Shown: in pieces, positions 1-64,000 of the stretch
Layout of the letters: every line of letters begins with the position of its first letter
Position numbering within the stretch: position 1 is the first letter of the stretch
From: Diplonema papillatum
Lineage: Eukaryota > Euglenozoa > Diplonemea > Diplonemida > Diplonemidae
NCBI GenBank assembly: GCA_030068145.1
Contig: JAPJBO010000248.1
Span: 124,001-188,000 of the forward strand
Length of the DNA stretch: 64,000 nucleotides
Direction: 5' to 3'
Notes under the pieces: model-generated
The model's input: only the letters and a program-made list of their open reading frames with translations
Database searches by the model: none
What the model was told of the DNA's origin: nothing
Translations under genes and position numbers: made by a program

Positions 1-204
1 GTGTACCTAACAAAGCGAGCCCGGACACCCCATTTCGTCCAGTGTGTCAATCCAGTGGTGCTCCCATTGGTACATGTCCATTAACCTAAGCGCGTGTGAT
101 TCAGACACCCCGCCCTCAGCCCCAAAAAAGTGTCTCAAGTACAAGCGTTTTCTGCTGTCTCAGTTACACGGGGGAGGGTAGGTAGAGTGAACGCTCGCTT
201 CTCG

Positions 205-335
205 AAACTTCGGGTTGTTTGTGTTTCCGACGATCCGAATGGACGTACAGATTGGTGTCTTTCGACCTTTTGGATGCTTGTGAAGTTCAGCTTAGTGCGT
301 GCTTGTGGTGATCGGTGGGGTTCCCAAAAGAAAAT
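205..335 (+). repeat. Dispersed repeat family D
   Basis: About 130 bp around the phrase TTTCCGACGATCC, then a segment ending near TTCAGCTTAGTGCGTG. A second copy lies at about 17,990-18,110 in the same orientation and is clearly homologous. Confidence 0.6.
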
Positions 336-565
336 GTTCCGTGTTTTTTTGGTTCTCTTCGTCTTCTTTCTGATGAGGGCCGAGACGTGGCTCCTACGGT
401 GTTTTCTCACACGGGGTCAACCCAGCTCGGGGAACTGGAGCTGATACGCTCGAGGCATACCCGTATGTACACCCGAAGAGCGGGCGTAACACCCGCCTTT
501 TTTTTTAGCGTCTATTGGGGTTTAGAGGTTCGGTGTTTTAGGGTCTCCGGTTGACCATTGAGGCT

Positions 566-566
<1 letters not shown>

Positions 567-601
<35 letters not shown>
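567..601 (+). repeat. Poly(T) tract
   Basis: An uninterrupted run of about 35 T, directly left of a family F repeat. It could be the tail of a minus-strand retroposed copy, but no target duplication is obvious. Confidence 0.8.
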
Positions 602-603
<2 letters not shown>

Positions 604-604
604 G

Positions 605-872
605 ACTAAAAATCAGTGTGCGCGCGATCAGCCGGCTTTGCCGGCTGACTAAATTTCGAGCCCTTTTTTTACGGGCTGACTCGCGCAAAATCAGCCGATT
701 TTCAACAGTGCAAGCTTTGGCAATGCCGCCCATGGAGCGGAATCAGCTTGATGCACCGGCAAGATGTTGTCGGAAACCCCTTCTGATCGGCAGACCTTCC
801 AAAAATCAGCCGGCTGATTATCAGCCGGTCAGTTTTTCAAGAATACTTTTTCCGGCTGAAATCAGCCGCTTT
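605..872 (+). repeat. Dispersed repeat family F (AATCAGCCGGCTGATT palindromes)
   Basis: The segment holds several copies of the palindrome AATCAGCCGGCTGATT and its half-sites. The same order of blocks recurs at about 18,600-18,775, with a shorter piece at 17,965-17,990. Confidence 0.6.
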
Positions 873-975
873 TTTTGTGTTCACAATGCATTGTTGGTAC
901 TAAAAATTAGTAGTTGGCAGTGTACTACATGAAACTTACCAAAGCAGGTGAGTTCTGCTAGTGCGCACAAACAAC
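873..975 (+). repeat. Dispersed repeat family N
   Basis: Contains the palindromic phrase ACAATGCATTGTT and then a block ending in AGTGCGCACAAAC. Related copies lie at about 4,700-4,860 (+) and 60,180-60,308 (-). The last one adjoins the 5' splice site of the rhamnosidase gene. Confidence 0.6.
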
Positions 976-982
976 CGCGAAC

Positions 983-1150
983 ACTGCTCACAATCTTGCG
1001 GGTTACCCTTCAATGTTATGTGCGGGCTAAAAAGACGTAGGCAGCGTGCTTTGGTTGGTTGATCAGAATTCCTTACCTGAATATACACAGGGTAAATACA
1101 AGTGGGAAAACGATCACCCGGCACGCACAAACAAAACGAAGCGCCTGTCC
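983..1150 (+). repeat. Dispersed repeat family C
   Basis: A block containing GATCAGAATTCCTTACCTGA and a following GTGGGAAAACGATCA segment. Further copies lie at about 48,745-48,905 (+), 59,331-59,445 (+) and 19,795-19,895 (-). A short 5' part appears reversed near 20,680. Confidence 0.7.
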
Positions 1151-1489
1151 TTTTTAGCTTCAGCTGTAGCTCCACATTTCCTTGAGATTTCCGGAGGTTG
1201 TGTCATTTTGCAACCGATGGTGCGTTCAAAGAAAACGGGGACAAAAGCGCAGTGGCGACTGCAAACGCGTATCCGAAACAACGTTACATGGAATCATTGG
1301 ATACGATTCATTTGCAGAACCACCATCCTTTTCGGGTGCGTGGACGTCTGCACACTCAGGTTTATCATTTTGGGTTGCCTACTAGATTAAAACTCGGTGT
1401 TTAACGACGTATAACAGGGCACCGGGGGGGGTTCCGTGTTCGCCTTTCAAATTCGTGGGCGTGAGTGCGTGCGGGAAGAAACCATAGTA

Positions 1490-1825
1490 GTAGCAGTAGT
1501 TTCTTGGGAGTTTGACCAACGTAACATCAAGGCAGCTCTTATAAAAACCAGCCACAGTCAACGCCGCGTGGGTGCGGGCTTTTGATATTAATCATCATGT
1601 TTCAAACCCCCGATTGCGCGTAACCTGGAAGCACCCAGGGTGTCGGTGGTACAAAGGTGCAGTTGCCCGCATCCATCCGGCAATCAGCTCGCATCGGGAA
1701 GGTGGCGCTACCCACGTGGACAAGAAGGTGTCCTGCTGCCCCAGGTAGGAGTAGTTTCAGCTTAGTGTGAGTTTGATCAAAGTAAGATCAAGGCAGCCCT
1801 TACAAAGACCAGCCACAGTCAATAG
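1490..1825 (+). repeat. Direct repeat pair
   Basis: About 70 bp at 1,490-1,562, ending in ACCAGCCACAGTCAA, recurs imperfectly at 1,750-1,825. The 190 bp between the copies show nothing I can identify. Confidence 0.6.
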
Positions 1826-2214
1826 TAGTAGTATGCGTCATCCTAATCCGGGACCAAGTCAGGTAGAAGAACGGAGCATTTTTTACAAACAAACGAGTGA
1901 CTTAAGGTGGCCGTTTGAGCGCCGCCAATCCGAGCGCACACAGCAGCAGTGACGCGTCGGCAATATTTGCACTTCAGGATGGGGCTGCCGACATGAGCGT
2001 CGACGGCTAGCGAGTGTCGGCAGAGGGTGCAGTGGTCGGAGCAAGCTTGAACGTGGCAGGTCGGTGCCGCACAAATGAGTTGGTGAGTGCGTGCGGAAAG
2101 AAACCAAAACAGAACATATAGGAAAGCGAACGGAAGCAAGACAGAAAATGCGGTCAGCGTTGGCCTACTCAGGGTACACCTGGATCGGGGAAAATATTAG
2201 TTTAGTGTTTGGGC

Positions 2215-2475
2215 GCCGACCCGGGCGGTTCAGATTTCTCACCCGGCAACGCAAGAAAACCGCGACGACGTCGACGATTCTTGTTGTTTTCCGTGAAGCA
2301 CGGCGCCTGTTTGGGCGCTGTTCGCAAAACCCCTGGATGCGGTTCATAGAGGTGGGGATTGATCGTGATCATAAGGTCCGACCGGGTCGGTTCAGTTTCC
2401 TCACCCGGCAACGCAAGAAAGAGCGCGACAACGTCAACGAATTTTGTTGTATTCCGTGAAGCACGGCGCCTCGTT
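2215..2475 (+). repeat. Tandem duplication, about 165-bp period
   Basis: Two adjacent imperfect copies, each containing CTCACCCGGCAACGCAAGAAA and ending in TCCGTGAAGCACGGCGCCT. No coding signal. Confidence 0.6.
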
Positions 2476-2956
2476 GTGTGCTGATTGTTTTGCTTTCTGC
2501 TTCAGTATTCTTCTCCCGGAAGGTGGCCACGTAGCCCCCCCCCCGCGAGATGTCGCAGCGAGTTGGTTTTCGTCGATTTCCTGAGACGGCATCGTTTACA
2601 GCAGTGGACTATGACGGTATTGTTTTTGTGCCTACCAAACGCAATTTTGCCGACAACAAAAACCGATCGATGGCAGCGTACGACGCGCCTCTGACGCAAC
2701 GACTCACGCCCGCCGGAGTCGTACAGGGCAGTAGTGGAACGACCGGATACTCCGGATAGCGCTGTGAAGAAGTCTCGGAACCCAAATCTCAAGATATGCC
2801 TGCGCCTTGATGCTCGGGACCGGCAGTACCGTGCACCCACAAAATTTTCTCACACTGTGGTCAGAATGGCCACAACATTTACCCACAATTCATTGTGGCA
2901 ATTGTGACCTGTTGAGGCGGATGAAAAATACTCGAGGGGCTGCCTTTGTGCTTACT

Positions 2957-3097
2957 TGTTGAACGCGCACGCCCGCCATTGAACCCAGATTCACCTGCGT
3001 TTCGTGTGGGCTACAGCACATTTACCTCATTTGATCCTTTGAGGCTGGCAGCCTCCTCAAGTATTTCCTTCAAAGCAGGTGCTTATACAAAGGAAAT
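2957..3097 (+). repeat. Dispersed repeat family A (diverged copy)
   Basis: A degenerate copy of the element seen at 8,998, 17,370, 46,438 and 58,229. It contains TTTCGTGTGGGCTACAGCAC and ends in GGTGCTTATACAAAG. No exon is apparent next to this copy. Confidence 0.65.
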
Positions 3098-3178
3098 GAA
3101 AAAGGACAGGTCGGCAGTAGAGGGGGGGGGGCGCCAGCGGCAGCGGATTTTCCAATCATCCGCTGCGAGTGCGGCGCC

Positions 3179-3186
3179 TATATAAG
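3179..3186 (+). promoter_or_regulatory. TATA-like box
   Basis: TATATAAG in a GC-rich setting. No plus-strand gene follows that I can support, so the site may be fortuitous. Confidence 0.2.
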
Positions 3187-3719
3187 GGAGGAGATGCCGA
3201 CGCTCTTCCCCCTGTAACCGAAGGCGCGGTTCCTTCGAAGCAGACATTTGCTGCAGGACGATCTCTTGAGGTTGTACTTTGCTATTGCAGGGATGAGAAG
3301 ACCTCTCCCTGATTGGACTGTTTGCTACTGCAGGGTGATAGTTGAGACAGATCGCTTGAATTTGCACTTCTCGCACAAGGATAGGAGAGCCGGATAAAAA
3401 CGAGCCCCGTTCGTGAGAAAAAGCGGAACGTTTCCGAAGCTGGGGGTGCCCCGATAAACAAGGTAACGATCAGCATCAACGGCAATGACAATGCCATGAT
3501 GTAAATGACAAGGCGCAATGTTTCTTGTTCTTCGCGAACAGGATACAAACCGCTCTTGGGGAAGATCTTAGTCAGGGGGTTTTCATTTAACTTTCACTTT
3601 CACACGCAACCGCGGCGTTTCGGAAACGTTCCTTTCGTACTACTAAGAAAAGAACTGAGCTGCCCCAACGGTACTTGTCATGCCGATGACAAGTACATTC
3701 AACCACAAGAATAGTCAGA

Positions 3720-4226
3720 GAGCAAGGGCATCAGAACGATGCCTCTGCGTTGGCTTGACGGAGAACAGGAGGAGAACTACAGCTGATACGGGCGTCCGAC
3801 ACCAACCCACCGCTTCTATCCTCGCTAGCTTACTCGGGAGCATGGTACTAGGATGAGCCTCTGCGTTGACTCGACGCAGAACGAGAGGAGAACTTCAGCT
3901 GAGACGGGCGTCCGACACTTTTGGCTGAACTTCCGTCTTGTGTCATGGTTGGTGCCACGACTTCCTCCTCCTCCTTCGTGGCTCATCAGATGGGTGTGTG
4001 CCGCCAGGCAGCTAGCATGATGCTAACACATATTGGGCAATTATGAAGCCACAGCTTCTGAACACATTTCCTTTTGCGTACTTTTGGCTGAACAACTTGT
4101 TGTATCGTCTTGTCGTGGTCGTGTTAGCTGAACAATTCATCTTGTCGTGATCGTGTTTGATGTCGTGACCGACACAACTCGACTTAATATTTTTTTTCCT
4201 CACGGGCTTTGTCAAGAGCAGAGGTA
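3720..4226 (-). repeat. Degenerate copies of a terminal exon end
   Basis: Two imperfect copies (about 3,720-3,810 and 3,835-3,918) of the last about 85 bp of the putative exon at 4,227-4,410. The middle copy still reads VGRPSQLKFSSRSASSQRR plus a stop on the minus strand; the leftmost is more decayed. This follows the tail-duplication pattern seen beside several other genes here. Confidence 0.55.
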
Positions 4227-4410
4227 TCAGGACGAGCCTCTTCGTTGACTCGACGCAGAACGAGAGGAGAACTTCAGCTGAGACGGGCGTCCGACGCGGA
4301 CCGTGCAAGGTTCGGGCTGAAACGTCGCAGCAGACGTCGCGATGACGAAGGTGTCGCCGCCGTCGGCGACCGACGAGCGGCCAGAGCGGGGAGACACCAG
4401 ACCGCCATGG
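4227..4410 (-). CDS. Putative 3'-terminal exon, unknown protein
   Basis: A short minus-strand open frame, rich in Ser and Arg, ending in the residues SSRSASSQRRGSS and a stop. An acceptor-like GCGGAGCGCAG directly precedes it. I do not recognise the protein. The best support for coding is indirect: its last 25 codons or so are repeated twice immediately downstream, as happens with recognisable genes in this window. Upstream exons were not found. It could be a chance frame. Confidence 0.3.
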
Positions 4411-4699
4411 CTGCGCTCCGCCATGCACGCCGGCGGGCTCGCGTACTTGATCGCGTCCCGGTCGATGTCTGCTCTGTTGCTCCTGTTTCGTTGGAAATGG
4501 GTCGGGTTTCGCTATTTTTCCGACTTTTTCGAGTTAGTTCGCTCGAGATTCCGGGGTTTTAGGGGGTTGCCTTGTTGCCCGTGCCGGTCTGTTGTCCGCG
4601 GATTTATCTCTTTTCTCGTAGAGTCGTGCTTGGGTATCGTGATACTTGCTGCGCTTCGCGTACTGCGGGTTGTTTCCGCTCTAGTAGATGTATAAGGGT

Positions 4700-4860
4700 T
4701 TTTGTGGGACCAATGCATTGTTGTGGTACTAAAACTTAGTAGCATAGTGCGTTGTGCAGAGTAGTCGAAGGCCTGACAATCACACTAATGCAACAAACGT
4801 ACAGTAGTTGGGCAGCGTACTACGTGAACAGGTGAGCTAGTGCGCACAAAATACTCGACG
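4700..4860 (+). repeat. Dispersed repeat family N
   Basis: Contains CCAATGCATTGTTGTGGTAC and ends with AGTGCGCACAAAATACTCG, which runs into the start phrase of family B. See 873-975 for the family. Confidence 0.55.
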
Positions 4861-4924
4861 TAGCTGCTTTGACTCCTGGGTGTAACGCAAGTGCTCTGAG
4901 CCAGATACACACTCACGATCACTA

Positions 4925-5345
4925 CTGTTTTGAGTAAATCTCGGAGAGGGACCTATGCAACCACAGCTACAGGGGAAGCCCGTGGCCACTCAAACGCGCT
5001 CTCTGTTTGAACAACTCTGCAAAAAAACAAAGAGGCGCACGCAGTGATTCTTGCGCACAACTGTTTTTAGGCAAATCTCGGAGAGGGACCTATGCAACCA
5101 CAGCTACAGGAGAGAAGCCCGTGGCCACTCAAACGCCTTCCTTGATGGTCATCAGCTTCTTTGCCGCTCTGTTTGAACACAACTCTGCAAAAAAACGAAT
5201 AGGTGCACGCACTGCTGACAGTGATTCTCGCCCACAATTGTTTTTAGGCAAATCTCGGAGAGGGACCTATGCAACCACAGCTACAGGAGAGAAGCCCGTG
5301 GTCACTCAAACGCCTTCCTTGATGTTCCACAGCTTCTTTGCTACT
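4925..5345 (+). repeat. Tandem repeat, three copies of about 150-180 bp
   Basis: Each copy contains CTCGGAGAGGGACCTATGCA, then AACCACAGCTACAGG and CAAACGC. The copies are nearly identical in their central 80 bp. No domain character in any frame. Confidence 0.7.
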
Positions 5346-5705
5346 CTCTGGGACGGAGGAAGTGTAGGGATAGAGGGGAAAATACAACACAAACACAATC
5401 GGATTTGTTCTTCGCTTACACCACCGTGCGTGCTTTTTCACTCCGGACCTTTTTTGCGATAATCAGTCACTACCTCCTTAGAGAGCATACTTTGTTACAG
5501 CTAAAAGGAACGTTGGCAGCGGCTTAACCTGAACGCGTACAGGTCAAATCGCACAAACAAAGTGTTTGTGTGTCTTCTTGTGTACCGGTAGACCTCTTCA
5601 ACCCTCCGTTCAACACGTGCTCGGTAGTCACAGCACTTGGGCCCTTCGGTTCTTTGTCTGGCAGAATTCTTTTCGAGCTGCCGCTTATGCAAAACAAAAT
5701 TTACT
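5346..5705 (+). repeat. Dispersed repeat family B (diverged copy)
   Basis: Blocks shared with family B: a 5' part with AATACAACACAAACACAATC, then TTCTTCGCTTACACCACCGTG, and a 3' part ending GCCGCTTATGCAAAAC. Better copies lie at 23,185, 46,855 (reversed) and 58,885. Confidence 0.6.
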
Positions 5706-5739
5706 TGAGTTGCTGGTAACTCCCGGAACGCAATGCGGA

Positions 5740-6575
5740 TAAGAATGTGGAATCGCACCAAGGCACGCAAAACACATAAGATGCGTGTAGCGGTGCTGGT
5801 TACATGCCATCCCTAGTGGCTGATGTCGCGTGGTTCTTGAAAAAGCATCATCGCTTTGTAAACAGACGAGGCTAAACCTGTCGCACGCTTACTATCTGTG
5901 TACCGGTGCTGAGTCAGTACTGAATGACGTCAGGGGGTTTCGGTATACGCTTTGACTTGCTGGGTTTTATATGTGGTCGCACAATCAGCTGACCTTTTCT
6001 GCGTTGGTAAAGTCCTGAAACGCGATACCGATGAGAATGTGGAATCGCACCAAGGCACGCAAAACACATGTGATGCGTGTAGCGGTGCTGGTTACATGCC
6101 ATCCCTAGTGGTTGATGTCGCGTGGTTCTTGAAAAAAGCATCGTCGACTTGTAAACAGACGAGGCTAAACCTGTCGCACGCTTGTTTATGCAAGCAAAGT
6201 CAGAGCACACGTACCGGTGCTGAGTACCTGGTACGCCTTGTGACATAGTTAATCGATAGACCTAGCCTGTCGTCAGTCCTGAACCGCATTTCCGACAAAG
6301 AAATGTGGAATCGCACCAAGGCACGCAGAACACATGGGATACGTGTAGCGGTGCTGGTTACATGCCATCCCTGGTGTTTGATGTCGCGTGGTTCTTGAAA
6401 AAGCATCGTCGACTTGTAAACAGACGAGGCTAAACCTGTCGCACGCTTGGCCGTGCAAAGCCAGAGCACGATTCGTGTAGCGGTGCTGTGCACCTGATGC
6501 CGCGTGGTTCTTGGAGAGCATCGCCGACTTGAAAACAGGCTGAACCTGTCGCGCGCTTGGTCGAGACTACCGCAG
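5740..6575 (+). repeat. Tandem repeat, about 290-bp period, 3-4 copies
   Basis: Copies begin near 5,745, 6,028 and 6,298, with a partial one near 6,470. Each contains GTGGAATCGCACCAAGGCAC and GATGTCGCGTGGTTCTTG. It lies directly downstream of the Hsp20-like exon. I see no coding function in it. Confidence 0.7.
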
Positions 6576-6763
6576 GTCGCTTCCACCCACGTGGCATTGA
6601 ATCAGGGAATGGCTGGTCTTCGTGTAGGCGCCGAGCTGAAGGGGATAACATCTTAGGTTCATCAGTTTAGACAGAGCACTGCCTCTCATACATGATTTGA
6701 TGCTAGCATTTTCAAGTCTTCTTCGGAGACCTGATGCTAAGAGGAGGTGGGAGATGGGCATAC

Positions 6764-7167
6764 TTGGCGAAGCTGAGGTACAGGCAGCCGAAGTTGAGGT
6801 TGGCATTCACTTTTTCGTAAGGCCGAAACTGGCAGGGGATGGGGAGGTCCAGCGTGAACGAGCCAAATATACGGTCGTTGTGCAGGACGTCCGTGTTCGG
6901 CACGTCGACCCTGCGTTCACCGAAGATCCTCACGCCGCTCTCCAGGATGGTGAGATGCAAGTCGTCGGGGCGCACTCCGGACACCTCGATGACCACCAGA
7001 TGCCTGTCGTCGTTGCTGACGACAGTCATCGGCGGCGAGAACAGCTCGTCGACCCGCGTGATCTGCGTCTCCGACGGAGCCCGGTCCTCCGACGCGCCAT
7101 CGCGGGGGCTCTCGATGAAACAGTAGTTCTCTGTTGGTGGGTGCGTGAGGTGGAGAAACATGGACAT
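6764..7167 (-). CDS. Hsp20/alpha-crystallin domain protein (exon)
   Basis: The minus-strand frame gives about 134 residues with the features of a small heat-shock alpha-crystallin domain. These are a strand reading LVVIEVSGVRPDDLHLTI, the GERR element, the RIFGSFTLDLPIP segment matching the consensus G-F-R-F-LP turn, and a last strand VNANLNFGCLYLSFAK. Such proteins are ATP-independent holdase chaperones. A possible start Met lies at 7,167 (MSMFLHL). A good acceptor (CACCCACCAACAG) ends at 7,131, so residues before ENYCF may be intron. A GTATGC donor follows at 6,763, so a downstream exon is expected; I did not find it. Confidence 0.7.
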
Positions 7168-7234
7168 CCTTCATCCCTCTGTCCGTATGGGATTTAGTAA
7201 GGGATTGCATTAGTACTGTCGTCCCTCGGGACCA

Positions 7235-7450
7235 CTACCCTGAGCAGTGCACTGTGCACGTGTTGCCATTAGCCGTGCTTGCGCAACTGGTCCGTGAGGG
7301 GTTAAATTTGAGGACCCGCGGGAAGCAAAACGTGACGCCAAGAGCCGCGGTGTGGTACACATTTGCATGAAACTGACTCCCCACTACTAACGCAACAAGG
7401 ATTCCACCAAGAAGGAGTCCAAGAACGAAGCAACACCGACATGACATGGA
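7235..7450 (-). repeat. Family K-related sequence
   Basis: The segment is a reversed, diverged copy of a repeat seen at 50,130-50,215 and 51,905-51,985 (GCGTTAGTGGGGAGTCATTTG). It happens to encode a hydrophobic minus-strand frame (MSCRCCFVLGLLLGG). Because the frame overlaps the repeat I do not call a gene. Confidence 0.45.
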
Positions 7451-7689
7451 AGCACAATCCGAGGACAGCCAGGCTGGCCTCCCAGGGCAGGGGGAACCTA
7501 CGGTGAAGTAACGAAGCTCACTCGAGTGGCCGATGAAACCTTGTCAATGCCACCCAACGACTGTAACACACATGCACAATGCCGGACGCTAGCGCCTGTC
7601 TTATGCGTGGCAAGCCCACCAGCGTCTTCCTGACAGATAAATGTTAAGAACGTGTGGTGACTGGAACACCATATTGTGCGTTGCTCAGG

Positions 7690-7900
7690 GTAGTCGAAGG
7701 CCTGACAATCACACCAATGCAACAAATTCGGTGGGTGGTGACCCCTCCGAACAGCCTCCCTGGCCCTGGCCCACGCCTGATGCCGCAACCCCTTAACCCG
7801 GGCGGCGGCGCTTTGGCATGAGCCAAGAACCTCAAGGGGAGCAGCGCGAGAGGCATCATCCACGCTTCAAAGGCCCACACACTAATGCAACAAATTTACC
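7690..7900 (+). repeat. Dispersed repeat family I
   Basis: About 190 bp that recur in inverted orientation at about 25,990-26,240 with high identity. Shared phrases include CTTTGGCATGAGCCAAGAAC on this strand. No coding role is apparent. Confidence 0.75.
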
Positions 7901-8127
7901 ATCGTGTGGTTTCTGGTACACGCTTGAACGCAAGCTTCCGGCGGGATGCGACGACGGAAGGACGAGTTCCCCGTCCACTGGCAAACCCCCTTTCCAGGCT
8001 TCGGTTGCGGTCCTTCGCATCTTTTTTTTTTTTGAGGGGGGCTTGTTTGGGGTCCTCTGGAGCTCTTTTGGGGTTTGTGGCCCGCTCGCACGCCCATGTC
8101 AGACACGAAGTACAAAGAATCACACAC

Positions 8128-8372
8128 CTGACGTGTCTTCGCTGGCACCGGCGCCTTCGCTCAGCCTTCTTTTGTCGTTGAGACGGTCCAGGATGCTCAT
8201 CCGGTTCGAGAACCTGCGCCCTTCATTCTGGCTCGTATGCTTGACAGTAGCGCTTTCTATGTCGCTGCGCGTCTCGGACAAGAACTCCTCCAGCAGCACC
8301 GACACGCCTGGAAGCTTACCGTCTGATTGCAGGTTCCACACGATTTGAAGGTACGCCGCCAGCTTCTTCTGC
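8128..8372 (-). CDS. PX-domain protein, downstream exon
   Basis: This exon continues the PX domain begun at 9,148-9,635. Its first residues QKKLAAYLQIVW supply the terminal helix expected at the end of PX folds. The acceptor (TTTGCACAG) and the split Arg codon fit the upstream donor exactly: phase 2, CG|G. The rest (EEFLSETRSDIESATVK and following) is charged and helix-prone, with no recognised domain. It ends at a donor reading CAG|GTGTGTG; if unspliced, a stop follows two codons later. Further exons may exist to the left. Confidence 0.75.
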
Positions 8373-8994
8373 CTGTGCAAAGGTTGGCGTTACGGTTTCC
8401 TGCTCAAGACCAAAGACGAAACCCAAGAAAAAGCACGCGGCGCGAAAGCGCAGCGTTCAAAAGAATGGAGCTGGATATCACCAGCCGGTCCTCATCATCA
8501 TCATCGTCCGTCAATTGAGATCGTCTTCGGACGACGTTATCAAGGAACCCTAGCCTTTGACAAAGCAAGCATACCCCTTGTGTGGACCTGCATTTCAAGT
8601 TCAGACTGGCCCCTTGCGTACGGGGGACAATTCAACCCAAGAGCTGAAATTGCGGACACTCAAGGGTTAAGGCACGTCAAAAAAAAATGATCCATAGTTG
8701 CTGCTGTGAAATGATACAAAACCTTGCCAAGGAGCCTCAGGTTCCCCGTTTTAGAGTCACAAAACTCTTGAGTTTGACCCACAGTTTTCCCACCAGAAGG
8801 CCTTTCCTCCCTTTCCCGTCCGTATGTGGATAACGTCCGCAGGTTGATTGTGCTAACGCTCTCCGTGAGGCTCTTCGTGTTATTCTGCAGATGATGACCC
8901 TCTTGTTGAAGCTGCAAGAGGGTCTAAGGTTTCGTACGTCGTTGACCATGGTTTAGTGCAAAAACGGATCTGGCGCTTTCTTTGTTTGTGCGCA

Positions 8995-9139
8995 CTTCAA
9001 TGCTTACACCCGCCACTAAACCCAGATTTTGCTGTGTTTCGTGTGGGCTACAGCACATTTACCTCCTTTGATCTATCGCAACTGGCAGTCTCCTCAAGCA
9101 TTTCCTACAAAGCGGGTGCTTATGCAAAAAAAAAAAAAA
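8995..9139 (+). repeat. Family A repeat at a 5' splice site (introner-like)
   Basis: A good copy of family A, with TTTCGTGTGGGCTACAGCAC and a terminal GGTGCTTATGCA followed by about 14 A. On the minus strand the exon end is followed by GTATGTGC and then directly by the T-run of this repeat. The repeat therefore starts about 8 nt inside the PX intron. Confidence 0.8.
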
Positions 9140-9147
9140 GCACATAC

Positions 9148-9635
9148 CGGCGTTGGATCTGCGACCGCTCTGATTCGAGGAAGCGCTTGATCTTCGAGGG
9201 AAACTCCGGGATGTGCAAATGCTGGCCCCGCTCGACCTTGAGGATCGTCGTGTGCAGCTTGTAGAACTCCGAGTACCGCTTCATGACCTCCCAGCTGCCC
9301 GCGGCGCTGGTGCACTGCACCACGTAGGCGATGAACGTGGTGCCCTTGCGGCCGCCGCCGCCGGCGCGGGCGGACGGATCCTTCGGGCTGAGCGGCATTT
9401 CGCACGGCGAGTTCCCGAAGTCGTCGGCCGGCGCGTTCGGGTTCGAGAGCATGACCTTGTAGTGCGGGATGGCGACCGTCAGCTGGCTTGCGCTCTGCGC
9501 ACTCTCCCGTGGGGACTTCAGCGGCTCCTCGCGCAGCCCTTTGAACACCTCGGGCTTGATCGTGTCCCCGAAGGCATCGTGCTCCGCGGAGACCGCATTC
9601 AGCGCCTTCCAGCTGTGGTGCTGCACTGCCGTCAT
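9148..9635 (-). CDS. PX (phox homology) domain protein, first recognised exon
   Basis: PX domains bind phosphoinositides and place proteins on endosomal and other membranes. After an Ala/Pro/Ser-rich leader the exon codes for FIAYVVQCTSAAGSWEVMKR, then YSEFYKLH (the RYsdF-type basic motif), a linker, and the IPEFPSK segment matching the Pro-rich loop. It ends with RFLESERSQIQR, which runs into the next exon. The start is taken as the ATG giving MTAVQHH; an acceptor a little upstream cannot be excluded. The intron cuts the last PX helix. The best match is a sorting nexin or other PX-only protein. Confidence 0.8.
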
Positions 9636-10194
9636 GGGATGGGGGGCAGTGGGAGAAGGTACACTGGTTGCTTGCTTATCCACGCGCGCGGTGCTTGCAC
9701 CACTGGAGGCCAGGGTTTGCGCGCGGGTGCGTGTGTGGGGGAAGGGTGTTTTCTTGCTTTTTTTCGCGTGGTGTCGACGGCAGTAACCGGTGCTGACGTG
9801 CTGCCCTTGCGGTTTGCTTCGGGTTTTGTGTTTTTCAGAATTCTGGTTAGGAGTTAGCTTGAGAATCCGGGATTTTAGAGTCCCCGGGTGACCTTCGTCG
9901 AATGGGTTCTTTTGAAGCTAATACGTACTGGGTGGGTTTGGGGGGGGGGGGTCGTTGTTGTTGTTGTGCTGGTGGTTTTGTGGGATGAAGTAGGGGAAAG
10001 AAAATTTCTTTTTGCGGTGGTCTCCGCTGGCCTGGTAGTCCGTGCTACCTCCTTTCTTTTACACTCGTTCTCTTCTCTACTCACTACTGTACGTACTCTT
10101 TCGCTCTTTTTCTCTCTTTGGCTAGCCAAAACAAAAGACTTCTGCGACCGACACCACGAACACATTCGCAATGAATGTGGCCCTGGGCCCCCCA
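9636..10194. other. Spacer upstream of the PX gene
   Basis: No gene seen. It contains a short family O repeat at about 9,850-9,920 (GAATCCGGGATTTTAGAGTC, then GGTGACCTTCGTCGAATGGG), which recurs near 4,540, 21,095, 46,235, 48,515 (reversed) and 61,440. A G-run lies near 9,940. Confidence 0.5.
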
Positions 10195-10372
10195 CGTGCA
10201 TACATGTTGAGCAGGGGTTGCCATGTAGCCCGTATCGGTCTAAGTCAACACTGTTACTTTCATGGGATGTTCACCGGGGAAGGGTCCGACCTAACCGTTA
10301 GTCAACAGCAACGTCGAAAAGGGGGAGGGGGAAAGAAGATAGAAAATCGGTGGGGTTGACAAGCTCGTAAGT
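10195..10372 (+). repeat. Dispersed repeat family M
   Basis: Contains TTGAGCAGGGGTTGCCATGT and AGTCAACAGCAACGTCGAAA. A near-identical copy lies at about 41,825-41,985. It flanks the 3' side of the Penelope-like element, but the second copy has no such element beside it. Confidence 0.75.
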
Positions 10373-13300
10373 GGTTGTTTGTAGATCAGTACAACCTTAA
10401 ACTACGCCTAGCACACGGCCAGGCGGTCTTTAACGAACCTCCAGTACATTAAACGCAAGTCGGCAGGTCGTCATCAGACGCGGCACGAAAAGCAAACGTC
10501 GCCGACGCAGCACTTCAGCAATGCGTCCTCTTATTTACAGTGGGCACCGTACCTGAACTCAGCCCCGCTAGGCCGAGATTCCGGCTGTTCCGCAGGGCAT
10601 ACATCACTCCCCGAAGTTGACGTACGTGCAGAGACGTTCGTGCACATGCAGGCCTCTGAGGCCCCGGAACAATCGACCGTCCTTGGTGCGGTCGGTGAAG
10701 CAGCGCTTGCAGCGCAGTTCCGGGGGGTCCTTGGGCTGTTCAGGTGGCTGGTCGTGTGCTGCCAAAGCAGCGTCGGAGGGCATGGGTTGGCAAGATGCCA
10801 GATTCGCGTCGGTACAGGGCGGACTAGAAGGTATCAGCGGGACCTGCAGTGGGACTGTTGTTGCCATCATAGTAGGTGATGGCAAGCGTTCGACCACCTC
10901 GTGGGACGCATTGGGGATTCGTACGTATGCGGCGAGGTATATGTCAGTCCAAGGAACGTTGTCGACGTGCAAGACTCGTTCGTCATCGAAAAGCGTCCAT
11001 TGCATCCCTTGCAAGACGTATGTGACAAAATGGCCGCTTGTCGTATTTTGTCCCGTGTGTACAACCACCGCGGAAAGGCGTAGTGTGCCGTCCGGCAGTC
11101 GCAGGAGGAGCGGTAGGGAAGCGTCATTCCGTAGTCTCGCACCATCGCTTGCGTAAATGCCGAACTGCAACAGCAGGCACTCGGACGCCACATGCACGTT
11201 CATGGTCTCCACAACGGATCCAGCAGCTCCGCAGTCACACCTCCTCTCCGGATTCATAATTCCACGAACACAGAATGCGTCCTCCACCGGCCTTCCACGA
11301 GGGACTTGAAGACACCGTACCAGTTGATGACGGGTGGATGTGGCGCCACAGGCGATACATCGTGTTGTTGTCGTCATCGTGTTTTCCAGGCACGTCTGGA
11401 AAAGCCGCCAATCCGGACAAGCCTCCGTCGTCTCGTCCGGCCCTAGGGAGCTGTCTGTCCTATCCAGAATTGCAACCAAAGCCTCGTGCGCGTCGTGCTG
11501 TCGCGCATCGCAGAACATTGGGAGCATGGCGAGGATTGTTTCAGCCCCTATCCTTCGGCTGTCTTGGCTGAGCTGGCTCCTCCCCGAGCGCGAGCTTACC
11601 AGTAGGACGAAGTACGTCAAGAACTCCTTCAGGAACCCCCGGAAATTCAGAGGATTCTGCGCAAGACTGTAATACATGTTCTCGATCGGTTCCACACGCA
11701 ACAAGAGCTGCAGTACCGCATTGAGAAAACAAGTATTCCCAAGGTTCGGGAGGCCGGCAGGTTCAAACGGTGACGGGTCGAACATGCGGGAGGGCCGTTG
11801 GATACAAATGACAGCTTGGCGGCCGACAGCGGGTGATGATTCCAGCATGTCAGGCACTGCATGGGACACGTCGCAGCGCCGTTTCGGTCCAGGCTGAGCA
11901 GCCTCATCGTCTCTGCGCTTGCGCTTTCCTTTAGTCGTCCCATCCTGGGGCACAAGATCACGACGCTGCTTCGGAGCCGCAGTGGAAGGCCGATCGGGCG
12001 TATCTCGTTCCGTTCGTGTGCCAGGTCGAGGACGGTCCCTGTATCTCACGAAGGCCTTCTCAGCGAGCAGCCTCTCGACCGCTTGGTCGATGGACTCCAA
12101 GTCGGGCATCTGCAGAATGCGTTCCACTTCATGTACGAGCCACACGAAGTGCGCACGGATCTTCTCGCAGTGATCACCGAACTTCGCTTCTGGGTACGTG
12201 TCTAGTAACCATTTACGAAACCCACTTTTTAAGACACTCTTGCGGTACCCCCGTCTCATGAGCTTCAGCACCGTGTTGTTCATCTCGGTCTTAAAGTCAT
12301 GGAGGTTGTTCGCAATCCTGCCGTTACGCACAAGCGCTCCGATGAGGATACTCGACCCAAAGTTCGATGGAGCCGTGGAGAGCACGGATGTGTACGCCAA
12401 GGGCTGGTATCGGTATGCCTTCGCTTTGTCGAGGACTGACAGGCGCATGTATCTCCTCCCGGACATCTCGGAGACTTCATGTCGAATCCGAATACCAAGG
12501 AAAGTGGCGTCCCCAACCTTGGCGTTTGTCTGTTTGTACCTCATGTTGTACACAGATTCCGGTGGGGGTTTTGTGCCGAAACACAACAGATCGTCAATGA
12601 AGCGGCGTGTCAGGCTAAGCAATGCCGCACGTTGCGTGTCCCCGTCTTCCAAGAGTCGCATCATGTATTTTCGCTCTTTCGCATAGCAAAAGAGGTTGGC
12701 GATGTCCGGGGAAGCGTTCGCACCCATTGGGATGCCTAGCGTCTGCCTCATGAGAACCCTATTGACCAGAACATAGGTATTCACCAGGCAGAAAGACAAG
12801 AGGGTCTTGAGCTCCTGCGCCGAATACGCTGCTTCATGTGACCGTACCTCCGTGTTTACCTTAAAGGCGAAACAGCGCTTCTTACGAGTCGGCCCGTGTT
12901 GGCTCTTCGGACGTACTAATACGAGTCTTCCCGCGTCCACGTTCAAACGTGCAGCCTCCGCCGCGAAGGCCTCATTAATCGTGTCCGCAACCGCATTAAG
13001 AAGCTCCTCAAGCTCCAGCTGGTCATACATCGTTGTGAAGTCAAATGTACCAGCGTCCAGCTGCGCGAGTTCGTCCGCGTGTGTCTTCAGGAAGAAGGCC
13101 GTGTCGTCGCTCGACTCCGTGATCCAGAAGTACCGGTACCCAGTCGCGTTGAACCGAATGTCGTCTTCCCGCCGGAGGATGCTCATGATCGCCTTCAGCA
13201 AGCCGGTCAGGTCCAGTTGCGCGTCCGTCGTAGACGAGAACGTGGTCTTAGGGCGGGCGTCCCGTCCAGCATCGGCCGCCTCGGAGTCGGAGTCGACACA

Positions 13301-15535
13301 GTTCTTCCGCGAAACCCCAGCGATGTACCGCATGGACGTCACTTCCTTGTGCAGCTTCAGGGTGCCATATAGGTATGGGAGGACGTTCGATGAGTGTAAT
13401 CCTTCCCGTCCGAGGTAGGCCTTGTGCCTCGCAATGACTTGTTGAGGCGTCTCTTCGCTCGGGGAGTAGTTCGTACTGTGATTGACCTTCGCGTGTAAGT
13501 CCTGGTTGTAAAATCTTTTACACACGAAGCCGAAATCATGCGAGCTCTTGTCCACGGGCAGGATCACGAGATGTTCCTGCAACTCCAACAGTTTTTTACG
13601 CGCTCCAGCCGTCAGCTCCGGATCGGCTCCCACCCGGGAGAGGTCAACCGTGGCTAGTATCTTCCTCCGTAGCATCCTTGCGAAGTGCGGAGGGGCGTCC
13701 TTGAATTGCTCCTCAACGAACTGGGTCACAGCTTTGTCGACCTCCCTGCAAACGGCTTCTTCCCCACCGTCCGGTCGGAACTTGCGACCCTTGTCAAAAA
13801 GCGAAATTAGCTCGCTCGACGTTTTGAGGAGGTGTGCCTGCCCGCACGCATGCCCTTGGATGTGGTATCCGTCTAGAAGGTAGCGTTGGCAAGGGCATTC
13901 ACCAGGGGGAGGGGCCGGGGCAGCAGTTGTTTGTCGCGAAACATCCGTAAAGTTTGACAGAAGGACCCCGAGGGGAGGATTAAGCGACGTGGAAACCCTC
14001 GTGTTCACGAAGTCCGTTGAGTCCGCGAGCATTTCACGGAGTTCGGTATCGTGACGGAAAACGGCGGCTAGCTTCCTTTCATCCATCATCTTGCTCACCT
14101 GCCGTATGCAGAACCAAGGCGTTCGTGCTGCACTCTTTTTCTTCTTCGCAAGATGGTTGATCTCACTAAGCCTCGCCGTGAGCAGCTCGTCCAGGATTGC
14201 TACCTTCGGGTGCTGCAGGTGCTCAACCATGAACATTCGCACCCAGGTACGAACTCTGTAAACGCGGCTCTTCATCCACGGGTTCACGTCGTATGCCCGT
14301 AGGGTGTCCTCATCGAGTCCGAACATGTAATGCAGCTGCTTCCGGATGCCGAAGTATCGGCCTCGACTTTGGTCCACGTGGATCTGCCCATCCTTCACAT
14401 GCACCCAGGCGTCTCCGCGCTCTCGAGGATATTCCGGGGTAGACTGCCCGCTGTCCGGTTTGCCCTTGAACGACGGAGCAGATCGCGGCTTCTTACCTCG
14501 CTTGTTAAAGCCGCTTGCAGTACTAACCATATTGAACTGCGGCTTTAGCCTCGCGATGAAAGCCATTTCTATCGGCTCGGCAACTTTGTCGAAGTTACCC
14601 CCAGCCGCATAGAACGCTTCTGGGACGTCGTAGAGGATGAACGCGTAAGGCGGCGAGGGGAGGTTCTGCAAGTGTCGCTTGAACCTGTCCTGCTTGGTGT
14701 TCCGGCCAGACCAATGCTTTGTAACCCGCTCCTGCATCGTCTTGCTCGTCTTGCCGATGTACAGCAGGTTGGCGTGGGCATCAACTAGTCCGTAGATGAG
14801 ACCCGTAGCGCGGTAGTTGCTCGCGTCTGTCGGGCGCTGGAGTCTCATCGTCGCGTACGTGTGGTCTAGGAGCCTGCGATACCTCTTCTGGAACCGGGCC
14901 GTAAACAGCTCGCCCTGCTCTTTCCACTTCGGCCAATCTATCTGTGTCGTCTTCTCCGTTTTGCCACGTACACAGTCAGTTTGGAAGAATGGTGCGAGAA
15001 AGGGCTTTGCGAACTCCGGGCGTCGCCGCATGTCCGCGTCAGCTGGTGGCAAACGTACCATGTTGACCGCGAAGCTCTTGCGAGGATTGTGGGGCCGGGT
15101 CCGTATCGTAAAGGGTGGTGCTCTGTACAGGGATCGGGGTTGCCGGGGGTAGTAGAATGCGTCGGCTGAGGCGTTGACGGAACGTAACGGAACTGATTTG
15201 AATTGCTTGAGGGAGGCTGTGCACTGTACAAGGGGGTGGTAGTGGGATTGGGTGGTGAGCGGGTTGCTGTTCTGGATTATCGGCGGTACTCTTCACGCGA
15301 CGTACACGGTGTTGTTGTTAGGGATGTCGGTTTGTTGCTAAGCTCAAGTCTTAGCGCGCTTTGTTCGGAGGGTGCGTTTTGTGATCTTGGTTGGGGGTTT
15401 TCCCGGTTTGTAGTAGCGAGGCCGCACGGGGGCAGGATGGCACCAAGCCTAGACTCTGCCCGGTCTCGTTGCCGATGTCTTGTGGTACAGCGGGGCGAAG
15501 TTAATGCGATTTAACCGTCTCCCTACCTGTACCGG
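10373..15535 (-). mobile_element. Penelope-like retroelement (approximate extent)
   Basis: The limits are approximate. The 3' side is set by the family M repeat at 10,372 and the 5' side by a G-run at 15,539. The single intact 1,485-codon frame at 10,604-15,061 suggests recent or current activity. I found no target-site duplication, no pseudo-LTR pair and no convincing hammerhead core by eye. Confidence 0.5.
10604..15061 (-). CDS. Penelope-like polyprotein: GIY-YIG + RT + USP protease + CCHC finger
   Basis: One uninterrupted frame of 1,485 residues. Residues 87-180 form a GIY-YIG endonuclease: LIYGL and LLYIGKT at 88-104, R112, E162, N177. Residues 389-410 hold a Cys/His cluster (CPCQRYLLDGYHIQGHAC). 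Residues 500-860 are a Penelope-type reverse transcriptase: LPVDKSSHDFGFVCKRFY, motif A FDFTTMYDQL with D674, GIPMGANASP at 776-785 and the FIDD catalytic box at 821-824. A basic, NLS-like linker follows (KGKRKRR and PKRRC, 1044-1063). Residues 1103-1382 are a ubiquitin-specific protease: Cys box LPNLGNTCFLNAVLQLL with C1111, QHDAHE at 1188-1193, CxxC/CxC finger at 1235-1238 and 1275-1277, and His box SGHFVTYV with H1344 and D1359/D1360. A CxxC...HxHxxxC finger (1451-1478) ends the protein. An N-terminal GIY-YIG is typical of the permuted Chlamys/Naiad-type clades. The USP domain is, to my knowledge, new. The frame stays open for about 77 codons upstream of the chosen ATG. Confidence 0.93.
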   Translation of the reverse strand: MVRLPPADADMRRRPEFAKPFLAPFFQTDCVRGKTEKTTQIDWPKWKEQGELFTARFQKRYRRLLDHTYATMRLQRPTDASNYRATGLIYGLVDAHANLLYIGKTSKTMQERVTKHWSGRNTKQDRFKRHLQNLPSPPYAFILYDVPEAFYAAGGNFDKVAEPIEMAFIARLKPQFNMVSTASGFNKRGKKPRSAPSFKGKPDSGQSTPEYPRERGDAWVHVKDGQIHVDQSRGRYFGIRKQLHYMFGLDEDTLRAYDVNPWMKSRVYRVRTWVRMFMVEHLQHPKVAILDELLTARLSEINHLAKKKKSAARTPWFCIRQVSKMMDERKLAAVFRHDTELREMLADSTDFVNTRVSTSLNPPLGVLLSNFTDVSRQTTAAPAPPPGECPCQRYLLDGYHIQGHACGQAHLLKTSSELISLFDKGRKFRPDGGEEAVCREVDKAVTQFVEEQFKDAPPHFARMLRRKILATVDLSRVGADPELTAGARKKLLELQEHLVILPVDKSSHDFGFVCKRFYNQDLHAKVNHSTNYSPSEETPQQVIARHKAYLGREGLHSSNVLPYLYGTLKLHKEVTSMRYIAGVSRKNCVDSDSEAADAGRDARPKTTFSSTTDAQLDLTGLLKAIMSILRREDDIRFNATGYRYFWITESSDDTAFFLKTHADELAQLDAGTFDFTTMYDQLELEELLNAVADTINEAFAAEAARLNVDAGRLVLVRPKSQHGPTRKKRCFAFKVNTEVRSHEAAYSAQELKTLLSFCLVNTYVLVNRVLMRQTLGIPMGANASPDIANLFCYAKERKYMMRLLEDGDTQRAALLSLTRRFIDDLLCFGTKPPPESVYNMRYKQTNAKVGDATFLGIRIRHEVSEMSGRRYMRLSVLDKAKAYRYQPLAYTSVLSTAPSNFGSSILIGALVRNGRIANNLHDFKTEMNNTVLKLMRRGYRKSVLKSGFRKWLLDTYPEAKFGDHCEKIRAHFVWLVHEVERILQMPDLESIDQAVERLLAEKAFVRYRDRPRPGTRTERDTPDRPSTAAPKQRRDLVPQDGTTKGKRKRRDDEAAQPGPKRRCDVSHAVPDMLESSPAVGRQAVICIQRPSRMFDPSPFEPAGLPNLGNTCFLNAVLQLLLRVEPIENMYYSLAQNPLNFRGFLKEFLTYFVLLVSSRSGRSQLSQDSRRIGAETILAMLPMFCDARQHDAHEALVAILDRTDSSLGPDETTEACPDWRLFQTCLENTMTTTTRCIACGATSTRHQLVRCLQVPRGRPVEDAFCVRGIMNPERRCDCGAAGSVVETMNVHVASECLLLQFGIYASDGARLRNDASLPLLLRLPDGTLRLSAVVVHTGQNTTSGHFVTYVLQGMQWTLFDDERVLHVDNVPWTDIYLAAYVRIPNASHEVVERLPSPTMMATTVPLQVPLIPSSPPCTDANLASCQPMPSDAALAAHDQPPEQPKDPPELRCKRCFTDRTKDGRLFRGLRGLHVHERLCTYVNFGE

Positions 15536-16115
15536 TTGGGGGGGGGGGGGGGTCATGCATGGCTTCTTTCGTGCACACTTTTGCTTGCTTGCTTTGGTAA
15601 GCCAGGTTCGTAACAATTTGTGACCAACGCCAAGATCTCACCAGGGGTTTCTTTCGTTTCGCGGCTCGCGTTTGTTTGTGGACAGACGCCGGTGGTGGAT
15701 TCGGCGGGCTGCCTCTTTTCTCTCTTCACGTCGTATGATTCCCTGAGATGTTCGCTTCGGCTTGAGCACTCGGGATGATGACACAGGAGAGGGATAGGGG
15801 CCGGGGAGGGAGGGTCCCGCCCGAGATCAAGGAAAGACAAGCATTGAGATTTCGTCGCGAGGTGACCCCTCGCCCGCTAAAATACCCTCTCTCAGGCCCT
15901 CCCCCCCTCAGGCCCTCACCCCGTCTCAGGCCCTCACCCCCTCTCAGGCCCTCACCCCCTCGCCATTTTTTTTTTTTTCGCGTCAAAGTTCCTGTACCTG
16001 GCCCTTGGCTCCCTTTGAAAAAAGGTTGAGCTCTGGGCCTCCTGCGTCCGGCGGGTGTTACTTGATCGATTCCCTGCTTGGTTTTGGGTCGCGCTTTCTT
16101 TGCCCTCGCTGGACT
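15062..16115. other. Spacer 5' of the retroelement
   Basis: The first about 230 bp are an open continuation of the retroelement frame without an ATG. A run of about 14 G lies at 15,539-15,552. At about 15,890-15,965 an 18-20 bp C-rich minisatellite (CAGGCCCTCACCCC) occurs in four copies. No gene seen. Confidence 0.5.
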
Positions 16116-16129
16116 GCTTTTCTCACGCC

Positions 16130-16845
16130 CCTGGGCACGGTTTGCCTCAGTGTGCTTTTCTCACGGTTTGCCTCAGTGTGCTTTTCTCACGGTTTGCCTC
16201 AGTGTGCTTTTCTCACGGTTTGCCTCAGTGTGCTTTTCTCACGGTTTGCCTCAGTGTGCTTTTCTCACGGTTTGCCTCAGTGTGCTTTTCTCACGGTTTG
16301 CCTCAGTGTGCTTTTCTCACGGTTTGCCTCAGTGTGCTTTTCTCACGGTTTGCCTCAGTGTGCTTTTCTCACGGTTTGCCTCAGTGTGCTTTTCTCACGG
16401 TTTGCCTCAGTGTGCTTTTCTCACGGTTTGCCTCAGTGTGCTTTTCTCACGGTTTGCCTCAGTGTGCTTTTCTCACGGTTTGCCTCAGTGTGCTTTTCTC
16501 ACGGTTTGCCTCAGTGTGCTTTTCTCACGGTTTGCCTCAGTGTGCTTTTCTCACGGTTTGCCTCAGTGTGCTTTTCTCACGGTTTGCCTCAGTGTGCTTT
16601 TCTCACGGTTTGCCTCAGTGTGCTTTTCTCACGCCCCTGGGCACGGTTTGCCTCGGTGTGCTTTTCTCACGGTTTGCCTCAGTGTGCTTTTCTCATGGTT
16701 TGCCTCAGTGTGCTTTTCTCACGGTTTGCCTCAGTGTGCTTTTCTCACGGTTTGCCTCAGTGTGCTTTTCTCACGCCCCTGGGCACGGTTTGCCTCGGTG
16801 TGCTTTTCTCACGCCCCTGGGCACGGTTTGCCTCAGTGTACGAGG
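16130..16845 (+). repeat. 26-bp minisatellite, about 27 copies
   Basis: The unit is TTTGCCTCAGTGTGC plus TTTTCTCACGG, almost perfectly repeated. At four points a 13-bp insert (CCCCTGGGCACGG) interrupts it. Because 26 is not a multiple of three and the unit lacks stops, all plus-strand frames stay open. The resulting long frames are not evidence of a gene. Confidence 0.95.
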
Positions 16846-17369
16846 CGGTGCCTCTGCTCCAAGATAGTGACGAAGTGCGACGGCGTTTTCGGTGGTGCCC
16901 ACCCCGCACCGAGGGAAACGACATTTCCGCCTCAAAAGAACTCAACGCACTTTGACGCAGGACAACAGGTTCATGAAAAGAAAAGAAACAGGCGAGGTCA
17001 TGTATCAGTAAAGGGAGGAAGGAGAGAGGAAGGAGACAGGGGGCTGAAACACGAGCTGCGGAGCAGACCAGCTCGTGCGCCCGAGAACAAGTTGAGGTGT
17101 GTGTCCGAGAACAAGGTATGGTGTTACCTGAGCCATGTACACACGAAATGTGGCCGTGCTTGATTGGTATGCGCTCAACATCCAGAGAAGGGTCTGGTTT
17201 CGACTTTTATCAGCATCTAACCTTTTTTAGGGCGGTCCATACTCAGCGCGGGGGACGGGCGGAAGGGAATCGTTGAGTCGCAGCTCTTGACAAGGACAGA
17301 TGGGAAATACTCGAGGGAATGCCTTGTGCTCATTTGTTGAAACAATACAACTACAAAATGGGTCTTTTT
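16846..17369. other. Spacer
   Basis: Unique-looking sequence after the minisatellite. A short minus-strand frame near 16,860-16,945 (EAEMSFPSVRGGHHRKRRR) has an acceptor-like site but no other support. Nothing else is identifiable. Confidence 0.4.
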
Positions 17370-17515
17370 TTGTTGAACGCTTACCCGCCACTAAACCCAG
17401 ATTTACCTGTGTTTCGTGTGGGCTGCAGCACATTTACCTCCTTTGTCTATCGCAACTGGCAGACTGGCAGTCTCTTCAAGCATTTCCTACAAAGCAGGTG
17501 CGTATACAAAAAAAG
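17370..17515 (+). repeat. Dispersed repeat family A
   Basis: Well-preserved copy: CCGCCACTAAACCCAGATTT, then the GGGCTGCAGCACATTTACC block, ending in GGTGCGTATACAAAAAAAG. No exon could be recognised beside it, so it may lie in an intron or intergenic DNA. Confidence 0.7.
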
Positions 17516-17964
17516 AAGGTGCTTTTATCCTTCGCTTTGTCTGACGAACGGGGGAGGGGGGGTCGATCCTGTTTTTGGCTTTGTAGGTTCTCTCGACTCC
17601 CCAAATCGTGGTTAGCACAAACTCAAGAGGTCTAGTCAACGTTTCCCTGCAGGATTAGCATACTTTGTTTGTGCGTACGTGTGTAAACCCTGTTTTGAGT
17701 GATTTAACACAGCACGCTGCCATCCGACACTTTTTGATATAGACAAGCAAGCTTGTTACCATAAAAAAAAATGACGATCCCCTCCTCCCCTGCAAACCCC
17801 ATAGATTTCCCCTCGGTTTGATGGGTGATGCGCCGATGCTCCGGGTTTTTGTGGGCGGGCCCGCTGGTCCTTCGGTGTGGCCGAGCAATTCCGGCCAAAA
17901 TGATTTCGGCAGATTGCGGCGACCGAAGAACCTTTTTTTCGTTGGACTACCCAGTGTGCGCACG

Positions 17965-18385
17965 ATCAGCCGGCTGATTAAACTTCGAGCCTTTTGTGTT
18001 TCCGACGATCCCGTGGGACGTACAGATTGGTGTCTTTCGACCTTTTTGTTTGTTTGTGAGGTTCAGCTTGGTGCGTGTGGCTGGTGGGCGGGGGGGGGGG
18101 GATTGCAAGAGTGCTTGGAATGGGTATGTGCTCAACACCGCACTGGTCCCGTCTGCGCCGTGTTTCGGTCCTTTAAGCCACGGACACATAAGGCGGACCA
18201 TCATCAGCGCGGACCCTGAGTGTCTGCAGACAGGACTGCGGTGTGAGTCTGGTTTGTCAGGCGGCTGTTCGTAGCTCGTCACACCAGGACCACCCGTGCT
18301 ACTGCAGGCGAATCCGTCACGGGGAGAAGGCCCCTACAACCGTGTCTGAGCAATCAGTTAAAAAACTCCGCCGGTGGGCGGGGGG
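17965..18385 (+). repeat. Repeat cluster: F fragment, D and E copies
   Basis: A palindromic F fragment (GATCAGCCGGCTGATTAA) is followed by a family D copy to about 18,110. Then comes a family E copy of about 270 bp starting at the CTTGGAATGGGTATGTGCTC phrase. Family E recurs at 36,757-37,127 and 44,450-44,822. Confidence 0.7.
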
Positions 18386-18779
18386 GGTGGGGTTGGATAG
18401 GAAGCTCTACTGTATCGGGCTAGAGCTTTAATTCATGCTTGAGCCAGGATGCCCACTCCGCAGCCTTTCCGCTGGGCTCTTGGTAGCTGATCCGCTCGCA
18501 TACACTTTTCATTTTTTTTTTTCACCGGCAGACGGTCAGCCGCGGGGCAGAGCGGACGGGGTTGTGGCACTGTGCTGCCTCCGACTCAAGCGTTGCAAGC
18601 TGTGGTTTGACCGCATCGCACAAAATCAGTCGATCTTCAACCGTGTAAGCTTTGGCTATGCCGCCCATGGAGGGGAATCAGCTTGACGCACAAAGCCGGG
18701 CAAGATGTGAATCAAGATGTTGTCGCAAAAACCGTCTGATCGGCAGACCTTTCAAAAATCAGCCGGCTGATTATGACAG
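18386..18779. repeat. Family F copy and spacer
   Basis: From about 18,600 the sequence follows the family F order seen at 660-840 (TTTGGCTATGCCGCCCATGG, then GATCGGCAGACCTT, then AATCAGCCGGCTGATTAT). A TTTTTTTTTT run lies near 18,512. No gene seen. Confidence 0.55.
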
Positions 18780-19085
18780 CAATGTCCTGGTTGAACAACA
18801 GCTCTCTCTGAGCTAGCCTTAGGTCACCTGCGTTAATGTGCAGTAAACGACAACATCGCACGATGGTGGTCTCCTTGGCCGGTGTGTTGCCCGTCAAGTG
18901 CATGTCCTGAAAGCTTTCCTGACGACCTGGTCGAACAACAGCTCCCCTTGAGCTAGCCTTAGGATACCTGCGTTAACGTGCAGTAGACGACAACCTCTCG
19001 CACGGTGAAGGGAAGGTGGTCTCCTTGGTCGTAGCGGTGTTGCCCGTCAACTGCATGTCCCTGAAGGGCTATTCCCGACGCGACC
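18780..19085 (-). repeat. Two degenerate tail copies of the glycosyltransferase-like gene
   Basis: Two tandem units of about 150 bp (starting near 18,785 and 18,930). Each carries a decayed form of the last coding block and stop region of the exon at 19,086-19,619, for example GTCGAACAACAGCTCCCCTT against GTCGAACAGCAGCTTCCGCC. They lie directly downstream of the real stop codon. Confidence 0.65.
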
Positions 19086-19619
19086 CTAGTCGAACAGCAG
19101 CTTCCGCCTCTCGACAACAATAATCTCGCCCCACGGCGTCGACAGCGTGGCGAACCTCGCGTCCACGACGCGTATTTTGGACCAAGCCCCGTGCTCGGCA
19201 GCGAGCGCCCGGTTGTAAAGCGACTTCGGCAGCAGGAGCGAGTCCTTCCTACCAGATCCGTGGTTCTGGTGCACAGCGAGGATGGTGTCGCTCGCGTCGA
19301 CGACCACCGCGCCGGCGTCCTCGTTGTACTTGCCGACGAGCCAGTTGTCGAAGGCCGCCCCGCCTACTATGAAGTCGGGCATCGCGCCCCAGTCGCACAG
19401 CCCGCGGCTGACCGCGAAGTAGTCCTCCGCGTTGGACTGGAACCGCTGCCCGGCGGCCGCCAGCCGCGCGAGCGAAGCGTCGAGGTCCGCTTTGCCCCGT
19501 CCCAGGCCCACGTCCGCCGGCATGTCCGTGTTGACCCGCATCCCGACAACGAGGAGCTTCACTTCGGCGCTCGGCTGCCGTTTTCGTGCAAACTCGAAGG
19601 ACGCCGCAAGCGATTCAGC
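19086..19619 (-). CDS. Glycosyltransferase-like protein, copy 1, last exon
   Basis: This 178-codon exon has the same length and frame as the last exon of copy 2 (27,132-27,665), with high identity. Key motifs are KLLVVGMRVNTDMPAD, DYFAVSRGLCDWGAMPDFIV, GGAAFDNWLVGKY and DTILAVHQNHG. That set matches the GT-A-like nucleotide-sugar transferase family in which a Y-x-N-S-D-I-L segment (here in the previous exon) precedes a G-R-x-x-x-D-N-W-L block and an A-V-H-Q-N-H block. The acceptor is TTTTAAATCTCAG and the splice joins in phase 0. This copy belongs to a gene whose first exon is frameshifted (see 21,584-23,087). Confidence 0.75.
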   Translation of the reverse strand, partial: AESLAASFEFARKRQPSAEVKLLVVGMRVNTDMPADVGLGRGKADLDASLARLAAAGQRFQSNAEDYFAVSRGLCDWGAMPDFIVGGAAFDNWLVGKYNEDAGAVVVDASDTILAVHQNHGSGRKDSLLLPKSLYNRALAAEHGAWSKIRVVDARFATLSTPWGEIIVVERRKLLFD

Positions 19620-20030
19620 CTGAGATTTAAAAGAGAGGCAATGAGACAGAGGGAGAGGGGGAGAACACAAAACAACAAGATTCGCTGTCGGGTTTGTTAC
19701 GCCTTAGCAGTCCCAGGGCCCGGTCCCACCCTCCTGTCATTTTTTTTGTGTTCTCGTTGTCATCGCCATCGCGTTGACTTTCCGAGAACTTTTGTTTGTG
19801 CACGCCGGTTTTCCCACTTGTATGTTACCCTGTGTAAATATAACCAGGTAAGGAATTCTGATCAACCACCAAAACACGCTGCCTACGTCTTTTTTCGAGA
19901 CTGGAGGTCCTATGAACATGCAATGTGAATAGCCTCTATTCGAGCCAACCCGGCTTTTAATGTTGCGAAAGTGTATAGTTTTTGGACTAGATAGTAGTGT
20001 GAAGCAAACTTTTTTTAATCCTTCCGAAAG

Positions 20031-20109
20031 GTATGCGGGTGGCAGAGTGAGCGGGCGTCGGCCTTCAGGCCGGTCGGTCCGGGTTCGAACCCCGCCCATC
20101 ACACTTTTT
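20031..20109 (+). ncRNA. tRNA-like Pol III element with terminator
   Basis: The sequence has a good B box (GGTTCGAACCC, 20,082-20,092), an A-box-like TGGCAGAGTGA and an arm with GGCC-TTCA-GGCC. A TTTTT terminator directly follows the 3' end. The acceptor stem does not pair well and the anticodon loop would have only four bases, so this is not a normal tRNA. A tRNA-derived SINE head or tRNA pseudogene is more likely. It lies inside intron 2 of glycosyltransferase-like copy 1, antisense. Confidence 0.45.
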
Positions 20110-20249
20110 CGGTCGAAGATTGTTTTCGAGGTTTGTTGCGTTTCGGGGTCCAATGTGTCCGAAAGTTGCGTTTTCTGCGGAGTTTCTCAGTATCTGCGGT
20201 ATTCGGGTCACCCCGCCGGCTCCCGGAGGGGGGCGGCGGGAAAAGGCTG

Positions 20250-20620
20250 CCCCAGGGCGCCCCCCCCCCCCCCCCCCCCCCCCGTGCTCGGTGGGTCCGG
20301 GTGTCCCCCCCCCGGGGTACGAGGCCAAACTTTACCCGTACTCGGTGGTCGGGGGGAGTCTGGGGGGTGCCCCCCCCGGGTACCAGCGCCAAACTTTACC
20401 CGTGCTCGGTGGGTCCCCCCCCCGGGTACGAGCACCGACCTTAGTTTCACCCGGACTTTACCACCCTGGCCGAACTCCGCTTCGGGCCCGAACTTTTTTA
20501 GTACCAGCGCTTAGCACCAGAACGTAGCTTCGCCCGAACTTAGCATCTCGAACTTAGCGCCGTCCGAACTAAGGTTCACCAGAACTTAGCATCGCCCGAA
20601 CTTTACTGTTCCCCGAACTT
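20250..20620 (+). repeat. C-rich low-complexity tract with CAAACTTTACCCGT repeats
   Basis: A run of about 24 C at 20,260-20,283 is followed by several repeats of CCAAACTTTACCCGTGCTCGG. A region of GAACTTAGC-type short repeats runs to about 20,620. It is intronic to copy 1 of the glycosyltransferase-like gene. Confidence 0.8.
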
Positions 20621-21215
20621 TAACTGCTGCCTCCAGTCGCCCCGCGCCGGTCTTTAGCCGAGCGCACGTACTTAGCCTGCACAAAACATTGAAGGCAACC
20701 CGCAAGATTGTTAGTACTAAAAACCCCGTCCGAACCCACGCCGCGCTGAGTGTTAACTCTTCACAGACGGGAGACGATACATACAGATGTCGAGAAGAAG
20801 AAGAAGAAGAAGAAAAAGAACAAGGCCGCTCCTGGTACTCCAGGGCCCGTGACGGTCAACCACAGCTTGCAAAGCTTGAGTCGGAGGCAGCACAGTGCTA
20901 CAACCCCGTCCCCTGTGGCTGACTGTTTCGACGAGCTTGTGTTCAGCGCGAGCGCCAAGCCCCACGGTGCGCCACGCCTTGATGCTCTGGTTTTGGGACT
21001 CGGTACAGATGTCGAAAGGAAAGGCAAAACCGACTGGCGGTTTCCCAATGTACAGGCATCGAAGACCCAGTGAACCCGGGGTTTCTTTTAGAGTTAAAGT
21101 TCGCTTGAAATTCCGGGGGTTTAGGGTCTCTGTGAGACCGTTCATGAACGGGTTCTCTTAGAGCTTTTGCACGATCACACGCCCGGTCCTCCCCCCGCGA
21201 AAAGCGCACGCATAC

Positions 21216-21345
21216 CAGGTTGGACTTGTAAAGGATGTCGCCGTTGCTGTAGACCGCCATGGCGGAGGACTCGGCTTTCTCGAAGGCGTCTCTGAAGAGG
21301 CCGCGGTACGTCGGTTGCGTCACGAACTCTTTGTGGTGCTCGAAG
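21216..21345 (-). CDS. Glycosyltransferase-like protein, copy 1, middle exon
   Basis: The exon codes for FEHHKEFVTQPTYRGLFRDA and then MAVYSNGDILYKSNL. The SNGDIL segment corresponds to the N-x-D metal-site-like motif of GT-A-type transferases. It opens at TACGCACACAG and closes with a GTATGC donor. The equivalent exon of copy 2 (30,546-30,684) has the same ends and three more codons. Phases join 2-to-1 upstream and 0 downstream. Confidence 0.75.
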
Positions 21346-21583
21346 CTGTGTGCGTAGTTTGAGTTCGCAAACGGCCCACGGGCTTAGTACCCCAGAAAAT
21401 ACCTGTGTGTCAGCCGACACATTTTTCATTGCATCACCGAAAACTGACCCCCCCCCCCCCCCCTATGGCGCACTCGGGGCAGCTGATAAGGGGGTTTGCA
21501 TTGCACTTCGAAGCGCAATGCGGGAAGTCAGCGACAAATCGTCACAAAACGAACAGAACGAAGGTTGTGCAAGAAACGAGCAC

Positions 21584-23087
21584 CTGGTGAAAATGGGAAA
21601 GCCGCCGTGCTTGTTGGTGAGGCGCCTACCGACTGAGTCCGACGGCTCGAGGTACAACGCCGGAGCCACGGGTGCGCCGAGCGCGCCCCACGCGTGAAGA
21701 AGCCGGCGGAAGCTGAGCTCGGAGGCGGCGTACGAGTCGGACGACGCGTTCAGCGGCTTCGGCGACCCGAACAGCGGCACGACGGGGCCGAGGACGTCGC
21801 GCGGGAGGTACGGCGCGCGGGCGGCCCTCCGGGCCGCGAAGAGCGACCTCCAACAGGTTCGGACGCCGCAGTCCGCGCGTCTGTACAGGTAGAACCGGGC
21901 GTGCGGCGAGGTCGCATCCGTGGAGGTGCACGAGACCGTCGACGCGGCTGGGTGGTCACCGGCGGCGTCGGCTGGCAGCTGGGTGGCCCCAGCGTACCGG
22001 CCGCCCCCGTCTCCGCCGCGGGGGGTGAGGAAGACAGCGTGGGTCTTCGGAAGGTGGCCGTGGTCTGCGGGGTCGATGGGACGGGCGGCGCGTCTGCCAC
22101 GTCGAACGTTTCGTCGTTCCACACCGTGCGGGAGTGCGCGCTGAGCGTCGGCTCCCGGTTCAGCCCCAGGTGCGTGCCGGCCCAGGACCGAAACACGACG
22201 CCGCCCTTCCTCCCGAACACGACCTGCCACGTCTTTTCGGCGTCGCTGGCGGCCGACGACGCGGTGTCGACCGCCCTCGCCACCCACCGGCCGCCGTGCG
22301 CCCGGATCCCGACCATCATGCCCTTCTCCAGGTCCTTCGCTCTCACCGGGACCCACACGGGAGACGCTGCCGGTGATTTGTCCGCGGTTTTCTCCGAGGC
22401 TGCGTCCTGCTGTGCCCAGTGCTTTCTGGCTGCTCCGGGCTGTGGATCCGCTTCATTTCGGGCGGGCGGCCGGTCCGAGCCGCCGTCCGTCGCTCTCACC
22501 GGAACCCACACGGGAGACGCTGGCGGGTTGTTCGCGGTTTCCTCCGAGGCTGAGTCCTGCTGTGCCCAGTGCTTTCTGGCTACTCCGGGCTGTGGCGGCC
22601 GGTCCGAGCCGCCGTCCTTAGCTCTCACCGGAACCCACACGGGAGACGCTGCCGGGTTGTTCGCGGTTTCCTCCGAGGCTGAGTCCTGCTGTGCCCAGTG
22701 CTTTCTGGCTACTCCGGGCTGTGGCGGCCGGTCCGAGCCGCCGTCCTTCGCTCTTACCGGAACCCACACGGGAGACGCTGCCGGGTTGTCCTCCGAGGCT
22801 GAGTCCTGCTGTGCCCAGTGCTTTCTGGCCACTCCGGACCGTGGATCCGCTTCGTTTCGGGCGGGCGGCCGGTCCGAGCCGCCGTCCAACGCGGAGTCGA
22901 CCTCTGCCCAGGAATACCGCCGCGCTCGCGGCGCGCCGTGCGCTTGCGACTCGACTCGGGGCCTCCGCACGTGGTGCGGGACGCGGCGCGGCCGCTGGGA
23001 CCCACCCGCGTGGAGCCGCGGGAACAGCAGCCCGCCCGCCAGCAGCAGCGCGAGGGCCAGCAGCAGTTTCCGCGGTCGGCCGTCCAT
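21584..23087 (-). pseudogene. Glycosyltransferase-like protein, copy 1, first exon (frameshifted)
   Basis: Starts at ATG 23,087 with a membrane anchor or signal (KLLLALALLLAGGLLFP). Four and a half copies of a 43-residue repeat follow (GVARKHWAQQDSASEE and SPVWVPVRAKD), then a fascin-like beta-trefoil segment: MMVGIRAHGGRWVARAV, WQVVFGRKGGVVFRSW, AGTHLGLNREPTLSAHSR. Compared with copy 2, a net 22-bp loss near 22,055-22,090 shifts the frame, so the following part (LPKTHAVFLTPRGGDGG to FPIFT) is out of frame with the start. The exon ends at CACCAG|GTGCTCG, the same site as copy 2. It is either a pseudogene or carries a sequence error. Confidence 0.7.
22375..22905 (-). repeat. In-gene 126-129 bp tandem repeat
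   Basis: Four near-identical units inside the first exon of copy 1, each encoding about 43 residues with ARKHWAQQDSASE and WVPVRAKDGGSDRPP. Copy 2 has a single diverged unit, so the expansion followed the gene duplication. Confidence 0.85.
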
Positions 23088-23184
23088 TGTTCGCGTGCCG
23101 GGTGCCGACGATCAACCGAGGTTGATGGCGCAGTCTGGTGCCTTTCGACTTTTTCTTGTTTTGTGTGTTTGGTTGTTTTCGCTG

Positions 23185-23515
23185 TTGAAAATACTCGACG
23201 TAGCTGCTTCGACTCCGAATGGTAGGGGGGAAATATAGAGGTAAGGGGCAAATACAGTACAAACACAATCTGATTTGTTCTTCGCTTACACCACCGTATT
23301 TGTTCTTCGCTTACACCACCGTGTGTTGTTTTCTCACTCAGGATTTTTTGACCTGTTGTGTTTGTGTGATTTGTCGTGTAGGAGTAGACCCGCATGACCT
23401 CACGTCCGTTCAACACGTGGTTCGGTAGTTACAGCACTTGGGATCCCCTCTGTTCTTTGTCGGGCAGCATCGTCGAGCATTTCCTTTCAAGCTGGCGCTT
23501 ATGTAAAAAAAAAAA
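23185..23515 (+). repeat. Dispersed repeat family B (long copy)
   Basis: About 330 bp from AATACTCGACGTAGCTGCTT to GGCGCTTATGT plus about 12 A. Internal phrases are CTTCGCTTACACCACCGTGT (partly duplicated here), TTTGTGTGATTTGTCGTGTA and GGTTCGGTAGTTACAGCACT. It lies just 5' of copy 1 of the glycosyltransferase-like gene. Its A-tail meets the foldback element. Confidence 0.8.
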
Positions 23516-23566
23516 ACGGACTTAACCATAAGGGAAGCACTTAAGTCGGGAAAATATATAACGGAA

Positions 23567-23966
23567 GCTGCTTCCGTTATATATTTTTCCCAGCTTCCGT
23601 TATATATTTTTTCTGCTTCCGTTATATATTTTCCAGCTTCCGTTATATATTTTCCAGCTTCCGTTATATATTTTCCAGCTTCCGCTATATATTTTCCAGC
23701 TTCCGTTATATATTTTCCAGCTTCCGTTATATATTTTCCAGCTTCCGTTATATATTTTCCAGCTTCCGTTATATATTTTCCAGCTTCCGTTATATATTTT
23801 CCAGCTTCCGTTATATATTTTCCAGCTTCCGTTATATATTTTCCAGCTTCCGTTATATATTTTCCAGCTTCCGTTATATATTTTCCAGCTTCCGTTATAT
23901 ATTTTCCAGCTTCCGCTATATATTTTCCAGCTTCCGTTATATATTTTCCAGCTTCCGTTATATATG
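23567..23966 (-). repeat. 21-bp tandem array, left arm
   Basis: About 18 copies of CTTCCGTTATATATTTTCCAG. As 21 is a multiple of three, the minus strand reads as a repeating IYNGSWK peptide; I regard that as fortuitous. Confidence 0.95.
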
Positions 23967-24098
23967 CTATGTTCTGATAAAGATTGGAGTGTTTCCATAA
24001 GTCACCACACAGAAATGCAGGCCCAAAGTCACCGGAGAAAGCCTAACTAGATAACGAAGAAAGCCTAACTAGAGAAACAAAAGAGGAACAGCAACAAG

Positions 24099-24479
24099 AT
24101 GGAAAGGCAACGAGACGCATCTGGAAACCCCCGACAGCAAAATCAGCAGCAGCTTCCGCACCAGCTGCAACTTCCGCAGCAGCAGTTTCAGCACCAGCAG
24201 CAACTTCCGCATCAGCATCACCAGGCACCGAACCACCCGCAGCAGTTCCAGCACCAGCAGCAACTTCCGCATCAGCTTTACCAGGCACACAACGGAACGA
24301 TGTTCCGGTGGGCGTCCTTGCAGCAGGCCACTAAGGCCACACCCCCGAAACCACCATGCAGCGCGGTTCCATCCAAGAAGATCTGGGGTAGAGCCCCGGC
24401 AAGAGCCCTCTTTGAGCTGGCGAGGGCCAGGAAGGCGCATCCCAACACCTCACCTTCCATTGACCTCGAACTTCGCTAG
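24099..24479 (+). CDS. Gln/His-rich protein, left arm frame
   Basis: Frame of 126 residues starting MERQRDASGNPRQQ, then about 50 residues dominated by Gln, His and Pro (LPHQLQLPQQQFQHQQQ), then an unrelated C-terminal part with KKIWGRAPARALFELARARK. Its first about 65 codons lie in the inverted arm and match the start of the opposite frame at 24,568-25,194. No known domain. The composition is prion-like or scaffold-like. Either real element-encoded proteins or chance frames over a CAG-rich repeat would explain it. Confidence 0.4.
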   Translation: MERQRDASGNPRQQNQQQLPHQLQLPQQQFQHQQQLPHQHHQAPNHPQQFQHQQQLPHQLYQAHNGTMFRWASLQQATKATPPKPPCSAVPSKKIWGRAPARALFELARARKAHPNTSPSIDLELR

Positions 24480-24567
24480 AGAAGACCTTCTTAAAGAATC
24501 TCCCTGTTTTGCTCGCGTGGCTGAGGAGAGCCCCCTGCAGTCTTCCCACTTTTCACCCCGCCCATCG

Positions 24568-25194
24568 TCACGTCTTCTGCTTCCGCTGCTGCGACCTGCT
24601 GCCCTGGGCTGCTCCTTCTGCTTGCGGTGCGTCCCGATGCTGTGCTTGCAGCCCGGCAGCTGGTGGGGCTGCTTCTTCTGCTCGTGGTGCGTCCCGATGC
24701 TGCGCCTGCACCTCCCTGGCCGCTGGTGGGGCTGCTCTTTCTGCCCGTGGTGCGGCCTGATGCTGTGCTGCTCGCACGTGCCCAGAGGCTGCGCCTCGCG
24801 GTGCGTCTGGATGCGGGTTGTATGTTGCGTCCATATAGGCACCCGGACCGTAGGAGGGCACTGGGTTGTAGTAACCCGGATAACCCGCCGGGTAGGAGTA
24901 CGGACTGTGCTGGTACTGCACAGTCTGGGGCTGAAAATGCTGCTGGTGCTGAAGCTGCTGCTGCTGGTGCTGGTGCGGCTGGTGGTGCTGCGGGTGCTGA
25001 AACTGCTGCGGGTGCTGAAACTGCTGCGGGTGGTACTGTGCCTGGTGAAGCTGGTGCGGAAGTTGCTGCTGGTGCTGGAACTGCTGCGGGTGGTTCGGTG
25101 CCTGGTGATGCCGATGCGGACGTTGCTGCTGGTGCTGAAACTGCTGCTGATTTTGCTGTCGGGGGTTTCCAGATGCGTCTCGTTGCCTTTCCAT
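24568..25194 (-). CDS. Gln/His-rich protein, right arm frame
   Basis: Frame of 208 residues with the same start as the left frame (MERQRDASGNPRQQNQQQ), a long QH/QP tract, then a Tyr/Pro segment (YSYPAGYPGYYNPVPSYG) and an Ala/Arg-rich tail with repeated AQHRDAPRAEEAAPP. The two frames converge on the centre of the foldback element. No catalytic domain visible. Confidence 0.45.
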   Translation of the reverse strand: MERQRDASGNPRQQNQQQFQHQQQRPHRHHQAPNHPQQFQHQQQLPHQLHQAQYHPQQFQHPQQFQHPQHHQPHQHQQQQLQHQQHFQPQTVQYQHSPYSYPAGYPGYYNPVPSYGPGAYMDATYNPHPDAPRGAASGHVRAAQHQAAPRAERAAPPAAREVQAQHRDAPRAEEAAPPAAGLQAQHRDAPQAEGAAQGSRSQQRKQKT

Positions 25195-25326
25195 CCTGTT
25201 GCTGTTCCTCTTTTGTTTCTCTAGTTAGGCTTTCTTCGTTATCTAGTTAGGCTTTCTCCGGTGACTTTGGGCCTGCATTTCTGTGTGGTGACTTATGGAA
25301 ACACTCCAATATTTATCAGAACATAG

Positions 25327-25735
25327 CATATATAACGGAAGCTGGAAAATATATAGCGGAAGCTGGAAAATATATAGCGGAAGCTGGAAAATATATAACG
25401 GAAGCTGGAAAATATATAACGGAAGCTGGAAAATATATAACGGAAGCTGGAAAATATATAACGGAAGCTGGAAAATATATAACGGAAGCTGGAAAATATA
25501 TAACGGAAGCTGGAAAATATATAACGGAAGCTGGAAAATATATAACGGAAGCTGGAAAATATATAACGGAAGCTGGAAAATATATAACGGAAGCTGGAAA
25601 ATATATAACGGAAGCTGGAAAATATATAACGGAAGCTGGAAAATATATAACGGAAGCTGGGAAAAATGAATAACGGAAGCTTGAAAATATATAACGGAAG
25701 CAGAAAATATATAACGGAAGCAGTTCCGATATATA
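25327..25735 (+). repeat. 21-bp tandem array, right arm
   Basis: About 16 copies of the reverse complement of the left-arm unit (ATAACGGAAGCTGGAAAATAT). It forms the inverted partner of 23,567-23,966. Confidence 0.95.
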
Positions 25736-25766
25736 TTTTCCCGACTTAAGTGCTTCCGATAAGCTT

Positions 25767-26819
25767 AGTCCTCAAAAAAAAAACGTGCAAAATATCTGCG
25801 AGGAAAAATGGGCCAGACCTCTTCAGCTTGCGCTGCTCACAATAGCGAGTGCCAGAAAGCCTGACGTAGCTTACAGCAGGAAAAGCGAAGGCGATGATCC
25901 CGTGTGGGGGGTGTAAAGGTTGACGCCTTTCGACCTTTGGTTTGGTTGAGTGGGCGTAGGTTCGGCGTTTGGGCAATGCTATGCTTCGTGGTCGACTGCA
26001 GTCGTAAATTTGTTGCACTAGCGTGTGGGCCTTTAAAGCGTGGATGATGCCTCTCGCGCTGCTCCCCTTGAGGTTTCTGGCTCATGCCAAAGCGCCGCCG
26101 CCCGGGTTAAGGGGTTGCGGCATCAGGCGTGGGCCAGGGCCAGGGAGGCTGTTCGGAGGGGTCACCACCCACCGTTCGCGGGCTTCGTTACTTCACTGCC
26201 CCCGGCTCTCCCCGGCCGTAAATTTGTTGCATTAGTGCGATTGTCAGGACGCCTGCAGTCTGTCGCCGGGACATATCGCATGATAGCTATAGTCCGCGGC
26301 AGGCTACCTCAGTGTGGACGGCTCGTTTCTGGCGATTTGGAATCTGTCAAACAAAAGAATTGAGGCACTGCAGCAACAGAGGTGGAGCCAAGGTGCGAGT
26401 AGCATTTTCTCGGGCAACGGAGAGAGATACGCGTTTAGAGCCGCGCGAGGGCAAGGAGGGGGTTGGTTAACGAGAGTCGCAGCCGTCTGTTAAGCGGGAG
26501 CCGCCGTTCGTTTTTCCTTCCATTTTGATGAGAGCGGGCGACTAGCGCCTGTCGATCTCCACAATACTTTCAAGCACTTCGGGAATTCCAACTGGTCGCC
26601 TATGGGCTAGGCAGGGGTCGACCACTGTTCCTCGTCGCCACCACCAGATGCTTCGCATCTCGACGCCAATAACCTCGCGCCCTGGTGCAGGGAGGGTAAC
26701 CTCGCTGGCCGGATGCCGCGACTGTCAAAACTGTATCTTGGAGGCTTTCCTGCGGCGGTCTGTCTAGCAGAACACTATTCTTGACGAGACGATAATCTCG
26801 CGCATTGGCACAGGGAAGA
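25767..26819. other. Spacer with a family I copy
   Basis: A reversed family I repeat lies at about 25,990-26,240 (TTTCTGGCTCATGCCAAAGC), with high identity to 7,690-7,900. From 26,240 to 26,819 no repeat or gene was recognised, apart from decayed hints of the downstream tail copies. Confidence 0.5.
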
Positions 26820-27131
26820 TCATAAGCTCGCTGATCGGATACCGACTTTCAACTGGATTTCCTGACTAGTAGAACTAGAGCTTCCGCCTCTCGACAACGA
26901 CAACATCGCACGACGCAGGGAAGTGGTCGCCTTAGTGTCCTGAAGCTGGCCCTGGGTGTCTTGAAGGCTTTCCCGACGCTTTGGTCGAACAGCAGCTTCC
27001 GTCTGGGTTGCAAGTGCGAGTCCCTGCCAGCGCCGTGTCAAGAGACGACGACGACATCGCGAAGGTGGTCTCTTGGGCCGGTGCCGTGTGTCCTTTAACT
27101 GCACGCTATGGAGGGCTATCCCGACGCGACC
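26820..27131 (-). repeat. Degenerate tail copies of glycosyltransferase-like copy 2
   Basis: Two decayed copies of the final coding block (for example at 26,878, GAGCTTCCGCCTCTCGACAA, and at 26,984, GTCGAACAGCAGCTTCCG) lie directly downstream of the stop of the exon at 27,132. The arrangement mirrors that downstream of copy 1. Confidence 0.65.
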
Positions 27132-27665
27132 CTAGTCGAACAGCAGCTTCCGCCTCTCGACGACGATTATCTCGCCCCACGGCGTCGACAGCGTGGCGAA
27201 CCTCGCGTCCAAGACGCGCCCCTTGGACCAGGACCCGTGCTTCGCAGCGAGCTCTCGGTTGTACCGCGACTTGGGTTGCAAGTGCGAGTCCTTCCTGCCA
27301 GCGCCGTGGTTCTGGTGCACAGCGAGGATGGTGTCGCTCGCGTCGACGACCACCGCGCCGGCGTCCCTGTTGTACTTGCCAACGAGCCAGTTGTCGAAGG
27401 CGACGCCGCCTACTATGAAGTCGGGCATCGCGCCCCAGTCGCACAGCCCGCGGCTGACCGCGAAGTAGTCCTCCGCGTTGGACTGGTACCGCTTTCCGGT
27501 GGCCGCCAGCCGCGTTAGAACCCGGTCGAGGTCCTCCTCGCCGCGTCCCAAATCCACGCCCGCCGGCATGTCCGTGTTGATCCGCATCCCGACAACGAGG
27601 AGCTTCACCTTGCCACCCGCCTGCCATTTCGCTGCGAACGCGAAGGACGCCGCCAGCGATTCCGC
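27132..27665 (-). CDS. Glycosyltransferase-like protein, copy 2, last exon
   Basis: 178 codons, the same length as copy 1. Motifs: KLLVVGMRINTDMPAGVDLG, AEDYFAVSRGLCDWGAMPDF, GGVAFDNWLVGKYNRDAG, DTILAVHQNHGAGRKDS; ends RRKLLFD-stop. The acceptor CACACGTCAG follows immediately upon the minisatellite-filled intron. Together with 30,546-30,684 and 31,606-32,666 it makes a 577-residue protein with no frame break. Predicted role: a Golgi or secretory-pathway glycosyltransferase-like protein. Donor and acceptor sugars are unknown. Confidence 0.8.
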   Translation of the reverse strand, partial: AESLAASFAFAAKWQAGGKVKLLVVGMRINTDMPAGVDLGRGEEDLDRVLTRLAATGKRYQSNAEDYFAVSRGLCDWGAMPDFIVGGVAFDNWLVGKYNRDAGAVVVDASDTILAVHQNHGAGRKDSHLQPKSRYNRELAAKHGSWSKGRVLDARFATLSTPWGEIIVVERRKLLFD

Positions 27666-27674
27666 CTGACGTGT

Positions 27675-30260
27675 GAAAGTGTGAAGCTTGTACGGTGTTG
27701 TCTTCAAAGCAGTGGTGTGAAGTGTGAAGCTTGTACGGTGTTGTCTTCAAAGCAGTGGTGTGAAGTGTGAAGCTTGTACGGTGTTGTCTTCAAAGCAGTG
27801 GGGGTGAAGTGTGAAGCTTGTACGGTGTTGTCTTCAAAGCAGTGCTGTTGCCGTTCCTCCCCGTGGTGTGAAGTGTGAAGCTTACACGCTGCTGTCTTCA
27901 AAGCAGTGCCGTTGCCGTTCCTCCCCGTGGTGTGAAGTGTGAAGCTTACACGGTGCTGTCTTCAAAGCAGTGCCGTTGCCGTTCCTCCCCGTGGTGTGAA
28001 GTGTGAAGCTTACACGCTGCTGTCTTCAAAGCAGTGCCGTTGCCGTTCCTCCCCGTGGTGTGAAGTGTGAAGCTTACACGCTGCTGTCTTCAAAGCAGTG
28101 CCGTTGCCGTTCCTCCCCGTGGTGTGAAGTGTGAAGCTTACACGCTGCTGTCTTCAAAGCAGTGCCGTTGCCGTTCCTCCCCGTGGTGTGAAGTGTGAAG
28201 CTTGTACGGTGTTGTCTTCAAAGCAGTGGGGGTGAAGTGTGAAGCTTGTACGGTGTTGTCTTCAAAGCAGTGCCGTTGCCGTTCCTCCCCGTGGTGTGAA
28301 GTGTGAAGCTTACACGCTGCTGTCTTCAAAGCAGTGCCGTTGCCGTTCCTCCCCGTGGTGTGAAGTGTGAAGCTTACACGCTGCTGTCTTCAAAGCAGTG
28401 CCGTTGCCGTTCCTCCCCGTGGTGTGAAGTGTGAAGCTTACACGCTGCTGTCTTCAAAGCAGTGCCGTTGCCGTTCCTCCCCGTGGTGTGAAGTGTGAAG
28501 CTTACACGCTGCTGTCTTCAAAGCAGTGCCGTTGCCGTTCCTCCCCGTGGTGTGAAGTGTGAAGCTTACACGCTGCTGTCTTCAAAGCAGTGCCGTTGCC
28601 GTTCCTCCCCGTGGTGTGAAGTGTGAAGCTTACACGCTGCTGTCTTCAAAGCAGTGCCGTTGCCGTTCCTCCCCGTGGTGTGAAGTGTGAAGCTTACACG
28701 CTGCTGTCTTCAAAGCAGTGCCGTTGCCGTTCCTCCCCGTGGTGTGAAGTGTGAAGCTTACACGCTGCTGTCTTCAAAGCAGTGCCGTTGCCGTTCCTCC
28801 CCGTGGTGTGAAGTGTGAAGCTTACACGCTGCTGTCTTCAAAGCAGTGCCGTTGCCGTTCCTCCCCGTGGTGTGAAGTGTGAAGCTTACACGCTGCTGTC
28901 TTCAAAGCAGTGCCGTTGCCGTTCCTCCCCGTGGTGTGAAGTGTGAAGCTTACACGCTGCTGTCTTCAAAGCAGTGCCGTTGCCGTTCCTCCCCGTGGTG
29001 TGAAGTGTGAAGCTTACACGCTGCTGTCTTCAAAGCAGTGCCGTTGCCGTTCCTCCCCGTGGTGTGAAGTGTGAAGCTTACACGCTGCTGTCTTCAAAGC
29101 AGTGCCGTTGCCGTTCCTCCCCGTGGTGTGAAGTGTGAAGCTTACACGCTGCTGTCTTCAAAGCAGTGCCGTTGCCGTTCCTCCCCGTGGTGTGAAGTGT
29201 GAAGCTTACACGCTGCTGTCTTCAAAGCAGTGCCGTTGCCGTTCCTCCCCGTGGTGTGAAGTGTGAAGCTTACACGCTGCTGTCTTCAAAGCAGTGCCGT
29301 TGCCGTTCCTCCCCGTGGTGTGAAGTGTGAAGCTTACACGCTGCTGTCTTCAAAGCAGTGCCGTTGCCGTTCCTCCCCGTGGTGTGAAGTGTGAAGCTTA
29401 CACGCTGCTGTCTTCAAAGCAGTGCCGTTGCCGTTCCTCCCCGTGGTGTGAAGTGTGAAGCTTACACGCTGCTGTCTTCAAAGCAGTGCCGTTGCCGTTC
29501 CTCCCCGTGGTGTGAAGTGTGAAGCTTACACGCTGCTGTCTTCAAAGCAGTGCCGTTGCCGTTCCTCCCCGTGGTGTGAAGTGTGAAGCTTACACGCTGC
29601 TGTCTTCAAAGCAGTGCCGTTGCCGTTCCTCCCCGTGGTGTGAAGTGTGAAGCTTGTACGGTGTTGTCTTCAAAGCAGTGGGGGTGAAGTGTGAAGCTTG
29701 TACGGTGTTGTCTTCAAAGCAGTGCTGTTGCCGTTCCTCCCCGTGGTGTGAAGTGTGAAGCTTACACGCTGCTGTCTTCAAAGCAGTGCCGTTGCCGTTC
29801 CTCCCCGTGGTGTGAAGTGTGAAGCTTACACGCTGCTGTCTTCAAAGCAGTGCCGTTGCCGTTCCTCCCCGTGGTGTGAAGTGTGAAGCTTACACGCTGC
29901 TGTCTTCAAAGCAGTGCCGTTGCCGTTCCTCCCCGTGGTGTGAAGTGTGAAGCTTACACGCTGCTGTCTTCAAAGCAGTGCCGTTGCCGTTCCTCCCCGT
30001 GGTGTGAAGTGTGAAGCTTACACGCTGCTGTCTTCAAAGCAGTGCCGTTGCCGTTCCTCCCCGTGGTGTGAAGTGTGAAGCTTACACGCTGCTGTCTTCA
30101 AAGCAGTGCCGTTGCCGTTCCTCCCCGTGGTGTGAAGTGTGAAGCTTACACGCTGCTGTCTTCAAAGCAGTGCCGTTGCCGTTCCTCCCCGTGGTGTGAA
30201 GTGTGAAGCTTACACGCTGCTGTCTTCAAAGCAGTGCCGTTGCCGTTCCTCCCCGTGACC
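27675..30260 (+). repeat. 64-bp satellite array inside intron 2 of copy 2
   Basis: About 40 units of 64 bp, with GAAGCTTACACGCTGCTGTC, TTCAAAGCAGTGCCGTTGCC and GTTCCTCCCCGTGGTGTGAA. The homogeneous core gives way to shorter 46-bp variants at the left edge and at about 28,200 and 29,650. It fills almost the whole 2.88-kb intron. At 30,262-30,372 a different 42-bp unit (GACCGCAGCGAGAAACGATA) is present twice. Confidence 0.97.
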
Positions 30261-30545
30261 GCAGCGAGAAACGATATACAACAGCAAAAAGTGGGCAAAG
30301 CAGTGCCGTTGCCGTTCCTCCCCGTGACCGCAGCGAGAAACGATATACAACAGCAAAAAGTGGGCAGCAAAAAATGGGTCTTCTGTGCTTCCCCGGAAGC
30401 GTTGGATGAACGAAACAGGTTTGAAGGAAGTGTGCGCCACAAACAAAGGAGGCGCCAGATCCGTTTTGCAGGCTCGTTGGGTGCCGGTCAAGCGCAAATG
30501 CATAATTGACGGGCCCCCCTCGACGTGAGACTAAAGTGCGCATAC

Positions 30546-30684
30546 CAGGCTGGACGTGAAAAGGATGTCGGAGTTGCTGTAGACCGCCATGGCCGGCGAC
30601 TCGCTGGTGCGCGCCTTCTTGAATGCGTCTTTGAAGAGGCCGCGGTACGTCGGCTGCGTCTGGAACTCTTTGTGGTGCTCGAAG
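30546..30684 (-). CDS. Glycosyltransferase-like protein, copy 2, middle exon
   Basis: Codes for FEHHKEFQTQPTYRGLFKDA, then AMAVYSNSDILFTSSL. SNSDILF is the clearest form of the N-x-D type motif in this family. Bounded by GTGCCCACAG and a GTATGC donor. Phase joins match copy 1. Confidence 0.8.
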
Positions 30685-31251
30685 CTGTGGGCACAGTTTA
30701 ACTTTTTTGAGACCCTGGTGAGTTTTTCGCTGACACATGTAGGGACATAGCTTCGGGGGGCAATTGACTACGAACAGAGGGGAGTCGGACCACCGGTTCA
30801 GTTTCCTCACACGCATAGCAGTGTGGCTAGTATTAACTTGCCGGACCGGAAGCTGCCGGGTTAGTAGAAATGTGAGAACGGGTTATTGTCTGGAGGTATG
30901 TGCACATTTGTCTCACATGGTATACATGGGCTTTCTGAACGAGGAACAAGAAGAACTGTGAAAACGGGGCTTTTGCCCAGAGACTAGAGAACCAATTGTC
31001 GATGATCTTCGTGCGGTTCGCCACGCTTCCGTCGTGCAACCGGGTACTGGGACACAGCTCACAGACTAGGACGTTGCGGCGATTGTGTGGCTGAAAACGA
31101 AGCAATAGCCAGCTGCTGCACAAAGCATTACGCAAACAGGAGAGCGAATGGAGGCCCCCACTCCCAGGCCGGGGGTGCATCGGCCGTCACCTAGCCTAAT
31201 CTGAGCGCGGTCGTCCTTTCGTGAAGGGAGGCACCACGTTAAATCAGGTCC

Positions 31252-31605
<354 letters not shown>

Positions 31606-31606
<1 letters not shown>

Positions 31607-32666
31607 TGGTGAAAACGGAGAAGTCGCTGTGCTCGCGGGTGAGTTGCTGCCCGACGGTGTCGGACGGCTCGAGGAACATGACCGGGGTCACGGGCGGGCC
31701 GAGGACACCCCACGCGTGCAGGACGCGGCGGAAGCTGAGCTCCGAGGCGCCGAAGGAGTCGGACGAAGTGTTCAACGGCTTCGGCGACCCGGCCAGCGGC
31801 ACGACGGGGCCGAGGATCTCCTGCGGGTGGGCAGACGCGCGGGCGGCTTTCCGGGCGGCCGACAGCGGGCGCCAGCAGGTGTCGGCGTCCGCGCAGTCGG
31901 CGCGGCGGTACAGGTAGAACCGGATGTGCGGCGCGGCGTCGTCCGTGTACTTGCACGAGATCGAGTGGCGCGTCGGCTGGTCGCTTTCGAACGGGTGGTC
32001 GACGGCGTCGTCGGTCGGCAGCTGGGTGACCCCCGCGTACTTCCCGCCATCTCTGCCGCGAGGCGTGAGGAAGACAGCGTGGGTCTTCGGCAGGCTGGCG
32101 TGACGCGCCGCAATGGTGGGGTTGCCTATGGGGGTCGACGGGACGGACGACGCGTCCGCCACGTCGAACTTTTCGTCGTCCGACACCGTGCGGGACTGCG
32201 CGTTCAGCTTCGGCTCCCGGTTCAGCCCGAGGTGCGTGCCGGCCCAGGACTTGAAGATGACACCCCCCTTCTTCCCGAACCGCACCTGCCACGTCTTTTC
32301 GGGCTCGCTGGCAACCGACGACGCCGTGTCGACCGCCCTCGCGACCCAACGACCGTCGTACGATCGGATCCCCACCATCATGTCCTTCTTCAGCTCGTTC
32401 ACTCTCACCGGGATCCACACGGAAGACGCCGTGGGTTCATCCCCACGTTCCTCCGAGGTCGAGTCCAGCTGTACCCAGCGCTTTCTTGTTACGCGAGCTA
32501 CCCCGAGCCGTGCATCCGCTTCATTTCGGGTGTCTGAGTCGGTTCGTCCGACTCGAGGGTGTTGGGACCCGCTGGCCTTCCCGTGGAGGAACGGCGAAAA
32601 CAGCCACGGACTCAGCCCGCCCACCACCAACGCGAGCGCCAGCAGCACTTTGGGTGTGGTGCGCAT
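31606..32666 (-). CDS. Membrane-anchored beta-trefoil/glycosyltransferase-like protein, copy 2, first exon
   Basis: ATG at 32,666. Residues 5-28 are a signal anchor (KVLLALALVVGGLSPWLF). One diverged copy of the 43-residue unit follows (RKRWVQLDSTSEE, SSVWIPVRVNE), then a fascin-like trefoil: MMVGIRSYDGRWVARAVD, WQVRFGKKGGVIFKSWAG, THLGLNREPKLNAQSR. The third part begins the transferase-like region (LPKTHAVFLTPRG, RFYLYRRADC, SELSFRRVLHAWGVLG, EHSDFSVFT). A type II membrane topology in the Golgi is likely. The exon ends in phase 2 at CACCAG, immediately before the (GT)n tract. Unlike copy 1 it is open throughout, so copy 2 is the better candidate for the working gene. Confidence 0.8.
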
Positions 32667-33742
32667 GGGGCGGGCTCGGTCGGCGGGCGCGTTCGCGGAG
32701 ATCAAAGTCGGCTTCGGCAGGTGGACACCCGCGGGGGTGATTCCATCGTTTTGTTGTTTTGGCTTGTGTGGTGTGCTGAGCCCTCGACCAGTTGCCTGGC
32801 GACAGTGCTTCCTTTCCTTTGGGTTTGTTGGCGTTGGTTGACTCATTTGGCCGTGATGACTGCACATACGCGAGACGAAGACAACGACAGGGAACACGTT
32901 TGCATTGCGGAAGACCACGACTGGCATCAATCGTAGAGATAGGATCGAGGACAGCCTCTCGAAAGAATGAACGGAAAGATCACTCTGATTCGTCAGATTT
33001 TCCTCGTTTGGTTTGACAAGAAGCCCAGTTTACGCTGTCAGTAGCCTCTGCTAGTTTCAAGAATTAAGCCCCGCAAGTCGCAGAGAAAAACTGCGCCAAG
33101 CCTTTGATGCCTTATCTTTGGATTATCGGTGGCCAGTTGGCTCGGAGGTCACGTAGCAAACGGGCCGGAAAAGGTGGAAATGGATGTAGGAACTGCCGAA
33201 CTGCGCATGTTACCCCTGTCCCTCCTGGAAAAGAGGTTTCGGGGACTGCGGACTGGAGAATGCAATGGAAAACCGGGGGGGCTAGCGGCGGTGTAAGTGA
33301 CTGGACGCGGAGAAGAATTGAGCACCCCTGTGTCTTCTTTGACCGGCGTCGTGTAACCGAGTACGTTTGGACACTGCATCGACTGGATCTGGCCTGAAAG
33401 CTGGCAATAAATCCTTCCGAGAACGTGATGCTGCATTCATGGAGAATGATTTGCAATCATCGATCATCATCACGACGCAAGTTCAAAAGACCTCCCATCC
33501 TGTCGGTACGTCTTTTGGGATGAATGAAGGCGCTCGCTTCGATGTCCCGCTCAGTGATACACGACTGCGTGTGACCCAAAACCTTTGCGATGCATCGAGA
33601 AATGGGCTGGCTGGGCGCCTTCTGAACTGGACTGATCTCTCTCCCTCATGGTGGCTACCCCATCAGCATACTCCGGACGGAGGAACGTTGGCCCACAGAA
33701 CACTGGTCGCCACAACCACGCCGGACGAGACGGCCCCATCCC
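32667..33742. other. Intergenic spacer
   Basis: Between the start of the copy 2 gene and the stop of the next gene. Several short frames on both strands lack domain character or matched splice sites. No repeat family was recognised apart from short matches to family D-like wording near 32,720-32,780. Confidence 0.5.
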
Positions 33743-36540
33743 TCACTTCTTCAGAACGTACGAGATGAGAGTGGTGCAGGCGGCGAGGTCGGCGTTCCAC
33801 AGCGCGGCCGCCGGCGGCGGCGCCGCGTCGAGGGTCGACAGGCGCCTGCTGAACCCGCCCGAGAACGGCCGGGCCGACGGCGAGTTGAAGCGGGCGCCCT
33901 GCCCCGCGGGCTGCCGCAGCAACCCGTCGGCGCAAGGCGCGCCCGCCAGCTTGCCATACAGCACGCTCGCGGCGCGGGGGGCACCCGGTGCCTTGACGGA
34001 CACGGCGGCCGAGGCGCCTGGTTCCGCAGGGCGGACCGGCCCGAAGTCACCCGATGCCTTCCGCACGCTGCATTTCGAGCCGAAGACTTGGAAGCCTTCG
34101 TCGAGCTCCGGGCATCGGTTCGCCTGCTGCGGCTTCACGCGCTTCAGCCGGGCGCATCCAGGCCCCGTCGCCTGGGAGAACGCGGGTTTCAAACCAGCCA
34201 ACGCGTGCGTGTGCGTGGCCGTGTGGCTGCTGACCAGCCCCGCGCTGCTGGGGCGGGGAGCGGCGAGCAACGCATTCCGGGTCGGATCCGGGCAGTGGCT
34301 GTCGGGGTCTGGCAGGGGGTGCCCGGGCGGGCGGTGCGCGGCGGGGGCGCGGGATCCACCGGGACCAGCCGACGAGGAAGGCAGCCGGTCCTGTTCGGGC
34401 CGCCTCGGGTGCGTCGCTGACGACGGCCTGGTGGCTGGCAGCGAGCGGCGGTGCTGGTACCCGCGCGGCGCCGAACCGTCGGCCCCCGCGTCTTCGCCAC
34501 GCGCGTCCAACGCCGACGTCACCGTGTCCGGACGGTCGCGCGCCGACGCCTGGGACGCGCCGTCGTCGTCGCCGGGGGCGAACAAGCTGGCCGGGTTCCG
34601 GCTCAGCTTCTTCCCCCCGACGCCCTTCAAAAACGACGAGCAGCCGCGCAGCGGGTCCCGCAGGGCAGCCGCCGCCGCGGAGGCCGGCCGCTGCCGCCCC
34701 GCCTTCGCGCCGAGCGCGGACTGCCCGCGGGAACCCCGCGCCCGGCTCGGCTCGACCGCCGAGCCCAGCACCGGGGACCGGAAGGCGGGGGGGGCAGCGC
34801 CCCGCCGACTCCCTCCGGCCGAGCCCGGGTCGGTCAGACACCCAGCGGAGCCCGCGCTCCCGCGCAGGGTGGCTACCACCGGTTTCGTTCGAGCGGCGGC
34901 GGCGTCGCCGGCAACCGCAGCCAGGGCATGTTCCGTTGTGTGTTCAGCCACCGGCACGAGCGGGTGGGGACCGTCAACACCGTCCGCCGCCGAACCTGGG
35001 TCGGTAAGGCACCCAGCGGAGCCCGCCGGGTTCGGTCGGGCGGCGGCAGCATCGGCGGTCGCCGGGGCCTGTTCCGTTGCGCGTTCACCCATCGGCACGA
35101 GCGGGCGACCGTCGGCGCCGTCCGCAGCCGAACCTGGGTCAGCTGGGCACCCAGCGGAACCCAGACGCAGGGTGGCTGCCGCCGGTTTCGGTCGGGAGGG
35201 GGTGTCACCTTCCTGTTCCGTGGCAATTTCATCCACCGACACGAGCGGGCGGGGACCGTCAACACCGTCCGCCGCCGAACCTGTGTCGGTCACGCACCCA
35301 GCGGAGCCCCCGCTCCCCCGCAAGGCGGTTGCCGCCGGTTTCGTTCGAGCGGCGGCGTCACCGGCGGCCGCAGCCAGGGCCTGCTCCGCTGTGTGCTCGC
35401 CCTCCGGAACACCGTCCGCCGCCGAACCTGGGTCGGTCAGACACCCAGCGGAGCCCGCGCGCCCGCGCAGCTTCAGCGGGGCGGCAGCAGCAGCTGCCGC
35501 CGGTCTCGCTCGGCCGGCGGCGCCACCGGCGACCGCCAGGGCCTGCTCCGCTGCGCGTCCGCCGACGCCGTCGGCGGCCGCGCCCGGCCCGGCCAGACCC
35601 CCAGCGGAGCTCCGGCGCAGCCGCAGGGGCGCCGGCTTCGCTCGGGCGGCGGCGCCGACAGCGACCGACAACGCAGCCGCGCCTTCCGCTACGCGTTCGT
35701 CCCCCGACGCCACCAGGCACCCGCCGGCCCCGTCGGAAGCCGAACCCGGGTCGGTCAGACACCCAGCAGAGCCTGCCCTGCCCCTGCGTATCCGCAAGGT
35801 AGCTGCACCGGGTTTCGTTCCCGCGGCAGCCTGCCCCACCGTGATGCGTTCGTCCCCCGGCGCGAGCGTATCCTCGGCCGCTTCCGGGCTGAACTTGGAG
35901 AGAGAGCCGGGCTGGCAGGTTCCAGAGGAGCCTGCCAAACACCCTGGCTCCAGACCGTCAGCCGCGGCTTCGCCCCCGGGGGCGAAGCCTCCGGGCACCA
36001 GGCGAGTGACCCGCAGCGCCTGGCACGACGGCCGCGCCTGCCGCGGCTTGTGCCTGCCGGCGTACGGCGCAGGTCTCCCGCGGGGGAACCCCTGCTTGCC
36101 GGCGGTCCCGCCAGCCGCCTTGCGGGGGGGGCCGCCGCCGTCGGGCCAGATGCCGAGGGCGCCGGCCCCGGGGGGTGCGCCGCCTGCGGCCGGCGGCCGG
36201 TCGGCGCTTTTTGGAGCGGAAACCGCGCCGGCGGCGCCGGAGGCGGTGGAGTGTGCACGCAGCTGCTGCTGCTGCTGGGTCTGGGTCTGGGTCTGGGTTT
36301 GGGGCTGGGGGTGCCGCTGCTGCGTGAAGCGCTTCGCGAGCTCGGCCTGCTGGGTGGCCCACGCGCGCGTGGCTGCCGCCCGTTCGGCTTGGAACAGGCC
36401 GCGCTCCCGCGACGCGAGCAGCCGCAGCCTCGACTCGGTCTCGTACGCGCGGACGTCGGCGAGCGTGCGGTCCGCCAGCGCGACGAGGTCGATGACCTGG
36501 TTCCGGTACGCGAGCTCAGCCCGCAGCGACGCTTGGCGCT
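33743..36540 (-). CDS. Large low-complexity protein with coiled-coil start and seven Cys-containing repeats
   Basis: 932 codons open from the acceptor TTCCTGAAAAAACAG to a stop. The first about 75 residues are charged and helical (LRAELAYRNQVIDLVALADR, RERGLFQAERAAATRAWATQ), likely a coiled coil. A Q-rich (QTQTQTQTQQQQQ) and Pro/Gly linker follows. Then come seven imperfect 30-47-residue repeats around GSAGCLTDPGSAADG, and a Pro/Ser/Arg-rich region with KCSVRKASGDFGPVRPAEPG. The end is NADLAACTTLISYVLKK. Function unknown; I find no catalytic domain. A plus-strand frame of similar length exists, but the splice sites, coiled-coil text and gene polarity favour this strand. Confidence 0.65.
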
Positions 36541-36757
36541 CTGTTTTTTCAGGAAATTTCGTAAGGGGTTGCTGAAGTCTACGTTCAACAAATGGGAGGG
36601 GAAAAGGTTGCGTGGAATTTTGTAAACGAAAACAGACAACCTCGCGTACCGGAACCTGGTTCCGGTACGCGAGCTCAGCCCGCAGCGATGCTTGGCGCTC
36701 TGTTTTCAGGAAACTTCATAAGGGATTGCTAAAGTCTACGAGTCAACAAATGGGATG
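36502..36757 (-). repeat. Tandem duplication of an exon 5' edge with its acceptor
   Basis: About 100 bp covering the exon start, the acceptor and upstream intron (TACGCGAGCTCAGCCCGCAG and CTGTTTTTTCAGGAAATTTC) recurs at about 36,659-36,757 with few changes. The upstream copy keeps a potential acceptor. Confidence 0.75.
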
Positions 36758-37127
36758 ATTGCAAGAACGTGCTTGGAACGTGCTTGGAATGGGTATGTGC
36801 TCAACACCGCACTGGTCCCGTCTGCGCCGTGTTTCGGTCCTTTAAGCCACGGACACAAAGGCGGACCATCATCAGCGCGGACCCTGAGTGTCTGCAGACA
36901 GGACTGCGGTGTGAGTCTGGTTTGTCAGGCGGCTGTTCGTAGCTCGTCACAGCCGGGACCACCCGTGCTACTAGAGCACAGGCGAATCCGTCACGGGGAG
37001 AAGGCCTCTACAACCGAAAAAACTCAGAGCACTCGCCCTGATTGTGACTGCGACTCGCTAGGCAGCTCTGACTTGTCTTCTTTTTACGGTGGCAATCTGC
37101 GAAGTAAACTCCGCAGAGCACAGTGGA
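36757..37127 (+). repeat. Dispersed repeat family E within an intron
   Basis: A 370-bp repeat: TGCTTGGAATGGGTATGTGC at one end, GTGTGAGTCTGGTTTGTCAG in the middle, CGGTGGCAATCTGCGAAG near the other. It ends 18 nt from the 5' splice site of the exon at 37,146. A full-length second copy is at 44,450-44,822 and a shorter one at 18,105-18,385. Confidence 0.8.
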
Positions 37128-37145
37128 AAACGTAGGGTGGCATAC

Positions 37146-37292
37146 TTCTGTGTGTCAAGCACCCGTACGTGCCTGCGATGGCAACCGTCACGGCAGCAGC
37201 CTCATCCACGGTGAGAGCGGCAATTCGGGTGCCATGCAAGGCACCCGAATCTCCTTTGGACTCGTGGTCCGTGTCCATGAAGTGAAAGATCC
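37146..37292 (-). CDS. Upstream exon of the large low-complexity protein
   Basis: 147 bp coding for IFHFMDTDHESKGDSG, then ALHGTRIAALTVDEAAAVTV and AIAGTYGCLTHR. Acceptor CCGGGGCTGCAG, donor GTATGC. It ends in phase 1 (A|), which fits the AG that starts the exon at 36,540, giving THRKRQASL. No domain recognised. Exons further 5' were not identified. Confidence 0.55.
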
Positions 37293-38419
37293 CTGCAGCC
37301 CCGGCCACGGGCTTTACGGCGGCACCACGGTCACCTCCCTTGTATTTCTACTCGGGTCCACCGACGCCGCCCTCCCTCCTTCGCATCTGCCTTTGGTGCC
37401 TGGCTGGTTGAAGCACGTTAAAATTGCGAGAGGACACTATGCGGCTTTGTTTGCGTCTGGGAACGCACGGGTCTCCGAACGAGACCGTCTTTTCTAGACG
37501 CAAATAGCGCTGAATGCAAGCAACACGTGTCCTGGACTGGACGCGCTGCTGGTTGGGAGCTTGCTGATCTTCATTGACGTTGAAAGAGTGCAAAAGTCTT
37601 TTTTTGACTTCATAACGCAGGCAGCCGGGTACCTCGTTAATTAACCTTTGGCAAACTTTTGAGCGACAACTCGCGATCTCTTCATTCGGGTCACGGAATG
37701 TTCTCGCATTCCCTTTCCGAAATCCTGCATGTCCGAGCGAGTCGGCTTGCCGGAGGACCGCCTGACTTGTGTCCATGGCCTGGCCGAAGAGAACAATTAC
37801 GGCACCTTATGGACACCACGCAGCCCCGCACGATGGCGAATTCACACAAGCGGAGGAAAAAAACGCGAAAATATGAGCAACACAAAAACAGGAAGAAAAA
37901 GGTGCGACCACTTTTTTTTTTTTTTTTTTTTCATTTTTCGGCTCGGGCTTTGTATCAACAGAGAGGGTGTCGTCCTTTTTCCCAATGGACCCGCAATCAA
38001 AAAAAGGAAACTTTAATCGCGGGACGTCCTCTAAGGGGTTCAGGTACACGTGCGACCGCACAATACAGCCAGCACTTTATTCGAAGCACTAGATTTGAGA
38101 AACGGGGCTAGTAATGTGCATGTCTCTAGCCATCTACTTGCATGCTATGGTTTCTGCGGTTTAGTGGTGCAGTGGCACCCAACAAAACTCAAGTGTTGCA
38201 AAGAATCAAAAACATCTGCTTCGAATTAACGCTTCTATTACTACGTTTTGCTGCGGAGGGAGGCGTCGGGAGCTCATAAAAACCGCTCGCGAGTCTTTCA
38301 TATTTTCGGTATCCGACAGAAAAGCAAGACGGGAACAGCCAAGAAAACGCGCTGTGCTGGCGGTGCCGGCGAGGCAGCGCACACCAGTCGCTCCTGCTGT
38401 TCATAACTACTACTTTGCT
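37293..38419. other. Spacer without supported gene
   Basis: A moderately coding-like minus-strand frame at about 37,500-37,780 (RSKVCQRLINEVPGCLRYE, RVACIQRYLRL) has no domain I recognise and no clear splice partner. A T-run lies at 37,911-37,930. Otherwise nothing is identifiable. Confidence 0.4.
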
Positions 38420-38560
38420 GCACACTGCAGCGCGGAGCCGTCCCTTCGGCCCCGCGTGCGGCGCTGCCTTACTGAACACTTCTGTGTCTTCCTGCCGCAT
38501 AGAAGGCAGCAAGGAGAACCGACGGGTGCTCTGCGTATCCTGCTTGCGAGCAGAGAGCTG
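38420..38560 (-). pseudogene. Decayed tail copy of the ion-channel gene
   Basis: The minus strand reads RRFSLLPSMRQEDTEVFSKA, against RRFFLLPSMRQEDKEVFSKA at the true C-terminus of the channel at 38,891. Nucleotide similarity covers about 110 bp. It lies about 330 bp downstream of the real stop. Confidence 0.8.
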
Positions 38561-38890
38561 CATGTGTTCTGCGGCAATGAAGGGCTCCTCGACATTTTCA
38601 GTCGTCGAGCTCGTGAACGGCATGTGTATACCAGTCTCATCAACTAACAACGCGTGTGCGGTGCATCGGGCATGTCTTACGAAACACGGCATCGTTCCCC
38701 TGTCGAATGAACGGCATCAGATTCGTGCCGTGCTTCGTCGCGACGACTGCTCAAACCGAAACGCGTCCTCACGTACCGTGAGTGTTTTTCTCGAGCTTCG
38801 GTCGCTACATAATTCTGTGTCAGATGATGGGCTTCTCGAAGTTCGAGTCGCTGAGCTCTTGAACTGCGTGTACTTGCGTTCATAGTCGCA

Positions 38891-41211
38891 TCAATTCACG
38901 ATGCTATGCGGCGCGTCGGGGGGCCACGTCGGTGTCGCCTTGCTGAACACTTCTTTGTCTTCCTGCCGCATGGAAGGCAGCAAGAAGAACCGGCGGGTGC
39001 CGGTCTCTGTCACGCTCTCGCCCCAGTACTTGTACCGCTTCGCCGACTTCTGCTCGGTTGTCAGCTGCGACTCCATGGTGACCACCAGCCGTGCCCACTC
39101 GAGGTTCCACACTTTGTCGGACTCGTCGTAAATTTTGCTGTAGGTGGTCGTCATCATGGCCACGAGGAGGTTGAGCAAGAGGATGGACACCATCAGCACG
39201 TAAATCATCAGCAGCGCGGTGGAAATGAAGGGGAAGTTGCTCGAGTCCTCGTCGATGATCAGGGAGGAGATGTCCGCTTGCCCGAGAAGCGCGACGAAGC
39301 ACCCCATGAGCCGCTTGAAGAAGTAGTACGCGCCGTACTTGTTGACCAGCAGGTACAGCGCCTGCGTGAAGCCGAGGAGAAAGCACGCGAAAATGATCAA
39401 AAAACGCATCAAGTCGCTCCCGAGCATCTTCCAAATCATCACGACGAACGGCCCAGTCCCCCGGAACCCAAGCAGTTCATGCAGGACATGGCACCACAGC
39501 GCAAGCGCTCCGATCGCCAACGCCAGATCCTCGTACATATGCAAACCCAGGAGGCGGCAGGCGATGGCCGAGGAGACGCTCAGGCAGAAGCCCCACACTG
39601 ACACCTGCTCCAGGAGGAGGGAGCCCTTCTTCCCGAAATACACACTGGTCGGCACGGCCGCCATGCGTCGGATTTCAACGAACGCCTGGTAAAACGTGCC
39701 GAGCACGACGACTAACTCGCAGGAGCCTTGCAGCGGGTACGTCGACAGTTCACACCAGGCGACACTCCACCATGGCGGATCGTCCATGCCCGGGTACCAG
39801 ATGCCCCCGTCTCTCGCGCAGGCGGCCGTGGATTCAACTCGATAGCGAACGAGCGGGCCGTAAAAGACGACGACGGAGTACGCAAGGACGAAGACCATGA
39901 GGAGTGCGAACTGGTGCAGCCAGAGCCGCTCTGCGAACGCTTGCCACTTGACGAGAAGCAGTTCTTTCATGGCCGGGATCATGAGGAGGTCCGTCTTCTC
40001 GAGGTCGACGAGCATTTGGAGGACGCCGACGACGTGCCGGCCTTTGGTGTTCACCGAGTCGATCTCGTCGAGCCACATCCTCCGGCACCGGCAGGACCCC
40101 ATCTGCCAGACTTCGTCCGTCGCTTTCTCGACCAGATGCTCGAATATCTCCCGCTGCCCGATGTGCGCCGCCAACGTGAACGGCGTCAGGAGGTCGTCGT
40201 TGTACACTCCTTCGTCCGACTCGTTGCGCAGGTCGACCCCGTATCTCTCCAACAGGTGGCAGAGGTAGTCGTACATGTGCGGGAGGTTGTGCATGACGCT
40301 GACGTGCAGGATGCTGTTCCGCTTGCCGTCCCGGATCCGGAGCTGCTGCGCCTCCGGCCAGCGGAGGCGCTCCGCGCCTATTTGGAGCAGGTACGCGACG
40401 ATGTCCGGCTGGTTCGAGCAGACGGCCGACAGCAGCGGCCACTCCCCGTAGTACGTGTCTTTCGCCGAGAAGAACGACCCCACCGCCCTGCACGTCAGCG
40501 AGTGCGGCGTCGTGTTCGCGAACCGATGTACCGCGGCCTTGTCCCGATGGATGATCGCGAAGTGCAGGCACGACACTCCCTGGAAGACCTTGTCTGTGTA
40601 GACATCGAGGGCAAGAAATGGCATGTGCTGGATCATCCAGTTCGCCATTTCCCGGTGCTTCCTCGACGAGTTGGACCGGAGCAGGGCCGCGTGCAGCGGC
40701 GTCGCGGACATGGCATCTCTCCTCCGGAGCTTCCAGGGCGCTGCCGTGGCTTCCCGCTGGAGCCACGGCAGGTCCCCCGCGATGATCGCTTGGAAGATCG
40801 GGTCGGAAGATTCGTTGTCCGCTGTGTTCAACTCGTTGATGGCGAACGACTCGCGCGTGGTGAACGCGAAGAAGAGGATGACCATGGCCGCGATTACGAG
40901 GGGCAGCACCAGTGCCGCGCCGGCGTTGGCCTCCGCGGCGTCGCCGCCCTCGCTGGCCATTATGGTCGAGACGGACCCGTAGCAGAGCCCGCCGGCGACC
41001 AGGAACGTGAGCCACATGGGGATCCACTGCTTCTCAAGGGCAAGGGCCCACGAGACGCACAGCACGGAGCACGCGAGCCAGGTGAAGAGCAGGTAGCTCT
41101 CGAACTGGACCAGGGCGAGCACCGCGAGCGCCGCCAGCATCGGGATGAAGAGGCCGAACCGCCAGTTGACCGACAAGAAGGCCGCCGACCGACGAACCGC
41201 CGTCTTTTTGC
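38891..41211 (-). CDS. TRPV-like ankyrin-repeat cation channel
   Basis: A 773-codon exon ending in a stop. Four hydrophobic segments come first (for example FGLFIPMLAALAVLALV, LLFTWLACSVLCVSWAL, VLPLVIAAMVILFFAF). An ankyrin-repeat region of about 250 residues follows (SATPLHAALLRS, VSCLHFAIIHRDKAAVHRF, NSILHVSVMHNLPHMYDYL, LLTPFTLAAHIGQREIFEHL). A six-helix channel unit is next, with a pore-loop-like MGCFVALLGQADI, an S6 of ILLLNLLVAMMTTTYSKI and a TRP-box-like VWNLEWARLVV. Such channels carry Ca2+ and other cations across membranes in response to physical or chemical stimuli. The extra N-terminal helices before the ankyrins are unusual for TRPV proteins. The acceptor CCACGCAAAGCAG (phase 1) shows that at least one 5' exon is missing from this model. 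Confidence 0.85.
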
Positions 41212-42007
41212 CTGCTTTGCGTGGTAAAGGGTGAAGGGAGAACAATGACAGTTGCGGGCCAATTCACCTCCTGCCCCGATCGAATGTTGTCGAGCCTTGT
41301 AGTTTGGGTTAGAATGCAAAGAATTGGTGGCGATAATCTGCATCAGCCTTGTAGAACGTAATTGAGTTTCGTAGAGCGTTTCAGGGAGGGGTAGGTGAAT
41401 TGGCTCAAGATATTTGACTGGTGGAAACTTTTTGACCGCCGCACTGGCGAAATTCTTTTGACCACCGCGAGAAATTGCCGTTCTTTTACACTCGTACTCT
41501 TCGCTGCGGCACGAACTCTTTCACTCACTTTTACTCTTTTACTCACTTCAGCTAGCCAAAAAAGACTCCTGCGACTGACGCCAACACTTTCGGGGAAAAG
41601 GGAGTTTGCCAGAACGTTTGGAATGGATGTGTGCTCAAGCTTCGTCAACCGAAACCACCCAGGCATCGGGAGCTGGACGCCGTCCGTCGGGAGAGTCAAC
41701 GATGATGAGGATGAGGTCAAACTGGTCATTTCCGAGTCAAGTTCTATTCCCGCTCGCTTTCGCGGTGCGGTCTTTCCGGACCGTTTTGGCTGTTTCCGGA
41801 TCGGTGGCGGGGAAGACGTCAGATGTTGAGCAGGGGTTGCCATGTAGCCCGTATCGGTCTAAGTCAACGCTGTTACTTTCATGGGATGTTCACCGCGACC
41901 TAACCGTCAGTCAACAGCAACGTCGAAAAGGGGGAGGGGGAAAGAAGACAGAAAATCGGTGGGGTTATACAAGCTCCCGTCTGCACCGTGTAGGGGAGGA
42001 GGCATAC
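41212..42007. other. Spacer with a family M copy
   Basis: A family M repeat at about 41,825-41,985 is near-identical to 10,195-10,372. A minus-strand frame around 41,660-41,790 (LDSEMTSLTSSSSSLTLPTD) could be a 5' exon of the channel, but I could not fix its splice sites. Confidence 0.45.
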
Positions 42008-43148
42008 TCTGTGTGTCCGTCTGGCGCTGGACGACGTCGAACTCGGACCGGAGCTGCCCCCAGCTTTGGAGGAGGCTGACCTCCTCAGTGAGCTCGGCTT
42101 CGGAGATCAGCGGGGCGCGCTCGAGGACTTCTTCGTTGGTGGTCAGCGTCGGCTTCGTGCCCGACGTCACCGAGCGGTACTGCATGCGCTTCTGCACGGG
42201 CCGCGCCGCCCGCGCGAGCTTCCGCTCGACCTGCACCATGTCGTGGTGGATCCGGACGAGTTGCGCGTCGGGCCCCGTCAACGTGGTGTCAAACGCGCTG
42301 TCATCCGCAACGCTCTCCGGCAGCGCCGGGCGCGCGGTGAAGAACTTGCACGGCCTCCCTCCCCCGGCCTGCGGCCGCTGGACGCGGGCGGGCGATCCGA
42401 GGATTCGCTGGGGGCGCGGCTGGGTGTCCGACGCGGCGGTAGAGTCGTCGACGGACGACAGCGTCGAGTCGAACCCGCGGGCCGCGGCTTGCAGACGCCG
42501 GGGGCGCAGGGTCTGGGGGTTCGTCGCCGTGCTGCCGCACGACGTGCTAGCCGCGACCGCCGTGAACGGGAGGGACGCCGCGGTTTCGTTGAACGCATCC
42601 CGCGTCGAAACCCGGGCGTAGCCCGGGTTGAACCCTGATTCGGCCGAGTCGGTTCTGACCAGGGGCGACACGCCGGAGGGGTGCGCCTTCCGCGGCCTCG
42701 CCTCGTACCGCTCGACGTCCTCCGGCGCCCGCCGGACTTCGCTGTACGCGAACTCCCGCCGAGACGACGCGCCCGTGCTGCCCAGCGCGTCGTCGACGCT
42801 CTTCGCGGCGGCGAGGCGGTGGGGATAGTTGGGCTGGTGGTGTCGGTCGCCGTCGGCTCTCTTCCTGGCGAGGCGCTCGGCCCGTTCGGCTTCGAACAGC
42901 TCGCGTTCCGCCAGCTCGCGCCAGTCGACGTCGGCGACGCCGCGCTTCCGCGGCGGCGGCGGGTGCGGCGGCGCAGCCGCCCCGCCGCCGGGGGTCGGCC
43001 GGTGGCGGAAGTCGCGCGGCAGCATCTCGTCCGCGGACGAGAGCAGGTCGCGCGCGGTCACCACGCGCCGCTGGGGGGACCGCAGCGGGCTCTGCACCCT
43101 GCCCTCGCCATCGCCGTTCCCGGGTGCTGCCGGCCCGCAGACCGACAT
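42008..43148 (-). CDS. Pro/Arg/Ser-rich unknown protein, 5' exon
   Basis: ATG at 43,148 (MSVCGPAAPGNGDGEG). About 380 codons to a GTATGC donor at 42,007. The protein is basic and disordered, with RSPQRRVVTARDLLSSADEM, a Pro/Gly stretch and a charged helix (DWRELAERELFEAERAERLA). A second helical part follows near the 3' end (QLVRIHHDMVQVERKLARAA, LISEAELTEEVSLLQSWGQL). No domain recognised. Its first half is duplicated upstream at 43,286-43,771. The 3' exons were not found. Confidence 0.6.
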
Positions 43149-43285
43149 AAGGTGTGCCCCCCCCTTACCGACAATCCCCCCCTTCTGCGATAAGGTTTTT
43201 GCCGTGCTTGGCATTGCAGGGGTGACTGCGCTTGTGCAAGACGTGTGTCCCCGCCCTAGGTTTGTCTATGTGCCGTCCTGATACC

Positions 43286-43771
43286 CTAACGCGAACTTGT
43301 CGTTCGAACTGTTGCTCTTGCGCAAGTGTTCTCGCTAAAGCCTCCAGGCTGCTTTGCCGGACTTCGCTGTACGCGAACTGCCGCCGAGACGACGCCCGTG
43401 CTGCCCAGCGCGTCGTCGACGCTCTTCGCGGCGGCGAGGCGGTGGGGATAGTTAGGCTGGTGGTGTCGGTCGCCGTCGGCTCTCTTCCTGGCGAGGCGCT
43501 CGGCCCGTTCGGCTTCGAACAGCTCGCGTTCCGCCAGCTCGCGCCAGTCGACGTCGGCGACGCCGCGCTTCCGCGGCGGCGGCGGGTGCGGCGGCGCAGC
43601 CGCCCCGCCGCCGGGGGTCGGCCGGTGGCGGAAGTCGCGCGGCAGCATCTCGTCCGCGGACGAGAGCAGGTCGCGCGCGGTCACCACGCGCCGCTGGGGG
43701 GACCGCAGCGGGCTCTGCACCCTGCCCTCGCCATCGCCGTTCCCGGGTGCTGCCGGCCCGCAGACCGACAT
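43286..43771 (-). pseudogene. Duplicated first half of the preceding exon
   Basis: About 470 bp (matching 42,732-43,200) repeated at an offset of about 627 bp with only a few differences. The copy keeps the ATG and the first about 130 codons, then leaves the homology (after DDALGSTG) and runs into a stop. The spacer containing CCGTCCTGATACCCT is likewise repeated at about 43,255, 43,875 and in a weaker third copy near 44,000-44,160. Confidence 0.8.
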
Positions 43772-43829
43772 AAGGTGTGCCCCCCCTTACCGACAATCCC
43801 CCCTTCTGTGCGATAAGGTTTTGTCGTGC

Positions 43830-44449
43830 CTAAATGCTCTTGAGCAAGGTGTGTTCCGCCGCCTTAGGTTTGTCTTGTGCCGTCCTGATACCCTCACGCG
43901 AACTTGTTGTTAGAATTGTTCCTGTTGCACAAGTGTTTTCGCTAAAGCCGGCGGGTTGCTTTGTATGTTGGGACACAACGGCTTGCTTCTTCAAGCAAGT
44001 CCCGCCAGTCGACGTCGGCGACGACCCCCTTCTGTGGCAGCCTCCCCCGGGCCTTCATAAGGTTCGTCGTGCTTGGCAGGTTTGCCTGCGTTTTGTGCTG
44101 TCTTACTTCCCTCACTACAAAGCTGTCAGTTGGACTGTTCCTGTTGCAAGTGTTCTCTTCTCTTTGTTCGGTCCCACTTTCCTCACTGCAACAGAGTTGT
44201 CATTCGACTTTTGTTGTTGCACTTGTTCTCGTCGGCGCTGGGCTAGTAGCATGGGCCGTTTTCGCCTGAAACCTCGCGACAGGATCCGGGACACAGGAAG
44301 GAGGGAGGAACCCGAAAAGGGGGGAAAAGGCGAGGTTTGCCCCCGTTCGTGGGAAATTCGTCGTTGGTTGTTGATGGGGCTCGATCCGATCCACGACACG
44401 TGCACCGCTTCTGTTGAGCGCCTGCTTCTCTTCCCCCGCGGAGAGAGGG
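43830..44449. repeat. Third, decayed copy of the 627-bp duplication unit
   Basis: Fragments such as CGCCAGTCGACGTCGGCGAC (44,008) and the flanking TTGTTCTCG-type spacer show that the duplication continued to the left. No intact frame. Confidence 0.55.
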
Positions 44450-44822
44450 GGCTTGCAAGAACGTGCTTGGAAAGGGTATGTGCTCAACACCGCAGTCCCG
44501 TCTGCGCCGTGTTTTCGGGACTTTAAGCCACGGACACATAAGGCGGACCATCATCAGCTCGGAACCTGAGTGTCTGCAGACAGGACTGCGGTGTGAGTCT
44601 GGTTTGTCAGGCGGCTGTTCGTAGCTCGTCACAGCCAGGACCACCCGTGCTACTAGAGCACAGGCGAATCCGTCACGGGGAGAAGGCCCCTACAACCGTG
44701 TCTGAGCAATCAGTTAAAGAACTCAGGGCGCTCGCCCTGATTGTGACTGCGAATCGCTAGGCAGCACTGACTTGTCTTCTTTTTACGGTGGCAATCTGCG
44801 AAGCAAACTCCGCAGAGCACTG
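44450..44822 (+). repeat. Dispersed repeat family E (full-length copy)
   Basis: Same ends as the intronic copy at 36,757-37,127: starts GCAAGAACGTGCTTGGAA and ends CAAACTCCGCAGAGCAC. High identity throughout. Confidence 0.85.
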
Positions 44823-44900
44823 GACATGTTCCCCCGCGGAGAGGGGGCCCGGCACATTCCGCTTCCCCTCCCACCCCCGCCGCTGGTGCATGGAAACACT

Positions 44901-45053
44901 TTACAGGTAAGGTTTTCTCTTCGCATGAATCCTGACGACGCGTTCGGCATAGCCGCGCAGCCCTGGAAGCTCAACGCAATGCACCACGACAAAAAAACGA
45001 GCCCCGCCGCTTGTGCATAGAAACACTTTGCCAGGTATACTAGCGAGAATCCT
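44901..45053 (-). CDS. Possible 3'-terminal exon, unknown protein
   Basis: Minus-strand frame ILASIPGKVFLCTSGGARFF, then VVVHCVELPGLRGYAERVVR, ending KRKPYL-stop. An acceptor-like GCGAACGTCAG precedes it. A decayed copy of its 5' part (ACCTGTAAAGTGTTTCC) follows the stop, in line with the tail-duplication pattern. No family recognised. Confidence 0.35.
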   Translation of the reverse strand, partial: RILASIPGKVFLCTSGGARFFVVVHCVELPGLRGYAERVVRIHAKRKPYL

Positions 45054-45255
45054 GACGTTCGCTGCTGCAAGGAATCCCTGCAATCATCCACGCGCCATCG
45101 AAGGCATTCGGTCCTCGGGCGACGGGTGGCCTCGCCTGACGCTGGGGATAGCCCCTGCTACGTTGGCGTGCACCACGAAAGTCAAGGATGCCGTGCGGCG
45201 AGCGCTTGGCCCCCGAACAGCTGGTGCTTTGCTTTCGTACAACAATAAAGCCATC

Positions 45256-45735
45256 CGACCCTCGGAGGGTTTGACCTTAAAGCTGGTAGTACTCGTCCTC
45301 GGCATCCTTCTTCGCCTGGTACGCCCAGTCGGCGTCGCTGGCGGGGATGGTGTAGTGGTAGTACGGCAACCAGTCAGAGAGCGTACACGGGAGTGAGCCC
45401 TCCAACCAGTGTGCGCCCGACCCTCGGAGGGTTTGACCTTAAAGCTGGTAGTACTCGTCCTCGGCATCCTTCTTCGCCTGGTACGCCCAGTCGGCGTCGC
45501 TGGCGGGGATGGTGTAGTGGTAGTACGGCAACCAGTCAGAGAGCGTACACGGGAGCGAGCCCTCCAACCAGTGTGCGCCCGACCCTCGGAGGGTTTGACC
45601 TTAAAGCTGGTAGTACTCGTCCTCGGCATCCTTCTTCGCCTGGGTACGCCCAGTCGGCGTCGCTGGCGGGGATGGTGTAGTGGTAGTACGGCAATCAGTC
45701 AGAGAGCGTACACGGGAGCGAGCCCTCCAACCAGT
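45256..45735 (-). repeat. Three tandem tail copies, about 160-bp period
   Basis: Three nearly identical units (starting near 45,257, 45,418 and 45,581) of the coding end found at 45,766-45,890. Each encodes DWLPYYHYTIPASDADWAYQ, then AKKDAEDEYYQL-stop on the minus strand. The copies share an extra TCTCT that puts a stop before DWLP, so only the rightmost copy joins an upstream frame. Confidence 0.9.
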
Positions 45736-45765
45736 GTGTGCGCCCGACCCTCGGAGGGTTCGACC

Positions 45766-46058
45766 TTAAAGCTGGTAGTACTCGTCCTCGGCATCCTTCT
45801 TCGCCTGGTACGCCCAGTCGGCGTCGCTGGCGGGGATGGTGTAGTGGTAGTACGGCAACCAGTCAGCGTACACGGGAGCGAGCCCTCCAACAAGTGTGTG
45901 CGCCTTGAGAAGGGTATGCCTGTCGCAGCACCATGGGGGGCTCAGCAGGATGTGGGAGGAGACGCTGTCAGTCGGAAGGGAGAGCACCTTCTCGGCCCGT
46001 CGGCACATGCTAGCTTGTCGCGCGGGGTCCGGCACCTGTCGATTGGGGTGTTGGACTG
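45766..46058 (-). CDS. 3'-terminal exon, unknown protein (functional tail copy)
   Basis: The frame reads VQHPNRQVPDPARQASMCRR, continues to KAHTLVGGLAPVYADWLPYY and ends AKKDAEDEYYQL-stop. The end is surely coding, because its amino-acid text is kept in four tandem copies. The 5' boundary is uncertain: acceptor-like sites lie at GCAAAAG and GCAAAAGCAG, but neither matches the phase of the exon at 46,603-46,814 in this frame. No domain recognised. Confidence 0.45.
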
Positions 46059-46234
46059 CTTTTGCGAAGTACGTTGTAGTATGGTAAAGTAAAACAGTGG
46101 TATCACCTGAGGGGGTGATCTCAGGGCCGCCCACGTGATAGCCGTTGAGCGCTGGGAACTTTTAAGTACATGGACCACATGGATCAGCATGCACTGCCGT
46201 TAAGCAGCGGCTGCCGGCTTATCCCGTGACACCT

Positions 46235-46602
46235 TTTTTGTGGAGTTATAGTTCGCTTACGAATCCGGGATTTCAGAGTCTCCGGGTGACCTTCGTCGAA
46301 TGGGTTATTTTTGTGTTGGCACTCTTCCTGTGTTCCCTTGTAGCTCGACTACGAAGGCTGGTGTGACGAAAAGTCGCTTCGCTTTGCGTGCGCATGCTCG
46401 TTGACAGAAAAACACAACGACAAAGTGGGTGTTTTTGTAACGCTTACGCCCGCCATTGAACCCAGACTTACCTGTGTTTCGTGTGGGCTACAGCACATTT
46501 ACATCCTTTGATGGCAGTCTCCTCAAGCATTTTCTACAACGCAGGTGCTTATACAAAAGAAAAAAGGAGGTAGGGTATGGAAAGAGGGGGAAGGCAGCAT
46601 AC
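46235..46602 (+). repeat. Family O and family A repeats in intron or spacer
   Basis: Family O at about 46,235-46,312 (GAATCCGGGATTTCAGAGTC). Family A at 46,438-46,562, with its A-rich end (CTTATACAAAAGAAAAAAGG) about 37 nt from the GTATGC donor of the next exon. Confidence 0.75.
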
Positions 46603-46814
46603 TTGAACCTGCCTTCGGTACTTGTTTTCGGAGCCGATAATGAGGAGCGTCAGGCGGTGGCGGCCCGGCCCTTCGCCCGCCGGTTGCACGAGCATGAAGT
46701 CGATTCCCTCGGAGTCCGACACGCTGGAAAACACCCGCACCACGCTGTGGCCCGACTCGCCGTCTTGCCTGTGCTGGAACAGGATCTTCGCGTAGTCGCT
46801 GACGTTGCTCTTTC
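46603..46814 (-). CDS. Internal exon, unknown protein
   Basis: 212 bp coding for KSNVSDYAKILFQHRQDGES, then GHSVVRVFSSVSDSEGIDFM and a VQPAGEGPGRHRLTLLIIGS segment ending KYRRQVQ. It is bounded by a CACACAG acceptor and a GTATGC donor, and by a repeat on each side (family B upstream, family A downstream). The alternating hydrophobic pattern suggests a beta-rich fold. I do not recognise it. Confidence 0.6.
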
Positions 46815-46854
46815 CTGTGTGAAATGCGAGCGAGAAGTGAACGCACGGTGTCCT

Positions 46855-47040
46855 TTTTTTTTTTTTTACATAAGCGCCAGCTTGAGAAAGGAAATGCTCG
46901 ACGATGCTGCCCGACAAAGAACAGAAGGGATCCCAAGTGCTGTAACTACGGAAGCACGTGGTGAACGGACGTGAGGTCATGCGGGTCTACCCCTACACGA
47001 CAAATCACATAAACACAACAGGTCAAAGTCCTGAGTGAGA
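46855..47040 (-). repeat. Family B repeat next to a 3' splice site
   Basis: Reversed copy: on the minus strand it runs from TTTGTGTGATTTGTCGTGTA to GGCGCTTATGT plus about 13 A, ending about 41 nt before the CACACAG acceptor of the exon at 46,814. Confidence 0.8.
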
Positions 47041-47404
47041 AAGCAAACACACGGGGTGTAAGCGGCAAGCCTTGCCCAGTATCAAATATTCCAATCGTAC
47101 AAGACAAAAGACTGGGCACATTCACAGGTGTTGCCGGAGTACTTTTGAGGCTGACGTCAGCACCTTTTCATCCATTCGCCAGCAAACCCAGGGAGGCTGA
47201 CCATTGATTGGTCCATCGCTCTGGGAAAGTCGACAGATTTTGTCCCGTTTCCCAGAAGCGGTCTCTCGTTTCTTGCGCGACAAAAAGGGCTGCTCTCGTA
47301 GCACCAGAATCACACGGCAGTGTTCTGCTGAGCATTGAACCGCTCACCCCGCCAGCCGGTAGAAGGTAGAGAGAGAGAGAGAGACGAGTTGTGGAGTGCA
47401 GGGA
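47041..47404. other. Spacer
   Basis: Unassigned, with a GAGAGAGAGAGAGAG microsatellite at about 47,370-47,384 that is also present beside the partial tail copy at 48,352. Confidence 0.4.
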
Positions 47405-47571
47405 TCATCTCTCCGAGGATTTTCCGGTCGCCTCACTACTGTCACGTACTTTTAAGGCGGGCGTAGGTCGTACCGTCGGAGGCGCGGTGCGGGCCGCGGC
47501 CCCGTCACCGAGGGCGACGGCGTCGGTGTTGACACAACCGGGGTCGATCTGGCAGGCGAGGTAGATGCGTG
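47405..47571 (-). pseudogene. Tandem copy of the terminal exon of the five-exon gene
   Basis: Near-identical repeat, offset 212 bp, of the exon at 47,584-47,783, including its acceptor GGTGTTTTCAG. It ends ATGKSSER-stop. A third, partial and more diverged copy lies at about 48,352-48,440. Confidence 0.8.
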
Positions 47572-47583
47572 CTGAAAACACCG

Positions 47584-47783
47584 CTACCGGAAGCCACGAC
47601 AGAACACGACCGTCGAGCATCTCTCCGAGGAGTTTCCGGTCGCCTCACTACTGTCACGTACTTTTAAGGCGGGCGTAGGTCGTACCGTCGGAGGCGCGGT
47701 GCGGGCCGCGGCCCCGTCACCGAGGGCGACGGCGTCGGTGTTGACACAACCGGGGTCGATCTGGCAGGCGAGGTAGATGCGTG
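47584..47783 (-). CDS. Unknown five-exon gene, exon 5 (terminal)
   Basis: RIYLACQIDPGCVNTDAVAL, then a Pro/Thr/Ala tail (GDGAAARTAPPTVRPTP) to a stop. Acceptor GGTGTTTTCAG. Phase 1 joins exactly with the preceding exon: G|CA, giving PTARIY. Confidence 0.65.
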
Positions 47784-48033
47784 CTGAAAACACCGCTACC
47801 GGAAGCCACGACAGAACACGACCGTCGAGCGCGCTGTTACTGTTTCCCCCCGACTCAAGCCTTTGCATCGCGCGGCTGCCAGCTGCGAGCTCACTTCATG
47901 CTAGCATCAACCATGCACGAGAGGCAGTGTGACGTCCAAGCACTAAACTCTAAGATTCTTCCCCCCCCCTTCCGAATCGAACTCGTTTTATTCACGTCGG
48001 GTGCTGTCAGGGATGCAATGGTTACGAACATAC

Positions 48034-48199
48034 CGGTCGGAATGGCGTGTTCAAGCGAGGCTGCAATCATCCTGGCGAAGGCGCCCCTGTATCCAGTACC
48101 TGGGGACATGCCGCTCAAGCGGAAGAGGTCGTCGATGACAGGAACGTTCGTGAGCAGGAGGCGTCGGACGGTGTCCCAACGTCTCTCTTGATCGTACAC
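48034..48199 (-). CDS. Unknown five-exon gene, exon 4
   Basis: VYDQERRWDTVRRLLLTNVP, then VIDDLFRLSGMSPGTGYRGA and FARMIAASLEHAIPT. Acceptor CCCACGCGCAG, donor GTATGTTCG. Phase 0 in, phase 1 out, matching both neighbours. Confidence 0.7.
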
Positions 48200-48744
48200 C
48201 TGCGCGTGGGTGGTATTGATACATGAATCCGTGCGAAATGAGGGTGGTTCATTCGTTTGTGTGCCTCGCTAAGAAATCGGGAGCTCGTTGATCTGGCTCT
48301 TTCGTGCAGCTCGGGTTTCGTCTTTGGGATGAGGCCAGCCTAAACAATCAGAGAAAGAGAGAGAGACGAGTTAGATAGAGTGCAGGGACCATCTCTCCGG
48401 GGAGTATCCGGTCGTCCCACTACTTCCCCGTACTACTACGGTGAGCGTGGTGAGTCGTTGCGTCGTGGGTGCGGTCCCCCAAACCCAGTACGTATTAGCT
48501 GTTTACGTACAATAACCCAATTCAACGAAGGTCACCCGGAGACTCTAAACTAGCGTCGTTATGGGCTAGAATGCACAGCTTGCTGCGGCGACCGGCCTCG
48601 CGGATACCTCTTCACGTGAATTACCGTGCTTTCGCCGCTTCAGCTCGTCTTGATAGAGGATGGTCGCCGACGATGGCGCAGCCGGGGCGTTCTGGCTGGC
48701 GGGCGAGACACTCATTTCAAGTCCTCCCCGGCACGTACAAGTGC

Positions 48745-48905
48745 TTTTTTAGTACTAACAATCTTGTGGGTTGCCCTTCAATGTATTGCGCAGGCTAAAA
48801 AGATGTAGGCAGCGTGTTTTGGTGGTTGATCAGAATTCCTTACCTGAATATACACAGAAATACAAGTGGGAAAACGATCAACCGGCACGCACAAACAAAC
48901 TCTTT
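48745..48905 (+). repeat. Dispersed repeat family C in intron 3 of the five-exon gene
   Basis: GATCAGAATTCCTTACCTGA, then GGGAAAACGATCAACCGGCA. It lies inside the intron between 48,200 and 48,977. Confidence 0.8.
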
Positions 48906-48977
48906 CGCGCTTTGGCGTCGCTTCCCTGCAGGTTGCTGCCTGAAGTGCTTCGCAAAAACTAACAAATGGAACCATAC

Positions 48978-49096
48978 CACGACACCGTTTGCGTTGCGGA
49001 AGTACCCGTGGAACGCGTTTTCGAAATTGCCGTTGGTCATCATTGCGTACTGCAGCAGCAGTCTGTCGAGGAAATTAACCTCTTGGCCGTGGTCGT
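48978..49096 (-). CDS. Unknown five-exon gene, exon 3
   Basis: DHGQEVNFLDRLLLQYAMMT, then NGNFENAFHGYFRNANGVV. Acceptor ATAACCACATAG, donor GTATGG. Phase 1 in (Y split as T|AC), phase 0 out. Confidence 0.7.
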
Positions 49097-49245
49097 CTAT
49101 GTGGTTATGTGCGTGTGCGTGTGTTTGTCGATGGGTCGGTTCCACACCGGTCTAAAGCGTTGCCGAGTGCATTGTCACTCAACGAATCGCTCGACTTCCT
49201 ATGGTAATCTTCATGGCGCCGGGTGCAAAAAGAGGGAGCACATAC

Positions 49246-49348
49246 ATTTTTGTCGGAGGAAGTCGGTCAAGTAAGTCTTGATGTGGGGCTCAACATCCCG
49301 GTTGAACCACTTCGTATCCCGCCACGTCGACATGATGTCTTCGCATTC
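49246..49348 (-). CDS. Unknown five-exon gene, exon 2
   Basis: ECEDIMSTWRDTKWFNRDVE, then PHIKTYLTDFLRQK. Acceptor TTCGCTGCACAG, donor GTATGTGC. Confidence 0.7.
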
Positions 49349-49827
49349 CTGTGCAGCGAAAACGTGGTATGCTCGGCACTTTTAGCGCTTATTGTGGTTA
49401 GACGGTCGGGAAGGGGGCTCAATGTAGTTGGGAAAACACGTTCCCCTTCCCCGCGTTCTGCGTGTGGGGTTGCCACCGGGCAACTGCCGCAGCAGCCGCA
49501 GATACGTCCTTCGCCCTTGGCTCACTTTCGGGAGGTGTCGCTGCTCACCTACCAGTGTGTTCCTGGTCGTAGCCCTACCATTCCTTCGTGGAGTGTAGTC
49601 TTGGGCCCCCCACGTTCTACGCTATAAGTCGCGCGCAGTCCCCTTAAGAAGTAGTGCGCGTCTCGGGTAAGCAGCAAGCCGCCGATGCCAAAAGACACCC
49701 CCTACAACGACACGCCCACCTATTTAAGGGTCGAGATCTCGTTCGTTAACGGAATCAACCTGACAAATCACTCCACCAACCAGTTTTGAGCAGGTATACA
49801 ACAGATCTCAGCGCCCCGCGAGCATAC

Positions 49828-49942
49828 CGTGAGTGGCCCGTTGATGGCTGAATAGAGCTCGGAGACGGTCCGTGTCTTGACGCTGGAATCTTTCCATCGC
49901 TCTTGCTCGACTTCGAACGTGAAGCCGGAGGCCTTCTCGCTT
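49828..49942 (-). CDS. Unknown five-exon gene, exon 1 (first recognised)
   Basis: SEKASGFTFEVEQERWKDSS, then VKTRTVSELYSAINGPLT. Acceptor CCACGAACAG, donor GTATGC, phase 0 out. The five exons together give about 235 residues in one frame, with no intron phase conflict. I recognise no family. The protein is soluble-looking, with conserved-looking Trp and His residues (STWRDTKWF, DHGQEVN). A 5' exon with the start codon is still missing, as shown by the phase-1 acceptor. Confidence 0.6.
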
Positions 49943-50208
49943 CTGTTCGTGGTTTAGGATTTTTTGTTTGCTGGGGCCTGCCTAATTTTCAAAGTTCAAA
50001 GTCAGCTTCGAACTTTGTAATTCGAACACAGAATCAGGGCTTACTGGGGTGGCCGGCTACATTGGATGAGCACACTTTTCCACAAAACTTCCCAGAAATT
50101 CCCAGGATTTCGTTCTCTTTCACGCTTTTTCACGCTTTTTCGTCGTCTTCTTGCGTTAGTGGGGAGTCATTTGCATGCAAATGAGTACCACACTATGCCA
50201 GCTTTTCG

Positions 50209-50565
50209 CTACGTGACTCCAGAAGGGTCACTTTTTCCGCGCTTTCGGCGCGGCGCAACTCTAGTCGGCTGCAACTGTTGTTGGCAGTTGCTCACGATCT
50301 CATAATCCGAAAAGGAATCGGAGTCTTCGCTTTCTCGCTTGCGCCGATAGGCACGCCGCGATGCGGAGGACGCGAGTAGCCGGGAAGAGCCGGCGGGAGG
50401 GCGCGATCGTTGTGTGACCCGTGGAGGGTCAGAACCAGAATCAGTAAAAGGGCCCGAGTCAGGGCCTGCCATCGAAGAGGGCCGGGCGGGGCCGGGTGGG
50501 CGCGGAGTGTTCGGGCCGGCGAGGCCAGTGCCGTCGTCGCCGAGATCGGCGCGTCGTCGCTTTTT
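50209..50565 (-). CDS. Basic low-complexity frame inside the element
   Basis: KKRRRADLGDDGTGLAGPNT, then a Pro/Ser part and RRAYRRKRESEDSDSFSDYE. It lacks an ATG and ends in a family K repeat. Possibly a decayed DNA-binding protein of the element. Low confidence. Confidence 0.25.
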   Translation of the reverse strand, partial: KKRRRADLGDDGTGLAGPNTPRPPGPARPSSMAGPDSGPFTDSGSDPPRVTQRSRPPAGSSRLLASSASRRAYRRKRESEDSDSFSDYEIVSNCQQQLQPTRVAPRRKRGKSDPSGVT

Positions 50566-50791
50566 CACGTTTTTTCACATCGTTTCACACTGGTTCAGCT
50601 CTTTTCGCAAGCCTTCACAGACGTTCATACCGGGTTGTGTGACAGTTTTCTACGATGTGCTGCATGGATTTGCTCCAAAATCGTCCCCTTTAACACATGT
50701 GACCGCCAAGGTGTAGGCACTTGATTGACCGATAAATGGCCGAAAAAAACGAAAAGGGGAAACGGTCGGTGCCCCTCGAGCTCGGGAACTA

Positions 50792-51408
50792 GTCACTCCC
50801 GCTTCCCTTTTCGGTCTTCCGGTTTAGCACGTTCACCACCAGTGAGCGTGTTCTCCATTCGGACCGCGTTGTTCGGGCGGACGTCCTTGAATTCGCCAAA
50901 CGCAACCCTGATTTCTTCACCAACGAAATCCTCCCCCACCGCACCTGGACCCAATGGAAGAGGGGTTTGACTTTGGTCGGAACTTCCGAAGGGTGGGGTG
51001 ACCTCACGTCATTCCAGGTCGCTAACGTAGTCTACCAGCGGCCGATAGCTCTCTTCATCCTCACCCGGACCGTCAGCCCTACGTACGTTGTGGATCGGAA
51101 GTGATCAACAAGACGAATCGGCAATTATGCCCGCTCACTACGGCGAGACGCATTACGACTACGTCCCTGGGGTTTTTCGAGCAAGCTGCGCGGAGCAGTG
51201 GTGTCAAGGGCTCGGTAGCCCGGCTGATAGCCCAGCGCGAGACGAAGGCGACCACCTGGAGGTACGAACCTCACCAGAACCTCAGCGCCAGCACAGCGAC
51301 CTCACCGACGTCTTCAACCACATCCACGACCAATCATACCACATCCACGGCCGAACGAGGAGCTTCTTCATCTCAAAGAGTGTCAACGCCACTCTTTCTA
51401 TAACATAA
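50792..51408 (+). pseudogene. OTU-type cysteine protease fragment (frameshifted)
   Basis: The first frame gives RVVRADVLEFAKRNPDFFTN, WTQWKRGLTLVGTSEGWGDL and TSFQVANVVYQRPIALFILT. This matches the mid-part of OTU folds, where a W-G-D block precedes the helix and a Y-x-R-P-I strand. It stops at VVDRK; one frame over, the text resumes as SDQQDESAIMPAHYGETHYD, in which THYDYV corresponds to the catalytic-His strand. The N-terminal catalytic Asp/Cys region was not found, so this is a broken and partial copy. OTU enzymes cleave ubiquitin; such domains are known in several mobile elements. Confidence 0.6.
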
Positions 51409-51424
51409 ACATACATACAAAAGG

Positions 51425-51500
51425 TGTCACGGGATAAGCCGGCAGCCGCTGCTTAACGGCTTATATAAATCCTGAGATTACCCCCTCAGGTGACGATACT
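51425..51500 (+). repeat. Repeat family L
   Basis: GTCACGGGATAAGCCGGCAG, then CCGCTGCTTAACGGC and a CCCCCTCAGGTGA segment. An inverted copy lies at about 46,085-46,225. Confidence 0.6.
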
Positions 51501-51557
51501 TCAACCTTCTTTTCGTTTCAAAATGAAGACTGGAGTCTTCTGAAATGAAGACGGGGC

Positions 51558-51755
51558 TTGGTCAAATCTCGCTCAGATGTTGGATGGTGTCCTGTTACGT
51601 TTCGGGTGAAGCTACGGGCCTACTATGGGAAAGCCGTCAGCGACGTGTTTTTCCCTGGCACGGCATGTGCCGCAATTCTGAAGGTGGTGATCACTATAAA
51701 TATTCCGAGGAAGCGCATAACAAGTGCCAAGCTACTCTACCACGAATCACGTTAG
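51558..51755 (+). CDS. Unidentified fragment within the DNA-transposon-like element
   Basis: Plus-strand frame SRSDVGWCPVTFRVKLRAYY, GKAVSDVFFPGTACAAILKV and VITINIPRKRITSAKLLYHE. It looks like true protein text, but no family is recognised and the frame is closed by a stop just upstream, so it is probably a remnant. Confidence 0.3.
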   Translation: MVKSRSDVGWCPVTFRVKLRAYYGKAVSDVFFPGTACAAILKVVITINIPRKRITSAKLLYHESR

Positions 51756-52119
51756 GTGACGTCAACAAATATGCGCTGCGCTACGAAGCAAATGAGGTTT
51801 GATGGCGGCATGTCAGGGGGGTATGTCAGGGGGTGTCGTGCGGTCGGACAAGGCGATGCCGGATGGTCGTCGATGCCAAGTGACGCCTGCGGTGCGGAGC
51901 TTGTTTCGTCGTCTTGTTGCGTTAGTGGGGAGTCATTTGCAAGCAAATGAGTACCACACTATGCCAGCTTTTCGCTTTTTCACAGTGTTTCACAGTGTCT
52001 CACGCGGTTCCACTTTCATACACATACGTTCCCAAGAGCGACTGGTGATATCATGTGAAAGACATGGGAATTTTTGTGAAATTTGGTGTGTCTCCAATGT
52101 AGCCGGCCACCCCAGCTTA

Positions 52120-52390
52120 CGCTCCGTTTTCGGCCGTGTGGTCCACGTGTGGGCGCTTAAGGTTCGAGGGGAAAAAAAACCTTTCCCCTCATGTGCGACG
52201 GCAAAAAATAGTGTCGCTACTGACTTGGCGACACCTGGCTGTGCGGCCTTGACCGCTAGTGGGCCTAGACTCCCCTGCATGTGGACCAATAAATCAAAAT
52301 CCACATGTGGTACCTTTGGATCCACACGTGGGGGAACAAAATCCAAAACTAACGTGTGGAAATCCACACGTTCCACACGTGGAGCGTAAG
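52120..52390. repeat. Cluster of CACGTG/ACATGT palindromic motifs
   Basis: At least six sites of the type TCCACACGTGG or TCCACATGTGG occur within 270 bp, most between 52,278 and 52,383, in both orientations. They could be nested inverted repeats or a cluster of E/G-box-like sites. Confidence 0.6.
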
Positions 52391-53554
52391 CCCTGCACAG
52401 AATGCATTGGGCCAAGTTCAAAGTAGACTTGCATGCTGGGGTCATTCACGTCGTTCTTATTTGTCTTGTGGGTTGTGCTGTAAGACGGCACTGAGGGAGA
52501 GGACCGAAACACCCGCCCAAGTCTTCCACGAAGAAAGGGGAAACCCTTAGTGTAGTGCTTAGGCAGAACACTTCAGAAAAACGAGAGAGAGAGAGAGAGT
52601 GTGTGTGTGTGTGTGGAGGGGAGGAAAGAACTAAGGGCGTTAAAGTATGGTTAAAGGCATACGATGGGTAGTAGCTTCGACGTTGCAGCAGTACCTTGGC
52701 CGCGGCGCGGGCGGCCGGTCGGGTGATGAGCATCCCCGCCAGCACGGCGCGCGAGGCACGCAGAATTTACTCTTTCGAGTCTCGCGCCTTCCCAGAGTGT
52801 TTCCCTTCTTTCTTGCTGTTCTGCCTCGATGTGAGACCGCCCGCGCCCCCCGACCCCCAAAAGGAGAGGAGGCGTTGACCTGCTTGATGAGAATGGTTTT
52901 GTGGGGTCGGCTAGCCAGATTCCAGGACACGGCTCAGGAACGCCGCCTCTCTTGTACATGCCCACGTGCTTTAATCGTGTCCAACTGCTGGGGGATGCGA
53001 TAATCTACTTAGTGGGTATCCCGAGCCAGTGTCGACCTACTCGGCAGTACCTCGGGTGGTCTACGTTGCACCCTGCTGTAGCTGCCTTGTCATGGCAAGT
53101 ACTATGACGCCGAGACTTTCCGATAAGCTCGGCCACTTGTCATCGTCAGTGCGTGGCGTTCTCAGATTGGTGCTCTCGGGTGCCAGGTGGCAGAGAGGCC
53201 ACACTGGTGAGAGACGAGGGCCAGCGCAAACAACTCCGGAACGAGGCCTTAAAAAAAAGGTGGATGCCGAGGAAAATGGCCATCTGTTGTGCACGCAGCG
53301 TGCTAAACGGGCTAGGGAGGGGAGTGTCGTCGTGCGTTCGTTGGTTGAATAGCCAAACGGTTTGCCATCGTCAGCGTACTACCCGCCGTCGGGCCCGCAC
53401 ATGTTCACCAGTTTACAGCTTGGCAAGAAGCTGAAGACGAACAAGTCACGGTTAGTTGACCCCGTGTCGGCAGGTCAAGGCACGGCCGGCGCCGCTGTTG
53501 ACAACAGTGACGGGAAAATGTCACCTGATAGATCGCGATCTGCGATTCAAAAGA
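52391..53554. other. Spacer downstream of the calpain-like gene
   Basis: A GA/GT microsatellite at about 52,583-52,612. A possible minus-strand exon at about 52,690-52,765 (LRASRAVLAGMLITRPAARA, donor AAG|GTACTG) lacks a clear acceptor. Otherwise nothing was recognised. Confidence 0.4.
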
Positions 53555-54946
53555 CTAGCCGTCACGCGTGACTTGTTCGTATACCAACAGCTTGTACCTA
53601 GCCCCAGGTGCCCCTTGGTCAACGGTCACTGTGTAGTCGCCGGGTCCCACATCGCACGGCAGGGAGACCTGCCTCAAAGCGCAGACTGGAGAGGACAGAG
53701 GGGCTGTCATGGATGAACCCTCGACACGGAATCCGATGTTGTGGTACACGGGTTTCCCGGTGGAAGGCGGGAGGTCGGCGTGTAGCATGAAGATGCAAGC
53801 GGCCGGTTCCGTGAAGGAAAGCGGCGTGGAGTGCTGCAAAGCGGTGTCGTGGCTCGACACGAGGCGGGACGGGACGCAGATGTGGAGGGCATTGAACATA
53901 GTACGGAGCGACGGAAGGGTCAAGTAGAAGGAGCCCAGTGCATCCGACGGACTCGGGCTGATGTCGTCGTCGATGGTGGCAGTGCCCCATGGGTTGAGGA
54001 GGTGGGCCGCGCTCGGTGAGAGGGAGAGAACCGCGTAAGAGTGGCCGGGGATGGGTGATTTCGTGGTGGAAGGTCTGGACTGCCAAGCTGGCGCGGACAA
54101 GTGGCGGGAGGCTGCGGCTTGGTGAGAGGCGACGAACGGGACGAGGGAATCGATGGTTTCGATGGGGAGCTGGTGCTGGGCCACGAAGGACGCCGCGACG
54201 CTTCTTGGACAATCACGGAGGGTGAACGTCAATGCGTAAGGCGGGCGGCTGGAATGGATGGACACGGTTGCACGGATGATCTGTTCTCCCTCTGGGTTGG
54301 CGTCGCCGCCTTCCCCGACGGATGCGTCTGTATCCTTCAGACAGCTCAACCCAACGAACCCACCCTTCGCCCCCACAATCTCCTCCAGTCCGCCGAACTC
54401 TGTCCCCATCCCTTCCCCGCGCATCCCCACCATCCCCCCGCCCCACCCCGTCAAATCCACCAGCGCGTCGACCTCCAAGCCCCCGGACAGCTTCGAATAC
54501 CCTCCGTTCACCTTCGCGAACGCCTTCTCAACCAGCGCCACCCACCAGAACCCGCCGCCGCAGGTGACCCCCACAGAGTGCCCGCCGTAGAACGGAAGTG
54601 AGTCGTCTATTTCGACCGGCACCGGCCGCCCGCAACGGTGAATCACCACGGTCACTTTCCCGGGGGTTTCGGCGTGCTGGTGGACGATCTTCCGCTGGAT
54701 CTCGCTTTCCGTCCACCGCGCAGCGACGGTCGCCAGGGCGCTGAGCAGCCAGCAGTCGTCGACCTCCCCTTGGCGGACGACGAGCGGCGGCTGGGCGCCG
54801 GCGGGCGCCGGCCCGCGGCCGAACACGCAGCCCACGTCGCCGACACGCACCCATTCGACCTCGCTGGGGCACGGGCCTCCGTGCGCCAGCTTCCTGCGGA
54901 CGATGTCTTCGGCGTCGCGCTTCGGGAAGTCGCCGTCTGCGTACAT
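53555..54946 (-). CDS. Calpain-type cysteine protease
   Basis: A single open frame of 463 residues from ATG 54,946 (MYADGDFPKRD). Calpain catalytic domain: Cys box GEVDDCWLLSALATVA with C65, FWWVALVEKAFAKVNGGYSK, ALVDLTGW, His in PGHSYAVLSL (H302) and Asn in LLNPWGTA (N318), so the triad is complete. About 240 residues separate Cys and His, roughly 80 more than in classical calpains; the excess is a disordered-looking insert around residues 205-300. A beta-rich C-terminal part (PGDYTVTVDQGAPGARYKLL) resembles a C2-like calpain domain III. No EF-hands are seen. The first residues look natural, but an upstream exon cannot be excluded. Likely a cytosolic regulatory protease. Confidence 0.85.
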   Translation of the reverse strand: MYADGDFPKRDAEDIVRRKLAHGGPCPSEVEWVRVGDVGCVFGRGPAPAGAQPPLVVRQGEVDDCWLLSALATVAARWTESEIQRKIVHQHAETPGKVTVVIHRCGRPVPVEIDDSLPFYGGHSVGVTCGGGFWWVALVEKAFAKVNGGYSKLSGGLEVDALVDLTGWGGGMVGMRGEGMGTEFGGLEEIVGAKGGFVGLSCLKDTDASVGEGGDANPEGEQIIRATVSIHSSRPPYALTFTLRDCPRSVAASFVAQHQLPIETIDSLVPFVASHQAAASRHLSAPAWQSRPSTTKSPIPGHSYAVLSLSPSAAHLLNPWGTATIDDDISPSPSDALGSFYLTLPSLRTMFNALHICVPSRLVSSHDTALQHSTPLSFTEPAACIFMLHADLPPSTGKPVYHNIGFRVEGSSMTAPLSSPVCALRQVSLPCDVGPGDYTVTVDQGAPGARYKLLVYEQVTRDG

Positions 54947-56289
54947 TGACGCCACTCTTTTGAGCGGACGGGTGTGCGCAGGATGCGCAGGGAAAGGGGG
55001 TCCTGTCCGACGAGCTTGGTATACGAGGAGGAGAGAGCGCCAGTCAGAGCAGGGCAGGGGGTTAGATAAAGCAGTTTTGAGCTACCAACCTGTGTAGTTA
55101 GTGAGCCGGTGTCGTTACATGTAGTGAGACAGTTAACCATTTCGGTGCATCTCTACCAGCTTTGTAGTGAGCCAGTCAGGTGCATGTAAAAAGCACGATA
55201 CTCGTGGAGGATGTGCGTACATGGTTCGGTTGGAAGCACATGAAGGATGTGCGCACATGGTGCTGGTCAGAAGGCATATTACTCGTCTTTGTGGTGGATG
55301 TGCCCACGTGCTATGTGCACTGGTCAGAAGCACAGTACACGTGATGGATGTATCGCGTTTCACGAGGCGGCAGCGCGGAAAAAGAATGGTGGGAAGCAAA
55401 TAGGTTTTCGTCTGTAAATAGACAAGGGAGCAGTAACGTTGGGTAAAGTGTACGAGACTTTTTGATTGTGGTCAGCTCTGGCAAAAAGAAATTAGTTTTG
55501 GTTTCTTCTTTTAGAGTGAAAGTTCGCTTTTATTGGTTAGTTGTCGACAACTTGGAAAGCTGCCACATGTACTCATTTCGGGGAGAGAGGAGCACAACTA
55601 CGAATTGGGTAGTTGTCGTTGAACGTCCCACCGTGGTTTTGTGATTCGTAAGTGGCGGCCCACCTCGAGTAATTTGTACGAAGCAGGTAGTTATTCAGAA
55701 AGAACCAGGAACGAGTGTAGAAGAAGAAGCTCGCACCGCAGGCAAGAGGACGTGCGGACAAGCATGGTAGCACCAACCTTGAAGCGTGGTGGCACAGCCT
55801 CTCCTTGTCATATGGCTAACCGTTGCGTTTAGCGCAGTTCAGGGAATAGGCATAGACCTGACCGTGGTGCACCGTTCAGAGAATGGGGATGGACCGGCTT
55901 AAGCTGTCTTTTCTGGAATTCTGGAATGATGCACGATATTGATTGGCTCGCGCGCCGATAACGACTCTGAGCCCGCTCGAAACAGCGACTGTTGAGCACG
56001 AGCGCGAGTCCTGTACGTGACTTGAACGATCCTGCCTTCCACTCCACGCATACGATTCCCAGAGCAGTGCCTGTCCACGTTGCTGACGTGAATTGCAGTG
56101 CTGTCCGAGATTCGGCGACATTGGCTGGCATCCAGAAAAACGACGGGAGTCCTCTACGTTAACTTGGTGGTTTTCTGACACAATCGTGATCAGCGTTTCT
56201 TCACGAGGTCACGAAGTGCCTGCGCACGAGGAGGAAGAAATGCGTATATTTGGTTCATTCATGAAAACTGACGAGCTGCCTAGCACGCT
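54947..56289. other. Spacer with a decayed rhamnosidase fragment
   Basis: At 55,150-55,340 a loose 50-60 bp repeat (GGATGTGCGCACATGG types) occurs. At 56,128-56,168 a short decayed copy of the rhamnosidase coding sequence at 56,722-56,765 is present (CATCCAGAAAAACGACGGG), about 120 bp downstream of that gene's stop. No other feature recognised. Confidence 0.5.
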
Positions 56290-57834
56290 TCAGGAGAGCA
56301 GCGATTGCGGAAAGGTCTCGACGAAGGTGTACGAGCCGCTGCCCGCGGTGAACGAGGTGCCGCCGGGGAGGTGGACCGAGGCTTGCGTGTTGGGCGGGGT
56401 CGAGAACTCGATCGAAAACACGACGTCGGCCGGCGGCGACGGCGCGACCGTCCACGCCACGCGCACGGGGCCGCGCGCCGTCTGGAACGTGCCCGAAGCC
56501 GAGGCATTGCGGCCCGGCGCCGCCGCCAGCATCGCTAGCGGCGGGCGGGGGACGATGAGCAGCTTGTCGAACCCGTTTGCGTCCGGCGCCGGCGAGATGC
56601 CCAGCAGGTTCTGCTTGAACCACACCTCGTTCGTCCCGAACATCGGGTGGTTGTGAGAGAACACGTTGTCGCTGTAATACCACGACTCCCAAAGGGTCGT
56701 TGCATTCACGTACGGATTCCGCGTCATCCAGAAAAACGACGGGTACGAGTCCTGCACGTTCACTTCGTACGCCAGACTCATCTGCCCGTTGTCCGCGAGC
56801 GCTTGCAGAACCCACTGCACACCGAACATCCCACACAGCATGTGCGGGCCCGGGCCGCCGCGGGGCGGGCCTTGCCCGTAGCCGGGCGGGGGCCCGGTGA
56901 TGTTGGATGCCGCGTTGATGTTGCCGACGAGCACGGCGAGCACCTTCTCCCGCTCCGCCGGCGGCGCGACGTGGAGGAACAGCGCGAGGGCTTGCCCGGC
57001 CTGCGTGCCGTTGAACGGCACCGCTTCGAGCTGCGGCGACCGCAGGCACCGCCGCAGGTCACGCCCCTCGAGCGGGCACCCGGCAAGCGACTGGTAGTAC
57101 GCCCCGCCGCGGGCCGCGGCGCCCGTTTTGTTCAGGTTCGTGTACGAGCCGGAGGCGGCGTCGAGGAACTGGCCGTTAATCTTGTCCACCAGCGCCGCGG
57201 CCTTCGCCGCGTAGCCCGCCGCCGTCGGCGCGTCTCCGAGCACCGAGCTGATGTTCGCTACGATCCGGTACGCGATCAACTGGAACGCCAACCCGGTGAG
57301 GTCCGTCCCCGTGTCTTCGATGGGCATCCAGTCGCCCAGCCCGTTCTCGATCGTCGGCGGGTTCGTGTCCAGCAGCGCTGCGTACGCGAGCGTGTGGTTG
57401 TACGACAGCGCGAGCGCAGACTTGACGCCGTAGTACTTGTATAGCAGCATTTGCATGTACGGTTGGAAGGTCGCCCAGCCAATCGAGCCGGCCTTGCCCC
57501 CCAGGCCGCCGTCTTCGATGCCGACGTACGGCGAGGTTTCGGTGAACCCGCCGTTCGGCTGCTGCGCGTCGTTGAAGTCGACGAGCCGCTTGCGGTAGAA
57601 CGCGGAGAAGTCGAAGAGGTTGATCCCGGCCTCCGCCTCGCTCGGCGCGTACGGGAACTTCTCGCGGTGCGGGCAGTCCGACTCGACGGACATCAGGTTG
57701 CCTTGCCACGAGTTCTTGTTCGCCCGGTGCAGGACCAGCACGCGCGGGTCCGAGCACTTGAAGTCGGGCATGATCTCGTCGAAGTTGGTCCGCATCGTGT
57801 AGCACGTCGCTGACAGAAGCTTCGTAGCATTTAC
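56290..57834 (-). CDS. GH78 alpha-L-rhamnosidase, exon 3 (catalytic barrel)
   Basis: 514 codons plus stop. VNATKLLSATCYTMRTNF opens the (alpha/alpha)6 barrel. SVESDCPHREKFPY corresponds to the GH78 signature normally reading D-C-P-Q-R-D/E-E-R, which contains the general acid region. Further family text is NGLGDWMPIE, TTLWESWYYSDNVFSHNHPM and MFGTNEVWF. A C-terminal beta-sandwich follows (VRVAWTVAPSPPADVVFSIE). The enzyme removes terminal alpha-L-rhamnose from polysaccharides or glycosides. Acceptor: T-run then ATGCAG, phase 0. Confidence 0.9.
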   Translation of the reverse strand, partial: VNATKLLSATCYTMRTNFDEIMPDFKCSDPRVLVLHRANKNSWQGNLMSVESDCPHREKFPYAPSEAEAGINLFDFSAFYRKRLVDFNDAQQPNGGFTETSPYVGIEDGGLGGKAGSIGWATFQPYMQMLLYKYYGVKSALALSYNHTLAYAALLDTNPPTIENGLGDWMPIEDTGTDLTGLAFQLIAYRIVANISSVLGDAPTAAGYAAKAAALVDKINGQFLDAASGSYTNLNKTGAAARGGAYYQSLAGCPLEGRDLRRCLRSPQLEAVPFNGTQAGQALALFLHVAPPAEREKVLAVLVGNINAASNITGPPPGYGQGPPRGGPGPHMLCGMFGVQWVLQALADNGQMSLAYEVNVQDSYPSFFWMTRNPYVNATTLWESWYYSDNVFSHNHPMFGTNEVWFKQNLLGISPAPDANGFDKLLIVPRPPLAMLAAAPGRNASASGTFQTARGPVRVAWTVAPSPPADVVFSIEFSTPPNTQASVHLPGGTSFTAGSGSYTFVETFPQSLLS

Positions 57835-58204
57835 CTGCATTTTTTTTTTTTTTTCCCCCCCGGCGACAACTAGTGTCGGACTAGCCTACCCGAAGGCAGT
57901 TGATTTCTTTAGGCAAGGTTTCTCTACCGGCGGAAGTTGTTTGGGTTAGCGTTTTTTTTTCCTTCAAGATATGTCTTCAATTAAAGTACGTCGTTATTTT
58001 TGTGTTCCGAGTCTGTGAAATTCCGACGATCAGGACGTTATAGGGGTCTAGCAGCCCCCCAGAAGCAAGGGTGTCCAATCTTACAGCTGGGAGCAGTGTT
58101 TTTCCTGTGTGGCTTAGTATCAACAACGCGTTGCTGACAAAAATACTCGAGGGACTGCCTTGTGCTCATTTCGAAGGAGGCTAGAGGGAGAAAACACTAC
58201 AACT

Positions 58205-58403
58205 ACAAAGTGGGTATTCTTGCACTGTTGAACGCTTACGCCCGCCACTAAACCCAGATTTACCTGTGTTTCGTGTGGGCTACAGCACATTTACCTCCTT
58301 TGATCTTTTGCAACTGGCAGCCTCCTCAAGCATTTCCTACAAAGCAGGAGTCCCATGGCTTAGCAGGTGCTGATAAAAATAAAAAAAAGGAGACAAGCCA
58401 TAC
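58205..58403 (+). repeat. Family A repeat at the 5' end of rhamnosidase intron 2
   Basis: CCGCCACTAAACCCAGATTT to GCAGGTGCTGATAAAAATAAAAAAAAGG. Its A-rich end lies about 15 nt from the GTATGG donor of the exon at 58,404 (minus strand). Confidence 0.8.
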
Positions 58404-58805
58404 GAGCGCAGACGACGCACGGTGCGGCTGCGCGCCGTAGAAAGGCGACGTCGGGAGGTGAACCTCGATGTACCTGAACCCCCTCCAGCCGTACGACGGC
58501 TTCCACGTAGTCGTCGAGCCGTTGCCGAGGATGAGCTGGTCTCGCTGCCAGGCGAACTCTGGCTGGCACGGCATGGCTGGGTTGGGTTCCTTCACCTGCC
58601 CCACAGTCGACGTGTTGCAGTTGACTGACCCGTTCGGCAGCAGAAGCTCGCCGTACCGGAAGTTGATCACATCCCCCGGAGACCCGGCGAAGGCGTACGC
58701 GCACTGCCCGGCGTGGTTCTTCGACGTGTCAAGGATAAGGACGCTGCCGCTGAACAAAGCGGCAATCTGAACCGCCTCGAGGGCCTCATGCTCCTTCACG
58801 GGCTC
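58404..58805 (-). CDS. GH78 alpha-L-rhamnosidase, exon 2
   Basis: 134 codons: EPVKEHEALEAVQIAALFSG, GSPGDVINFRYGELLLPNGS and PSYGWRGFRYIEVHLPTSPF. This is the concanavalin-like domain that precedes the barrel in GH78, where G-x-x-I-x-x-x-Y-x-E and F-x-Y-x-G-F-R-Y-x-E-V are typical. Acceptor CAACACGACAG, donor GTATGG, both phase 0. Confidence 0.88.
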
Positions 58806-60323
58806 CTGTCGTGTTGCGTTTGAGACTGCTTTTAGTGCTCACTCAATATTGCGGGTTGCCCGTCAAAGGATTGTGCAGGCTAAAGTAGCTGCTTCGACTC
58901 CGAATGGAAGGGAGGAAATATAGAGGTAAGGGGCAAATACAATACAAACACAATCTGATTTGTTCTTCGCGTACACCACCGTCCTCAGTAAGGGCGGCTT
59001 TTTTCTTTTTCTTTTTCTTTCTAGACTGTTTCTTTTATTTTTATTTTTCTAGACTGTTTCTTGTAGTAAGCGGTCGGTCTTTTTGGATTTTTGAATTTCT
59101 TTTTTTCTTCTTCTTTCTTCTTCGCTTACACCACCGTGTGTTGCTTTCTCACTCAGGACTTTGACCTGTTGTGTTTGTGTGATTTGTCGTGTAGGGGTAG
59201 ACCCGCATGACCTCACGTCCGTTCAAGACGTGGTTCGGTAGTTACAGCACTTGGGATCCCCTCTGTTCTTTGTCAGGCAGCATCGTCGAGCATTTCCTTT
59301 CTCAAGCTGGCGCTTATGTAAAAAAAGATGCAGGCAGCGTGTTTTGGTGGCTGATCAGAATTCCTCACCTGAAAATGACACAGGGTGAATACAAGTGGGA
59401 AAGCGATCAACCGGCACGCATACCACAGAACGAAGCGCCTGTCTTTTTTCAAGATGGGAGTTAGCCGCATTTCTTTAGAAGCCGGGAGCTGCCGCCGAAT
59501 GTCACAAAGGAAATGACGGCCCACACACGGACTACAGGCAAATCTGTGCCGGGCGCAGGCGTTCAGAAAACTGCCCCATTTTGTAGGTGTCAAGCACCGG
59601 ACGGCCCCACCGAGTATTTCTTTGGTTGAGCCGGTCCGTCCCTATCTCTTGAAACTGCATCGAAGTGCCTGCCGCTGTTTATCACAGTGAATCACGGTCC
59701 ACCACGGTCTATCAGGTCCATCTCTAGTCCCTAGAGCTGCATCGAATTGCCCGGTGCTGTATTTTTTGGTCTGTCACGGTCTATCAAGAGGGGATGGACC
59801 GGCTCATTGGTTCAATGTCCAAAAGTTCAAATTTCAAGTTTCCCCTCAACTGGCGGCCTCTTCGAGTATTTCACCACAATGCGATGTTTGTGTAGGACTA
59901 GTGAGCGAACAGGTTCGTTCTTCCAATCACGCTGCCAGCGTTCTCTGCAAGCGAGGTGGACAGACGGCATCGTCTGACACCTGGCCTATAGCTTCGTGTC
60001 TCAGCACGAATACAAGACTGTCGGACTAGGTTTAATCTTCTCAAGATCGTTTCTCAAGACGTTTTGTTTGTGCGCACTTCCTTCAAACCTGTTTTGTTCA
60101 TCTAACGGAGTGAGGGCAGCGCGCTGCCATCGATCGGTTTTGTTCTTGACGAATTGCGTTTGTTAGACGCAAAATCCCCCTTTTGTTTGTGCGCACTAGC
60201 GGAACGCACCTGCGTGCCAAACCACCCTCTGGTAAGTTTCATGTAGTACGCTGTCAACTACTTATTGTTAGTACCAACAATGCATTGTTAACACAAAAAA
60301 AAAACGCAAGTGCGGGCAGCTAC
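58806..60323. repeat. Rhamnosidase intron 1, largely made of repeat families B, C and N
   Basis: On the plus strand: family B at about 58,885-59,325 (interrupted by a TTTTC-rich insert at 58,995-59,130), family C at 59,331-59,445 and family N at 60,180-60,308. The last ends in a run of 10 A, 19 nt from the donor GTAGCTGCC. A C-like fragment lies near the acceptor. About 59,450-60,180 is unassigned. Confidence 0.75.
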
Positions 60324-61376
60324 CTGGGGAATTGCTTCGAGGGGCCCGACGCCTTGGCTGACCGTCACCGGCGGCTTCCACGCCGCGGGGAGCGCCCAAC
60401 CGGGTAGCAGCCACGCGGGGTCTTCGAGGCGGGCGTCGAAGACTTCGCCCAAGTAGATGCTGTTGCGCAGCGTCGGCGACCCGCCTGCCAGCCAGTCGCC
60501 CGGGGCCGTCGGGAACGCCTTCACCGTCCCATCGGCGTAGAACACCTTCAGCACGGCCACGAACATCGGGACCCCCGTCGGCAGTGCGTCTCTCAAGTTG
60601 ACATGCCCCCACATTTCCAGCGGCAGCGGGTTCCACCACCCGTTCCCCAGCTCGACGCAGAGAACGTGCGTCGGAACGTCCGCAGCTTGCAGCGCCGCCG
60701 TCACGTCCACCGTTTTGTAGTTGACCCTCGCGCTGTACAGCGTCCACGGCGGGTCGATGATGCTACCGTTCCCGAGCTCAGCGCCGTCCAGCCACGCTCG
60801 GAAGTAACCGAGGCCCGAGATGTACAGCCGGCCCGACGCCACCGGCGACGTGGACGCGGGCAGCTCTATTTCGCGGCGGAAGCGCGGCGCCGGGTTGTCT
60901 GCGAACAGCGAGCAGTTGCTCGCCGGCGGGTCTGGAGCCGGCTCGCGGGCCAGCCACGCGGCACCCGCCCAGTCGCTGGGTTGGACGAGCCCGAACTCGA
61001 AGGAAGAGCTGGCGCTGCCGGCGCACAGGGACCCCGCCTGCTCCGCGACCGAGACCGTCCAGACCACCCTTTCCGACGCCGCGACCGGTCCGGCGTACGC
61101 GATGTCCAACGTCTCACCCGACGCAACGTACCCAGTGTCCCACATCAACGGGTTGGCGCTGGTCGCCGCAGTGATCCTGTACCCCGCCTGCACCTTGTTC
61201 TGCCGGACGGGCTTCGTCGGGTCTACCTGGACCCCGTAGCGCAGCTTCCAGCTCAGCCGCACGGCGCCGTCCACGACCGGCTCCCGCAGCAAGTTCGCCT
61301 TCAGGTCGTACGGCTCGATGACGCAGTCCACCTGCGCGAGGCCCAGGGCGCCGACGGCGAAAACGGCTGACAGCAT
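60324..61376 (-). CDS. GH78 alpha-L-rhamnosidase, exon 1 (secretion signal and N-terminal domain)
   Basis: 351 codons from ATG 61,376. MLSAVFAVGALGLAQVDC is a signal peptide, so the enzyme enters the secretory pathway. A fibronectin-like sandwich follows (LRYGVQVDPTKPVRQNKVQA, WDTGYVASGETLDIAYAGPV). Then comes the GH78 N-domain: GRLYISGLGYFRAWLDGAEL, DPPWTLYSARVNYKTVDVTA, LCVELGNGWWNPLPLEMWG. The donor GTAGCTG follows the Gln codon in phase 0. The three exons sum to 999 residues with all phases 0, a normal length for the family. Confidence 0.9.
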
Positions 61377-62901
61377 TTTTGTGTTGTGCAGGGCGATTCC
61401 CCTTGGATGGAGAGTCGGCTGCCTGGTGACGGTGTTATTTTGGTGTGAAAGTTCGCTTGAGAACCTCGGGTCTTAGTCTCCGGGTTACCATCGTCGAAAG
61501 GGTTTCAGTAACATTATCGTACAATGGTATGCACATCATCTATCTGCGGTAGTAACCGCGCGTGTGCGGGTGCGTGTGTCTTTGTCGCGCATTGGCGACT
61601 ATTCGACCTATTTTCGGCGCTCTCATTTCCTGTTGTGGCTAGTCATTTCCGGGATTGGGTTGTTTTCCTTGGATATCAGAGAAACGTTGGTCCGGCTGCG
61701 ATGGCCGTGCTGTAGTTTGCGCTTGGGGCCGTGGCCGAGGAAATTGGTCATCAAGCGCATTCCGACGCTCCGGGCAGGCGAAAGGTCATCCTGCGACCTA
61801 GCTCCCCGGCAGGCGCGAGATGCCGTATGCGGTGCGCGCCGTGGATCACTGGCTGGTGGGTGTGTTCTGATTTCGAAGCCAGTTTTCGCTTGCGCTCTGA
61901 CGTCGGGCGGCCAGAAAAGCCGCAGTGTCTTGCGGTATCCAGGCATAGTTCACCATCTTTCGGGTCCCAACAAGTGTACTTAACCTCAAACCCCTTTCCA
62001 GAAAATCAGGATCGGGCTGTGCTGCGTCCTCAAGGATTGGCATATCTCCCCTTCAGTGCGGCTTGTGGGTTTGACACCCTAGCACACGTGTTAGACTCCT
62101 TGGTCCGTGTTTCAAGACGCCGGTGTCTAGACTGTATCGTGTAGTCCCGGGTCGGGCGGCCAGTTTATTTTAGTCTGCTCGACGCCACAACCGGTCCTCT
62201 GACAGCACGTTTGCCCTGTGTGCCGGCTTCCGTCTTGGAATGGTAATCACCAGACACCAATCCGCAGTTCCCTTCACTTCGCCTGTCAAGTTCCAGTGCA
62301 CTTGCGGTTTCGAGAAAAAGGAGGCAAAAAAAAAAGAAAACGCTGGATGGACGAGGAACGAAACGAAACGTTTTCTGTTTGATTTTGTTTTTTTCTTCTC
62401 TTTTCCCCCGACGAAACATGCATAGATTGCGCCCAAGATTTCCCTTCTTTTCTGCTCTTGCTTTTAGAAGCCGGTGTTTTTCGAGCCACCGGATTATCGG
62501 GGTCTTTTCAGTTGGGCCTGACCGATTGCCACATGCAGGACCGTGGTAACAGCAGCAAATCCTCTGGAAGTGCTTGAACCCCAGGACGATCGCCGGCCGG
62601 ACCGGATCACCGGGGCGAGGAGGAACCGACGTGATGGCCGTTGGCCTCGTTAGCGGAACTTCGACGGGCTCGGTGCCGTTTCCTGCACCTTCGACGGGCC
62701 GGCGCAACTGTCGAGCCTGTCAACGTCAGACATGGCGTGGCGGTCTGTTTAAAGTCTCCAGGTGACTCTCGGCAACTGGAGAGGATATTTTGCCTGCAAC
62801 GCGCGTTGTTGAAACACGCGCGGGAAAGCCGATGAATACCTTTCGTTGTCGTCTGGCAGGGGCTGATACCGGGGAATAGCTACTTATTCACCGAGAGAAA
62901 A
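61377..62901. other. Spacer 5' of the rhamnosidase gene
   Basis: Family O repeat at about 61,440-61,507 (TGAGAACCTCGGGTCTTAGTC). The rest holds no recognised gene or repeat. The minus-strand frame at 62,165-62,707 is compositionally odd and unsupported. The rhamnosidase promoter must lie here, but no motif stands out. Confidence 0.45.
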
Positions 62902-62990
62902 GTCGTTTTCTTGCACGAGGTTTTCCAGATTGCCACGAGAGCCCGCAGGGCTCGAGTGGCAATCTGGAAAACCGAGTGCAAGAAAACGAC
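62902..62990. repeat. Near-perfect hairpin, 35-bp arms
   Basis: Left arm GTCGTTTTCTTGCAC...TTTTCCAGATTGCCAC and its inverse, with two mismatches. The 19-nt loop (GAGAGCCCGCAGGGCTCGA) can itself pair. Confidence 0.85.
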
Positions 62991-63000
62991 GTCTCGAGGT

Positions 63001-63599
63001 AAGAAGATTGCTTTACTGCCGCATCACCTGACTTTTCTGCGTCCGAGAGAGCTACGCACAGGGTGTGGGAGACGCCGAAGGCCAAGAAAGATGGCGTGCC
63101 ACACACCAGCTACTGGCCAAGTTCCTGTCGTGTACAACAGCACAGTCGGCCCACACAGTGTACGCTGCACGTCAGCATCCCAAGTTTCCATGGCACTGGC
63201 GGTCTCCGACTCCTGCTCCGCATCCTGCAACGAATGAGCTGGTCCTGCCATTCGAATCATTCTTCCGTTCGCTCAGTAGTGTCAGATCATGCGCGTCAAC
63301 CTTGTCCCTTGCTGTTCTTTGGCACTGTGACTTCCACAGGAATGCACCTGAATTGCCCACGAAGACACCGGATTGCCCACGAATGCACCTGTATTGCCCA
63401 CAAAAGCACCTGGAAACCAAAACTGCTATGCGTGCAAGAAAAGTAGTTATGCGTGCAAGAAAAGTAGTTATGCGTGCAAGAAAAGTAGTTCTGCGTGCAA
63501 GAAAAGTAGTTATGCGTGCAAGAAAAGTAGCTATGCGTGTAAGAAAAGTAGCTCTCAAGGATGCAGAAAAGTCAGGTGACAGGCAGTAAAACCTGCTTC
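63001..63599. mobile_element. Small inverted-repeat element (MITE-like)
   Basis: About 40-bp inverted ends: TTTACTGCCGCATCACCTGA and CTTTTCTGCGTCC at 63,011-63,043, against CAGAAAAGTCAGGTGACAGG and CAGTAAAAC at 63,563-63,592. The interior holds a 21-bp minisatellite and a unique 380-bp stretch. No transposase and no clear target duplication. Confidence 0.5.
63425..63552 (+). repeat. 21-bp minisatellite, six copies
   Basis: The unit ATGCGTGCAAGAAAAGTAGTT is repeated with single-base changes. The phrase GTGCAAGAAAA also occurs in the nearby hairpin. Confidence 0.9.
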
Positions 63600-64000
63600 G
63601 ATTGCGCCGAGTTTAGACCCGACGAGTAGGTGGGCAGGTGATCAGGTGGACGTAAAGGTGCATCACACGTTCACTTTGCCAAGCAACGGCGAAACAGAAC
63701 GGCGGCTCCATACATGGAGGGGTCGTTGCGGGACGTGTACAGATCTTCGAGCTCCCTGTCCTTTCTGGGCCGGAAGGGTACCTGGAAAACATCCAAAGGT
63801 CCGGAAAACTTGCGCTAGATCGGTTCAGGTTTCTTCAACCCGCCGAACCGTCGGGGACCACTGGGGGGGACCACACGAAGGACCTACTTTTTTGGACCCA
63901 CTCTGGCCAAGCGGGCCCGTTTAAAATCCAACCGCAACCGAGCGACGCCAACCGAAAATACTCGACGTAGCTGCTTCGACTCCGAATGGAAGGGGGGAAA
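63600..64000. other. Right edge, start of a family B copy
   Basis: From 63,958 to the window end the sequence is the first about 43 bp of family B (AAATACTCGACGTAGCTGCT). The 350 bp before it are unassigned. Confidence 0.6.

Follow-up and report, generated by a model that had tools for sequence, protein, structure and literature searches.

A long open frame in the genome of the marine protist Diplonema papillatum raises the question of whether a Penelope-like retrotransposon can encode a USP-type deubiquitinase and, if so, what a ubiquitin-removing enzyme would do for it. The frame lies in a 64,000-nucleotide stretch of DNA that was analysed as a whole (the window) and is read on the minus strand from 15061 to 10604, comprising 1,485 codons from ATG to TGA. 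An in-frame stop is found 78 codons upstream of the ATG, and the probability of 1,485 stop-free codons arising by chance was estimated from the base composition at about 2e-25. An initial reading of the DNA letters alone (the sequence-only reading) had given the same coordinates without naming the strand, and the residue numbers of its motifs agree with the translation; the C-terminal Cys/His finger, the further copies and the ends of the element go beyond it.

Domain architecture of the predicted polyprotein

The polyprotein comprises, in order, an N-terminal GIY-YIG nuclease, a Penelope-type reverse transcriptase (RT), an NLS-like basic linker, a complete USP and a C-terminal Cys/His finger (Table 1).

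Table 1. Features of the element in the window. Positions are those of the window; residues are those of the 1,485-residue protein.
Feature	Position	Strand	Basis
Element copy, 5' UTR truncated, coding frame complete	9952..15537	-	compared with 26 other loci of the family and 3 sister-family loci
Single ORF, 1,485 aa, ATG to TGA	10604..15061	-	14 full-length stop-free genomic copies, including that of the window
GIY-YIG nuclease domain, residues 84-180 (LIYGL...LLYIGKT...R112...E165...N177)	14522..14812	-	PF01541 match at 88-130
Cys/His-rich motif CPC...HACGQAH, residues 387-412	13826..13903	-	mostly invariant in three-sequence alignment
Penelope-type RT core, residues 495-960 (D674, IPMGANASPD 777, FIDD 821)	12182..13579	-	motifs, aligned relatives, tree
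Bipartite NLS-like basic stretch, residues 1044-1063 (KGKRKRR...KRRC)	11873..11932	-	sequence
USP deubiquitinase domain, residues 1102-1385	10907..11758	-	Pfam UCH; PDB sequence matches
Catalytic Cys 1111 codon	11729..11731	-	motif positions and USP alignment
USP finger cysteines C1235, C1238, C1275, C1277	11231..11359	-	motif positions and USP alignment
Catalytic His 1344 codon	11030..11032	-	motif positions and USP alignment
Asp 1359-1360, third triad position	10982..10987	-	motif positions and USP alignment
C-terminal finger CKRC...H...C, residues 1451-1478	10628..10711	-	sequence; conserved with P0002 and P0044
3' UTR, terminus ACAACAACAACGA	9952..10603	-	last part recurs upstream of other copies as pseudo-LTR
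C-run (12), 3' junction	9940..9951	-	junction comparison
C-run (15), 5' truncation junction	15538..15552	-	junction comparison

The GIY-YIG domain (LIYGL at residue 88, YIGKT at 101) scored narrowly above the PF01541 cut-off (E 9.8e-5; 23.0 vs 22.6 bits), and R112, E165 and N177, which we take to be residues of the GIY-YIG pattern, were invariant in a three-sequence alignment. The Cys/His-rich motif that follows may correspond to one found in Penelope-like elements (PLEs). No Pfam RT model matched the RT part of the window protein, and the identity of this domain rests on its motifs (DFTTMY 674, FIDD 821) and on alignment with relatives, of which P0038 exceeds the RVT_1 cut-off (30.3 vs 29.6 bits). 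The window RT aligned with P0009, P0010 and P0038, and weakly with P0042, an RT with a C-terminal GIY-YIG domain; with a profile of RT and USP together, the best 60 of 102 PDB matches were all USPs. P0002 and P0003 have basic clusters at matching positions of an otherwise divergent linker. The C-terminal finger motif was also recognized by eye in P0009, which lacks a USP.

The claim of a complete C-terminal USP was borne out by Pfam, with UCH (PF00443) matching residues 1103–1368 at E 5.1e-23 (82.4 bits vs a cut-off of 23.9; profile positions 2–240 of 254). The near-full profile is accompanied by the further hallmarks of USPs (peptidase C19), namely a Cys/His/Asp-or-Asn triad and finger cysteines, and the motifs comprise GNTCF 1108 (Cys 1111), QHDAHE 1188, CIACG 1235, CDCG 1275, GHFVTY 1343 (His 1344) and FDD 1358. 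The closest PDB sequence matches of the window USP were USP36, USP12 and USP46, and a profile of seven element USPs retrieved USP12 at E 4.8e-26 with the Cys, DAHE and His boxes aligned. The triad Cys and His were invariant in all seven aligned USPs, and the third position was Asp or Asn, with its placement uncertain in P0023. The element USP thus shares the UCH profile, Cys box, QHDAHE, finger and His box with cellular USP12/46 and USP36 but, unlike cellular USPs, is fused to an RT. Towards USPs of the host genome, identities of about 21–25% over long alignments were obtained for five of six sampled, and the sixth aligned over 34 residues. The 1,485-residue protein is therefore predicted to carry a complete USP-type deubiquitinase; that it would remove ubiquitin, and from which target, we infer from sequence.

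Selection on this domain was estimated by comparing L037 (P0002 family) with L028 (P0003 family), one copy per subfamily at a dS of about 0.6. The dN/dS was 0.050 for the RT and 0.212 (0.152–0.297) for the USP, while the linker gave 0.331 before the USP and 0.591 (0.326–1.028) after it. Between the window and L028, where dS is near saturation, the corresponding values were 0.073 for the RT, 0.154 for the USP and 0.206 for the linker. The low dN/dS of the USP, above that of the RT, means that the USP is constrained, less so than the RT, and purifying selection maintains it in the element. The roughly fourfold faster evolution of the USP relative to the RT could reflect weaker constraint.

Copies, ends and insertion sites in the genome

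The whole frame was found in seven other database proteins, all from D. papillatum; further searches added proteins of the ENA, JGI and lgn sources and a nematode USP (P0040). In a search of the 271 Mb assembly, the window protein matched at least 27 copies at 98–100% identity and four at 68% (31 scored of 1,258 candidates). Residues 1–1485 are spanned stop-free by 14 of the at least 27 copies, including that of the window; the other 13, mostly 5'-truncated, all extend to residue 1485, and one of them (L017) has one stop. With P0002 as query (34 matches), at least 18 copies were stop-free over residues 1–1499 and at least six further copies, at 86% identity, over 1–1498. P0010, an 870-residue query of RT and USP only, gave 52 matches, of which at least 39 were stop-free over 1–869 or 1–870 (20 at 99–100% identity, 5 at 91%, 4 at 74–75% and 10 at 72%); upstream of its family member L039 a GIY-YIG-like stretch lies in the same frame, and none was found in frame upstream of L038. 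Overall, at least 77 stop-free copies join RT and USP. These counts are lower bounds taken from the best-scoring matches and, since decayed copies score lower, they overstate the proportion that is intact. The available text of the genome paper warns of duplicated or collapsed repeats (PMC10161547); two of the copies, L013 and L014, have a common 3' flank and may be one locus assembled twice.

A genome search with the Pfam UCH profile scored 149 of 935 candidates, with 34 above the element copies and 112 of the remaining 115 in the score range and extent of the element, so that 112 of the 149 scored UCH matches look like element copies by these two measures. Among the best-scoring of 591 candidates for a USP query of the A/B/C type, all 144 scored matches were stop-free, the query's own locus included. 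The USP is left out of three NCBI gene models (P0003, P0004 and P0008), in P0004 by a splice that on the window would join a donor at 12049 to an acceptor at about 10735 on the minus strand. L028, of the P0003 family, nonetheless has an uninterrupted, full-length genomic frame, and the genomic copies corresponding to P0004 and P0008 continue to the end; the models are either predictor artefacts or USP-less isoforms.

The copies end alike on the 3' side, in CAACAACAACG with a C-run at most a base or two further on (26 of 27 loci; L025 stops earlier), and differ in their 5' ends. The 5' junctions were compared for 17 of the 27 loci, leaving aside L020 and nine loci whose unit continues beyond the fetched flank. 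C-runs of at least 7 were found no further than 40 nt from the 5' junction in 15 of these 17 loci (exceptions L006 and L023), compared with 67 of 3,400 random 5'-flank positions by the same measure; on the 3' side, 24 of 26 loci have such a run no more than 30 nt from the end (exceptions L006 and L020). The element prefers C-runs for insertion. Clean target duplications were seen in two of the 17 loci, of 38 bp (L006) and 37 bp (L022); L018 and L027 have short duplications of 11–12 bp that are mostly C, L019 shows only an 8-bp match off the junction, and no duplication was detected in the remaining 12 loci tested.

The full unit starts about 2.9 kb 5' of the ATG, and L003, which had been a candidate for full length, was rejected on this ground. 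Two supposed 5' truncations were likewise dismissed: L020 has an internal deletion, and L024, taken as truncated within the protein, reaches into the 5' UTR. When the upstream regions of six copies were inspected, four (L031, L032, L033 and L035) carried a pseudo-LTR made of the last 204–589 nt of the element's own 3' UTR (in L033 in two pieces), then CCCCCC and then the unit; the distance to the ATG was 2,963 nt in all four. The other two, L034 and L036 (the copy in the window), are cut within the 5' UTR at C-runs. Comparable pseudo-LTRs are described for PLEs in the available parts of two papers (PMC8969392, PMC3846280). Same-strand copies of the P0010 family occur 5,726 bp apart (three on C510) and 5,850 bp apart (two on C2819), a regular spacing that we read as putative tandems, and two copies of this family terminate in C7–C9.

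Some flanks hold further repeats. At 6620–7455 of L003, a P0002/P0003-type piece (80% to L028) directly follows the 3' C-run, as if one element had inserted beside the C-run of the other. Flanks are also shared between copies with different 5' ends, namely the 3' flanks of L001 and L026, and the 3' flank of L019 with the 5' flank of L026, a pattern that points to insertion at the C-runs of a single dispersed host repeat. Around the window copy, a repeat of about 130 bp at 9008–9135 and 17383–17517 was rejected as a pseudo-LTR, as it is dispersed over five places in the window (also 2945–3108, 46439–46565 and 58228–58348). A 26-bp satellite, with arrays of 19.2 and 5.2 units and some variants, occupies 16136–16839, just upstream of the insertion, and a putative minus-strand exon at 9120–9683, PX domain-like by eye, adjoins the element. 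A single PADLOC match (E 0.0055) was discarded as chance-like.

Relatives of the element and ancestry of its USP

A PLE-type RT, a GIY-YIG nuclease in the same frame, 5'-truncated copies and pseudo-LTRs or partial tandems, all characteristic of PLEs, were found here together. The nuclease is N-terminal, the domain position of the Chlamys/Naiad clade, to which the element may belong. Chlamys/Naiad elements, reportedly described by Craig et al. in 2021, are said to combine an N-terminal GIY-YIG, a PLE-type RT, 5' truncation and pseudo-LTRs, and the window element is like them in all four respects. It differs in its C-terminal USP and Cys/His finger, in its insertion at C-runs and in that no hammerhead ribozyme was found (no Rfam match; core words without the full pattern). 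Hammerhead ribozymes are common, not universal, in PLEs. By its predicted protein and its ends, the element is classed as a Penelope-like retrotransposon of the N-terminal GIY-YIG type that appears to have been recently active. Canonical Penelope/Poseidon elements also have RT and GIY-YIG in one frame and pseudo-LTRs, but their GIY-YIG is C-terminal and no protease is named in the available text (PMC11167929).

The nuclease, RT and USP occur in one chain in the window's family, P0002, P0044 and L039. Outside the host, P0023 (from ENA), about 45% identical in its RT region, carries several similar fingers in a row and ends in a USP, with no nuclease seen in the part before the RT. P0009 (also from ENA) comprises RT and finger without a UCH match, and P0028, P0033, P0035 and P0036, on short contigs, look like P0009 by eye and are probably USP-less. 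Since a close relative without USP exists, this RT lineage can do without the domain. Two further proteins end differently. P0018 combines an RT with a below-cut-off OTU match (E 6.4e-4; 20.7 vs 23.3 bits) and DnaJ, and its record has no GIY-YIG. P0017 has a GIY-YIG at 20.8 bits (cut-off 22.6), an RT and an end that is RING-like and cysteine-protease-like by eye; as its C-terminus gave nothing significant against Pfam or PDB sequences, "Josephin-like" is a motif reading only. None of 80 pattern matches on viral contigs encodes a relative.

In an RT tree of 20 rows chosen from 44 proteins, the USP label requires at least three changes. In the USP tree, a branch with support of 91/91 separates all element USPs from the rest, which are only six host-genome USPs and one nematode USP (P0040). 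The history of the USP may comprise one early capture with losses, or several captures. The element side includes a USP at C9:545000-547640 (L046, L047, L048), where a single frame joins it to a metallo-beta-lactamase-like part (PF00753, E 0.0057, below cut-off; no PDB sequence match of note). This USP is 57% identical to that of the window. It alone matched at 100%, and the remaining 143 scored matches, among the best-scoring of 591 candidates, lie at 52–61%. It was considered as a host donor gene and rejected: the element 3' UTR sits behind it (79% identity, E 1e-43), so that the USP derives from an element, and the frame is possibly an exapted element copy.

A tentative, broader reading is that deubiquitinase-type proteases of differing folds were acquired repeatedly by PLEs with an N-terminal GIY-YIG and by their close relatives, and that ubiquitin control would be general in their retrotransposition. 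The folds would possibly be USP in diplonemid and related elements, OTU-like in P0018 and papain/Josephin-like, near a RING-like finger, in P0017.

Ubiquitin proteases have been joined to mobile-element enzymes before. As the sequence-only reading had said, OTU or Ulp1 proteases are present in some other transposons; these are Ginger1, Mutator and Helitron elements in the available text of PMC2836005. Ginger1 resembles the window element in having a C-terminal ubiquitin/SUMO protease, and differs in its DNA transposase and in the fold of the protease (OTU or Ulp1). Closest in protease type is a Trichomonas vaginalis protein joining Transposase_11 to a peptidase C19; there the partner is a DNA transposase, and a single example is mentioned (PMC2836005). 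The suggestion that a USP joined to a Penelope RT is undescribed holds within the literature searched, mostly without subscription papers, where neither a USP nor another deubiquitinase was found described for a PLE, although a C19–transposase fusion was noted in 2010 (PMC2836005). The available main text of the D. papillatum genome paper has no mention of Penelope or ubiquitin (PMC10161547).

Possible roles of the tethered USP

The reading we favour, with a probability of roughly 0.6, is that of a recently active PLE with target-primed insertion at C/G-tracts, whose tethered USP would deubiquitinate in cis, either its own complex or proteins at the insertion site. The basic linker would bring the element protein into the nucleus, the GIY-YIG nuclease would open the DNA at C/G-tracts, and the RT would begin at the 3' end of the element RNA and copy it by target-primed reverse transcription. 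GIY-YIG nicking and a proposed target-primed synthesis are part of the PLE mechanism as given in the available text of PMC11167929. The tethered USP might then strip ubiquitin from the element's own protein–RNA complex, which would survive long enough to insert, or alternatively from chromatin or repair proteins at the insertion site. Action in cis is preferred because the USP and the RT belong to a single polypeptide in all USP-bearing families seen. Protection of the element from turnover, as proposed in the sequence-only reading, would be a fair idea.

The USP might instead serve as a counter-defence, working in trans on host proteins such as histone, PCNA or silencing factors, a reading that we regard as somewhat unlikely. 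The NLS-like linker and the faster evolution of the USP relative to the RT are consistent with such a role, as are the best PDB sequence matches (USP36, USP12 and USP46), cellular enzymes that have nuclear substrates. However, the mean USP dN/dS of 0.21 does not hint at positive selection on that scale, and the identity to these three USPs is low, so that the substrate cannot be inferred from them.

That the USP is a passenger, captured and tolerated without a role in mobility, appears improbable: the USP-less P0009 and its four probable counterparts would fit, but purifying selection on the domain, the invariant Cys and His and the stop-free state of all 144 scored matches (among the best-scoring of 591 candidates) argue against it. 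We give still less credence to a USP that cleaves the polyprotein or frees it from a ubiquitin fusion; a protease within a single polyprotein would suit such processing, but no ubiquitin-like Pfam domain was detected in the frame at E up to 10, and release from a ubiquitin-fused precursor, which the sequence-only reading had entertained, is further disfavoured by the position of the USP near the C-terminus. A host exon or assembly artefact joined to the RT, the objection raised beforehand against the fusion being real, is refuted by the intact copies across subfamilies (14, 18 and 6 at full length in three subfamilies, plus a second lineage, that of P0010), although some gene models around the copies are chimaeric.

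In the element, a ubiquitin-removing enzyme is physically tied to an RT, which suggests that the element interferes with the host ubiquitin system during its own copying. Involvement of the ubiquitin pathway in transposition has been suggested since 2010, as stated in the available text of PMC2836005, and the tethering of a USP to the RT offers a testable case for this suggestion. The system spans several families and is apparently young, and the role of the USP would be testable by the loss of one cysteine.
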